40,096 nucleotides of DNA from a virus, in IMG/VR virus record IMGVR_UViG_3300027971_002024, positions 1 to 40,096 of that record, one strand, 5' to 3'. A program made the translations under genes and the position numbers. Under the pieces are notes generated by a model. The model saw only the letters and a list, made by a program, of their open reading frames with translations, was not told the origin of the DNA and made no database searches. Of this stretch, positions 1 through 40,096 are shown in pieces; the stretch's first letter is position 1; the number at the start of each line of letters is the position of its first letter.

Positions 1-1616
1 CCACTTGCCGTTGCATAAGCATCCATCCTTGACAAACGAACCGAAGACAAGCCACTAGGCAATGGCTGATCCACTGTAATTTGAGTGAGTCCAGAGTTAA
101 TTGCAACCACGTGGGTGTCATAAACTGCAGTGCCATCCACTTTCACTCGTCGTCCAGTCAAGTAATCAAGAGAGCCAGTGAGTTCTTGACTAATGTCGGG
201 AAACGTGCCAGAAGCAATGGCAAAAGTGGTGCTATTGACAATGGACACTGGATAAGTGGTGCTGAATCCTCTTGATAGAACCGTACCAGGGCCATAGCCA
301 TATTGAATTGAATTTGGCAGCGATGGATTGGCAAAGATAAGGTCAAAACGAGTTGGCACTGAAGAATATGCTGACAGTCCAACGGGATAGACGGCCTTTT
401 GATTTGGCACCCCATTGATATTTGCCTTCACATTGAAGCCTATCAAGCTCCTACTATTTTCATCGACAGGCTTGGCACCTTCTAATGCAGCACTACCAAG
501 TAAAACTGTTCCTTTATCTCCACCATCAATGTAAACACTACTTCCGTAAAGATTGATAAATGCTGCCTGCTTGGTCCCTGCAGAAGTGCTAACACTAGTG
601 AACATCTTCAAATAGGGACTCTTCAGGCTTGGTTGCGTGAATTGGTTCTCAGCGAGAACATAATGCAGGCTCACCCATCTTGCATCACCATTGCCATCAG
701 GAACATAAGCCAAGAACTTTGCACCAACAGCCCCGTACCAGCTAAATTCAATCTTGAACATTGTCACGCGAGACAAGTCAAGGTTCCAGCCAGTGCGCCC
801 TTCATTCACCAGCACCTTATCACCATTCCAATAATCACGAGGCACCTTGAGAGTACCAAGGCCAGGAGATGTGCGAACAATGTACAAATCAGTGCCGCGC
901 TCTAATTGAAAATAATATCCGTCACCATAACTATTCCTACAGCCCCATTGAATTACTTCTCCACTATGCTGGCTGTCCGTGGACATTCTCACGCCCATCG
1001 TGAAGCCAGTTACTCTGCCTGGTTGATAGCGGAATGCACGTAAGCTTTCCCAATAGCCAGATTGCACTCCATTGGTATAACCACCTGGATACCAGCCACG
1101 ATTGTTATCAAAAAGATAAGTGAAGCTTTTGGGCTTAGGAAAAACGTAAAGCCGAAGAGCGCTTTCACTAGGCAAATGGTCAGCATAGTAACCATAAGCC
1201 CCATCAAAATTATAATCTGATGGGTCATAGCCATACGTATAACCAACAGCGCCATACCATTCCTTCGTATTCACTCCATAGACATTAACAGTATCAAATA
1301 GGACAAGGGCCACTTCCTGCCTTTGAATGCCCAATAGACTTAGTTCAACTTCGCTTTGAGTTGTGTTTGTAATTACGATGGGAGTGGGATAGTCCAAGTC
1401 GTCCGACATAACGATTGGAGTGCAAGATCCACTGCTTGAAAGAATAATGGTTTCTACGCTATCTCCCGTGAGCGATTCTCCAGTGATGTTGTCATAAAGA
1501 GACGTGCCTGTTTGATAGTCAAGCAGTTCACTATTGGCAGATTGTGTGCCAGCACCAGTTGCAGTTTCGTCAATTTGATAATAGTTTGGAATGCTGTCCT
1601 TATAGGAGCTTGCCAT
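1..1616 (-). CDS. Tail fibre-like structural protein, C-terminus cut by window edge
   Basis: Reading the minus strand from the ATG at 1616 gives an open frame with no stop to base 1, about 538 residues, so the 3' end lies outside the window. It is a paralogue of the next gene upstream (1628-3370). Both contain SLLGI.R.EVAL near residue 110, then YQPGRV, VTMFK.E.SWYGAVG, FLAYVPD and YIDGGDKGT in the same order. The N-terminal 90 residues differ from the paralogue. The start codon lies 11 bases after the paralogue's stop, so the two form a tandem pair at the distal end of the tail operon. Position and duplication suggest a distal tail fibre or receptor-contact protein. No enzyme motif is visible. 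Function is inferred from context; the open frame and the paralogy are seen directly. Confidence 0.85.
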   Translation of the reverse strand, partial: MASSYKDSIPNYYQIDETATGAGTQSANSELLDYQTGTSLYDNITGESLTGDSVETIILSSSGSCTPIVMSDDLDYPTPIVITNTTQSEVELSLLGIQRQEVALVLFDTVNVYGVNTKEWYGAVGYTYGYDPSDYNFDGAYGYYADHLPSESALRLYVFPKPKSFTYLFDNNRGWYPGGYTNGVQSGYWESLRAFRYQPGRVTGFTMGVRMSTDSQHSGEVIQWGCRNSYGDGYYFQLERGTDLYIVRTSPGLGTLKVPRDYWNGDKVLVNEGRTGWNLDLSRVTMFKIEFSWYGAVGAKFLAYVPDGNGDARWVSLHYVLAENQFTQPSLKSPYLKMFTSVSTSAGTKQAAFINLYGSSVYIDGGDKGTVLLGSAALEGAKPVDENSRSLIGFNVKANINGVPNQKAVYPVGLSAYSSVPTRFDLIFANPSLPNSIQYGYGPGTVLSRGFSTTYPVSIVNSTTFAIASGTFPDISQELTGSLDYLTGRRVKVDGTAVYDTHVVAINSGLTQITVDQPLPSGLSSVRLSRMDAYATAS

Positions 1617-1627
1617 GATTTATTCCT

Positions 1628-3370
1628 TTACACCTGTTCTTCCCAAGTAAGCGATCCACTCATGTTGGTAGTACCAGATGCTGCTTGTGCAAATAAGTAT
1701 AGTGTGTCCCCGGAAGTGGCAGTCAATGGGTAGGAGAGGTAGTCTTTGTTGTAACCAAAGTAAGGAGCAAGATCAAGGTCAACGCCACCGGCAGACACAA
1801 AGAAAGTTGCCACAGTAGTGCCGCCACTGACTGTAGTCACTCCACTAGTTGTGGTGAATTCAACTGGGCTTAAAGTGGCGACTGTAGCGAAAGTAGGAGT
1901 GGTGGAAACTGAAGTTGGATTTTTAATTAGTTTGACAATTGCTCGATCACTAGAACCAATGCCAAGCCTCGTTGGATAAACTTGCATCCTATTACGGATG
2001 GAATTGATTGTATTTCTTGTTCTAAGGCCAAGCAACATAGTTCCAGTGGTACTTACGGACCTGTCGGCAGTGTTGCTTTGAGAGCGGGCGACAATAGTTC
2101 CTTTATCGCCGCCATCAATGTAATAAGAAGCCCCATATTTGTACAGCGAATTTTCATTGCCACTTGTCGCCTTCTGAACAAGATAGCTGATGGGCAGCGT
2201 TGGATTGCCTAAGCTTGGGCTTGTAAGCTGGTTAGAAGCACGAATATGATGCACTCTCACCCATCGAGCCTCTCCAGAAGTGCTGGAATCAGGAACATAA
2301 GCAAGGAAATGGCCGCCAACGGCGCCATACCAGCTATATTCCATTTTGAACATTGTGACTTTAGAAAAGTCAATATTCCATACACTTTCCTTGGTAATAA
2401 TATCACCTTCGTCAGTTTGAAGAGCAGTGCTGTTTCCAAACGTAACAGTAGGAGAAGACGCAGTGCCTCCAATGGTCACCGTAAAGCTTGAACGCCCAGG
2501 AGTCCTGTCGGAATAATATTGAGTGGCAGTTAAGCCATCTAAACGATCATGACTAAAATATTTACGAGGCACTCGATATTCATAGGTGTAACGATAGTCA
2601 TTGGGAACAGTGAAGAATGCCGCTGCAACAGTCGTTAAGCCGTCAGAAGACGCAATGCCACCAATGCTATTGCCAACACCACGGAGGCTTAAATCGTACA
2701 ATCCTGCATGAATATAAGTGAGTCCTGCTCGCACAATCACCAAGTCAGTACCTGCAGTGCCAATATCACCATCGACGGAATTTGGAAGCCGAATACCACT
2801 TTCATTGCTCTCTAAAGCACTTGTTCTACGTACGCAAAGGAAATTGGATTCCTTATCAGTGGTGGACGTTTGTCCTCCACCTTGCACTTCAACGTAGTAA
2901 CCATCACGCTTATCAAAGGCCCCAAACTTCTTGATGTCAGTGCGATCTGTAGTTGTATTAACCCTGATGCCAAACGTGGCAGCACTAACCCGGCCTGGCT
3001 GATAGCGGAAGAAACGCTTACTTCCCAAGATCTGCCAAGCATTGGTAGTGCTCGTTCCAAGGCTCACCTTCGCAGCGCTTTCCGAAGCCACGTGCGTGGT
3101 TGTACCAGTGCCTTCTGACTGCCATTCCGATGGATTGATGTCGTAGGTGGTGACGTCGGCGAAGATACCCAAGGCAACTTCTGCCCTCGGAATGCCAAGC
3201 AAGCTAAGGCTAACTTCACTAATTTGCTGGTTCGCAACAAACACGGGAACGGCTGATTGGTCTGAAGCAATCACCACAGGAAGGCTACTTGCTGCCGTTT
3301 GCGGGCCAGGAGGAATTGGAGCAGTGCGTCCTACCGTGACAATTGCAACGCCTTCTTTCAGGTCAGCCAT
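1628..3370 (-). CDS. Tail fibre-like structural protein, paralogue of neighbour
   Basis: A 580-residue protein. Near residues 28-43 it carries SLPVVIASDQSAVPV, a stretch common in phage tail-tip and fibre proteins. After about residue 50 it follows the same block order as the partial gene at 1-1616: SLLGI.R.EVAL, YQPGRV, VTMFK.E.SWYGAVG, FLAYVPD and YIDGGDKGT. The C-terminus is rich in Thr, Ser and Gly, as expected for beta-structured fibre domains. No signal peptide, membrane segment or catalytic motif is seen. It follows the small tail genes at 3377-4488, downstream of the J-like tip protein, where lambda-like phages keep side or central fibres. A receptor-binding or fibre role is inferred. 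Confidence 0.85.
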   Translation of the reverse strand: MADLKEGVAIVTVGRTAPIPPGPQTAASSLPVVIASDQSAVPVFVANQQISEVSLSLLGIPRAEVALGIFADVTTYDINPSEWQSEGTGTTTHVASESAAKVSLGTSTTNAWQILGSKRFFRYQPGRVSAATFGIRVNTTTDRTDIKKFGAFDKRDGYYVEVQGGGQTSTTDKESNFLCVRRTSALESNESGIRLPNSVDGDIGTAGTDLVIVRAGLTYIHAGLYDLSLRGVGNSIGGIASSDGLTTVAAAFFTVPNDYRYTYEYRVPRKYFSHDRLDGLTATQYYSDRTPGRSSFTVTIGGTASSPTVTFGNSTALQTDEGDIITKESVWNIDFSKVTMFKMEYSWYGAVGGHFLAYVPDSSTSGEARWVRVHHIRASNQLTSPSLGNPTLPISYLVQKATSGNENSLYKYGASYYIDGGDKGTIVARSQSNTADRSVSTTGTMLLGLRTRNTINSIRNRMQVYPTRLGIGSSDRAIVKLIKNPTSVSTTPTFATVATLSPVEFTTTSGVTTVSGGTTVATFFVSAGGVDLDLAPYFGYNKDYLSYPLTATSGDTLYLFAQAASGTTNMSGSLTWEEQV

Positions 3371-3376
3371 AGTTCC

Positions 3377-4081
3377 TCAATTGAAAGTTGTAAACGTAGA
3401 TCCGACGAAAACAGTACCAGCGGCCACCGTATCTTGCTTTAGTCTATAAACAGTTCCACCAAGGGCTGCGTTCGTAAGACCAGAAAGCGTTGGCAGGGTA
3501 AAGGAATAAGGAGCAACGTAAGAAATATTGGTTAAGCCAGAATAAGTTGGACCAGTGCCAGCATAGTTAATTGACGATTGTCCAGTGTTGGCAAAGGCAA
3601 TTTCTTCGGTGGCACCAAGACCATGGCTAGTTTGTGTGACAAAAGAGCCAGCATTCACGCTCACCACGGAAGCAGTAGCTTCCAAGGTTTTAATGCGAAC
3701 ATCCCAGATGATGGGAGACGATGCAAGAGTGTCTTCTTTATTTTCAGAAGAATAAGCACTGGGGAAGAAAACTTGGCTGATGTTTGATGCCCCAATTGCC
3801 AAGGCAGCATCCCATACTGCTGCAGTTTGAGCCGCAGAAAGCCAAAGTCTCACTCGCCCATTTCGCAATGCTTCCAGCTCCTGCACATTAAAGGCAGTGA
3901 TCTGCTCGACTCCTCCAGCAGCAGTACGCTTCCAGATGCTGGCATTCACTTGGGCAGTGCTTAAATCAATGGGCAGTCCATCTTCATCTTGCAGAAGCAA
4001 ACCAACTCCATCGAAGAAATCTCTACGCAAAATATAGAGATCAATAACTGGACTGAGAGATGTATAAAGAAAACTGCTCAT
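3377..4081 (-). CDS. Tail-tip associated structural protein, unknown function
   Basis: A 234-residue protein. Its first 130 residues read like a compact beta domain: an early IDLYILRRDFFDGVGLLLQD segment followed by GLPIDLS, the pattern of N-terminal domains of baseplate or fibre-attachment proteins that begin with a strand and a D.DG.PIDLS turn. The second half is rich in Gly, Thr and Ser with SHGLG, which suits a beta-structured fibre shaft or decoration. The start ATG overlaps the stop of the preceding gene by four bases, implying translational coupling. It lies between the J-like tip gene and the large fibre genes, so an adaptor between tip and fibre is plausible. I do not recognise a named family with certainty. 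Confidence 0.75.
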   Translation of the reverse strand: MSSFLYTSLSPVIDLYILRRDFFDGVGLLLQDEDGLPIDLSTAQVNASIWKRTAAGGVEQITAFNVQELEALRNGRVRLWLSAAQTAAVWDAALAIGASNISQVFFPSAYSSENKEDTLASSPIIWDVRIKTLEATASVVSVNAGSFVTQTSHGLGATEEIAFANTGQSSINYAGTGPTYSGLTNISYVAPYSFTLPTLSGLTNAALGGTVYRLKQDTVAAGTVFVGSTFTTFN

Positions 4082-4488
4082 ACCAGCACTTCTCGATAAG
4101 CAAGCAACACCGAATAAGTAGTGGTTCCACTGATCACTGCATTGATTTTCTCGCCAGAGTTGCCTTCAAAAATTCCCAATGGATTGGAAAGCGTGATGTT
4201 TCCATTCGCTCCCAAATGAAAAGGAGGAGTTTTGTCAGTCGTACCACCGCTTTGCAGCTTGACAGTGCAACCAGAAAGGCTTGTAATGGCAAAAGACATC
4301 ACGCGAAGCTTTGATCCACTTACCGCTGCAATCACATCTGCACTACCACTTCCAGTGACAATGGCGCTCTTGAGCGTAGAAGCAATAATGTCATTATTGA
4401 CAATGTAAGGATCGGCATTGGTGCCAGCGCCAGTGGCCTTCACATAGGCAGCATTGCCAATTGCATCAAGTCCGTAAAGATTTGCCAT
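4078..4488 (-). CDS. Small structural protein of the tail-tip cluster
   Basis: A 136-residue protein rich in Ser, Thr, Gly and Ala. Its alternating hydrophobic pattern (LRVMSFAITSLSGCTVKLQS) suggests a beta sandwich. Phage tail modules often encode a protein of this size and composition next to fibre genes, but no named function can be assigned. It ends in a four-base overlap with the next gene and starts one base after the Fn3-like gene ends, so it is part of the same operon. A decoration or fibre-accessory role is inferred from position only. Confidence 0.72.
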   Translation of the reverse strand: MANLYGLDAIGNAAYVKATGAGTNADPYIVNNDIIASTLKSAIVTGSGSADVIAAVSGSKLRVMSFAITSLSGCTVKLQSGGTTDKTPPFHLGANGNITLSNPLGIFEGNSGEKINAVISGTTTYSVLLAYREVLV

Positions 4489-4489
4489 A

Positions 4490-4885
4490 TTAGAAAATCA
4501 AGAAAAGGAAGCGTTGGTTTGGAACAGTAGTGCCATCAGAGTATCGAACAACAGAGCTGGCAGTAAAGTCAAACACCAACGGACTTGCTAGCGATATTAC
4601 GCTGTAGGAATAGGGAGACTTCCTGCCGTTTGTGCCTATAGCGGCAATCCTGATTCTATACGATCCATTGGTCGAATAAACGTCCGAAGGAAACCTAATA
4701 TAGTTTGAGATGGTCGAACCGAGTGTCACCCATTGATTGTCCACAGTATCCAAATAGTCCACTTCAAAGGAAGCTATAAAAGGATTGTTTTGCGGAGGAT
4801 TCCAGCAAACCACTGGACTGATCACATTGAGCACTGAATAGGCGGAATATTGAGGGAAGTCCCAAGTCGCTTCGTTGTAAGCCAT
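4490..4885 (-). CDS. Fibronectin type III-like protein next to tail tip protein
   Basis: A 131-residue protein that looks like one fibronectin type III or Ig-like domain: SPVVCWNPPQNNPFIASFEV followed by YLDTVDNQWVTLG, then YRIRIAAIGTNGRKSPYS, the usual W..P, V.Y and Y.vRV.A.. pattern. Its ATG overlaps the J-like gene's stop as TAATG, so it is probably translated by re-initiation. In lambda-type J proteins such domains lie in the C-terminal half of the same polypeptide; here the J-like protein is short (703 residues) and this domain is separate. It probably binds or extends the tail tip. The domain assignment rests on pattern only. Confidence 0.75.
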   Translation of the reverse strand: MAYNEATWDFPQYSAYSVLNVISPVVCWNPPQNNPFIASFEVDYLDTVDNQWVTLGSTISNYIRFPSDVYSTNGSYRIRIAAIGTNGRKSPYSYSVISLASPLVFDFTASSVVRYSDGTTVPNQRFLFLIF

Positions 4886-6996
4886 TACTTAGACACCTCC
4901 AAGATGATGCTGCCGCCCCTGACGCCAGGAACCACTTGAGGGCCAGCAATCGAAGTACGAGTGAGTCCTAGTGTTGTTGAATTGTCAGTGGTGGTAAATT
5001 TGCTTTCGTCGTACAAAGAAGCCATGATGGTCACAATGCCATTGTCTTCTGTCAATGAAATCACCCTGAATGTTCTCACCCCATCGCCATTCTCTTGCAG
5101 CACCCATGGAGCACCAGTTAAAGGAGCTGAGGACAATGGGGAAGAAAACGAAAGGGCTGTAGTTTCCCCTGGCGCATTGGTAACTGTCCTGCCTTCAATA
5201 GTGCCGCTTGGTGTCATCACTGAAGCCTGATAAGTTAGGCCAGACGCAATGGTGAAAGAAGAGTCAATGGTGATTCCAGAAGCTGAAGCATCAACAACTC
5301 TTCCCCCATAGCGCTTTCCTCCTTTTGCTGGATCAGCAATGCCAATAATTTCTCCAGGCAGAACAAAGAAGCCTTCAGTGAATGTTCTGAAAGTGACGAC
5401 TTCCGTTTCTAATTGGTCCGTGAGCAGCGCCCAGCGCCCCACTCGCTGAGCTTGGCCTTGTGAAGTGGTGCCAAAAGCACGGATTTCTAACTCTCTATAG
5501 CCATAGCGATCAATACCTGCCCTGTCTTCTACATATTCAATCTTTGATTTATATTGATCATTTGGGTCGTTCCAAGAAACTAATGCAACTGTTTTTCTGG
5601 ATTTGCGAGCAGTTCCTTCATAGCTAAAGCAAGGGGCTGTAACATTGCCAGTTTCATCTACTTCCTCGATTGTGTTCGATGGGGAGAAAATCTTCGTAAT
5701 AGGCTTGGGCTTGTCTTGAATGGAGAAAATGGTTCCTTCGCTGAAATACAGCATCCCACGAAAAGAAGCTGCTAGTGCATTCAGCACTTCATAGGCTTCT
5801 CCCCTGTCAGTAATGTAAGCATTAAAGGTTAGGCGTGGCTCTAGACCCCCTTTACCATCGGAAACCAGCTCGTCGCAGTATTGGGCAATGGGATACATCG
5901 AGTATCTATCAACTTGACTTTCATCAATAAACTCCCCTGCCCCGTATCTAGTGTTGGTCAACAAGTCATAAAATACCCACGCAGGATTATTGCTATAAAC
6001 AGTCTGGAATGTTCCATCCCAAATTCCTGAGTAGTCACGGGAAGTGGGATTGTAATTGCTTGGCACTTTAATTTTTATGCCAAGCATATCCGCTCCAATC
6101 TGCGGCACTGCATTAAAGTTTTCCGCTCCAACTTTAATGCCAATTAGCGCAGTGTTTGGGTAGCGAAATGATCTGCTATAAATGCCTACAATGGCCTTCC
6201 AATAGAGATCATTGGACACTGTTGTAGCCGTGGGGTCTTTGGTAATCCGATCAAGAGTGATCACCCAAGGGCCACTGCCTTGCAACTGATATTCATACTC
6301 AAAATCAACTGGTCCCCTAGATTTGCCCTGAATGGTCTTAACTTCATCAATGAAATCGGAACCGCCAACTGGACGGATTTTGACATTGAATTTAACTGAA
6401 TCTCCCTTAACGTCTCCACTGTCTTTATCAATTTGAAACAAAGAGCCAATGCCAACTCTGATTCTTATTTTTGTAAGCAAGTCAGAAAATGTTGTTCGTG
6501 AAATGGCTCCAGTGACATTGGCCAATTTAAGGCCAACTGTTTGCTCTGTTTTTACATCATCAAAACCGGGCATTGGGTCTTGATTTTGTGTGCCAACACG
6601 GTAATCAATGGTAATAGAATCAACGGCCCCGTTTGAACTATTTCTATTCAGTCCAGGGATCGAAGCCGAAATGTTGGAAATCAAATTTCCTTTACCTGCT
6701 GCACTTGCAGGGCTGCCAGTATAAAAACCATTGACGCTAAAATTGAGGCTTCCATCTACATTTTTGATGGGAGTGTTGTCAAGGTAGATTCTTGTTAACG
6801 GATCAACACCATCTTCAAAGCCTTGCACTTCACCTTCAGAAAACACTCCGACAAGAGTGACCTCTGATCTGCTGCGTAGGGATTCTGGGTCTTCCTTAGG
6901 GTTCTTTGCACCTCCACCTCCTTTGCCGCCACCGCCGCCACCAGCGCCAGTGATAACAGCTTTCCAGCCCCCTTCAAGCTCCGTGAGTTCAGGCAT
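4885..6996 (-). CDS. Tail tip / host specificity protein, lambda gpJ-like
   Basis: A 703-residue protein, shorter than lambda J (about 1130 residues). The N-terminus has a flexible Gly/Lys-rich segment (about residues 17-32) followed by SEVTLVGVFSEGEVQGF and DNTPIKN, the usual opening of J-family tip proteins. Residues about 340-420 contain NPAWVFYDLLTNTRYGAG and YCDELV, which are also J-family hallmarks, followed by TFNAYI and AASFRGMLYFSEG. J forms the tail tip and contacts the receptor. The gene starts at the I-like stop (overlap at 6996) and is followed by a separate Fn3-like gene, so the distal domains normally fused to J are encoded apart. The family call is strong; receptor specificity is unknown. 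Confidence 0.93.
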   Translation of the reverse strand: MPELTELEGGWKAVITGAGGGGGGKGGGGAKNPKEDPESLRSRSEVTLVGVFSEGEVQGFEDGVDPLTRIYLDNTPIKNVDGSLNFSVNGFYTGSPASAAGKGNLISNISASIPGLNRNSSNGAVDSITIDYRVGTQNQDPMPGFDDVKTEQTVGLKLANVTGAISRTTFSDLLTKIRIRVGIGSLFQIDKDSGDVKGDSVKFNVKIRPVGGSDFIDEVKTIQGKSRGPVDFEYEYQLQGSGPWVITLDRITKDPTATTVSNDLYWKAIVGIYSRSFRYPNTALIGIKVGAENFNAVPQIGADMLGIKIKVPSNYNPTSRDYSGIWDGTFQTVYSNNPAWVFYDLLTNTRYGAGEFIDESQVDRYSMYPIAQYCDELVSDGKGGLEPRLTFNAYITDRGEAYEVLNALAASFRGMLYFSEGTIFSIQDKPKPITKIFSPSNTIEEVDETGNVTAPCFSYEGTARKSRKTVALVSWNDPNDQYKSKIEYVEDRAGIDRYGYRELEIRAFGTTSQGQAQRVGRWALLTDQLETEVVTFRTFTEGFFVLPGEIIGIADPAKGGKRYGGRVVDASASGITIDSSFTIASGLTYQASVMTPSGTIEGRTVTNAPGETTALSFSSPLSSAPLTGAPWVLQENGDGVRTFRVISLTEDNGIVTIMASLYDESKFTTTDNSTTLGLTRTSIAGPQVVPGVRGGSIILEVSK

Positions 6997-7616
6997 TACG
7001 CTGGCACCTGTTGCGTGGTGATGGCCGAAGAAACAATCAATGGCGAGGCAGCCAGAAACCTTCCGTAAAGAATTGGCACTGGAGTGCCTTGCGTGGTAAG
7101 CTCTGCTGCGCGATCAAAAAGAAAGCTTTCTTTTCTTTCCGTATCAGTTGCGGGGGTTTTCACTGCTGGCGTCAAAAGCGACGCCACGCCAGTCAAGATT
7201 AAGCTGGCACCAATACTGAACAAGACTGAGCTACCTGCAGCAAAACCAGCCCCAGCAGCGTAACCAGCAAACAAAGAGCCAGCAGCGACAGTGCCACCAA
7301 ACGGCACAAAGGCCAGTGCCACAAGAGCCACTCCCACCAGGATCCTGCCGACAGTGCCACTACCACTGACAATGGGAGCAATGATCAGTCGTTCACATCC
7401 CATCAGCACATTTTCGTAATCCATTCCTTCCGGGTTTTCATTAACTAGACGGAATCCAATGCCATTTTCATGGGCAGTGCATAAGTATTGCTTAAACCCT
7501 TCCAGTTGATTACAGAGAGCCGACATCACTGCACGAGGAGAATCTGCAACAAAACGATACTTGCGTCCAAAGCGGCGTCCAAGTTCTCCCAGCAGTTTCA
7601 CTTCAATTAGTGCCAT
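6996..7616 (-). CDS. Tail assembly protein, lambda gpI-like
   Basis: A 206-residue protein. The N-terminal half is a beta-grasp-like region (IEVKLLGELGRRFGRKYRF). It is followed by a Gly/Ala-rich hydrophobic stretch at about residues 88-150 that could span or insert in a membrane (RILVGVALVALAFVPFGG, then FSIGASLILTGVASLLTP). The C-terminus has GTPVPILYGRFLAASPLIVS, typical of I-family tail assembly proteins. The ATG at 7616 overlaps the K-like gene's stop as TGATG; the TTG one codon upstream is a poorer start. The order K-I-J is exactly that of lambda. In lambda, I is needed for tail assembly but its mechanism is not well defined. Confidence 0.9.
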   Translation of the reverse strand: MALIEVKLLGELGRRFGRKYRFVADSPRAVMSALCNQLEGFKQYLCTAHENGIGFRLVNENPEGMDYENVLMGCERLIIAPIVSGSGTVGRILVGVALVALAFVPFGGTVAAGSLFAGYAAGAGFAAGSSVLFSIGASLILTGVASLLTPAVKTPATDTERKESFLFDRAAELTTQGTPVPILYGRFLAASPLIVSSAITTQQVPA

Positions 7617-8320
7617 CAAAGCAGCTCCCGATGTCGCAATAATTTAACAGTGTTTTTCTGCCAGTATCCGCCATAGACATTGGCTTCTGACAGTCTACCT
7701 AGTAAATGCTGGTAGAAAATGTTTTCGCTTGGAGAATGAATAAAGCCCACATGGTTTGGAAAATTTGCCTGTAGCTGCATAAGTAAAACATCTCCCTTCG
7801 CAATGGTCTTTTTATCGTCCATTTCAATGAATCCTTGATTGGCAAAATTTCTTTCAAACATGCACCATTCACTGCTTTGCCATTCAAACTCTTCTCCGCG
7901 ATCAAAGTCATCTAACGCAATGTTAAACTCTCGCCTGTAATAGTCACGACATAAGCCATAACAATCGTAGACTCCATAAATCCATGGCCTTCCTATGTAT
8001 GGAGACATGCCAGTTGGATCCATTTCTTGCCAACTGTTCGCCCCATTGCAATATAAAATCCACGGTAAGTTAGTTTGCTTGCAGGAGGCAATATCATGTC
8101 TGCTAAATTGGTCATTAAAGCCAGGATGAGAATGAAAAACCGCTTCAATTCCAAGCGGCTCAATTCTTGCGTAGTCCCTTGCATCAATGGCAAAGTTTTC
8201 CGATGGGGAAGAATGAATGTTGTTACAAGGCCAGAATTGCCCGCCAGCAATTAGCCCGCAAGTTTCCTCTTTTTCAATACTTTTGGCATGGGCCATCATT
8301 TCTGGCTTAAGTAAGTCCAT
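7616..8320 (-). CDS. Tail assembly peptidase, JAMM plus NlpC/P60, lambda gpK-like
   Basis: A 234-residue two-domain protein. The N-terminal half is a JAB/MPN metallopeptidase: an upstream Glu (E18 or E19, KEETCGLI) and HSHPGFNDQFSRHD, which fits H-x-H-x7-S-x2-D exactly (H63, H65, S73, D76). The C-terminal half is an NlpC/P60 cysteine peptidase: YDCYGLCRDYY with C120 and NHVGFI with H190. This arrangement is diagnostic of lambda K homologues, which act in tail-tip assembly and probably on peptidoglycan during entry. All predicted catalytic residues appear to be present. The ATG at 8320 overlaps the L-like stop; a GTG one codon earlier is less likely. Confidence 0.93.
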   Translation of the reverse strand: MDLLKPEMMAHAKSIEKEETCGLIAGGQFWPCNNIHSSPSENFAIDARDYARIEPLGIEAVFHSHPGFNDQFSRHDIASCKQTNLPWILYCNGANSWQEMDPTGMSPYIGRPWIYGVYDCYGLCRDYYRREFNIALDDFDRGEEFEWQSSEWCMFERNFANQGFIEMDDKKTIAKGDVLLMQLQANFPNHVGFIHSPSENIFYQHLLGRLSEANVYGGYWQKNTVKLLRHRELL

Positions 8321-9513
8321 CACTGCCTTCCTTGAATGGCACCAGGGAATCCCCCGAATGGAAGACTTTGATCCTTGAACACCTTAGTGGAGTTGTTCCA
8401 GACGGCTTGGAAACGTGCCTGACAGCTTGATACTCTCTTTCCACAAACGTCTTGTTGGCGCAATGGATCATTAGCGGGCAGTGCCAGCACTGCTGCGCTC
8501 AATGCCGTTTGAGCTGCCACCAAGCCGCTTCCTACTGCAATGACTGCTGCATCTGCTACGGTCAAGCCAGACGTGGCGGCAGTACACGCCGGGGAATCTG
8601 CCCCCCATCGTTCGATGCTGTAATAATTGCCACCTTGATTTGATCCTTGTTTGTATACAGAACCCAGTGAAACAGTATTACTGCTCCATGTTGCTACTGT
8701 TGATTTTGTTCCACCAAATGCATATGTGCCCCCGCGATCCGCAAAGACGTAGTAATCAAATCCTCCCGTGAAAGGAGGAACGTATTTGGTTTCTATTAAT
8801 GTGTTAGGAACGCACTTTGCTTCTTTTGTGGCTGCTGCAACATTACGTGCATTAATAGCAGCCTTCAGTTCAGCAGTGCGCTGTCTCTCAAGAGCATAGG
8901 CATTTAACACTGTAATGGCGGCTGCAGATTGCCCAGAAGAAGAAACAACATTATCATCGGAGCCCAATACTGGTGCGCCCGTAAAGCCACATTCACTGCT
9001 GCGATACCGCCATTGGCAATAGTTTTGAGTGATAACTCTTCGTGGAAGTTGCAATCCTTCTAGGTCAAGAACGCTAGCCAATTGCCAGGTGATGCTTAGT
9101 GCATTCTCCGAAGCTTTCCTTTCAATATAATAAATGTCAATGGGGAATTCCTGGGTGGTATCCGCTAGCGCTTCTCCGTCTAGATACTTGCCAAGAGTAC
9201 GGCGTCGTGTTACCTTACCTCCCACCAAGTCATCGAGACTATCAATCACTTGCGTGAAAGTGCCCATGATGTTTGCCACTGTCAATGATGGCTGCGCAAT
9301 TTGACCAGTGGTGTTCTTTTCGTAGCCAGTAGACAAAATTGGCAATGGTTCATAAATATTTCCCTTCCATTGAATTTTCGTGCTATCAGGCTTTAGCTGA
9401 TTTGTGAAATAAAACTTATCATTCACATCCCCAGTGATGGGCTCTAGGTCAATGTCAAACATTTCAACGATGGCATCATGCCATCCTTTTTGAACGTCAG
9501 CTTCTAGGGTCAT
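8320..9513 (-). CDS. Minor tail protein, lambda gpL-like, with large insertion
   Basis: A 397-residue protein. Residues 1-165 match the N-terminal part of L-like minor tail proteins. Two Cys pairs follow: C166 and C175 (NYCQWRYRSSECGF) and C357 and C364 (DVCGKRVSSCQARF). The spacing within each pair (9 and 7) is that of the lambda L iron-sulfur ligands. Between the pairs lie about 180 extra residues, where lambda has about 22; this insert is Ala-rich at both ends and includes GGFDYYVFADRGGTYAFGG. L sits between the tube and J in the tail tip. A strong SD (GAGGAGG, 6 bases before the ATG at 9513) supports the start. The family call is firm; the insert has no recognised function. Confidence 0.92.
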   Translation of the reverse strand: MTLEADVQKGWHDAIVEMFDIDLEPITGDVNDKFYFTNQLKPDSTKIQWKGNIYEPLPILSTGYEKNTTGQIAQPSLTVANIMGTFTQVIDSLDDLVGGKVTRRRTLGKYLDGEALADTTQEFPIDIYYIERKASENALSITWQLASVLDLEGLQLPRRVITQNYCQWRYRSSECGFTGAPVLGSDDNVVSSSGQSAAAITVLNAYALERQRTAELKAAINARNVAAATKEAKCVPNTLIETKYVPPFTGGFDYYVFADRGGTYAFGGTKSTVATWSSNTVSLGSVYKQGSNQGGNYYSIERWGADSPACTAATSGLTVADAAVIAVGSGLVAAQTALSAAVLALPANDPLRQQDVCGKRVSSCQARFQAVWNNSTKVFKDQSLPFGGFPGAIQGRQ

Positions 9514-9850
9514 AAATCCTCCTCACTGAAAAAGAGAATGTATTGCTATCGGGGCCAATAACTTTCCATTGCCATTGATTCGGCTCCAAGCGATATTTGT
9601 ATTGCTGCGAATCCATGAAAAACTGTGAGTAGAAAAAATCTCCCTTCAAAGCTGCAAGTTGCATATCAAGAGCAATAGCAGTTTCATTCGGAATGGGGAC
9701 CGTTTCAATGGCATAAGAGCGCATGTCGTCATTGAGCATTTCAGGCGCAACTTGTTCATACCCATCGCCGAACTGAACACGCTTTGTGCGAACTCCTCGA
9801 TCAGCAGTGAGATTGTACTGGCATGGCAAAGCAAAAGTGGGCTGAGTCAT
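9497..9850 (-). CDS. Minor tail protein, lambda gpM-like
   Basis: A 117-residue protein with VQFGDGYEQVAPEMLND near residues 26-42. This is the V.FGDGY.Q....G.N signature of M-family minor tail proteins, and the C-terminus ends in SFSVRRIYD as a final beta strand. M joins the tail-tip complex with L and the tape measure. The ATG at 9850 overlaps the tape-measure stop by four bases (ATGA). The end overlaps the L-like start by 17 bases. Length and position match the family. Confidence 0.92.
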   Translation of the reverse strand: MTQPTFALPCQYNLTADRGVRTKRVQFGDGYEQVAPEMLNDDMRSYAIETVPIPNETAIALDMQLAALKGDFFYSQFFMDSQQYKYRLEPNQWQWKVIGPDSNTFSFSVRRIYDPRS

Positions 9851-12800
9851 CGCCGACCTCCGCTAAGCAGACCACCAGGCCTTAGTTCATTAACAATCAC
9901 TTGCTTCACTGCTCCTTCCATTTTGCGACCAAGGTCAGACGATCCTCCAGAACTGTTGCTTTGCGCTTGACCGTTGTTCACGTTGATCACAATATTAGTG
10001 GAGATAGCGCCAGCACCTCCTCCCATGCCCGAGAGATCCACTGGGATGCTCTTCCCATCGGGAAGGGGCACCACTGCCTCATTGTAGCGACCCTCGCCTA
10101 CTAGGCCCATTGTGGGGCCTCTGACGATGCCTCCGCTTGCAAAAGGAGTGATTGGCATAAACTTGCCTTGGATGATGCCACCATTTGCTAGTCCAAAATT
10201 GGGGCCGGCAACCCCGAGTCCAGTCTTTGGATTGAAAAATCCAGATCCTCCCATCGTCGTCGCGCCGCCTCCAAGATTTAGTAGCGATGTTAGTCCTTGA
10301 ATGAGCTGCATTTTTAAGTATTGCGAGATTACCTGAACTGCCATATCAGCAAAACTATCTGCAATGCCTTGGAAGAAACCGGACAAGGCTTGCTGCGCTG
10401 TCATGCTGCCAGTGATCATTCCCTTGAAAGCATTTCCAAAAGACTCGCTGATGGAAGAAGCAATACCCTGTAAATCTTGCTTTAATTTTTCTGCTTTTTG
10501 TTTTTGATTCTCAAGGCCAATCAAGATGCCTTGCTGCGCTGGATCAGTTACTCCAGACTGGGCTAGTTGCGTTCTCATTTCGGCTTCTGGAGTTATTGCC
10601 CTGGCCATGGCTATTTGCTTTATAAGATTACTCTGTGCTGTAATAAACCCTGATGATTGCTGAATTATGGCGCCTTCTTTTAGCGATTCAATGTAAAGCG
10701 GTAGTTCTTCATTTAATTTTTTATATCCCGCCACTTGCTTTTCGTTGCTTTTATCTAGTGCCAGTCCAGCAAGCCTCGCTTTCTCTGTCGCCTCAAATAT
10801 CTTCATTTCTGTTTCGACAAAATCTTCCGATAAGCCGCTGCTCATCAACTCATTGCGTTTTTCCAAAAGTCGGTTTTGCAGCTCTTGGTCTGCCGTTGGG
10901 GCAATGGCCGCAACATAATTTAGGAATGCAATTTCTGTTTTTTTAGCCGCGATTTCTTGTGCGCGAAGCTCAATCGTTCCTTGATCAATTAAGGCATTAC
11001 TTGCTTCTTGTTGTGCCATTAAATCTCTTTTTTCACTGCTTGGCACTTTGCGAGGAGCGCCCGCGCCTCCGGTAGCGTTTGGCCTAACAAAATACCCACC
11101 TTGCTTAAAATAATTCAAATCTGGATAATTTCCAGCCCTCAAGCCTCTCCTGCTACTTTGGTGAAATACATTTTCTCCGCCGGTATAAACACCAACGTGA
11201 GGGGTGTCACCTGGACGACCAGTCGCAACAATATCGCCTGCTTTTAATTTGCTCCAGTCTGTCATTGTTTTGCCAGCCATTCTGACCGTATCTGCCCATG
11301 CTGTCACCCCAGGCAATGTAATGCCAAGGCTCTTATAAAAAGTCTTGACAGATTCGCTACACATATTGGCAATCCCGTTAAACTTAGCTGCTGCACTTGT
11401 TGCTCTTTGCAATTGCGCGCTACTAAAGCCAGTGCCACTTCCTGCAACTACAGGCGTCATTCCACCACCAACCATGGCAGTCGAAGCAACTCCTCCGGCA
11501 ACACTACTTTGCGCTTTCATTACTGCTGCCTGAGCGCTAATAGAAGCCTGCTGTCTCTCTTGTTCAATGGCGAGAAGTTCTTTTTGAAAAGAAATAGTAA
11601 TCTTCTGGAAGCTATTAGCGCGGGCTTCTTGCAGATCGTAATAGGAATTAAGAAGCTTAAATCTATGGTCAAAGCCGCTCTGGATTCGTTCAATATCAGT
11701 TTGCATTTGAGCCTTTGAAAGTTGGTCTGCAAAGCTGTAATAACTTTCAAGACTTTCTTTCTTTGTTTTTTCTGCTGATGGTGAGATCGGAGAAAGATTG
11801 GCTGGACTTTGCGCCTGCTTTTCTTGAAACTGTAAATCAGTAATTTGCCTAGCAGCAGTTGCTGCAATTTGCTGACGCGCTAATATGGCGCCTTGTATTT
11901 GTGTGACATCTACAGATTTTTGTCCATATCCTGCTATGTCTGGCAAAGATCCAGGCACAGCGGGTGATCCCATCACCATCCGACCGGTTTTGACACCAGC
12001 TCTTTTTAGTGCATCTTCTTCTTTGCTGCTAATGGCAATATCTCCTTTTCCTTGATTAGGTCTTGCTTGCAAAGCTTGAAGTGTTTTGACATCCATTGCA
12101 GCTTGGTTTTCAGCTTGCCTGGCTTCTGTTTGTGACATATTGCGAATAGCGCTTGCGGCCCCTAGCGCTTTTTCTTTAGTATCGGCTAAAGCCTGATTCA
12201 TGCTCAGGAATCGCTCAATCAAAAGACCAATGCCAACAAGAACTAGCCCCACTCCAGTGGTCGCAAAAAATGTCCTTAAAGTTAAGCCAGCAGTTCGGAA
12301 TTGAAGACCAGCGATAGCTGCTCCTTGCCCAGCACGGACGCATTGAATATTAAAAGCAATAAGAGCATAAGCTGATCTTGCAAAACTTGCAATTAAAGGA
12401 ACAAGTGCTCGTAGATTTAGCACTTGAATGGCTGTAGTTAATAGCAGCACATTGAGATACACTCGTGCCACGTATCCAACAAACGGGTTGCCTGCAATTT
12501 GAAGGAAAGCCTTGCTGACTCCTAGTAATACATTCGCAAGACCCTGCAGAGTTGGTGCTAGTGCCGCAACATTGGCCCTGATACCGTCAAAAGCAGGTTT
12601 TAATTTTTCTAGCTCTTGAGCAATGGCAAAACCTCCAGATGTTTTTGCGGCCACGCCAGAAAAGAATGCAGTAAATCCATCAGAGATAGTCTTAATTCCA
12701 TCGGTCATTGGCATGACCACAGAATTTAAGAAGCCAACAGCAACTGGCTCAAAGGCTTCGTAAAGAAGCTTAAGAGAGTTTTGCATTCTGTTCATAGACC

Positions 12801-14994
12801 CCTGGAACGTTCTCGCAGCACCTTCTGCCCCTGGGCCAAACTCTTGCTTCATGATCATGCTTACGTTTGTAAGCAGAGTTTTCATCGCAACTCCTTTATA
12901 GGCGCCATCTTCTAATGCTTTTGAGAATTTTGTAATAGCCTCTGGCCCTTTGAAGCCAGCAGCTTCCGCAAAGATTGCCATGGCCCCAGGAAGAACATCT
13001 CCCAATTGTCCTTTTAACTCTTCACTCATCACTTGCCCTTTGCTAGCCATCTGAGCAAAGGCATAATTTACGCGATCAACTTTATCTGCACTCATGCCAA
13101 AAGTGGCAGCAGCTTGGCTAATGCTCAGGAACAAATCGCGAATTTCATTTCCACTAAAACCTGCTGGCTGCATAGAAGCGTAAAGTTTTGTAAAACCATC
13201 GCGAGCAGACTGTAGCGGAACATTATATTTTTGAACAACATCAAGGATGAACTGGGAAGACGCAGCGGCCTCGCCTGCTGATGGCGATATTGCCTTAAGA
13301 GTATTCCTAAAGCTTTGCAATGCCCCAACGGCATCTCCAACTTGCTGGGGGAAGCCAGTCAAGAAAGACAAAGCTTTGTATGCAGTGCCGAATAACAACA
13401 CTTGTTTTGCAGCAAAAGCAAACTCAGTGCCAAGTGACTGCACAATGCCAGTTCCAGGAAGATTGGGAATGCTTAATCCTCCAGCAGTCCCTCCCATAGC
13501 CATTCCACCGCCTCTGCTCCCTGTTGGTGCCGCCTGGGCCGTTGTCCCCGCCGGAACAATGGCACCAGGCGCTGCGTAGGGAACAATAGCTCCCTGTGGT
13601 CGCGCCCCTCGATATGCATAGCTGTAAGGAGATGCTGGTCGTCCAGTACCGCCTCCCATAACATCCATGCTTCTGAAGGCAGAACGAGCGTAGGCTTCGG
13701 CTGTACGCCGTGCCATCATCTGATCCCTGGATTCTCCTCCTATGGCCCCAGTCGCGTATCTTTGGGCTTCTCTTCCGACTCCGGCAGGAAGAAGCCCTGC
13801 AATATGTTGAGGAGATAATGCTCTTCGCGTGACTCCTCCTAAATCCGCAAATTTTATTTGTCGAATCGTGGCATTCATATTTTGGCGAATACCATCAACA
13901 AAAGCATTGGCCGCATCTCTGATAGACCCCTTCATGGAAGGAGTCAAGAGATCGCCTAGTAGTAACTTTTGGGAAGAGAAAGACGTGCCTGGCAAGCCTC
14001 TCCAAGCTGGAGGCAAAGCTCTTCCTGTTGAAGAAGGTCCAATGGAAGGTCCCTGTCGTGGGGGAACAGAACTAGACCAGTCAATATTTGGTAGTCTTCG
14101 ACGTTTGGAGAGTGCTCTTTGTTGTTGCGCACGAAGCTGAGAGGGATCAACCCCTGCCATGAAAAATACAGCTCGTGCAATTTGATCAAGAAACGAACGC
14201 TTAATTGGGCTGCTGCCCGCGCCGCGCATTTGCATCTTGATATTGCCAAGTAAAGCCTCGGCGGCATCGTTACCAAGCTCAGCAATTAGCTTATTGATTA
14301 ACGGGTCTTTCTTTAACTTGGTGTATCCTGATAATCCCTGCCCTTTTGCAAGTTCATTTAATTGTTTGACTGTTTGCTTTTCAAGGGCTTTCCTTAGTCG
14401 CTCAGATCTACCAACGGAAGTGGCACCTGGCATGTTGCCGCCAGACATGCCTTGGCCGCGCATATATTCATAAAGCCCAGCCGCACCAGTGCTAGTTCCA
14501 GATGGATCTCCCCCTTTTATTCCAACATTTACCTTTATGCCAGAAAGCTTTCCTTCTACTGCTTTCTTAAATGCCGTAACATCAGCATTGGTAATGGAGG
14601 GGACAATGGAAGTGGGAATGAGGATTTTTCCGCCTGCTCCCAACATGGATGCTCGTAATGCGGTGCGAATTTTGCGAGCTTCTTTTGTGTTGATTGACGC
14701 AATGCCGCCAACACCAATTTCTGCTTTTGTTCCCTCAAGGGCCTGTAAAGCCTGCCTAAGCGCATTGATTTTACTTGGAGCTGCGTCTAAATTGCCGCCA
14801 ATTTCAATGCGATATGTCCTTCTTTTTATAGCCTTTTGTAAGTTATTTAATTCAGTATTTAGCTTATTTCTGTCTATACGAACTGCCAGTTGAGCAGTGA
14901 ACTCGCTCTGGGCAATATTAACCGCCTTTCGCATTTGACCACGAAAGAACTCCAAGTCAAGTCCAACTGACAGCCGAAGTTCAGGCGCAGCCAT
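9847..14994 (-). CDS. Tail tape measure protein with internal NlpC/P60-like domain
   Basis: A 1715-residue protein, the longest in the window and in the tape-measure position between the tail chaperones and M. At about 0.15 nm per residue this would predict a tail near 250 nm, a rough rule only. The N-terminus is helical. Residues about 860-930 contain two hydrophobic segments (including TTGVGLVLVGIGLLIERFL), as in other tape measures that enter the membrane. Residues about 1195-1300 form an NlpC/P60-like domain: NMCSESVKTFY with C1212, KAGDIVATG and DTPHVGVY with H1266, a likely peptidoglycan hydrolase acting during entry. The C-terminal region has ASGGIVRGPTMGLVGE, typical of tape measures. 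The start ATG follows AGAAG. Confidence 0.95.
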   Translation of the reverse strand: MAAPELRLSVGLDLEFFRGQMRKAVNIAQSEFTAQLAVRIDRNKLNTELNNLQKAIKRRTYRIEIGGNLDAAPSKINALRQALQALEGTKAEIGVGGIASINTKEARKIRTALRASMLGAGGKILIPTSIVPSITNADVTAFKKAVEGKLSGIKVNVGIKGGDPSGTSTGAAGLYEYMRGQGMSGGNMPGATSVGRSERLRKALEKQTVKQLNELAKGQGLSGYTKLKKDPLINKLIAELGNDAAEALLGNIKMQMRGAGSSPIKRSFLDQIARAVFFMAGVDPSQLRAQQQRALSKRRRLPNIDWSSSVPPRQGPSIGPSSTGRALPPAWRGLPGTSFSSQKLLLGDLLTPSMKGSIRDAANAFVDGIRQNMNATIRQIKFADLGGVTRRALSPQHIAGLLPAGVGREAQRYATGAIGGESRDQMMARRTAEAYARSAFRSMDVMGGGTGRPASPYSYAYRGARPQGAIVPYAAPGAIVPAGTTAQAAPTGSRGGGMAMGGTAGGLSIPNLPGTGIVQSLGTEFAFAAKQVLLFGTAYKALSFLTGFPQQVGDAVGALQSFRNTLKAISPSAGEAAASSQFILDVVQKYNVPLQSARDGFTKLYASMQPAGFSGNEIRDLFLSISQAAATFGMSADKVDRVNYAFAQMASKGQVMSEELKGQLGDVLPGAMAIFAEAAGFKGPEAITKFSKALEDGAYKGVAMKTLLTNVSMIMKQEFGPGAEGAARTFQGSMNRMQNSLKLLYEAFEPVAVGFLNSVVMPMTDGIKTISDGFTAFFSGVAAKTSGGFAIAQELEKLKPAFDGIRANVAALAPTLQGLANVLLGVSKAFLQIAGNPFVGYVARVYLNVLLLTTAIQVLNLRALVPLIASFARSAYALIAFNIQCVRAGQGAAIAGLQFRTAGLTLRTFFATTGVGLVLVGIGLLIERFLSMNQALADTKEKALGAASAIRNMSQTEARQAENQAAMDVKTLQALQARPNQGKGDIAISSKEEDALKRAGVKTGRMVMGSPAVPGSLPDIAGYGQKSVDVTQIQGAILARQQIAATAARQITDLQFQEKQAQSPANLSPISPSAEKTKKESLESYYSFADQLSKAQMQTDIERIQSGFDHRFKLLNSYYDLQEARANSFQKITISFQKELLAIEQERQQASISAQAAVMKAQSSVAGGVASTAMVGGGMTPVVAGSGTGFSSAQLQRATSAAAKFNGIANMCSESVKTFYKSLGITLPGVTAWADTVRMAGKTMTDWSKLKAGDIVATGRPGDTPHVGVYTGGENVFHQSSRRGLRAGNYPDLNYFKQGGYFVRPNATGGAGAPRKVPSSEKRDLMAQQEASNALIDQGTIELRAQEIAAKKTEIAFLNYVAAIAPTADQELQNRLLEKRNELMSSGLSEDFVETEMKIFEATEKARLAGLALDKSNEKQVAGYKKLNEELPLYIESLKEGAIIQQSSGFITAQSNLIKQIAMARAITPEAEMRTQLAQSGVTDPAQQGILIGLENQKQKAEKLKQDLQGIASSISESFGNAFKGMITGSMTAQQALSGFFQGIADSFADMAVQVISQYLKMQLIQGLTSLLNLGGGATTMGGSGFFNPKTGLGVAGPNFGLANGGIIQGKFMPITPFASGGIVRGPTMGLVGEGRYNEAVVPLPDGKSIPVDLSGMGGGAGAISTNIVINVNNGQAQSNSSGGSSDLGRKMEGAVKQVIVNELRPGGLLSGGRR

Positions 14995-15031
14995 ATCTTC
15001 TCATCAAGCCTATTACCTTGCAGTTTAGCAA

Positions 15032-16002
15032 CTATTCGCCATCGTTACGCAAAGCTGCAGTTTTAAGTTCTTCTACAAGCATGCCAATAACTCTCCCGTC
15101 CATTTTCTCTGTTTTCATTAGATGCTGCAAAATGCTAACGCTTTCGTCCGTGATGCCTGTATTTTTCTTGATACGCTTAGTGTCAAAAGGCAAGAAGTCT
15201 TCAATGCTTGTCCTTGCCTTCTTTCCAGCCAATGCCCCTACGACAACAGTGCCCAACTTGGCAGTAGAAACACTGTTGATATTGTATTTATTGATGTCGC
15301 TTTTTTCTATCCACGTCAATGCTGCATTCACATCAAAAAGAGTTTGAAGGCCAAATTCTTTTGCGCTCCATCGCTGATCTTTATAGTCGCACGAAGAAAG
15401 CCGAAAGTAAATTTCGTTCCAATTGGTCAGATTTTTAAGTCTACGACGTGCTTGTTGTTCTAGCTTTTCGGCGTAACAGAGGCTTTCGTCGTCTTCGATT
15501 TTTTTGCCATGGACTCTTCCACCTCCGCTTGCTGTTCTTCGGAAACAAATTCCATGGTTTTAGTAATCAATTGCCGTCCCATGGCTTTAGTGTCATCCAT
15601 TGACCAATCATCCACTCGCTTCCAGCTTCCATCAATCAATGCTTCACCACGGCAACGAATGAAAGTAGTCGCCATACGAGCATTGCCGATTTCCACTCCA
15701 CCGCCGCTGCTAATCATTGCCAGTGTTTCTTCCGTGAACTCATCCAGCAGTTCAATTTCAGTTAAGCCGGAGCCGCTTTGAAGCACTTCAAAAGCTTCAT
15801 CGAGAGTGATGTTCTTTGAGCTAGCAATACGCTTTGCCAGTTGAACGGCACGAATCGTTGCTTGACTCTGAGCCTTTCCGGCCTCTTCTTGTTCAATGGC
15901 TTCTGCAACCAGCCATCCACCATATTTTTGCAACCGCAGAGTAGGAAGTAGTTCAAAATATTCAGGCTCTTGCCCTTGAAGAAGAAAGCTATACTTGCTC
16001 AT
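15032..16002 (-). CDS. Tail assembly chaperone fusion GT, made by -1 frameshift
   Basis: Translation starts at 16002, reads the G-like frame to K168, slips back one base at the A7 heptamer (15505-15499) and continues in the -1 frame to 15032. This gives about 323 residues instead of 180. The -1 frame is open from before the slip and reads IEDDESLCYAEKLEQQARRL, then NWNEIYFRL and RWSAKEFGLQTLFDV, before reaching an ORF that on its own would have only a GTG start. The arrangement copies lambda G/GT: same position between major tail protein and tape measure, same shift direction, slippery site near the G stop. The fusion should bind the tape measure while G coats it. The frameshift is inferred from sequence; its efficiency is unknown. 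Confidence 0.85.
15460..16002 (-). CDS. Tail assembly chaperone, lambda gpG-like
   Basis: A 180-residue protein: the unshifted product of the tail chaperone gene. It is rich in Glu, Ala and Lys and probably helical, ending in a Lys/Ser/Thr-rich tail (AKKSKTTKASVTPKS). The shift site lies 15 bases into this tail, so about 12 residues differ from the fusion. In lambda, G is far more abundant than GT and is not part of the mature tail. The gene overlaps the preceding small gene by 14 bases. The call rests on position, size and the slippery site rather than on a sequence motif. Confidence 0.85.
   Translation of the reverse strand: MSKYSFLLQGQEPEYFELLPTLRLQKYGGWLVAEAIEQEEAGKAQSQATIRAVQLAKRIASSKNITLDEAFEVLQSGSGLTEIELLDEFTEETLAMISSGGGVEIGNARMATTFIRCRGEALIDGSWKRVDDWSMDDTKAMGRQLITKTMEFVSEEQQAEVEESMAKKSKTTKASVTPKS
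15499..15505 (-). promoter_or_regulatory. Slippery heptamer AAAAAAA for -1 ribosomal frameshift
   Basis: On the minus strand the G-like frame reads GC A AAA AAA TCG. This is an exact X-XXY-YYZ heptamer made of seven A, with the two Lys codons in the P and A sites. A one-base backward slip enters the -1 frame, which is open for 155 more codons. It lies 39 bases before the zero-frame stop. No clear downstream pseudoknot was identified by eye. Confidence 0.85.
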
Positions 16003-16228
16003 TGGAGAGAATGTTCAGAATTGCGTTGAAGACCTTGACTTTTTCGCTGCCGGAGCGAAACTCTTTTGGCACTTCAACCACAAAGGATTGATGTTCGCTT
16101 GAGATTCTAGTGCTTTCTTCCCGGAAAGAAATAAGACATAATATGCCGACTTCCAGCGATAACCCATTTTTTCGGCAGTTAATGGCATGCACGAGCCCAT
16201 CGCGGCTTTTCAAATAATTAAATTGCAT
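15989..16228 (-). CDS. Small tail-region protein, unknown function
   Basis: A 79-residue protein encoded between a completion-type protein and the tail chaperone, overlapping both neighbours (11 bases upstream, 14 downstream). No motif was recognised. It starts MQFNYLKSRDGLVHAINC and ends in a likely helix (KVFNAILNILSNEQV). Its tight packing in the operon supports a real gene. Position suggests a role in tail assembly, but this is not shown. Confidence 0.7.
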   Translation of the reverse strand: MQFNYLKSRDGLVHAINCRKNGLSLEVGILCLISFREESTRISSEHQSFVVEVPKEFRSGSEKVKVFNAILNILSNEQV

Positions 16229-16679
16229 TGATCTTCCCTAGTCCTGTTGATATGCGCGATCTTAATGCAATCCCAGGCCCTTTTCTAAAAAAGGAAGATG
16301 CAATGGAAATGTCGTCTGTGAACTTTCTTGCGTATGGGTCATTGGTGCCTTCGCCTTCATGAACATACCAAGCATATTCTTGCCCGCTTCGATTTTTGGC
16401 GTTCCAATGCCAAGATGCTTCCACAAGATTTGATGACTGTGTCAACTTGAAGCTATCCACTCCACTTTGGTAAAGAGCCCCTAAATCATAAATATCTCGC
16501 GGCGTCCCCACTGTTTCTCCGTTTTCCCTTCTTGTGAGAGGACTGTGCTTCCATTTGCTTTCATTGAATTGATCACTCCAATGAGCTTGATTTATATCTT
16601 GATCCGCCCAAGTCTTAAACGCCTGGATAAGAGCCTGTTCAATAATATTTTGATTGATTAATCTAGCTGCAATGACCAT
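16218..16679 (-). CDS. Probable tail completion / neck protein
   Basis: A 153-residue protein. The middle reads GTPRDIYDLGALYQSGVDSF and WHWNAKNRSGQEYAWYVHEG, resembling phage neck or tail-completion proteins of the HK97 gp10 type, which carry a conserved strand-loop segment ending in Y..yvh.G. It lies between a terminator-type protein gene and the tail chaperones, where siphophages place such proteins. The next gene upstream (16682-17092) ends two bases before its ATG. The functional call is tentative. Confidence 0.65.
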   Translation of the reverse strand: MVIAARLINQNIIEQALIQAFKTWADQDINQAHWSDQFNESKWKHSPLTRRENGETVGTPRDIYDLGALYQSGVDSFKLTQSSNLVEASWHWNAKNRSGQEYAWYVHEGEGTNDPYARKFTDDISIASSFFRKGPGIALRSRISTGLGKINAI

Positions 16680-16681
16680 GG

Positions 16682-17092
16682 TCAGTAATTACGGTAAAGG
16701 CTTCGAACTGTCATGTCAGGAATAATCGCTCGACAACGTTCGTATGCCACGTCATCACCGGGGGTATAGCGCAAGCTACAATCCGGGAACCTTCGTACCA
16801 TTCTGTCCATTGCTTCTGCCATCTCTTGACCTCCCGTGTCATATTGCACCATGATTACTTCCCATTGCTGAAGCACAGCAGCTATGCCCACTCCTGCATT
16901 GGGCAAAAGTTCTGGATATTGGCGCATGGTCACTTCTAGACCATTGGCCTTCCATTCACTTGGTACACCATTTTGCCCCACTACATAAACAGCGGGAACG
17001 CTCTGACCAGTTGGCAAAACATAATTGCCGATAAGATTTGGAGAAGCGGAAAGCAGTTCAAAAACAGTTTCACGCAGTTGAGTGATGTCCAA
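16682..17092 (-). CDS. Probable tail terminator / completion protein
   Basis: A 136-residue protein starting MDITQLRETVFELLSASP, with a middle QQWEVIMVQYDT and a C-terminus RCRAIIPDM. The alternating helix-strand pattern and size suit tail-terminator proteins (lambda U or gp17 type), encoded beside the major tail protein. No ATG is available near the N-terminus. The likely start is TTG at 17092, preceded by GGGAGG, which is also the 3' arm of a terminator hairpin just upstream. An in-frame TAG upstream limits alternatives. The function is inferred from position. Confidence 0.7.
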   Translation of the reverse strand: MDITQLRETVFELLSASPNLIGNYVLPTGQSVPAVYVVGQNGVPSEWKANGLEVTMRQYPELLPNAGVGIAAVLQQWEVIMVQYDTGGQEMAEAMDRMVRRFPDCSLRYTPGDDVAYERCRAIIPDMTVRSLYRNY

Positions 17093-17121
17093 AATAAAAG
17101 CCTCCCCGTAAAGAGGAGGCT
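17093..17121 (-). terminator. Intrinsic terminator overlapping the next gene's SD
   Basis: On the minus strand AGCCTCC and GGAGGCT pair perfectly (17121-17115 with 17105-17099) around a nine-base loop and are followed by TTTTATTTT. It lies 25 bases after the major tail protein stop, where a partial terminator would keep tail-tube mRNA in excess. The 3' arm GGAGG is also the only SD-like sequence for the TTG-start gene that follows. Confidence 0.85.
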
Positions 17122-17146
17122 AGCAAGAAATTTCCTAAACTGATGC

Positions 17147-17725
17147 TCAAGTGTTAGGAGCAACGGGGATGATCGAGCCAGTATTGGTGGCATTCTGGTG
17201 GATGCCAATACGACCACGGCTGATCAGGTCGAAGGTCACTTCAACGAGATTATCGGCAGGATAGCTTTCGCTGTAGTTCATGACGCAAGCCGTATAGGCC
17301 ACCCGGTCATAGTAGAACGTGGTGCCACTAACACCAAGCTGCTTGTTAATTTCAACGTACACTTCTTGAGCTTTGTTATACCGAGTGGCGGCAATAACTT
17401 GGAAGGCTTCGTCAAAGCTGTTCGGAATGAACACTGTACCGTCAACATCCTTCTGGAAGTAGGACGTAACGGAAGCAGTGGCCTGAGAGGTGACAATCAC
17501 GCTATCAGCGTAGCCACCGCCGCCGAGCAGGTAGAACTCAGTGTTGCCGTCGTTGAAGGCCACAGAAGCCGTCGTGGCAGCTTGCAGCGTATAGAGAGTC
17601 GGGGCGCCGCTCACGGTGAAGGTGGCGCCACTTTGAGTGATGATGGGACGGGCAACCCCGTCAATAGCGCCAACACGTACAATTACGTCTTGGCTCTTAA
17701 CCAATTCTGTGGGATGGTAGAGCAT
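17147..17725 (-). CDS. Major tail (tube) protein
   Basis: A 192-residue protein with alternating beta-rich segments: VIVRVGAIDGVARPI, TEFYLLGGGGYADSV and DEAFQVIAATRYNKAQEVYV. The C-terminus has NLVEVTFDLISRGRIG. Size, beta content and position (first tail gene after the connectors, before the completion and chaperone genes) fit the major tail tube subunit. It is followed directly by a strong terminator, consistent with high expression. The name comes from context; no exact family signature was recognised. Confidence 0.8.
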   Translation of the reverse strand: MLYHPTELVKSQDVIVRVGAIDGVARPIITQSGATFTVSGAPTLYTLQAATTASVAFNDGNTEFYLLGGGGYADSVIVTSQATASVTSYFQKDVDGTVFIPNSFDEAFQVIAATRYNKAQEVYVEINKQLGVSGTTFYYDRVAYTACVMNYSESYPADNLVEVTFDLISRGRIGIHQNATNTGSIIPVAPNT

Positions 17726-17765
17726 GAGAATGCCTCAACAATGGGAAAAAGAAGATGGTTAAGCG

Positions 17766-18155
17766 TCAGACGTTCTGTACGCTTCCTTTACCAACCAGTC
17801 TAAAGATGCCTCTGATTGGTGCGCCCAAGAACTGCCAATAATGCTCAGCAATTTGTTCATTGGGCAATAGCTCAAACCGTCCTTCCCTCCCATTGATAGT
17901 GGCAGAAGCGGAGCTTCCTGGAGTGATTCCTGATAGAGCCAATGGCCCAGTCAATCGTCCTTCCATATAGACAGCCGTATTATCTGCACCAAGCAAATAA
18001 TCGTACTGCGGATTACGCTTTTGTCGGAGACTAGCGTAATAAGTGACACCAGATGAAAGTGCCACATAGTTGCCAGTTGATGAATCAACGGCATAGCCAG
18101 AAGCTACGGACCACACAAGAGTGGCATTAGCTAGTGGCGAGAGGCCGTTGATCAT
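17766..18155 (-). CDS. Head-tail region protein, probable connector or completion protein
   Basis: A 129-residue protein starting MINGLSPLANATLVWSVASG, with a middle YYASLRQKRNPQYDYLLG and GREGRFELLP. Its beta-rich pattern resembles small head-closure proteins that cap the portal-adaptor complex. Its ATG overlaps the DUF4054-like gene's stop by four bases and it lies just before the major tail protein, where a stopper (gp16/FII type) is expected. I do not recognise a firm family. Confidence 0.68.
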   Translation of the reverse strand: MINGLSPLANATLVWSVASGYAVDSSTGNYVALSSGVTYYASLRQKRNPQYDYLLGADNTAVYMEGRLTGPLALSGITPGSSASATINGREGRFELLPNEQIAEHYWQFLGAPIRGIFRLVGKGSVQNV

Positions 18156-18466
18156 GCAACAAAACCAATGGAGAGAGAACCAGCGACGGTTTCAAGCATT
18201 CGTTTGAACTCTTGGCCATATTGAGTGGCTTCAAGTCCCTTGCCATACACTTTGCCATCAGTGGCGCCAATTTGGACACCCATTTGAGCAAGTTGAATGG
18301 CAATGATGTGAGCAGCAAGATGCTTTACTGCCCTATCTGTTTGACTGCCAAACACATCAGGAGACGCATCGCTTGTGGCTTCTTGCAAGGCACCATTCAC
18401 AATTCCCGCTGGATGGGGAATAAATTCAGGGAACCTATCAAGGAAACTTTCGTAAGTGACAGCCAT
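18152..18466 (-). CDS. Head-tail adaptor, DUF4054-like
   Basis: A 104-residue protein beginning MAVTYESFLDRFPEFI, followed by a helix, DVFGSQTDRAVKHLAAHIIA and then a Gly-containing C-terminal helix. The F..rFPeF opening with a later A...laAHll segment is the pattern of DUF4054 adaptor proteins, which sit under the portal in this head lineage. The ATG at 18466 overlaps the previous gene's TGA; the GTG one codon upstream is less likely. Gene order (capsid, unknown, DUF4054, closure protein, tail tube) supports the call. Confidence 0.82.
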   Translation of the reverse strand: MAVTYESFLDRFPEFIPHPAGIVNGALQEATSDASPDVFGSQTDRAVKHLAAHIIAIQLAQMGVQIGATDGKVYGKGLEATQYGQEFKRMLETVAGSLSIGFVA

Positions 18467-18852
18467 CACGCTTTGCCCAAACGAATGGTTTCAAGCCGCT
18501 TATTGATGCCATTGCGTACACGCACTCGCCCTTCCCGTTTCTTCCAGTCCGACAGTTGTTCTTCGTCGTGGGCAATTTCGATGGTGCGGAGTGCTTCAAT
18601 GACTGGCATGTTGATAAGGGTTTCAACATCCTGCGGAATAGTTTCTACAGTTATTTGCTCCCTCAGTTCCTCGATGGCACCAATGGAGATCAGTCGCTTC
18701 ACCGTACGGTTTTCACGGGCTTCCTTCCAATGGATTTCAGGAACATCTTGATTCAACCCTGGCGCAAGTTGAATCATGCCTCCTTCGGTGATGATGCCGA
18801 AGCCACCTTCACGAGGCGGATTTTCAAGGTCAGGGCGATAAGCAATTAACAT
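18466..18852 (-). CDS. Head-region protein, unknown function
   Basis: A 128-residue protein between the major capsid gene and the adaptor. The N-terminal 45 residues are Pro/Gly-rich (NPPREGGFGIITEGGM) and the rest is charged and helical (IDVETLINMPVIEALRTIEI-like pattern, then SDWKKREGRVRVRNGINKRL). No family was recognised. In this head lineage the position is often held by a small head-completion or regulatory protein. The ATG at 18852 is the only reasonable start; a 53-base gap separates it from the capsid gene. Confidence 0.7.
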   Translation of the reverse strand: MLIAYRPDLENPPREGGFGIITEGGMIQLAPGLNQDVPEIHWKEARENRTVKRLISIGAIEELREQITVETIPQDVETLINMPVIEALRTIEIAHDEEQLSDWKKREGRVRVRNGINKRLETIRLGKA

Positions 18853-18905
18853 TTGATGTTCAAAAAAGAACTGGCCATAGCTTAGCGCCCATTCCTTTAT
18901 CTAGG

Positions 18906-19820
18906 TCAAGACGAAGCTTGAACGTAGATCATGCTCTTGGGATAGTACAGAGCCACACCACCCACGCGAGCGTGAGCAGGGACAATGAACTCAAGACCAC
19001 GCTGTTGGGGCGGGAACAACTCAAGCGGCTGAGGGATGTGCAGTTGCACTTTCTCAGGATCGCGCTTGTAAACAACCATCCGGCTGGTGTTCAGCTTGCC
19101 ACCGTTCTTACCCTTGGTCAGTTGGTTGATGGGCTCAACGTTACGGATGTAGGGGTTGGTGCGGAGGAAGTATTCCAGCACGGTCACGTCCGAAGAATCG
19201 GAGAAGCGAGTGGTGCTGACTTTGTTGTAATCCTCGTAGGCCAGCAGGATCGTGTCGGGCTGCTCCTTCATGTTTGAGCCATTGATGATGGCGCTAACGC
19301 CATAGTTCAGCAGTTCAATCATTTCCTGAGCAGTCACAGCAGCAGTGGTGAACCACTTATCAGCCGCAATGATGTCAACAGTCGAGTTGTTGAAGAAGCC
19401 AGCAAGGTTGACGGTGGATTCACCGAACATTGCAACGCTTTCAACTTTCTCTTCGTAAGCGCGACGAACAGCAGCAGCACGACGTTGCTCAAGAGCAACA
19501 TTGGCCATTTGTGCAGCACGAAGCTCTTGAACGGTGTAGCCGAAGCTGCCGCCAAAAGAACGAATGTTGATGCTCTTCTCCACTTGGCTGATGTCGGCAC
19601 GGGGCAGATCAGCAGCAGCGTCCGCAATCAGCTTGAACTCACCAGTGGAGTCCAGGATGCGGTAGGTGAAGGTTTGTGCGCCAGGGCCAGCTTCGCTGGT
19701 AACAGGCAGGATGGCGGGGTATTTGATGTCAGCGTAAGTGATCTCAAATACTTGGGGACGAATGTACTCAAGCTGACGCTGCAGGAAAAGCCCAGCGTCA
19801 TCCATGCGGAAATCAGACAT
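18906..19820 (-). CDS. Major capsid protein, DUF2184-like, HK97 fold expected
   Basis: A 304-residue protein from the ATG at 19820 (MSDFRMDDAGLFLQRQL), chosen because GATAGGAGG lies just upstream; a longer reading adds MIGGPL without an SD. It has ITYADIKYPAILPV, FGYTVQELRAAQMANVALEQ, RRAYEEKVESVAMFGE and a C-terminal LEFIVPAHARVGGVALYYPK. These fit the DUF2184 family of HK97-fold capsid proteins found with DUF1073 portals and DUF2213 proteases. GC and codon use are higher and more even than in its neighbours, as is common for highly expressed capsid genes. It follows the cement protein gene. Confidence 0.92.
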   Translation of the reverse strand: MSDFRMDDAGLFLQRQLEYIRPQVFEITYADIKYPAILPVTSEAGPGAQTFTYRILDSTGEFKLIADAAADLPRADISQVEKSINIRSFGGSFGYTVQELRAAQMANVALEQRRAAAVRRAYEEKVESVAMFGESTVNLAGFFNNSTVDIIAADKWFTTAAVTAQEMIELLNYGVSAIINGSNMKEQPDTILLAYEDYNKVSTTRFSDSSDVTVLEYFLRTNPYIRNVEPINQLTKGKNGGKLNTSRMVVYKRDPEKVQLHIPQPLELFPPQQRGLEFIVPAHARVGGVALYYPKSMIYVQASS

Positions 19821-19834
19821 TAGAGGGCCTCCTA

Positions 19835-20395
19835 TCAAGAATCAGCAGAGAGAGTGAAACTCGGGCCGTTCAGTTCCAGAATCGCAACACCGCTAGTAGT
19901 AGTAGTGGTGAGGAAGCGAGCATTGGAAAGGCGAACGGTCTTGCCCGAAGCAAAAGCGTGGCTGAATTGACCAGCCTTGCCAGTGCCACTAGCCGAATAC
20001 AGCACACGGACAGTCGAGGCAGGGTTGACAGCGCCAGTCACATAGACGGCAACTGCGCCTTCGCTAGCAACGTTCATTGCTTGGGCAACTTTCACACCAG
20101 GACGACCGTCGCTATTGCGAGCAGTTTCGTCAACATAGGTGAGAATATTAACGCCAAGGACCGTGCCAGTGGCGCCAGAAATGGTGGTAGCAGAGTTTGC
20201 AACGGTGCCAGCCAGGTTATACACTTGCAAATCGCCGAAGGGCTGCACAACGGCAGTCTCATTGATGCAAGTATTAACCGTATTGTCGCGAATATCGGAA
20301 AGTTGACCTTCCTGAATAGCGGTATGAGTCAGAGCGTAGCTCTGTTGCACACCACCAACGGAAGCAGTCCCCGACGTAGTAAAAGTTACAGCCAT
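19835..20395 (-). CDS. Capsid cement / decoration protein
   Basis: A 186-residue protein starting MAVTFTTSGTASVGGVQQSY. The middle has GATGTVLGVNILTYVDETAR, then GRPGVKVAQAMNVASEGAVA, and a beta-rich C-terminus. Genes of this size and pattern lie between the protease-scaffold and the capsid gene in related head modules and encode the structural cement protein that stabilises the shell. An SD (AAGGAG, nine bases before the ATG) lies inside the end of the protease gene. The call is by pattern and position. Confidence 0.82.
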   Translation of the reverse strand: MAVTFTTSGTASVGGVQQSYALTHTAIQEGQLSDIRDNTVNTCINETAVVQPFGDLQVYNLAGTVANSATTISGATGTVLGVNILTYVDETARNSDGRPGVKVAQAMNVASEGAVAVYVTGAVNPASTVRVLYSASGTGKAGQFSHAFASGKTVRLSNARFLTTTTTSGVAILELNGPSFTLSADS

Positions 20396-20398
20396 GGG

Positions 20399-21010
20399 TC
20401 AGCGCTCCTTAGAAACGGAGAGGGGGGATTTCCAAGCGTTTTGCAACTTGTCCATGTAGGACGAAGGAGCAGACGATGGGGAATTGATGGAGGCAACAGC
20501 CTTACGCAGCTCATCAGTGGTTGAATCGCTACGGGAAACATCAGCCAGAGTGTCGAACATGGCAGTGATGTAATCGTCGGAACGCTCCGAAAGATCAACA
20601 TCACCACGAACAGCCTTCACAGAAGCTTCCATGATCTCACGGGCAGTTTTGCCAGAGAAATCAAAGGCAGAATCAAGAGAAGTGCGAGCTTTGTCGATCA
20701 ACGCAACGCGCTCTTCAACAAGGCTGTCAACATTCACTTGCTGAGCAACTTCAAGGTCGGCCTTGAGGCTGTTCAGTTCTTCAGAAAGAGCATCGGCACG
20801 ACCTTCAGCAGAATCGCATTGGCCTTTCATTTTCTTTTCCATGGCATCCATTTCGGACTTCATAGAATCAGACGCAGCCTTAAGCTCGTCATATTTCTTC
20901 TTCATGTCCTCAAAGGACATCTTGGCGTCTTCCCGTTCTTTGGTGATCGCCAGAGCTACGCTCTCGGTCACCTCAAACTCGGCGCCATCAAAATTGACTT
21001 TTGCAGTCAT
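20399..21010 (-). CDS. Nested scaffold protein from internal start in protease gene
   Basis: An in-frame ATG at codon 193 (MTAKVNFDGAEFEVTESVAL) is preceded by GAGGA with a seven-base spacer, a better SD than that of the full-length start. It lies exactly between the protease domain and the coiled-coil domain. The product would be about 203 residues, containing the scaffold region only, like lambda Nu3 inside C. The SD and ATG are seen; use of the start is inferred. Confidence 0.55.
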   Translation of the reverse strand: MTAKVNFDGAEFEVTESVALAITKEREDAKMSFEDMKKKYDELKAASDSMKSEMDAMEKKMKGQCDSAEGRADALSEELNSLKADLEVAQQVNVDSLVEERVALIDKARTSLDSAFDFSGKTAREIMEASVKAVRGDVDLSERSDDYITAMFDTLADVSRSDSTTDELRKAVASINSPSSAPSSYMDKLQNAWKSPLSVSKER

Positions 21011-21586
21011 AGATGGTTCCTCAATAGGAGAAATTAGAGAAGGATCAGCGGCATCCAGACGATCTAGATGAAGCTTGACCTGCGGGCCAGCACGGCCTCT
21101 ACGAACAACAGCAATGTGATTTCCGCTGATTTCCTTTTGGATGCCATCGTAATTCTCACCGCTATCAGTTACACCAGGAGTTGCCTCATAGTTAACGCGA
21201 TAACCAGCGCTGACTTCTTTTGCATCTCCACGCATGATGCGCTTAATGGCTTCTTCATCAGTGATAGTCATGACTGCACGAACAAAGCCGTCGTCATAAA
21301 CCACTTCAGTGCCACTAAATCCAACTTGATAGTCCTTTGTATTGGCGCTATCTAGAAGGACTGGAGGATGCTCAAGGGTGATTGCTTTGCCCGCAAACGA
21401 GGCCAAGCTTGAAGGAGACGCCACTTCACTTTCAGGACGATACTCCCGGCGAATGGAACCATCAGCATCGGTGTACTGTTGTACGCCAGTGCGGGCAATG
21501 GTCGCCCAAGCGCGAAGGTAACCTTCTGGGGTTACTTCGTACTTGTCAATGGGAGCTACGTCGTAGCGAAAGCATGTGTCGCTCAT
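20399..21586 (-). CDS. Prohead protease (DUF2213-like) fused to scaffold domain
   Basis: A 395-residue protein. Residues 1-185 read as a DUF2213-type capsid maturation protease: YLRAWATIARTGVQQY, KAITLEHPP, AKEVSAGYRV and GNHIAVVRRGRAG, with His and Ser candidates for catalysis. Residues about 215-300 form a charged coiled coil (EDMKKKYDELKAASDSMKSE), a scaffold-like region. The C-terminus is Ser-rich and probably cleaved. The fusion of protease and scaffold is common in this lineage. An internal ATG at 21010 has its own SD (see separate entry). The gene ends three bases before the cement protein. Confidence 0.88.
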   Translation of the reverse strand: MSDTCFRYDVAPIDKYEVTPEGYLRAWATIARTGVQQYTDADGSIRREYRPESEVASPSSLASFAGKAITLEHPPVLLDSANTKDYQVGFSGTEVVYDDGFVRAVMTITDEEAIKRIMRGDAKEVSAGYRVNYEATPGVTDSGENYDGIQKEISGNHIAVVRRGRAGPQVKLHLDRLDAADPSLISPIEEPSMTAKVNFDGAEFEVTESVALAITKEREDAKMSFEDMKKKYDELKAASDSMKSEMDAMEKKMKGQCDSAEGRADALSEELNSLKADLEVAQQVNVDSLVEERVALIDKARTSLDSAFDFSGKTAREIMEASVKAVRGDVDLSERSDDYITAMFDTLADVSRSDSTTDELRKAVASINSPSSAPSSYMDKLQNAWKSPLSVSKER

Positions 21587-21608
21587 GCCTCTACTTTATC
21601 TGAAATTA

Positions 21609-21646
21609 TTGTGTAGAATAATGGTATTTAGGATATACTGCCTAAA
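21609..21646 (+). promoter_or_regulatory. Promoter and palindromic operator of XRE repressor gene
   Basis: A -10 box TATACT (21634-21639) lies 19 bases after TTGTGT (21609-21614). The inverted repeat TTTAGG-ATATACTG-CCTAAA (21627-21646) covers the -10 box exactly and ends just before the repressor ATG at 21648. A protein bound here would block its own promoter. The transcript would be leaderless or nearly so. The repeat is perfect over six bases per arm. Confidence 0.6.
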
Positions 21647-21647
21647 A

Positions 21648-21944
21648 ATGCAGCACACTCAACAACGACGGATCACCAAGAAGCTTAACGCCCCCATTGT
21701 CACCATTCAAGAAAGCAGGAAAATTATTGGCGACAGACTCAGGCAAGCTCGCTTAAACTGTGGATTGTCGCAGTCGGATATCGCAAAAACCATCCACTGC
21801 GATCAAACAACAATATCGAGAATGGAGCGTGGGCAAATATCGCCTGACTGTGGACAAATTCGTGTACTTAGTTCTCTTTTTCAGCTTTCTATCTTGTACT
21901 TGCTGGGTTATCCAACATTTGTGGCATCCGCAGTAGAAGATTAG
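21648..21944 (+). CDS. XRE-family (Cro/CI-type) DNA-binding regulator
   Basis: A 98-residue protein from the ATG at 21648; an upstream in-frame extension would cross the promoter. Residues about 26-80 are a helix-turn-helix of the XRE type: IGDRLRQARLNCGLSQSDIA, then the recognition helix in CDQTTISRMERGQ, followed by LSSLFQLSILYLLG. The last residues are short, so there is no CI-type cleavage domain. It lies divergently from the protease-scaffold gene and its stop overlaps the end of the convergent small gene by four bases. A palindrome over its own -10 box suggests autorepression. It may regulate the adjacent late operon; no integrase or lysogeny module is visible. Confidence 0.9.
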   Translation: MQHTQQRRITKKLNAPIVTIQESRKIIGDRLRQARLNCGLSQSDIAKTIHCDQTTISRMERGQISPDCGQIRVLSSLFQLSILYLLGYPTFVASAVED

Positions 21945-22246
21945 TCATCATTTTCTCCGCGAATCTCTGCCAACTGGTTCTCAATGTTTTCCATGATGTA
22001 AGCATTGGCAAGCGCTTCTGCTTCAAAGACTAGGAGCTTAATGGGAGCAAAAATTTCATGCGGCTTTTCGTAGTGGTTTGTTACAAAAATATGAGTTTCA
22101 TCAAGCCTTCCATTTTTGAAATGCTGCTCTTCTATCAGCCGCCAATGACAAGTATCCCTGTGCTCATTTGAAGAAAGAACAGCCAGGGCCTTCATGATGC
22201 CAATGCCGTCCTCTTCCTCTTCGACCACCTGCACGTATTCGCTCAC
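21941..22246 (-). CDS. Small acidic protein, unknown function
   Basis: A 101-residue protein with a GTG start at 22246 that overlaps the preceding stop by four bases (GTGA). It is acidic, with VVEEEEDG near the start and a long helix toward the end (FEAEALANAYIMENIENQLA). The middle has THIFVTNHYEKPHEIF. No family was recognised. Operon packing with the upstream frameshift pair supports a real gene. It may be cotranscribed with the capsid genes despite the divergent repressor. Confidence 0.68.
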   Translation of the reverse strand: MSEYVQVVEEEEDGIGIMKALAVLSSNEHRDTCHWRLIEEQHFKNGRLDETHIFVTNHYEKPHEIFAPIKLLVFEAEALANAYIMENIENQLAEIRGENDD

Positions 22247-22859
22247 TGGTTTTGGTTGCGAGTTTCAACCATCTTAATGATCCGATTCGCCCAAGCCCTG
22301 CCAGAATCTCCTCCCCATAATTTCCAGGCGATGTAGCCAGCGTCATTCTCACCACCAGTCTTATTTTTCTCATGACGAGAAAAGAAAGCTGCCATGCGCT
22401 TGATGGTTTCGTAGCTCAGTTTTTCACCATTGGCAAGACTTGCGGCCCTCGCCACTCCGCTTCCAATGCCCTGTTTGCCCGCTTCCTGCGTCGTCAAGCC
22501 GCCTTTGCCATACTTCTCGCGTAGTTCTAGCCCGCGACGCGCTGCGGCCCTTACAGACGATGGTGGGGAGAATGACTCGGCATCTCCCCTCAGGACTTTC
22601 CCTGGCCATCCATGCCTTGTTGCATGGTTTCTTCTTCTGGTTCTTCCATTTCCATGCACATCATAGTGTCTACATAGGCATCAATATAAGCATCGCTCTT
22701 ACCCTTCATGGTCATGCCAGCTTCCGACAGAGCAATTGCAATTGCACGGCGACGATCGGTAATTTTATCTCCACCGCTGCCCTTTAAGGTGCCAGCCTTG
22801 AACTCTCTCATTACGCGAGCTATTTTTGCTTGCTTTTTTTTTAGGATCTCAGTGGCCAT
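22243..22859 (-). CDS. Predicted -1 frameshift fusion: DUF6496-like plus RAAARRGLELREK domain
   Basis: Reading starts at 22859, follows the DUF6496-like frame to K88, slips at GGGAAAG (22602-22596) and continues in the -1 frame as VLRGDAESFSPPSSVRAAAR to 22243, giving about 205 residues. The second domain has RRGLELREKYGKGGL, GIGSGVARA and RRMAAFF-type segments (here KRMAAFFSRHEKN), then IAWKLWGGDSGRAWANR, a domain I know from various phage head-region proteins. On its own the -1 frame has only a GTG at 22659 with an unconvincing leader, so the fusion is a better way to express it. The frameshift is inferred; both domains are seen. Confidence 0.6.
22590..22859 (-). CDS. Small DUF6496-like protein
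   Basis: An 89-residue protein from the ATG at 22859 (MATEILKKKQAKIARVMREF). It continues with KAGTLKGSGG and DRRRAIAIALSEAGM, the pattern of DUF6496: a basic helix with MREFk.G.L, then r.qAiAIAlsEA. The C-terminus is Met/Glu-rich (MCMEMEEPEEETMQQG) and ends one codon after the GGGAAAG slippery site. The family is found in phages and bacteria with unknown function. An ATG further upstream (22904) has no better SD. Confidence 0.75.
   Translation of the reverse strand: MATEILKKKQAKIARVMREFKAGTLKGSGGDKITDRRRAIAIALSEAGMTMKGKSDAYIDAYVDTMMCMEMEEPEEETMQQGMDGQGKS
22596..22602 (-). promoter_or_regulatory. Slippery heptamer GGGAAAG for predicted -1 frameshift
   Basis: The minus strand reads CA-G-GGA-AAG-TCC-TGA in the zero frame, an exact X-XXY-YYZ site of the same sequence as the lambda G/GT site. 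The zero-frame stop comes two codons later. The -1 frame stays open for 117 codons into a recognisable phage domain. Confidence 0.65.
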
Positions 22860-22902
22860 GACTCGGAAAGTGCTATAGTAATGGGAAGTTGATCTTTTGA
22901 CC

Positions 22903-23445
22903 ATGGATACCCGGCCATGTCTTAACTGTAGCAAGCTTTTTGCCCCCAGGAGGAAGACAAATGTTTATTGCTGTCGCAGTTGCCAGACTGGTCACTTAAA
23001 AAGATCGGGCAAAATTCCAGACAGAAAGAAAAAAGGCGCTACCTGTAGCTGTTTGCATTGTGGTGTTATTTTCTATGTTCCAGCATATAGATCCAATACA
23101 GCGAAATACTGCTCTCGCAGGTGCTTGGCATTGAATCATCCTGAAATAGGAGAAAAAGCAAGAAGAAATTCGCCACTAATGCGCAGATCAGAATCTTTAA
23201 GGCAAAAGAATCAGCCAGCTCGTCAGTACGCCACCATTATGGTCGACGGAGAGCAAGTTAGGGAACATCGATGGATAATGGAGCAACACTTAAAACGCAA
23301 GCTTGAAAAATGGGAACACGTTCATCATATTGACGGCAATTGCTTGAACAACCATATTGACAATTTAGAAATTCTCAGCAATTCTGAGCATCAGAAAAAA
23401 GAGCTTTCTTTGTGGAGTGATAAAAATTACTCTGACAATGAGTGA
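22903..23445 (+). CDS. HNH homing-type endonuclease with zinc fingers
   Basis: A 180-residue protein from the ATG at 22903 (a TTG two codons earlier is less likely). Two Cys-rich fingers occupy residues 6-27 (CLNC..., YCCRSC) and 48-74 (CSCLHCG, KYCSRRC), followed by an HNH region: VREHRWIME, then HVHHIDGNCLNNHIDNLEIL and a later SEHQKK. This is the H-N-H type with H141/H142, N150 and H163. It lies opposite to the flanking operon, free-standing, not inside an intron or a visible split gene. Such genes spread by cutting related phages lacking them. The target is unknown. Confidence 0.9.
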   Translation: MDTRPCLNCSKLFAPRRKTNVYCCRSCQTGHLKRSGKIPDRKKKGATCSCLHCGVIFYVPAYRSNTAKYCSRRCLALNHPEIGEKARRNSPLMRRSESLRQKNQPARQYATIMVDGEQVREHRWIMEQHLKRKLEKWEHVHHIDGNCLNNHIDNLEILSNSEHQKKELSLWSDKNYSDNE

Positions 23446-23473
23446 GATTATTGACCATAATTTCAGTTTTTTC

Positions 23474-24190
23474 CTAGAAAAAGTCTATCTTAGCCACTGG
23501 AGACAGTCGCCCTTCTTCTATTGCTTTGGCTCTTGAGGAAAAGCTAAGACGCAGTGAGCCTCCTCGATAACGACAAAAATATGATTGACAATATTTAGAA
23601 GAAGGACACTCTTCGTTGTAATGATCCAATTCTGTTTCGTGCATATTTGCCACTTTACATGGAACAGAGCCCATCCAGAATTCTTGCCTCCATCTATCTG
23701 TCGAGTCCAAATAAGCTGGATCTAAATTCAGCAAATGAGAAGCCCTTGTCCACCAATAATTCCCCGATGGATGAGCAACTGGGAAAGTACGCCAATTCAC
23801 TGATACCACATCATAATCATCAAGAAGATCAACAGCTTTTTCCCAATTGACAATTAGGAAGTGCTGCATCATCATTCTCCAATCATCTTGATTTCTAGTG
23901 GCATGAGAAATGCCTTTACTGTGCAAATACAGGATTGAGGCAGTTGGATATTCTTCTGCAATTTGACGAGCCAGTAACAATGAAGGCTTTTCAGAGAAAC
24001 CATCACAATGGCGGATTATCTTGCAATTGCTAGGAGCATCAATGCCTTGATCACCATTGATTCCAATGGTTAAATGTGCGTGATCAAGCAATCCGCTAAG
24101 CATCATCGCGCCCATCTGTTCGCAATATATTTGCTCCCATCGTTCCGCTTGAAACAAATGGTAAACAATAAACAATGGGCGCAAGCTCAT
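23474..24190 (-). CDS. Glycosyltransferase-like protein
   Basis: A 238-residue protein. The N-terminus FIVYHLFQAERWEQIYCEQM is followed by ASILYLHSKGISHA, WRMMMQHFLI, YDVVSVNWRT and GNYWWTRASHLLNL. This order (YLHSKG..., then W...M, then yDvvg.n, then GNfWWa...l) is that of a family of predicted sugar transferases often found in polysaccharide gene clusters. No DXD motif is obvious. The ATG overlaps the methyltransferase stop by four bases, so it is the last gene of the six-gene sugar cluster. The biochemical activity is inferred. Confidence 0.72.
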   Translation of the reverse strand: MSLRPLFIVYHLFQAERWEQIYCEQMGAMMLSGLLDHAHLTIGINGDQGIDAPSNCKIIRHCDGFSEKPSLLLARQIAEEYPTASILYLHSKGISHATRNQDDWRMMMQHFLIVNWEKAVDLLDDYDVVSVNWRTFPVAHPSGNYWWTRASHLLNLDPAYLDSTDRWRQEFWMGSVPCKVANMHETELDHYNEECPSSKYCQSYFCRYRGGSLRLSFSSRAKAIEEGRLSPVAKIDFF

Positions 24191-24792
24191 CTTATTTTTT
24201 TGACAACAAGCATCAAGTCATCATACCTTCCCTTCACGCCACGTAAATCAACTATTTCATAGACATACTGATCACTGACCAATGGAATTAACTCTTCAAA
24301 CCATCCGTAGTCTTGGATGTCTTCAATCACGGCAATGCCGCCTTCATTGAGCAATGGCAAGTACAGCTCCAAGAAGCGTTTTTGGCTTTCTAGCGAATGC
24401 GGGCCATCATCAATAGCAAAATCAATTCCATTGATTGCCAACTGCTGTACTTTTGAAACAGTGTCGTTGGCATAGGCATCCATGAACAGCACTGCACAGC
24501 GCAATGGATCCATGCGGGGCATGATGCTAGGGTCAATGGTATTCTTATTATCAACGCCAATCACGACGCTTTGAGGCAGGAAGTCGTGCCAAAGCAGGAG
24601 CGATCCACCTAGCTGCACTCCCACTTCAAGGATGGTTGCTTTCTTGTCCTTCAATGGGGAAAGCAGTTTTTCGTAGACAGGCCCATACGAATGGAGAGTT
24701 TGCTTGTCGGTGCCACCTGGCCATTCAAACCCATTGATGCTTTGCGCGTTAAGAATGGCATCAATGCCAGGCGCTTCTGTAGATAGTTGCAT
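24187..24792 (-). CDS. SAM-dependent methyltransferase, sugar O-methyltransferase-like
   Basis: A 201-residue protein. SAM motif I is ILEVGVQLGGSLLLW (residues 54-68), then VVIGVDNK, an FAIDDGPHSLESQKRFLELY segment and GGIAVIEDIQD. This pattern is that of the CmcI and rhamnosyl O-methyltransferase-like group, in which the D-D-G-P-H region binds metal and substrate. A likely role is O-methylation of a sugar built by the neighbouring transferases. The start at 24792 overlaps the previous stop as TGATG. The substrate is not known. Confidence 0.85.
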   Translation of the reverse strand: MQLSTEAPGIDAILNAQSINGFEWPGGTDKQTLHSYGPVYEKLLSPLKDKKATILEVGVQLGGSLLLWHDFLPQSVVIGVDNKNTIDPSIMPRMDPLRCAVLFMDAYANDTVSKVQQLAINGIDFAIDDGPHSLESQKRFLELYLPLLNEGGIAVIEDIQDYGWFEELIPLVSDQYVYEIVDLRGVKGRYDDLMLVVKKIR

Positions 24793-25934
24793 CAATCAAA
24801 CTCCCGATACCAAGGAAGCATAGCGACAATTCGACCATTGAAGCCGTCTTGTCGCAATGATTTTGCAATGTGATCTGCAAAGTTATGGGCAAGGATGATG
24901 ATGGTATTGCACTGCGAAAGATGGCTGCGATCTACCACTGGAAAGCCCGTACCAGGTACGTACAGCCCTTGCTTGCTCTTCGTGTCGTCAATCACGAAAG
25001 AAGGCCCATTGTTGGCTGAGTTGATTCCTAGAGCGTTCAGGAAGACGCATCCCTTCGCGGCAGCTCCAAAGAAGGCGATCTTCCCGAATGATTCAACGTT
25101 TTCTGACATTGAAGCAAACTGCCGCTTAAGGCTTCTAATATTTAAGCCTAAAATGGCATCATACATTAGTTCTTTTTCTTTATCTTTATAAGAAGATAGG
25201 TCACAAGTTGGCGCTCCAACTTCTCTATTTGTCATCCATAGCCGCATTGTGCCACCATGAATGTCTTGCATTTCATGATGAATAATCCTTAGCCCATATT
25301 GCTTAAACAGTGCTTCAAGAGGAGTTAGCAGCCAGTAGTAATAATGCTCATGGTAAAACTGGTCAAATTGATCAGTCCGAATGGTTTCCGCTGCGTAGGG
25401 AAATTCCAGGATCCACACTCCATCCAGGAATCTTTCGATGCCACGCATGAAAGCATGAATGTCTTTTGTATGCTGAAAAACATTAGTTGAAGTGATTATA
25501 TTTGCCTTTGGCAGGGATAGATGGTCTCCCCAGAAATCATTGACAAAAATAATGCCTTCCTTCTCGTTTTCCTCCTTGAAGGTGGGACTTGCATCTACGT
25601 TAATTAAGACTGGCTTTTGCTTGCTATTCTCTTTAATTTGCTTCAGCAAAGATCCATCATTGCCGCCAATATCTATAACCACATCATGCCTTAGAAAACA
25701 AAAGCTCCTAAACATTTGCTTGCAATGCTCAAGATATGGCTTGCTTGTCGAGGAATGATACAAATAGTTGCCATATAAGACAGACGGATCGACTGCATAG
25801 TCCAAATGGATGGTTAGATCATCTTCCAGAATCGCCTTGAGAGGAAACTGTTCGGCTGCAAGGGAGGACGCTTCGTCTTGGCAAAGATTATTGACAAGGG
25901 GCTGTTGGCCAAGATCGAGAATAGTGCGAGTCAT
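24792..25934 (-). CDS. SAM-dependent C-methyltransferase-like protein, zinc domain absent
   Basis: A 380-residue protein from the ATG at 25934, which overlaps the upstream stop as ATGA. SAM motif I is VVIDIGGNDGSLL (about residues 85-97). It then has FYHEHYYYWLLTPLEALFKQ, IHGGTMRLWM and near the C-terminus KIAFFGAAAKGCVFLNALG. These are the marks of NDP-hexose C-methyltransferases (TylCIII type). Those have an N-terminal four-Cys zinc domain; here the protein begins at the later ILDLGQQPLVNN segment, so the zinc domain is missing. It probably acts on a sugar made or transferred by the cluster. Activity without the zinc domain is uncertain. Confidence 0.85.
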   Translation of the reverse strand: MTRTILDLGQQPLVNNLCQDEASSLAAEQFPLKAILEDDLTIHLDYAVDPSVLYGNYLYHSSTSKPYLEHCKQMFRSFCFLRHDVVIDIGGNDGSLLKQIKENSKQKPVLINVDASPTFKEENEKEGIIFVNDFWGDHLSLPKANIITSTNVFQHTKDIHAFMRGIERFLDGVWILEFPYAAETIRTDQFDQFYHEHYYYWLLTPLEALFKQYGLRIIHHEMQDIHGGTMRLWMTNREVGAPTCDLSSYKDKEKELMYDAILGLNIRSLKRQFASMSENVESFGKIAFFGAAAKGCVFLNALGINSANNGPSFVIDDTKSKQGLYVPGTGFPVVDRSHLSQCNTIIILAHNFADHIAKSLRQDGFNGRIVAMLPWYREFD

Positions 25935-26644
25935 GGAATGAAGCTCATCGGAGCGCAAAGGATAGACATGTTTCCAAAGAACTTCTCACGAAGCAAGACA
26001 ACGCCTGCAAGTAGTCGTTCGCTTAGGAAAGCCATAGCGCGTTGATCATAGCCAGAAAGTGCCTTAATTTCGTCTTTATTGTCCTCCCAGATGGGCCACA
26101 AGCAATCAAAAAGCACCGTCATCAAGGCCGTATAATCCTTGCGAGGTCCTCTCGCCATAGGACCACCAAAGAAGTGATTTTGCTCCCAAACAGAACGCAT
26201 CTCATTAACGGTGAATGGTAACTTGCCGCGCTCTGCTGCCTCCATCGTCATTTCAATTCCCCTGAAGGAATGACCTCCTCTAAACTGATCAGCCAAAGAG
26301 CAATTAAACAGGCAAGTGCCCGATACATATAGTTGACTTTCGCTGGAATGCTCAATGCCTTCATTTACCCAGTATCTTCGATATTGAGCATTTCCCACTA
26401 GAAGGTCATTGGTATTACGTAAAAGCCAATACACTCCAGTTAATTCGCCCCACCATGGATTAAGAGCAGAGATGTTGTCTCCTTCGTCATCAAAGTACCA
26501 TCCCCGCGCTCTCAGTGCTTCTCTTTCTTCTGAAAGCAAAGCCGAGGAATGGGCGCATAGTTGCTTAAGTGTTGCCACTGATTCATAGCGCATGGGAAGG
26601 TCCTTCGTTCCCACTGCATAGATGCTGAGATCCTTAGCCTGCAT
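25931..26644 (-). CDS. DUF4422-like glycosyltransferase
   Basis: A 237-residue protein with LNPWWGELTGVYWLLRNTND followed by VGNAQYRRYW. The N-E-x-x-G/a-Y-W-l-w-k-n...iG..hYRRy pattern defines DUF4422 proteins, found in capsule and LPS loci and thought to be glycosyltransferases. The rest is helical. It overlaps the upstream GT32-like gene by 11 bases and the downstream methyltransferase by four. Activity is inferred from family. Confidence 0.82.
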   Translation of the reverse strand: MQAKDLSIYAVGTKDLPMRYESVATLKQLCAHSSALLSEEREALRARGWYFDDEGDNISALNPWWGELTGVYWLLRNTNDLLVGNAQYRRYWVNEGIEHSSESQLYVSGTCLFNCSLADQFRGGHSFRGIEMTMEAAERGKLPFTVNEMRSVWEQNHFFGGPMARGPRKDYTALMTVLFDCLWPIWEDNKDEIKALSGYDQRAMAFLSERLLAGVVLLREKFFGNMSILCAPMSFIP

Positions 26645-27344
26645 ATACGTTCCTCGCTGCCCACAGTTCGTTGTAGTTGTTCACGCCCTTAGCGCCAACA
26701 CCAGTTAAATCACCCCCTCCAGAGGGCTTGCTCCATGCCATGATTGTGCCATCTGGCAGAACAAAGGCACGATTCTTGTTTTCATGTGTAGGAGTTAGCT
26801 CCAAGTAGTCGCCATAAACGAAATTGGTATTGCCACCATTTGCTGCCAAAGCAGCACCAAGAAGAGTTGGGCCGGTGGGGCACAATGGCGTAATGCCATA
26901 ATACTTCTCAGCGCAATTATCAATAATCATTTCAATGGCAGTCATCAGCGCATTATTGCCAGGCTTTGAATAGAGCACAGTTGTAGCGCAAGCCCAAGAA
27001 GTATAACTGAATCGCTGAATATCCCTAAAGGCAAGGAATTCAATTTGATTGCCAATCTCCACTCCATTTACTGCGCGAACTGCAATGTCCATGTACCATC
27101 CGCCAAGCTTGTAGAGCAAGCAAAAGCGTCCCAAGTCTGCCTTATAGGAATATGGCTTTAGGCAGTCATAGGCATCTACAACTGACTGATGGAAGTTTTC
27201 ATCAATAAACTGCCGAAGAGTTTCTTTGTTATAAATAGTATGGTCACAGCCAGGGAAGCATTGGTCAATGGTTCCAGTGGCAAACTTTAGGAAAGGAGAA
27301 AGCTCCTTGTCGGTGTCAGAAAGAAAAATCTGCGAGATGTTCAT
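26634..27344 (-). CDS. GT32-like glycosyltransferase with altered DXD motif
   Basis: A 236-residue protein from the ATG at 27344, six bases after the preceding stop. KADLGRFCLLYKLGGWYMDI (residues 68-87) matches the a..sD..Ry..Ly..GG.Y.D.D motif of GT32 (Och1-like) transferases. The second acidic residue of DXD is replaced: D86-I-A88 instead of D-x-D. Later segments TSWACATTVLYSKPGNNALM and GPTLLGAAL fit the fold. It probably adds a sugar to the same acceptor as the other cluster enzymes, but the lost Asp could weaken metal binding. Confidence 0.82.
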   Translation of the reverse strand: MNISQIFLSDTDKELSPFLKFATGTIDQCFPGCDHTIYNKETLRQFIDENFHQSVVDAYDCLKPYSYKADLGRFCLLYKLGGWYMDIAVRAVNGVEIGNQIEFLAFRDIQRFSYTSWACATTVLYSKPGNNALMTAIEMIIDNCAEKYYGITPLCPTGPTLLGAALAANGGNTNFVYGDYLELTPTHENKNRAFVLPDGTIMAWSKPSGGGDLTGVGAKGVNNYNELWAARNVYAG

Positions 27345-27349
27345 GATGA

Positions 27350-28570
27350 TCAACCAATACGAGCAGGAGTGCCAAAGCCTTTGAATTCTGTTTGCTTTCT
27401 TTGCTCTAAAACAGAACCAACAATATCAAGCATTTTCTTGGTGATCTTAGGCCAAGTAAACTGCTCTTCATGCACTCGCTTGTAACACCAGCTATTGGCA
27501 ACGTTAAGTGCCATGTGATTGGAATAGTAATTGTTCAGGATTTCCGCAAGGCTATCTGGATCTGGCAGCATGCGCTCTAGTCCATAGTTCCTATCGGTTT
27601 CTGATGCATTGCACTGAATACGTTGAATGCCATGGAAAATTTCCTTCAGGCTTGTATGGTTCGGTACAACTTGAGCCACTCCAGTGGCGGCATGCTCTGT
27701 ATTTACTAGGCCCCATCCTTCTCCAATACAAGTGTTAACGCCAACATCTACAGCGTTATACACTTGATTGAGCTTTTCAATGGGAAGACAGTTGCTGGTA
27801 GAGAAATGTGGACTGGTCAAGATTAGTTTGCCTTGAGGATCATAGCCTTCATCACGCGCCACTCGATTGAACAAGGGGATCAACTCCCATCCCATGTCCC
27901 TGGCGCCCATGTTAAGCCAAAGCCTTGCATCAGGCTTGCCTTTTGCAAACTTAATGAAGCCTTTGATTGTCAAATCAATTCGTTTACGTGGTTGATTCCT
28001 GTTGCCATTGAAAACAATGAAGGCATCTTCTGGAATGCCAAGCTCTTGCCTGCATTGCTTTTTGTCCATGGAAAAGAACTTTGAAAAGTCCGTACCATGG
28101 GGAATCACATGGATGGGCTTGTTGTAGCCCATTGTCTCAAGTTCGATTTTGCCAAACTCTGTATAGGTGGCCAAGCCGTCCCATTCATTGGCAGATGTTG
28201 CCATTTCAGGGAAGATGCCATAACTATCAATGGGAGTGTAAACAAAGAATTTGAAGTCCATCTTCTCCCACAGTGGCTTAACTGCTTCCCATAGGTTTGC
28301 AGCAATCCATAGATCGTTGGTCACCCACACCAAATCTGGCTTAATGGTTTGAATGAGTTCACCAATGCGGTGCGAGCCAAAGGGGTCATTGCCATGTACC
28401 ATCGCTGGATACATGAAGCAATGCTTCTGCATTTCATTAGGGTCGCCATGGTAGTTGACTGCCAAAGCATGCACTTCATGCTCCTGGGCCAGTGCTGGAA
28501 TCAAATACTCAGCAACACGTCCAAACCCAGTTTGTACTCCACAGTCTCCGCAGTAAAGAATCCGAGCCAC
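27350..28570 (-). CDS. GT4-type glycosyltransferase
   Basis: A 406-residue GT-B fold protein. The N-terminal domain opens MARILYCGDCGVQTGFGRVA, a Gly-rich acceptor loop. The C-terminal domain starts near residue 180 with FIVFNGNRNQPRKRIDLTIK, and the nucleotide-sugar site is CIGEGWGLVNTEHAATG with E284 and E292 (E-x7-E). This is the standard retaining GT4 signature. It is the first gene of the six-gene sugar cluster inserted between the MuF-like gene and the capsid module. The donor sugar cannot be read from sequence. No membrane segment or signal peptide is seen. Confidence 0.93.
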   Translation of the reverse strand: MARILYCGDCGVQTGFGRVAEYLIPALAQEHEVHALAVNYHGDPNEMQKHCFMYPAMVHGNDPFGSHRIGELIQTIKPDLVWVTNDLWIAANLWEAVKPLWEKMDFKFFVYTPIDSYGIFPEMATSANEWDGLATYTEFGKIELETMGYNKPIHVIPHGTDFSKFFSMDKKQCRQELGIPEDAFIVFNGNRNQPRKRIDLTIKGFIKFAKGKPDARLWLNMGARDMGWELIPLFNRVARDEGYDPQGKLILTSPHFSTSNCLPIEKLNQVYNAVDVGVNTCIGEGWGLVNTEHAATGVAQVVPNHTSLKEIFHGIQRIQCNASETDRNYGLERMLPDPDSLAEILNNYYSNHMALNVANSWCYKRVHEEQFTWPKITKKMLDIVGSVLEQRKQTEFKGFGTPARIG

Positions 28571-28608
28571 AGGCGTTTCAAGAACTTGTCAGATGATAGA
28601 TGGTCTTT

Positions 28609-29286
28609 CTACACTGGCACCACAGGAGCTTGCTGGCGATAGTAAGTGACAGAGCATTTACACCTAGATCTGCAAGAACATCGCTGTCCTGGCATGGGGA
28701 GACTGCCGATGGGAACCATCCCACGGGCAGCATAGTCAATGCATTCCTGGCAATGTTCTGCCTGGGCGTCCAAGATTCTTCGCATCAGCGAAAAGCCTCG
28801 CTGCTGTTCTCGTGCTTCAGTTCCTTCCCAGTAAGATCCTCGTACACTTTGAGCGTAAAGGCCGATACGAGCAAGAGCCATGGGAGCAGACATGCGACCA
28901 TCAAGAAGGTCACGAACAAAGCCTTGTAGATAAGCGTATTCTGCACGAAGCCGCTGGCCGATTCGACCATATTGCGTACTGCCCATGCTTGCTTTTCCGC
29001 CATGGCCAATAATGCCAGCCTGAATATGGGCGTTTTTGATAGCTTCACGAACACTTCCTTGCCATTGTTCCAAGGTGATGGAATTATCTATGAGCATACG
29101 AGTGAACTGCTTCAACTGCGCTTCTAACTTGTAAATGCGACCATCAACAAGCTTGCCTACTGCAGCTTTGCTTAGAAAGCGTCCACGTTCATCGCGGTAA
29201 CGACCAGTCTTCCTGTCGTAAGACCATGCCGCATCAAACCTTTCGGAGAGCAAAGTCTCAGAGAAATGAGCAGTGTCATTCAGCAT
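28609..29286 (-). CDS. Minor head protein, MuF / SPP1 gp7-like
   Basis: A 225-residue protein, mostly helical, ending with the MuF-type C-terminal motif: ILDAQAEHCQECIDYAARGM, then GSLPMPGQRCSCRSRCKC. The paired C..C and the late C.CR..CkC residues are conserved in this family. Such proteins bind the portal and often travel with the DNA or act in head assembly. The ATG at 29286 overlaps the portal gene by 11 bases. The order portal then MuF is typical. Confidence 0.9.
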   Translation of the reverse strand: MLNDTAHFSETLLSERFDAAWSYDRKTGRYRDERGRFLSKAAVGKLVDGRIYKLEAQLKQFTRMLIDNSITLEQWQGSVREAIKNAHIQAGIIGHGGKASMGSTQYGRIGQRLRAEYAYLQGFVRDLLDGRMSAPMALARIGLYAQSVRGSYWEGTEAREQQRGFSLMRRILDAQAEHCQECIDYAARGMVPIGSLPMPGQRCSCRSRCKCSVTYYRQQAPVVPV

Positions 29287-31105
29287 CTTCGGCTTCCAAG
29301 ATGTCCTTGAAACGAGCAGGAGCTTCTTCCTTCCATTCCTTCATGGCCCGCTCAATGTCATTGTCTGAGATGAAGGCAGTTTCGTCCACCTTTTCCAGCA
29401 GTAGGCCTCCGATTTTTACGGCATCAATCGCATCTTGTTTCTTAAAATACTCAGCTTGCTCTTTTTTCCCCTTAAAGGCTCCTTCTAGGGATCCATGCTT
29501 GCGCTTGTATAGCTCTTGATACTTACGCGACACGTAAGCACCGGCAACTGCACTGGGCCACACTTTGAACTTCGTCTTTGCTGACGCAATAGCCTGCTCA
29601 TGAAGGCTTTTATCGACAAAAGTGGCGTCTTCTTTGATGGCTTCAAGATCTTGGGGCAAGTAAAGCCCAGCCTCATCTTGCACTTGCCTGCTGCCATCCA
29701 TGGGCAACGTACCATTCTCTTGGTTCAGGGGGTCTCTGCCGCCAGGAGGAACATTCTGCTGGCCTTTCTGCGCAGGCAGTTCACGGGGAAGCGATGGATC
29801 AAGAGTGAGTTCCATTGACCACTCGCTGCCTCCATAGCGGGCTTCTGCTACTTCCTTCGGGTGGAGAATGCCGAGCTGCACGTAACGCCCATCCACGGCT
29901 GCCACTCGCGCCCGTACGTCAGCTTTTTCCCTTTCATTAAGCTCAAACAAATCATTGAACTTAATGCGCCAAGATTCAGGGACACTGCCATTGGTCGGAC
30001 CCTTTTTGCTGAGCATGATCATTTTCATGAGCTGCTGCAACGGACGCTTGTAATGTGATGCTTGGTAATCTCCTAGGTGCTTGGCAAAATCACGCTCTTC
30101 ACTGCGACCAGTCGAGCCAAGTCCACCAGGGCTTTCTCCGAAGAGAATCGTATGGGGAATCTGGGAAGCACCAATAATATCAACGCGAAGCTTTTCCAAG
30201 ATTTCTCCAATGCCGCCAAAGTTGCGGCTAATGAAAGCTAGTTCTTCTTTTTCGGCGTCAATGGCATAGCCTCGATAAACACTTTTGCTCATATCGTTGA
30301 CAATCAGGCGATTACGTACATCTCCTTCTTTGCCAGCAGCAAGCATGGAGGCAAGGCCCCTAATTTTGTGGACAAAAATATCAAATTCAGTTAGAAGCGT
30401 TGCGGCAGAGCTAATACCGCTGGAATAAAAGCGGAAACTGTCATATACAGTTTGCAACGTACTCATTCCCCACCCATAGTTCCTTTGCCTGATGCGATAA
30501 GGAAGCCATTCTCCATCAAAACGCAGAATCCTATCTTTATGAATTTTTGCTAACTGTGGCTGCCTGATTAAATCTCCACTAATAATTTGATAGTAAGTTG
30601 CCTTGGAATAGTCATAAAGACTTTCTTCATTGATTACTGGCGCAATTTGCCAGCGATCTAATACTTCCATTCCCTCAACTGAACGAATGTTTGAATAATT
30701 AACTGGCTGATCTGCTGACCTTCCATCATCAATGTAAAGAAGAATAACGGCACCACCAAAGAGTCTTGCATTTTTAGAAGCCAAACCAAGGTTTTCAAGG
30801 ATATACAAGTCTTCAATCACCTGCTCGATGCCCACCACTTCTTCTGCTGCGGCACCTTCTCCACCAAACAATACTTTGAAGCCTTTGCGCGTGGACTGCT
30901 CTGCAACAATGTCAATGATGCGCTTGGGAATCCATTCGCTGTATAAATTCTCCAGTTCTTCTTGGCCCAAGAAGACGATGGGGGTGGAGGAGGTGTATTG
31001 GCTTTTGTCGCGACCAGTGCCCATGCCAGTCAGGACATTCACCAGGCCATCGGCACGTGCTCCCAGCATCCCTTCGTGTCCAAGGTCTACGATTTCTTCA
31101 GACAT
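29276..31105 (-). CDS. Portal protein, DUF1073-like, with C-terminal extension
   Basis: A 609-residue protein. LVNVLTGMGTGRDKSQYTSS and LYSEWIPKRIIDIVAEQSTR (residues 22-75) match DUF1073 portals, and QIPHTILFGESPGGLGSTG is the usual P.T.LfG.sp.Gl..tG segment of portals. The C-terminal 100 residues after a Pro/Gly-rich linker contain KTKFKVWPSAVAGAYVSRKY, a small basic motif of the DUF5872 type found appended to phage structural proteins. The portal is the DNA gate and nucleates the head. It is divergently transcribed from the terminase operon. Confidence 0.92.
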   Translation of the reverse strand: MSEEIVDLGHEGMLGARADGLVNVLTGMGTGRDKSQYTSSTPIVFLGQEELENLYSEWIPKRIIDIVAEQSTRKGFKVLFGGEGAAAEEVVGIEQVIEDLYILENLGLASKNARLFGGAVILLYIDDGRSADQPVNYSNIRSVEGMEVLDRWQIAPVINEESLYDYSKATYYQIISGDLIRQPQLAKIHKDRILRFDGEWLPYRIRQRNYGWGMSTLQTVYDSFRFYSSGISSAATLLTEFDIFVHKIRGLASMLAAGKEGDVRNRLIVNDMSKSVYRGYAIDAEKEELAFISRNFGGIGEILEKLRVDIIGASQIPHTILFGESPGGLGSTGRSEERDFAKHLGDYQASHYKRPLQQLMKMIMLSKKGPTNGSVPESWRIKFNDLFELNEREKADVRARVAAVDGRYVQLGILHPKEVAEARYGGSEWSMELTLDPSLPRELPAQKGQQNVPPGGRDPLNQENGTLPMDGSRQVQDEAGLYLPQDLEAIKEDATFVDKSLHEQAIASAKTKFKVWPSAVAGAYVSRKYQELYKRKHGSLEGAFKGKKEQAEYFKKQDAIDAVKIGGLLLEKVDETAFISDNDIERAMKEWKEEAPARFKDILEAEDAE

Positions 31106-31121
31106 TGTTTCATTATGTGCC

Positions 31122-31149
31122 TTTACACTATCCTAACAAGGTCTACAAT
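31122..31149 (+). promoter_or_regulatory. Candidate sigma70-type promoter for terminase operon
   Basis: TTTACA (31122-31127) and TACAAT (31144-31149) are 16 bases apart and each differs by one base from the consensus. The start codon at 31171 follows after about 20 bases. It lies in the divergent gap between the portal and the terminase operon. Confidence 0.5.
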
Positions 31150-31170
31150 GGCCCGAGCACTCACCTTTTT

Positions 31171-31653
31171 ATGCCCACTCCAATCGAGTTTGTTTTCACC
31201 GAAGAGGAAAGAGCACTGGCAATGGAGGAAGGCATCAGGCGGCAGAGTGTAAATGCCGCCAAGGGGCTGCGTGGCCGTAATGGTGGTGCATGGAAAGGCT
31301 CTCAGGCACTCGACATTCATCTCTTGGGTGCTGCTGGAGAGATGGCCGTGGGATCCATGCTTGGAATGAAACACCACCTCTACAAAGAGGCTGAAGCCAA
31401 GCGAGGAAGTGATGATCTCCCTGGCATTGATGTGAAAACAAGATCAAAACATTCCTACGATCTTATTGTGCAAAAGAACGAAAGCCCAAATAAGAAGTTT
31501 GTTCTTGTGACCATTGAAAAAGGCAAGACTTTTGTCCATGGATGGTGCCTTGGCAAAGAAGCAATGAATGAGAAGTTTTGGGCGGATCCAGCTCGTGGTC
31601 GTCCCGCCTACTTTGTTCCCAAAGAACATTTACACCCCATGGAAACCATCTAG
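31171..31653 (+). CDS. PD-(D/E)XK nuclease-like protein
   Basis: A 160-residue protein from the ATG at 31171. GAAGEMAVGSMLG gives the helix Glu (E57). RGSDDLPGIDVKTRS gives the core acidic pair and Lys (D82 or D87, with D87-V-K89 as the (D/E)-X-K element). The later strand KKFVLVTIEKGK and helix complete a restriction-endonuclease-like fold pattern. It lies nine bases before the large terminase on the same transcript, opposite to the structural genes. It may process DNA ends, recombine or degrade DNA, or act as a small-terminase partner; none is shown. An upstream extension of the frame reads through the promoter and the portal gene and is rejected. Confidence 0.75.
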   Translation: MPTPIEFVFTEEERALAMEEGIRRQSVNAAKGLRGRNGGAWKGSQALDIHLLGAAGEMAVGSMLGMKHHLYKEAEAKRGSDDLPGIDVKTRSKHSYDLIVQKNESPNKKFVLVTIEKGKTFVHGWCLGKEAMNEKFWADPARGRPAYFVPKEHLHPMETI

Positions 31654-31661
31654 GCGTCAAT

Positions 31662-33041
31662 ATGGCAAATTTATCCTGCTCTCAGTTTGCTGAACATGCC
31701 CTCAAGGTGCCACTATGGCCCAAGCAGCGTGAAATCTTAGATGGCTTGTTTGAAAAGAAAATAAACCATGCAATCTGGGCAATGGGAAGGCGCAGCGGCA
31801 AGACTTTCATGGCGGCAGTAGCTGCCACCTATATGTGTTTTTGTCAAAGTGATTATTTCATTAAAAGAGTACGAAAAGGCGAGAAGTGGTACATCATTAC
31901 AGTGGCCAATGATTTGGGGCAGTCAAAGATTGCACTAGACAACATTCGCCAATTAATTATCAATAGTCCTTTTGACCAAGAGATTACCAGGGAGACAGCC
32001 CTAGAAGTAGAGATTAGCAATGGTTGCGTGTTTCAGGCCATTCCTGCATCAGCTCGTGCATCTCGTGGCAAGGCAGTAGTTGGCATTGTTCAGGATGAGC
32101 TGGCATTCAGCTTGGAAGGCGATGCAAACCGTGGCGCCGAGGCCATGTACAACGCACTTGCTCCTTCCATCGCACAGTTTGGGAGCCATGGGAAGATCAT
32201 TGAGCTTTCTTCGCCTTGGCTAACTTCAGGCTTGTTTTATGATCATTTTCGGCAAGCTGAAAGTGGCGAGTTTCCAGGCATGCAGGCATTACAAGTGCCC
32301 ACTTGGGACATCAATCCATCGTTGCCATGGGGGTGTGACTTCCTTGAGAACGCACGGAAGAAGGATGAAGAAAGCTTTCATATCGAATTTGGCGCCCAGT
32401 TTGCAAAGAATAATTCCGCGCTTTTGGCGGCAGAGATCATTGAGGCTGCCGTCAATAGAGAGCGCGATATTTTGGTTCCCAATAGAGAGCTCAAGGGCAC
32501 TTATGTACTGGCATTGGATCCAGCCCGTGGTGGTGTTGGCCGTGATGATTACACTGCATGTATTGTCCACTATGAAGGACAGCGACTAATCGTAGATAAG
32601 TTTCACGCTTTCGATCCTGATTTTGAAATTGCAGGCAAGAAAGAAGTGAATATTGCCAAGGTGGAGGATTGGATTAAGGAGCACCATGCCATTTATGAAT
32701 TCTCCAGCATTGTGCTTGACCAATTCAATAGTTCTGCAACCATTCAAAGCCTTGCCAAGGACTATCCAATTTGCGAACTGGCATGGTCTGTTAGTACAAA
32801 GATGAAAGCATTCAGCAAGATGAAGGAGCTTTTTAATGCCGGCCTAGTTGAAATGTATCCGCATAAAAAAGCAATCAATCAGCTCAAAAACTTAAGCATT
32901 ATTTATCGACAGAGTGGACAATGGGCGGTAACTGGTGGTAAAGAAAGCGGAATTGATGACTATGCCTTTGCCCTTGCTGGAGCCATTCTTGAAGCCTCAA
33001 AAGATGACACCATTGATTGGATCAATAGCCTGGTGCGCTAG
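31662..33041 (+). CDS. terL: Terminase large subunit
   Basis: A 459-residue protein from the ATG at 31662 (MANLSCSQFAEHALKVPLWP); a longer frame overlaps the previous gene. ATPase domain: Walker A GRRSGKT (residues 42-48) and Walker B VVGIVQDE with D145 and E146. Nuclease domain: ALDPARGG with D286, IVLDQFN with D353 and GIDDYAFAL with D432/D433, a complete RNase H-type acidic set. It packages DNA into the head. Unusually, it is on the plus strand while portal, capsid and tail are on the minus strand. No adjacent small terminase was recognised. Confidence 0.95.
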   Translation: MANLSCSQFAEHALKVPLWPKQREILDGLFEKKINHAIWAMGRRSGKTFMAAVAATYMCFCQSDYFIKRVRKGEKWYIITVANDLGQSKIALDNIRQLIINSPFDQEITRETALEVEISNGCVFQAIPASARASRGKAVVGIVQDELAFSLEGDANRGAEAMYNALAPSIAQFGSHGKIIELSSPWLTSGLFYDHFRQAESGEFPGMQALQVPTWDINPSLPWGCDFLENARKKDEESFHIEFGAQFAKNNSALLAAEIIEAAVNRERDILVPNRELKGTYVLALDPARGGVGRDDYTACIVHYEGQRLIVDKFHAFDPDFEIAGKKEVNIAKVEDWIKEHHAIYEFSSIVLDQFNSSATIQSLAKDYPICELAWSVSTKMKAFSKMKELFNAGLVEMYPHKKAINQLKNLSIIYRQSGQWAVTGGKESGIDDYAFALAGAILEASKDDTIDWINSLVR

Positions 33042-33085
33042 CACCATTAGAATCTTCAAAAATAACGTTGCTCCACTTTAGATAA

Positions 33086-33268
33086 ATGGCTCTTTTTGAA
33101 CTTTCGTTTGAGGAAGCGTCTTATTTGCTTGCAATCCTGGAAGCCGATAGACAAACCGCATTAAGGCTGTTGGCTGCAGATCATTTCTACGAGCCATCGC
33201 TTTTGCCAAGGCTTCGTAATTTTCAAAAAATAGAGAGGCGACGAAAGGCTGAAAAAGACTTATCCTGA
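33086..33268 (+). CDS. Small protein downstream of terminase
   Basis: A 60-residue helical protein (FELSFEEASYLLAILEADRQ, ending in a basic IERRRKAEKDLS). It starts 44 bases after the terminase stop on the same strand. No family was recognised. Codon use and the lack of a competing frame suggest a real gene of the terminase operon. Confidence 0.6.
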   Translation: MALFELSFEEASYLLAILEADRQTALRLLAADHFYEPSLLPRLRNFQKIERRRKAEKDLS

Positions 33269-33289
33269 TTAAACTTTCATTACATCCGC

Positions 33290-33517
33290 ATGATTGGCAT
33301 GGTTCTTTCTGAAGCCACTGAAGCTGCGTTCCATGCTGCTATTGAGGCAGCTTATGCCCTTCATGATGAAGCTGCTTCCAGTGAGGAGCGGGAGGCTGCT
33401 GCAAGGCAGTATGACCAAGAAAAAAGAGAATATCTTCGTTTAAGTAGTGAGCAATGGTGGGAGAGGGAGTGCGAAGATTTTCCCGACTGTCAACAATGCA
33501 AGGACTATGACTGCTAA
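33290..33517 (+). CDS. Small acidic protein
   Basis: A 75-residue protein rich in Glu and Ala, with a likely coiled helix (EAAYALHDEAASSEEREAAA) and a Cys-rich end (ECEDFPDCQQCKDYDC) that could bind metal. The ATG at 33290 or 33299 are both possible. It follows the preceding small gene by 21 bases. Function is unknown. Confidence 0.6.
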   Translation: MIGMVLSEATEAAFHAAIEAAYALHDEAASSEEREAAARQYDQEKREYLRLSSEQWWERECEDFPDCQQCKDYDC

Positions 33518-33626
33518 ACTCTTGGAGCTTCTGCAGAAGCCCATCGGCCGATGGTTGCCAGCATTCTCGTCCATGCTGGCTTTAACGGGGATTCCAAGTG
33601 AGTTGAAGCACTTGCCCACTGTTTAA
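33507..33626 (+). CDS. Possible 39-residue protein overlapping previous gene end
   Basis: An ATG at 33507, inside the last codons of the preceding gene, opens a 39-codon frame (MTAKLLELLQKPIGRWLPAF...) ending TAA at 33626. The peptide is amphipathic. Overlap would allow coupled translation. It is short and has no known motif, so it may be chance. Confidence 0.3.
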   Translation: MTAKLLELLQKPIGRWLPAFSSMLALTGIPSELKHLPTV

Positions 33627-33628
33627 CG

Positions 33629-33683
33629 AAAGCAGAGCACAGGCCGCACCTGTTGATCGTCTATTGCGACGAAACTCTGCTTT
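33629..33683 (+). terminator. Inverted repeat, possible terminator or tRNA leader structure
   Basis: AAAGCAGAG (33629-33637) and CTCTGCTTT (33675-33683) pair perfectly across a 37-base interior that holds a smaller ACAGG/CCTGT stem. The right arm ends in TTTT just before the tRNA. It could end the terminase operon or act in tRNA processing. Confidence 0.4.
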
Positions 33684-33686
33684 TAC

Positions 33687-33762
33687 GCCCCTGTAGCCCA
33701 ATTGGAAGTAGGCAGCGAATTTAAGCTTCGCACAGGTGTCAGTTCAAATCTGACTAGGGGCA
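33687..33762 (+). tRNA. tRNA with UAA anticodon (Leu by codon), short variable loop
   Basis: The acceptor stem GCCCCTG/TAGGGGC, T stem GTCAG/CTGAC with loop TTCAAAT, and anticodon stem GCGAA/TTCGC all pair. The anticodon loop TTTAAGC gives UAA at 33722-33724, which reads UUA (Leu). D loop AATTGGAAGTA has the conserved GG. The variable region is only six bases (ACAGGT); bacterial tRNA-Leu normally has a long variable arm, so charging identity is uncertain. CCA is not encoded. The discriminator is A. It may help translate UUA codons or replace a cleaved host tRNA. Confidence 0.8.
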
Positions 33763-33980
33763 TTAGTCGAATGATTATCTTGCAGCAGTTCTTCCTGTGA
33801 GTGAATATAAGCTTTTAACTCATGCAAATAATGCCTGAGTTCATTTGCCTTTTCTGAATGCCAAGGATCACGATGGGAAAGAAATAGTTCAGTGTGACTG
33901 TCAATTGCCTTCAGGATGTTATGAATGGGAGCATTCCACCGTGACCTCACTGGAGTGTCAAACGTGCGCCGTTCGTTCAT
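33744..33980 (-). CDS. Small conserved-looking protein, unknown function
   Basis: A 78-residue protein from MNERRTF at 33980 (an ATG three codons upstream is possible). VRSRWNAPIHNILKAIDSHT and SEKANELRHYLHELKAYIHS read as a helical pair. It overlaps the phosphoesterase end by 23 bases and its own 3' end overlaps the tRNA on the other strand by 19 bases. Function is unknown. Confidence 0.6.
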   Translation of the reverse strand: MNERRTFDTPVRSRWNAPIHNILKAIDSHTELFLSHRDPWHSEKANELRHYLHELKAYIHSQEELLQDNHSTNAPSQI

Positions 33981-34497
33981 TGCCCGCAAAGTAGGCTTTG
34001 ATTTCTTCCAATGCTACTGGAGTAAAATCATGCTGTTCTACGCAGCTATTGAAATAGCGCTTATCCTTTTCTCCATTATCAAGCCTGACTGAATGACAGT
34101 GAAGATGACCGTGTACATTACCGATGTAACGGCCCTCAAAAGACTTGCTATGGATGGGAATATGGGTGAAGATTAAGCCATCGCGAACAAAGGCCCCGCG
34201 AATATCATCAAAATATGGCAAGTAATCCTTAAGCTTAAATATGTCATGATTTCCCTTGATGAGAACTTTGCTCCCATTGAATTCATTCAAAAGGCAAAGT
34301 GAATTTCGTGCAATGGCTACATCGCCAAGGATGTACACTCTATCCTTGGGAGAAATTATTTTATTCCAGCGACTAATCAAGACATTGTGCATGTCTGCTA
34401 GGTTCATGAAAGGACGTAGCAGGCTTCCATCTGGCTTGAGGAAAGTGAGGCTTTTATTGTGCCCCAAATGAAGGTCTGAAGTGACAAAGGCGCTCAT
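33958..34497 (-). CDS. Metallophosphoesterase (calcineurin-like)
   Basis: A 179-residue protein from the ATG at 34497 (MSAFVTSDLHLGHN); the frame extends 11 codons upstream without support. Metal-binding motifs are in order: SDLHLGH, then YILGDVAI, then LIKGNHDIFK, then FTHIPIH and NVHGHLH. This is the full calcineurin-like set (D-x-H, GD, GNHD, H, GHxH). Small phage enzymes of this kind may act on nucleotides, cyclic signals or nucleic acid ends; the substrate is not readable. It follows the tRNA-like element. Confidence 0.9.
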   Translation of the reverse strand: MSAFVTSDLHLGHNKSLTFLKPDGSLLRPFMNLADMHNVLISRWNKIISPKDRVYILGDVAIARNSLCLLNEFNGSKVLIKGNHDIFKLKDYLPYFDDIRGAFVRDGLIFTHIPIHSKSFEGRYIGNVHGHLHCHSVRLDNGEKDKRYFNSCVEQHDFTPVALEEIKAYFAGNERTAHV

Positions 34498-34539
34498 GGT
34501 TTCGTAAGGATGACGCCACCAATTTACCATGGGCGGGAA

Positions 34540-34606
34540 GGGCGCTTCTGGGAATCGAACCCAGTGTTCCAGGCTATGTGCCTGGCGTGATCCAACACCA
34601 AGGGCC
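34540..34606 (-). tRNA. Minimal or degenerate tRNA-like element with CAU loop
   Basis: On the minus strand: acceptor GGCCCTT/AAGCGCC (six of seven pairs), T stem CTGGG/CCCAG with loop TTCGATT, and anticodon-type stem CCAGG/CCTGG with loop CACATAG, giving CAU at 34578-34576. Only 14 bases separate the acceptor from the anticodon stem, so the D arm is at most three pairs with a six-base loop. Position 33 is A instead of the near-universal U. It is 67 bases long with no CCA. It could be a decayed tRNA-Met, or the 3' tRNA-like end of the structured RNA upstream. Confidence 0.5.
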
Positions 34607-34610
34607 AGTG

Positions 34611-34980
34611 ACCCCCTTGTTTGAGCATTGTTAAGAGGCTTAGGGGGTGTTTAAGCGGTCTCTGCAAAGTAGGTCACCGGCTATTGCCAGCAACCACCGC
34701 TAGGTCCGTCGAGCTTGCCAAATGGGTCGAGGGCTCCAAGGTGGACCAAACCCTACGCAGACGCAAGGACCAGAATTTTCCAGTCCTTGTGCTGCTCTCC
34801 ATCGACAGAGCAATGGAGGGAAAGCTGATTTCCATTTTTAGCACCCCAGACTACGGAAACCAGGAAATGGCATCTGAGGATTGACAGAAGAACTTGGTGT
34901 GACTGACCTACCGACAATCGGGCTGTGAGTGAACCAGGCGTAGACAAACAGGGACCAAGCCTCTATCGTTTCAAACTATA
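34611..34980 (-). ncRNA. Candidate structured RNA, unknown class
   Basis: This stretch between the reductase beta gene and the tRNA-like element has no convincing gene. The minus-strand RNA forms many helices: 34861-34855 with 34833-34827 (7 pairs), 34818-34811 with 34804-34797 (8), 34788-34778 with 34775-34765 (11, two-base loop), 34753-34748 with 34736-34731 (6), 34695-34686 with 34681-34672 (10, four-base loop), and an outer 34960-34954 with 34898-34892 (7). Each uses G-U pairs that become C-A mismatches on the plus strand, so the structure belongs to the minus strand. Local GC is higher than in neighbouring genes. It is not a recognisable tmRNA, RNase P RNA or group I intron. Confidence 0.6.
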
Positions 34981-34983
34981 GCA

Positions 34984-35718
34984 CTACGCAGCGCCATAGG
35001 CAGGAAGGTTCAGCGAATTCACCTCAAAGAATGCTGGCATGACGCTGGCAGTGGTGTCGCTCAGTTCAGGAGCTTTGCCGCTAATGAATAAGCTATCGCT
35101 TTGACGCAGCCAGAAGTCCTTATCTAGATACTTATTAGACGATTGGCCAAGATTGTCATAAATCCACAGCGCTGTCATCTTACGCAGTTTGTTCAAGCTA
35201 TTGCCATACTTTTCACCAGCTTCTTCACAAATCTTGGTATGGCAAAAAGCATGACAAATTTCGTCCCTTGAAATGTCACTAGCAACAGTGCGCAGTCCTT
35301 TGTCACCATTGAAACGAAAGAAAGGAAGAATAGTGAAGAACAGGCTCCTTTCCAGCACTGCCACCTTGGCAATGGGGTGGGCGGGGTGGTCTGCCCATGC
35401 TTGCCGAATGCGGAAAGCTTCCTTTTCTGCTTTTTCGTCAGTGCCATGAGCTGCCGCCACATAGTTCAAGGCAAGGTCATGACGCTCTTCATCAAGGATG
35501 TTGCTATGGATGCTCTCGATGAGCCCAGGAGATGCCGGAAGGTCACGCTCTAGGCCTTCTAGCAGCATGTCCTTTACAGGCAGCTCAAGGTGGCGAATGG
35601 CCAGTGCTCGCATGATGGTTTCTTCTGCACCTTCGACAAAGGCGCCTTTGGTCACTGGCACTGCTTGCCAAGGACGCTTTTTAGCCACTGCAGTAAAATA
35701 ATCGAGCTTGGTAGCCAT
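34984..35718 (-). CDS. nrdB: Ribonucleotide reductase class I beta-like subunit
   Basis: A 244-residue ferritin-like protein from the ATG at 35718 (MATKLDYFTAVAKK); a 49-codon upstream extension crosses a terminator and is rejected. Metal ligands fit the class I R2 pattern: NILDEERHDLAL (E77, H80), VLERSLFF (E123), SRDEICHAFCH (E153, H156), with a first Glu near residues 29-45. The radical Tyr, expected four residues after H80, is Leu (L84); a Tyr is at 86. The protein is shorter than E. coli NrdB (376). It should supply the radical for the adjacent alpha subunit to make deoxynucleotides. Confidence 0.85.
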   Translation of the reverse strand: MATKLDYFTAVAKKRPWQAVPVTKGAFVEGAEETIMRALAIRHLELPVKDMLLEGLERDLPASPGLIESIHSNILDEERHDLALNYVAAAHGTDEKAEKEAFRIRQAWADHPAHPIAKVAVLERSLFFTILPFFRFNGDKGLRTVASDISRDEICHAFCHTKICEEAGEKYGNSLNKLRKMTALWIYDNLGQSSNKYLDKDFWLRQSDSLFISGKAPELSDTTASVMPAFFEVNSLNLPAYGAA

Positions 35719-35754
35719 AGAGGAAAAGGGCGATGGGAAAAAAGAGACAATAAA

Positions 35755-35774
35755 AGGCAGCAAAGATGCTGCCT
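35755..35774 (-). terminator. Hairpin terminator between the reductase genes
   Basis: AGGCAGC and GCTGCCT pair perfectly with a six-base loop. On the minus strand TTTTATTG follows; on the plus strand CATTTTTT follows, so it could work in both directions. It lies 14 bases after the alpha subunit stop and 36 before the beta ATG, so beta may be expressed by read-through or from its own promoter. Confidence 0.75.
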
Positions 35775-35788
35775 CATTTTTTAATAGT

Positions 35789-37219
35789 TCATTCAGCGCA
35801 ACTGCTGCAGAACCCAGCATCAAAAGAAGACACTTCAGGCTCGTCGTCGAGACTAAAGAACTCACTCAGGCTCTCTTCCAAGTCTACTCCAACATCATCC
35901 TTTGCTTGCGTATTTCCCTGCACTTGAAGAGCGTAATAAAGAGAAGTTTGCGGACTATTAAGCCATTCACGAAGGAAATCTTCGTCGCATGAAACCATAT
36001 CGCTCCACCAGTTCATTGAATAACCATGGAGAAGACCAGTGCCTTCCATGATCTTCATGATGCCATCTGCCACTTTACGGAAATCTTTCCAGCCCACTTG
36101 CTCAGCCGTTTCAACGAGGCCATAATCAAACCGTTCCACTCCCATCGTCTCACTATCGCGATCAACAACTTGAGCAATGGGAGGGGCAATTTCTGGCGTG
36201 GTAGTGAAGCCTTCAAGATCAAGGTAGCGGTAGGAGCAAGAGGCAGTAGGAGCAATGGCAAAGGCACGTTGCATGCCGTATTTACGAGCTACTTCCGCTG
36301 CCCTTTCAATTGCCACCACTAGCTCAAAAGTGATGTCAGCAACTTTCGTATTGTTTAGTTTTGTCCATTCAGTAACATCCGTGCCATTCCATGCTTCCAA
36401 GGCTTCTCCAAATTCTTTGTAAGTGACGCCATGGATGGAAAGGAAATTGGCGAGACCAAGCATACCAAGACCCACTTGCTTATCTTGATCAGGACCAAGG
36501 TATTCAGAAGTGTTTCCTACGCCTGTACGAGCATGAAGCTCGCACAATTCTTTCATTGCCTCTGGAAAAACATCGTGCAAATCGTCCACTTTGCAAGCGC
36601 CAAGATTTACATGCTGCAGCAAACAAGTGCCTCGCGATGGCATGGCAACTTCCAAGCACACTTGGAAATACACTCGCTCACCATTTTTGTCATATTTCTT
36701 TTTAACAAGCCAAATATCACCATTAGAAATGCCTTTGATCAACTGTGCCCTGAATTCTGGGCTGGTTTTATCAAAGAAATCACTGTCTACATTTAATGCG
36801 CGTTTTGCCCATTGAAGCTCTTCTCGCTTCATGGAAATAAATTCCATGGCATCAGGGTGATCGTAATCAAGATGAAGCACTACAGCGCCGTTCTTGAACT
36901 TGCCCCCGCGACGAAGAATTTCATTCAACGTGGAATAGATCTTGCCGAATGAACAAGGACCGGAAGCCGTGAGGCCCTTGCCATTCTGGTGATTGCGACC
37001 ACGAAGCTTGGACAAATGAATGGCTACGCCAGCACCATTGCGAAGACCATGGGAAGTAAAGCGCCAAGACGCTTCAATGCCATTCCTCCCTTCCATTGAG
37101 TCTTCTACCACCATCACAGCACAACTCACTGGCAGGCGTCCTTCAGGATCATTCATCCAGCTTTCAATGCGACCAGTGCGAGCAATCTTTTCGCAACGTG
37201 CGTTTTCTTTGAGCTTCAT
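35789..37219 (-). CDS. nrdA: Ribonucleotide reductase alpha subunit, compact class I type
   Basis: A 476-residue catalytic subunit. Active-site Cys: C33 (LPVSCAVMVVED), C188 in VYFQVCLEVAMPS with E190, and C199 (RGTCLLQHVNLGACK). IAPTASCSYRYLDLEGF follows, then SLYYALQVQG with Y428/Y429, the pair for radical transfer from a class I beta subunit. The C-terminus ends GFCSSCAE, the shuttle Cys pair. The N-terminal ATP-cone is absent and the protein is much shorter than E. coli NrdA (761). The core sequence style (GTCLLQHVNL) looks class II-like, but YY and the adjacent beta gene argue for class I. The usual Asn of N-x-C-x-E is Gln (Q186). Confidence 0.93.
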   Translation of the reverse strand: MKLKENARCEKIARTGRIESWMNDPEGRLPVSCAVMVVEDSMEGRNGIEASWRFTSHGLRNGAGVAIHLSKLRGRNHQNGKGLTASGPCSFGKIYSTLNEILRRGGKFKNGAVVLHLDYDHPDAMEFISMKREELQWAKRALNVDSDFFDKTSPEFRAQLIKGISNGDIWLVKKKYDKNGERVYFQVCLEVAMPSRGTCLLQHVNLGACKVDDLHDVFPEAMKELCELHARTGVGNTSEYLGPDQDKQVGLGMLGLANFLSIHGVTYKEFGEALEAWNGTDVTEWTKLNNTKVADITFELVVAIERAAEVARKYGMQRAFAIAPTASCSYRYLDLEGFTTTPEIAPPIAQVVDRDSETMGVERFDYGLVETAEQVGWKDFRKVADGIMKIMEGTGLLHGYSMNWWSDMVSCDEDFLREWLNSPQTSLYYALQVQGNTQAKDDVGVDLEESLSEFFSLDDEPEVSSFDAGFCSSCAE

Positions 37220-37221
37220 GA

Positions 37222-37248
37222 GACAACAAAAGCCCGCTCCAGGCGGGC
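37222..37248 (-). terminator. Intrinsic terminator upstream of alpha subunit gene
   Basis: GCCCGC (37248-37243) and GCGGGC (37237-37232) pair with a five-base loop and are followed on the minus strand by TTTTGTTGTC. It lies between a small gene ending at 37262 and the reductase ATG at 37219. Confidence 0.8.
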
Positions 37249-37261
37249 CGTGACAACAGCT

Positions 37262-37462
37262 CTAGCCTAGCTCAATACTGGGGATGTCTTGGCTGGCTGC
37301 TTGCATTTTCTTAGCAAAAGCAACGGCCTCCGCCTTGGAACGAAAATAAAATGGTTCTCCTAGGTGGGCAATAAACCATTGATATTCAGGGCGACTATGT
37401 ACTGGCCATATTTTTATATCATCCATCATGAACGGACAAGGAAGATCATTGAACATGCTCAT
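37262..37462 (-). CDS. Small protein, possibly DUF2188-like
   Basis: A 66-residue protein from the ATG at 37462 (MSMFNDLPCPFMMDDIKIWP). The end GEPFYFRSKAEAVAFAKKMQ resembles the s.k.eA...Ak.l end of DUF2188-type small proteins. The SD is GGAGG inside the terminator hairpin just upstream, eight bases from the ATG. A longer frame to 37558 would cross the hairpin. Function unknown. Confidence 0.7.
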   Translation of the reverse strand: MSMFNDLPCPFMMDDIKIWPVHSRPEYQWFIAHLGEPFYFRSKAEAVAFAKKMQAASQDIPSIELG

Positions 37463-37490
37463 AAAAAAAGCCTCCGGCAAGCAGAAGGCT
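37463..37490 (-). terminator. Intrinsic terminator whose 3' arm is the next gene's SD
   Basis: AGCCTTC (37490-37484) pairs with GGAGGCT (37475-37469, one G-U) around an eight-base loop, followed by TTTTTTAT and then the ATG at 37462. GGAGG in the 3' arm is eight bases from the ATG. This is the same design as at 17093-17121. Confidence 0.85.
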
Positions 37491-37524
37491 AAGAGCAATG
37501 GGGGAGAAAGTGGTGTGGTGCTTG

Positions 37525-37914
37525 TTACACAGCAGTGGCAATGTAAGGGTTGAAACACTCAGAGAGTAGCTCCCTCGCGGAAAAGTCTTTCGCAAAGCCA
37601 TCCTTCTCATAGACTCTGTCGAGCCATTTATGAATGACTGTAAAAATGACATCAGTGCAGGTCCATTCATTTTGTCTGTTATCTCTAACGATTTGCAACA
37701 CTTGATCGTAAATATCTGTTTCTTCTTCTTTTGCCTCCGCTTCTGCTTTTGCCATCAAATAACCAAGGGCTCCTGCACCAGCCTTGCTAGTGGCACATTC
37801 CAACATTTCAAGACGATCCTTTAGCTTATTGAACTCTTGAGGGTTGTCCAGTACGTGTTTGGTGACAACTTTACTGAACTCATTGAAAAACTCAGCAGGA
37901 ATGCGAGAAGCCAT
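37525..37914 (-). CDS. Hypothetical protein, helical
   Basis: A 129-residue protein from the ATG at 37914 (MASRIPAEFFNEFSKVVTKH); a TTG start seven codons earlier would overlap the previous stop. It is helical and acidic in the middle (KAEAEAKEEETDIYDQVLQI). No family was recognised. A terminator follows 35 bases after its stop. It belongs to the minus-strand run upstream of the reductase. Confidence 0.7.
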   Translation of the reverse strand: MASRIPAEFFNEFSKVVTKHVLDNPQEFNKLKDRLEMLECATSKAGAGALGYLMAKAEAEAKEEETDIYDQVLQIVRDNRQNEWTCTDVIFTVIHKWLDRVYEKDGFAKDFSARELLSECFNPYIATAV

Positions 37915-37928
37915 GAAAGAGAAGCAGG

Positions 37929-38171
37929 TCACCAATCAGGATAGGAGGGCTCAGACGCAGTGTCAAGCTGGTGGTTAATGGAGAAAGACAAAAGGTCGGC
38001 CTGGTAGCCATTGCACTTCGCCCCTCCAAGCTTCCAGAGGCATGTGCGAGTGGGCTTCATCGCCTTCTCAATTTCTCTTAAGGCCGTAGTGAAATAACGC
38101 CTGGATGGCACGTGCAGCTTCCATTGCTGCGTCACTGTGATCAAGGCTTCTTGTGGCTCGTGGTATCCCAT
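37929..38171 (-). CDS. Hypothetical protein
   Basis: An 80-residue protein whose ATG overlaps the stop of the previous gene (TGATG). It contains PSRRYFTTALREIEKAMKPT and CLWKLGGAKCNGYQ. No family was recognised. The overlap is the main support for it being real. Confidence 0.62.
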   Translation of the reverse strand: MGYHEPQEALITVTQQWKLHVPSRRYFTTALREIEKAMKPTRTCLWKLGGAKCNGYQADLLSFSINHQLDTASEPSYPDW

Positions 38172-38896
38172 CAGGCCATACCCCTACCGAGACGAGTGGA
38201 AAAAGCGCTTTTTCTTTTGGGCCGACTGTTTTCATAATCATCTTCCGCATCTAACAGTATTTTTTCTCCCAATGCTGTCAGACGATAGCACTTGGCTGTG
38301 TTTTTAATTGCCAAACCTTCTTCGACAATGGAGGCTAAGCAGTTGTAAATGGTTTTTGCTTCATATAGTCCTTTATTTGATGGGTGGTTAATAATACCAT
38401 TAGACGTAGAAAAGAAGCCATTGCTATCAATATCATTAAGAGCCCAAATCACATAGGTGCGGGCATTGACAATGAAAGGAGGAATTCGATGAGTTTTTTG
38501 TGCAGCCTCCAAGAGTTCCCTTTTGGTCGCCGCCATTGGATGCCACTTCACGCAATCATCCATCCATCTGCCAATACTGGCCTGAGCCTCCTTTGTCTGA
38601 CAAGGCATGTCTTGCTGAATGAAACGTTGCAAGCCTGGCGTAAGGAGGAACCATTCCCTGCTATCCCTACACCCATCGAAACGCTCGTGCAAAAGCTTCT
38701 CATCTTCCATGTTGGCACCAAAAGCTTTGAGGACGACTAGGCGATGACGACATGCAGTGAGAAATGTTGAGAATCGCCCTTTCAAGTCTGTAGTAAAACC
38801 AATTTTGACTGCGTAAGGATCATTTTCCCACTGGACGACGTACACCCAGCCTTCATTTTGCTTTTTAGCCACTTTCCTGACTGGCATAGTGCCCAT
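38171..38896 (-). CDS. GIY-YIG-like (T5orf172 / MUG113 type) protein with C-terminal winged helix
   Basis: A 241-residue protein. Residues 17-95 read WVYVVQWENDPYAVKIGFTT, then GRFSTFLTACRHRLVVL and EDEKLLHERFDGCRDSREWF. This is the pattern of T5orf172/MUG113 domains, a GIY-YIG nuclease branch (Y-V..., K-I-G-t, R, then E...h.rF...r...EWf). The C-terminal 100 residues include YEAKTIYNCLASIVEEGLAI and KCYRLTALGEKIL, like a winged helix. ATGs at 38896 or 38887 are both possible. It may be a nuclease or DNA-binding regulator. An inverted repeat starts two bases upstream. Confidence 0.8.
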   Translation of the reverse strand: MGTMPVRKVAKKQNEGWVYVVQWENDPYAVKIGFTTDLKGRFSTFLTACRHRLVVLKAFGANMEDEKLLHERFDGCRDSREWFLLTPGLQRFIQQDMPCQTKEAQASIGRWMDDCVKWHPMAATKRELLEAAQKTHRIPPFIVNARTYVIWALNDIDSNGFFSTSNGIINHPSNKGLYEAKTIYNCLASIVEEGLAIKNTAKCYRLTALGEKILLDAEDDYENSRPKRKSAFSTRLGRGMA

Positions 38897-38897
38897 G

Positions 38898-38960
38898 TTT
38901 TACTCCCGAAAACTGAGAATGCCCTTCAATACTAGCGCGCTTTTGCTCTCGGGAGTAAAA
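38898..38960. repeat. 12-base perfect inverted repeat next to a start codon
   Basis: TTTTACTCCCGA (38898-38909) and TCGGGAGTAAAA (38949-38960) are perfect inverted copies separated by 39 bases. The left arm ends two bases from the ATG at 38896, so an RNA hairpin or bound protein would affect that gene. Confidence 0.75.
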
Positions 38961-39057
38961 AGCTCCTTTCGTCACAATTTATACTAGGTATTGGAGAAGC
39001 ACTATGCTTAATCCAGTTCGCTCAGGAGCCTCGTACACAGTACCAAGCACCTCCGCC

Positions 39058-39263
39058 AAGGAGCCCTACGCGCAGAGCCCCAAGCGACCACGTTCCTAGG
39101 GCTCCTTCCTAACCACCTTTTCAATACTTCTTTAGCGAGAGCTTTACCCGCTGAAGGTGTGATCGCACACAGCCAGGAAGAAAAAATAAGGCAATACAAT
39201 AAAAAACAAAAGAAAGGACGCAATGACAGACGCTCTTGGGGAGCTACCAGCTCGATGCGTCCT
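39058..39263. repeat. Two further inverted repeats in a gene-free gap
   Basis: AAGGAGCCCT (39058-39067) and AGGGCTCCTT (39098-39107) are perfect inverted copies with a 30-base spacer. AGGACGCA (39215-39222) and TGCGTCCT (39256-39263) are another pair and enclose a GAGCT-ACC-AGCTC hairpin (39241-39253). A GTGTG-ATCG-CACAC hairpin lies between them near 39157-39170. The 464-base gap 38897-39360 holds no convincing gene. Origin, packaging or RNA functions are possible. Confidence 0.6.
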
Positions 39264-39360
39264 AAGACAATGGCAAAGAAATAGTTGTTTTCCTGATAAC
39301 TGCCATTTATCGAGAAACCGAGTATGATCCCTAAATTGCCAAGCAACTTTTACTGCATCC

Positions 39361-39906
39361 ATGAACTCACTTACCGCTCTGGTGGTTTGCTCAAAATGTA
39401 AAAAAGAAAAAAAGATAGAGGATTTCTATAAAAGTAACACAAGAAAATGTGGGCACGAAAGTGGATGCAAAGACTGCAGGCGTACTGCTGCTTCTCGTTA
39501 CGGAATCTCGGATCAAGGCAAATTGAGAAGACAAGCCTATAGACAGCGCATTAAAAATGATCTTCGCAGTGTATTACGAAGGACAATAGAACATGCTAAG
39601 AGGCGAGCGCGTGATCAAAGTATCCCCTGTAATTTAACTATTGAGTATTTAGAATCATTAGTTATTTCTCATTGTCCTATTACTAAAGAACCGTTGGACT
39701 GGGAAAGGCGTCAAGTGGTTAATGATCACCCGACCCCAAATAGCCCTTCTTTGGATAGAGTTATTCCTTCTCTTGGCTACGTTCCTGGTAACTGCGCTTT
39801 TCTTAGTCATAGAGGAAATGCAATTAAAAGTAATGGAACAATAGAAGAGCATTGTCGTATTGTTAAATATATGGCGGAACAGCAATTAAAGGACATAGTG
39901 TTCTAG
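39361..39906 (+). CDS. HNH endonuclease-like protein
   Basis: A 181-residue protein. The N-terminus has a zinc-finger-like segment (VCSKCKKEKKIEDFYKS, then CGHESGCKDCRR). The C-terminal part reads HCPITKEPLDW and PSLDRVIPSLGYVPGNCAF, then NAIKSNGTIEEH, typical of the HNH branch with a C-P-x-C/t turn, s.DRi....GYv.gN and later N..K....t. It is free-standing on the plus strand after the repeat-rich gap. It is probably a mobile homing-type nuclease. Its target is unknown. Confidence 0.8.
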   Translation: MNSLTALVVCSKCKKEKKIEDFYKSNTRKCGHESGCKDCRRTAASRYGISDQGKLRRQAYRQRIKNDLRSVLRRTIEHAKRRARDQSIPCNLTIEYLESLVISHCPITKEPLDWERRQVVNDHPTPNSPSLDRVIPSLGYVPGNCAFLSHRGNAIKSNGTIEEHCRIVKYMAEQQLKDIVF

Positions 39907-39984
39907 CCATAGTGTCCTCACTCTCTTCTCGCTCAGGCTAGATCGTTCGGACAGTGCCGACTGGCTTCTCGCCATTGTTGAAGG

Positions 39985-40070
39985 AAAAATCAAAAGTCGA
40001 TGAAAAATTACGCCCCGCTTTAATTGGGAAAATCAAAAGTCGATGAAAATTATGCCGCCCGTATAATTGG
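39985..40070 (+). promoter_or_regulatory. Two tandem 43-base promoter-like repeats
   Basis: The sequence ATCAAAAGTCGATGAAAA recurs with a 43-base period (39989 and 40032). Each copy ends in a -10-like box, TTTAAT (40019-40024) and TATAAT (40062-40067), followed by TGGGA. TCGATG lies 16 bases upstream of each box. They probably drive plus-strand genes just beyond the window. The rest of 39907-40096 holds no gene I can support. Confidence 0.6.
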
Positions 40071-40096
40071 GATACCCCGGCCCCGACTTGCCTAGC

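Follow-up and report, generated by a model that had tools for sequence, protein, structure and literature searches.

An orphan abiF RNA at the end of an array of small structured RNAs in a cyanophage: a candidate decoy antitoxin

The locus described here (34611-34980, minus strand; 370 bases as first delimited, from nrdB to a tRNA-like element) belongs to a viral record of 40,096 nucleotides, analysed over its full length and hereafter called the window, and consists of several distinct small structured RNAs in a row on the minus strand, the last of which is an abiF RNA without a toxin gene. Bacterial abiF RNA forms the leader of the gene of the toxin AbiF, a HEPN RNase that it binds and silences as an RNA antitoxin (PMC12373285). 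We consider it probable (roughly 60%) that the orphan abiF RNA is a trans-acting decoy antitoxin of the phage against host AbiF, its 3' end probably being generated by RNase P.

The cyanophage locus and its abiF RNA

Judged by its proteins, the source virus is a cyanophage with a host placed no closer than cyanobacterial; its portal protein shares 66% identity with that of Synechococcus phage S-CBS4, and the nearest relatives of its NrdB are cyanophages. The RNA locus is flanked on its 5' side by nrdB (ribonucleotide reductase beta, 34984..35865, minus; PHROG 6799, E 2.5e-101) and on its 3' side by a phosphoesterase gene (33958..34530, minus; PHROG 547, E 4e-43), and the position between nrdB and a 67-nt tRNA-like element, given in an earlier note on this DNA, was borne out by the coordinates and by ARAGORN. 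Within 35789-38896, the ribonucleotide reductase large subunit has a short or split look (476 aa; profile in pieces) and a GIY-YIG type endonuclease gene (38171-38896) lies upstream of it; the large-subunit gene is possibly interrupted.

The 3' module (34611..34647, minus) is a member of the abiF RNA family RF03085, with 53.2 bits against a cut-off of 37 (E 1.8e-8) and a match to the Rfam covariance model that spans positions 1-37 of 37. Its stem is formed by CCCCCU:(A)GGGGG and AGC:GCU, and it carries the conserved loop CCUCU(U)AAC(A)AUGCUCAAA, conforming to the plain antitoxin consensus with no insertion in the apical loop. An alignment of 38 distinct phage abiF RNAs had 97.4% of its cells paired versus 73.4% in shuffles, with double changes at 8 of the 10 pairs and a total of 85 double-change cells versus 20.7 in shuffles. 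Since the scans fixed most loop bases, loop conservation in the phage copies is partly a matter of construction, and the conservation argument thus rests on the stem and two free loop positions; on this footing, compensatory stem changes together with the conserved loop argue that the RNA is under selection. Columns 15/19 of the abiF alignment (A4) form an additional covarying loop pair (U-A, C-G, A-U), which is unpaired in the Rfam consensus. Many cyanophage abiF RNAs were also observed to bear extra apical-loop hairpins of variable length (L246, L253, L254, L259-L264, L289, L291, L297-L299, L301, L307, L310, L342), often with an AUGCC..GCACAAA variant of the inner pair.

Structure and strand had been argued in the earlier note from the number of helices of 6-11 pairs with G-U pairs in the minus-strand transcript. 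Such helices are indeed present, for example at 34961/34891 (8 bp), 34863/34825 (11 bp), 34789/34764 (11 bp), 34695/34672 (10 bp), and 34648/34611 (7 bp). Their count is at chance level against dinucleotide shuffles of the same 370 bases, so that it cannot carry the claim: 50 helices of at least 6 pairs with one to three G-U were observed versus 44.8 +/- 6.1, a number reached by 37/200 shuffles, and the strands differed by 12 helices versus 7.1 +/- 8.6. Compared with the shuffles, folding energy was modestly better for the minus strand (z -2.67) and the plus strand (z -1.98) alike. Helix and G-U counting was therefore rejected as proof of structure, and structure and strand are proven instead by the minus-strand Rfam match and by covariation among homologues. 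Both checks had been proposed in the earlier note; the first returned the abiF RNA and the second compensatory changes in the abiF RNA and in the upstream modules m1, m2, and m5. A strand-specific, non-coding, structured RNA locus, as that note had it, consequently stands on the Rfam match, the covariation, and the lack of a conserved long ORF; a protein-coding reading was rejected, since the open frames, up to 90 codons from stop to stop, are not kept in the related viral locus L262. The idea of one RNA of unknown class had to be given up, because the modules recur elsewhere in other combinations and the 3' module is an abiF RNA.

Phage abiF RNAs without a toxin gene

No Abi_2 domain (PF07751) was found in the 40-kb phage record, which is possibly incomplete, and the locus is therefore an abiF RNA and not an AbiF toxin-antitoxin system. 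When viral contigs were scanned with the abiF loop pattern and unconstrained flanks, at least 120 loci were recovered, and the identical pattern gave at least 120 loci in bacterial genomes. Among the matches listed, whole-record searches of 155 viral records carrying abiF RNA or linked modules turned up Abi_2 in one, L068, where the RNA adjoins the gene in the usual bacterial arrangement; in bacterial genomes, again among the matches listed, Abi_2 was the first downstream ORF at 50/90 testable abiF RNA loci and was carried by 20 of 27 such genomes. The near-absence of Abi_2 from phage records, whereas it is usual at bacterial loci, marks the phage abiF RNA as an orphan.

Many viral records are fragments, and complete isolate genomes were therefore also checked: no Abi_2 was found in those of S-SZBM1, S-CREM1, S-SRM01, CRP-143, Redno2, Beem, Bromden, Mimi, and Acj61, whose abiF RNAs lie above the Rfam cut-off in all except Mimi (33 bits, below it). 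The abiF RNA extends to about 43 Mycobacterium phage records (L336-L338, hits H41-H84), among which two Omegavirus loci and Bromden have it above the Rfam cut-off with no Abi_2. It is likewise present as an orphan, away from tRNAs, in the T4-like Acinetobacter phage Acj61 (L340; 1502-1538, 58 bits) and in the T7-like Roseobacter phage CRP-143 (L004; 2502-2539, 50.8 bits). On the host side, clear AbiF/Abi_2 proteins (E <1e-39) were detected in 12 of 386 sampled Cyanobacteriota genomes, about 3% of a sample in which picocyanobacteria were not singled out by name, a rarity that counts against the decoy reading; abiF RNA was detected in eight, with an Abi_2 match at most 200 nt away in six of these.

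The best-characterized relative is RCd22 of C. difficile, which binds AbiF directly and so neutralises it both in cis and in trans, an activity that relies on the stem in its abiF motifs (PMC12373285). The window RNA resembles RCd22 in stem, loop, strand, and full-length model match. In contrast to RCd22 (PMC12373285), it has neither an abiF gene nor a U-run terminator, it consists of a single motif where native antitoxins of this kind can have two (a further point against a decoy), and it is set among phage genes with a tRNA-like element 4 nt downstream. For an apparent relative of AbiF, the structure has been solved (PDB 8vz6).

That a phage might carry the RNA part of a host defence system has precedents. 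The pseudo-ToxI RNA of phage phiTE mimics a type III antitoxin and was demonstrated by test to block ToxIN abortive infection (PMC3475682); there, toxin family (ToxN) and direct-repeat RNA differ and the sequence is unrelated, so the likeness to the window is one of working principle. Racr RNA anti-CRISPRs are solitary CRISPR-repeat mimics carried by phages that act on Cas proteins (PMC10651486) and, as in the window, a solitary copy of the defence system's own RNA is found in a phage. In this context, the locus suggests, on our analysis, a further case of RNA mimicry of antitoxins.

Situated on the strand of nrdB and the phosphoesterase gene, between both and with no terminator, the abiF RNA would most simply be part of their transcript. 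We infer that the RNA is expressed, cut by RNase P, bound by AbiF, and protective of the phage. During infection, it would be made within an nrdA-nrdB-RNA-array-phosphoesterase transcript; RNase P would then cut before the tRNA-like element, releasing an RNA that ends in ...GGGGGUCACU. In an AbiF-bearing host, the free abiF RNA would bind AbiF and keep it from halting growth or shutting the cell down, and the modules upstream would be further independent phage RNAs of the same transcript.

The opposite use of the toxin deserves mention, in which the phage RNA would not silence host AbiF but would, by recruiting or redirecting it, make a weapon of it, for instance against competing phages. AbiF has been cited as the ancestor of the RNA-guided Cas13 (PMC12373285), and the extra apical-loop hairpins of some phage copies (L254, L262, L289, L297, L298) could alter AbiF action; yet the window copy has no such insertion and fits the plain antitoxin consensus, and inhibition is the activity of abiF RNAs found on testing, as far as the parts of that report drawn on here go (PMC12373285). 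We regard such a weapon as very improbable.

The tRNA-like element and the 3' end of the abiF RNA

A spacer of 4 nt (CACU, 34607..34610, minus) separates the abiF RNA from the 67-nt tRNA-like element (34540..34606, minus), which ARAGORN calls as tRNA-Met(CAT). The earlier suggestion that the tRNA-like part might be the 3' end of a large RNA does not agree with this layout, in which it is a separate element past the abiF RNA. It has a 7-bp acceptor stem with one C.C mismatch, a short D arm, an anticodon-like arm with the loop CACAUAG and an A at position 33 (no U33), a T arm CUGGG-UUCGAUU-CCCAG, and a single nucleotide between acceptor and D stem, where the canonical 8-9 linker has two. RF00005 did not match 34540-34606 even at an E of 10, while a tRNA-Leu(TAA) on the strand opposite to the RNA array (33687-33762, plus) scored 48.7 bits. 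Although ARAGORN does call the element, a canonical elongator tRNA was rejected on the missing RF00005 match, A33, the one-nt linker, and the C.C mismatch. The only Rfam likeness is to mascRNA/menRNA (26.9 bits, sub-threshold), and the element is most likely a processing signal, proposed here to serve RNase P/RNase Z.

In MALAT1-mascRNA/menRNA, the RNA that precedes a tRNA-like structure gets its 3' end through RNase P cleavage at that structure. That system is eukaryotic and no homology to it is claimed, RNase P cleavage in the window being a prediction. No U-run terminator of the bacterial type follows the abiF RNA of the window, and for this reason RNase P cleavage at the tRNA-like element is the probable source of its 3' end. 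Among the bacterial matches listed, a U-run directly follows the abiF stem in 109/114 loci and a tRNA-like element follows the RNA in 3/114, the chance rate. In the first viral scan, by comparison, a strict acceptor-plus-T-arm element lay at most 10 nt downstream in 31 of the 117 matches listed (shuffles 1.3%) and a U-run lay downstream in 23 of these 117.

Among 132 non-redundant phage loci, a tRNA or tRNA-like element with acceptor plus T arm was present 2-7 nt downstream at 60 (shuffles 1.7%; a few of the 60 matches look like chance), and the spacer measured 4-5 nt in 51 of these 60. Since some of the scans behind this set favoured the 3' arm GGGGGUCRCU, the figure of the first scan (31/117) is the less biased one. 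About 40% of the loci (53/132) have neither a tRNA-like element nor a U-run, and RNase P is thus not a general maker of the 3' end. Some of the downstream elements are ordinary tRNAs (Ala, Gly, Pro, Val, Leu, Arg) and others are degenerate, with 31/60 recognised by ARAGORN; at L060, L070, and L116, the abiF RNA is followed by acceptor-T-arm minihelices of 47-48 nt, far below tRNA size. By their sequences, the elements keep the acceptor-T-arm part that RNase P reads and lose the decoding part. The L021/L023 arrays have a tRNA-like element with a second T-arm-like hairpin.

The same order of abiF RNA, 4 nt, and tRNA is found in S-SZBM1 (tRNA-Ala) and S-CREM1 (tRNA-Gly), the geometry recurs in S-SRM01, and in mycobacteriophage Bromden the abiF RNA lies between tRNA-Gly and tRNA-Lys, 4 nt before tRNA-Lys. 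The abiF sRNA of S-CREM1 has been reported as an Rfam match with no role assigned (PMC9964418; repeated in PMC12197685), and that paper, in the parts drawn on here, offers no analysis of toxin absence, tRNA spacing, or array context (PMC9964418). S-CREM1 agrees with the window in the 4-nt spacing to a tRNA and in having no Abi_2, whereas the window has a degenerate tRNA-like element and the modules m1-m6.

This proximity to tRNAs could be read in two other manners. The abiF RNA might be a cis element of tRNA maturation with no AbiF role, its stable hairpin serving at the 5' side either to protect tRNA(-like) transcripts or to terminate the mRNA upstream, in keeping with the fixed 4-5 nt spacing to several tRNA isotypes and to degenerate tRNA-likes and with the co-directional position behind nrdB. 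We hold this to be unlikely: only the stem should then matter, yet the loop remains of the AbiF type in RNAs whose stems covary freely (in part an outcome of how the search was constructed), and no tRNA directly follows the abiF RNA in Acj61, CRP-143, and the Mycobacterium Omegavirus loci. Alternatively, if AbiF islands sit at tRNA genes, the RNA might be a passenger acquired along with a tRNA and now functionless, as the many phage copies within tRNA clusters would allow. Bacterial abiF RNA is not found beside tRNAs (the chance rate given above, among the matches listed), the compensatory stem changes and conserved loop of the 38 distinct phage copies indicate selection, and copies occur in unrelated phages (cyano-, mycobacterio-, Acinetobacter, Roseobacter), all of which make a passenger extremely improbable. 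The decoy antitoxin remains our preferred reading of the orphan abiF RNA.

Upstream modules and the significance of the array

Upstream of the abiF RNA there are at least three covarying motifs (m1, m2, m5), two of them pseudoknots (m2, m5), which are absent from Rfam and, compared against it, are new RNA families. Module m1 (34890..34962, minus) is an RNA of about 73 nt with an 8-bp closing helix, recovered by pattern in 46 viral contigs; the inner 7 bp of this helix occur as seven distinct arm pairs, all fully complementary, and double changes were seen at 6/8 closing-helix pairs. An abiF core lies at most 400 nt downstream at 28/48 m1 loci, and no m1 was found in isolate phages. Module m2 (34824..34881, minus) is an H-type pseudoknot with conserved UGCCAUUU and CCRUAG; in seven homologues, including one from cyanophage S-SZBM1 and aligned by hand, 14 bp had 96.9% of their cells paired and each of the two stems showed compensatory changes; a wider m2 pattern added no loci. 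Module m5 (34699..34758, minus) is a pseudoknotted RNA from 38 viral loci, with the loop CCCUCGACCCAUUUGGCAAGC invariant or nearly so and covariation in three helices including the pseudoknot (92.3% paired versus 19-40% when slid; 46 double-change cells versus 19.3 in shuffles); its covariance model scores the window at 68.5 bits, the window being among the 28 model sequences.

Modules m3, m4, and m6 are structured and thinly tested. Module m3 (34791..34823, minus), a hairpin with a probable pseudoknot and the pairings CUCCA:UGGAG and UUGCU:AGCAG, was found by pattern at 12 viral loci and is represented by 13 distinct sequences including the window; its pairing is nearly invariant, and hence no covariation is claimed for it. 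Module m4 (34764..34789, minus) is an 11-bp hairpin, CAAGGACUGG(AAAAUU)CUGGUCCUUG, linked to m3 in several phages, and m6 (34651..34703, minus) is a 10-bp hairpin (34695/34672) with a homologue of 88% identity in L108 and too few sequences for covariation. Further conserved array modules are GCAUGAAACGCUCUGAAGCAAG (L016, L036, L262) and GGGUACGACAAGGAACGUUG (L343, L346).

The upstream modules are common to other uncultured cyanophages, in shuffled order. Across 132 upstream regions, 443/575 short shared segments stood at differing distances from the abiF RNA, which indicates that the modules are interchangeable; thus L262, whose abiF RNA has a hairpin in the apical loop, has m2-m5 and some of the surroundings of m1 in common with the window but another sequence in place of m6. 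Covariance-model searches of the 386 Cyanobacteriota genomes for m1 and m5 as candidate host antitoxins, run with no positive control, detected neither, and no upstream module was found in plasmids.

This interchangeability bears on the reading of the whole 370-nt region and the tRNA-like element as a single large, ornate RNA like GOLLD or ROOL, a kinship favoured in the earlier note. GOLLD and ROOL are, like the window RNAs, phage RNAs near tRNAs; here a tRNA-like element adjoins, in a phage, and the overall fold is slightly better than that of shuffles. The window nevertheless holds several short modules and not one large RNA, its modules are found elsewhere alone or in a changed order and spacing, and relatives insert or drop them (L016, L262, L293). 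Neither GOLLD nor ROOL was detected at the Rfam cut-off across the window or at E <=10 in 33400-35900; with no sequence or model match, membership was rejected and the suggested kinship was not upheld. We judge a single large RNA quite improbable.

Kinship of m1, m2, and m5 with ToxI as type III toxin-antitoxin antitoxins was likewise rejected, given that they are single copies with no tandem repeats and that their neighbours are nrdB and the phosphoesterase gene, with no endoribonuclease toxin gene; pseudoknot shape alone was not counted as membership. A broader and rather unlikely reading is that of a counter-defence array, in which each of the interchangeable RNAs would imitate the RNA component of another host system, be it for defence or a toxin, and would be released from a shared transcript by tRNA-like elements with no remaining part in translation; the abiF RNA would then serve against AbiF, and m1, m2, m3, and m5 might address yet-unknown systems.

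In the open-licence literature we found nothing on orphan phage abiF RNAs beyond S-CREM1, and the orphan pattern, the tRNA(-like) spacing, the apical-loop hairpins, and the linked covarying RNAs appear to be undescribed there. If the decoy reading is true, antidote RNA mimicry, known for ToxI and CRISPR repeats, would extend to AbiF, the Cas13 ancestor, and would be common across phages of several hosts, including Synechococcus, M. smegmatis, and Acinetobacter isolates. Furthermore, the arrangement of abiF RNA, 4 nt, and tRNA-like element would be a bacterial-virus counterpart of 3'-end formation of the MALAT1/mascRNA type, and would give one reason for phages keeping broken tRNAs. Finally, m1, m2, and m5, in steady company with a known antitoxin RNA, may offer a lead to unknown defence systems.
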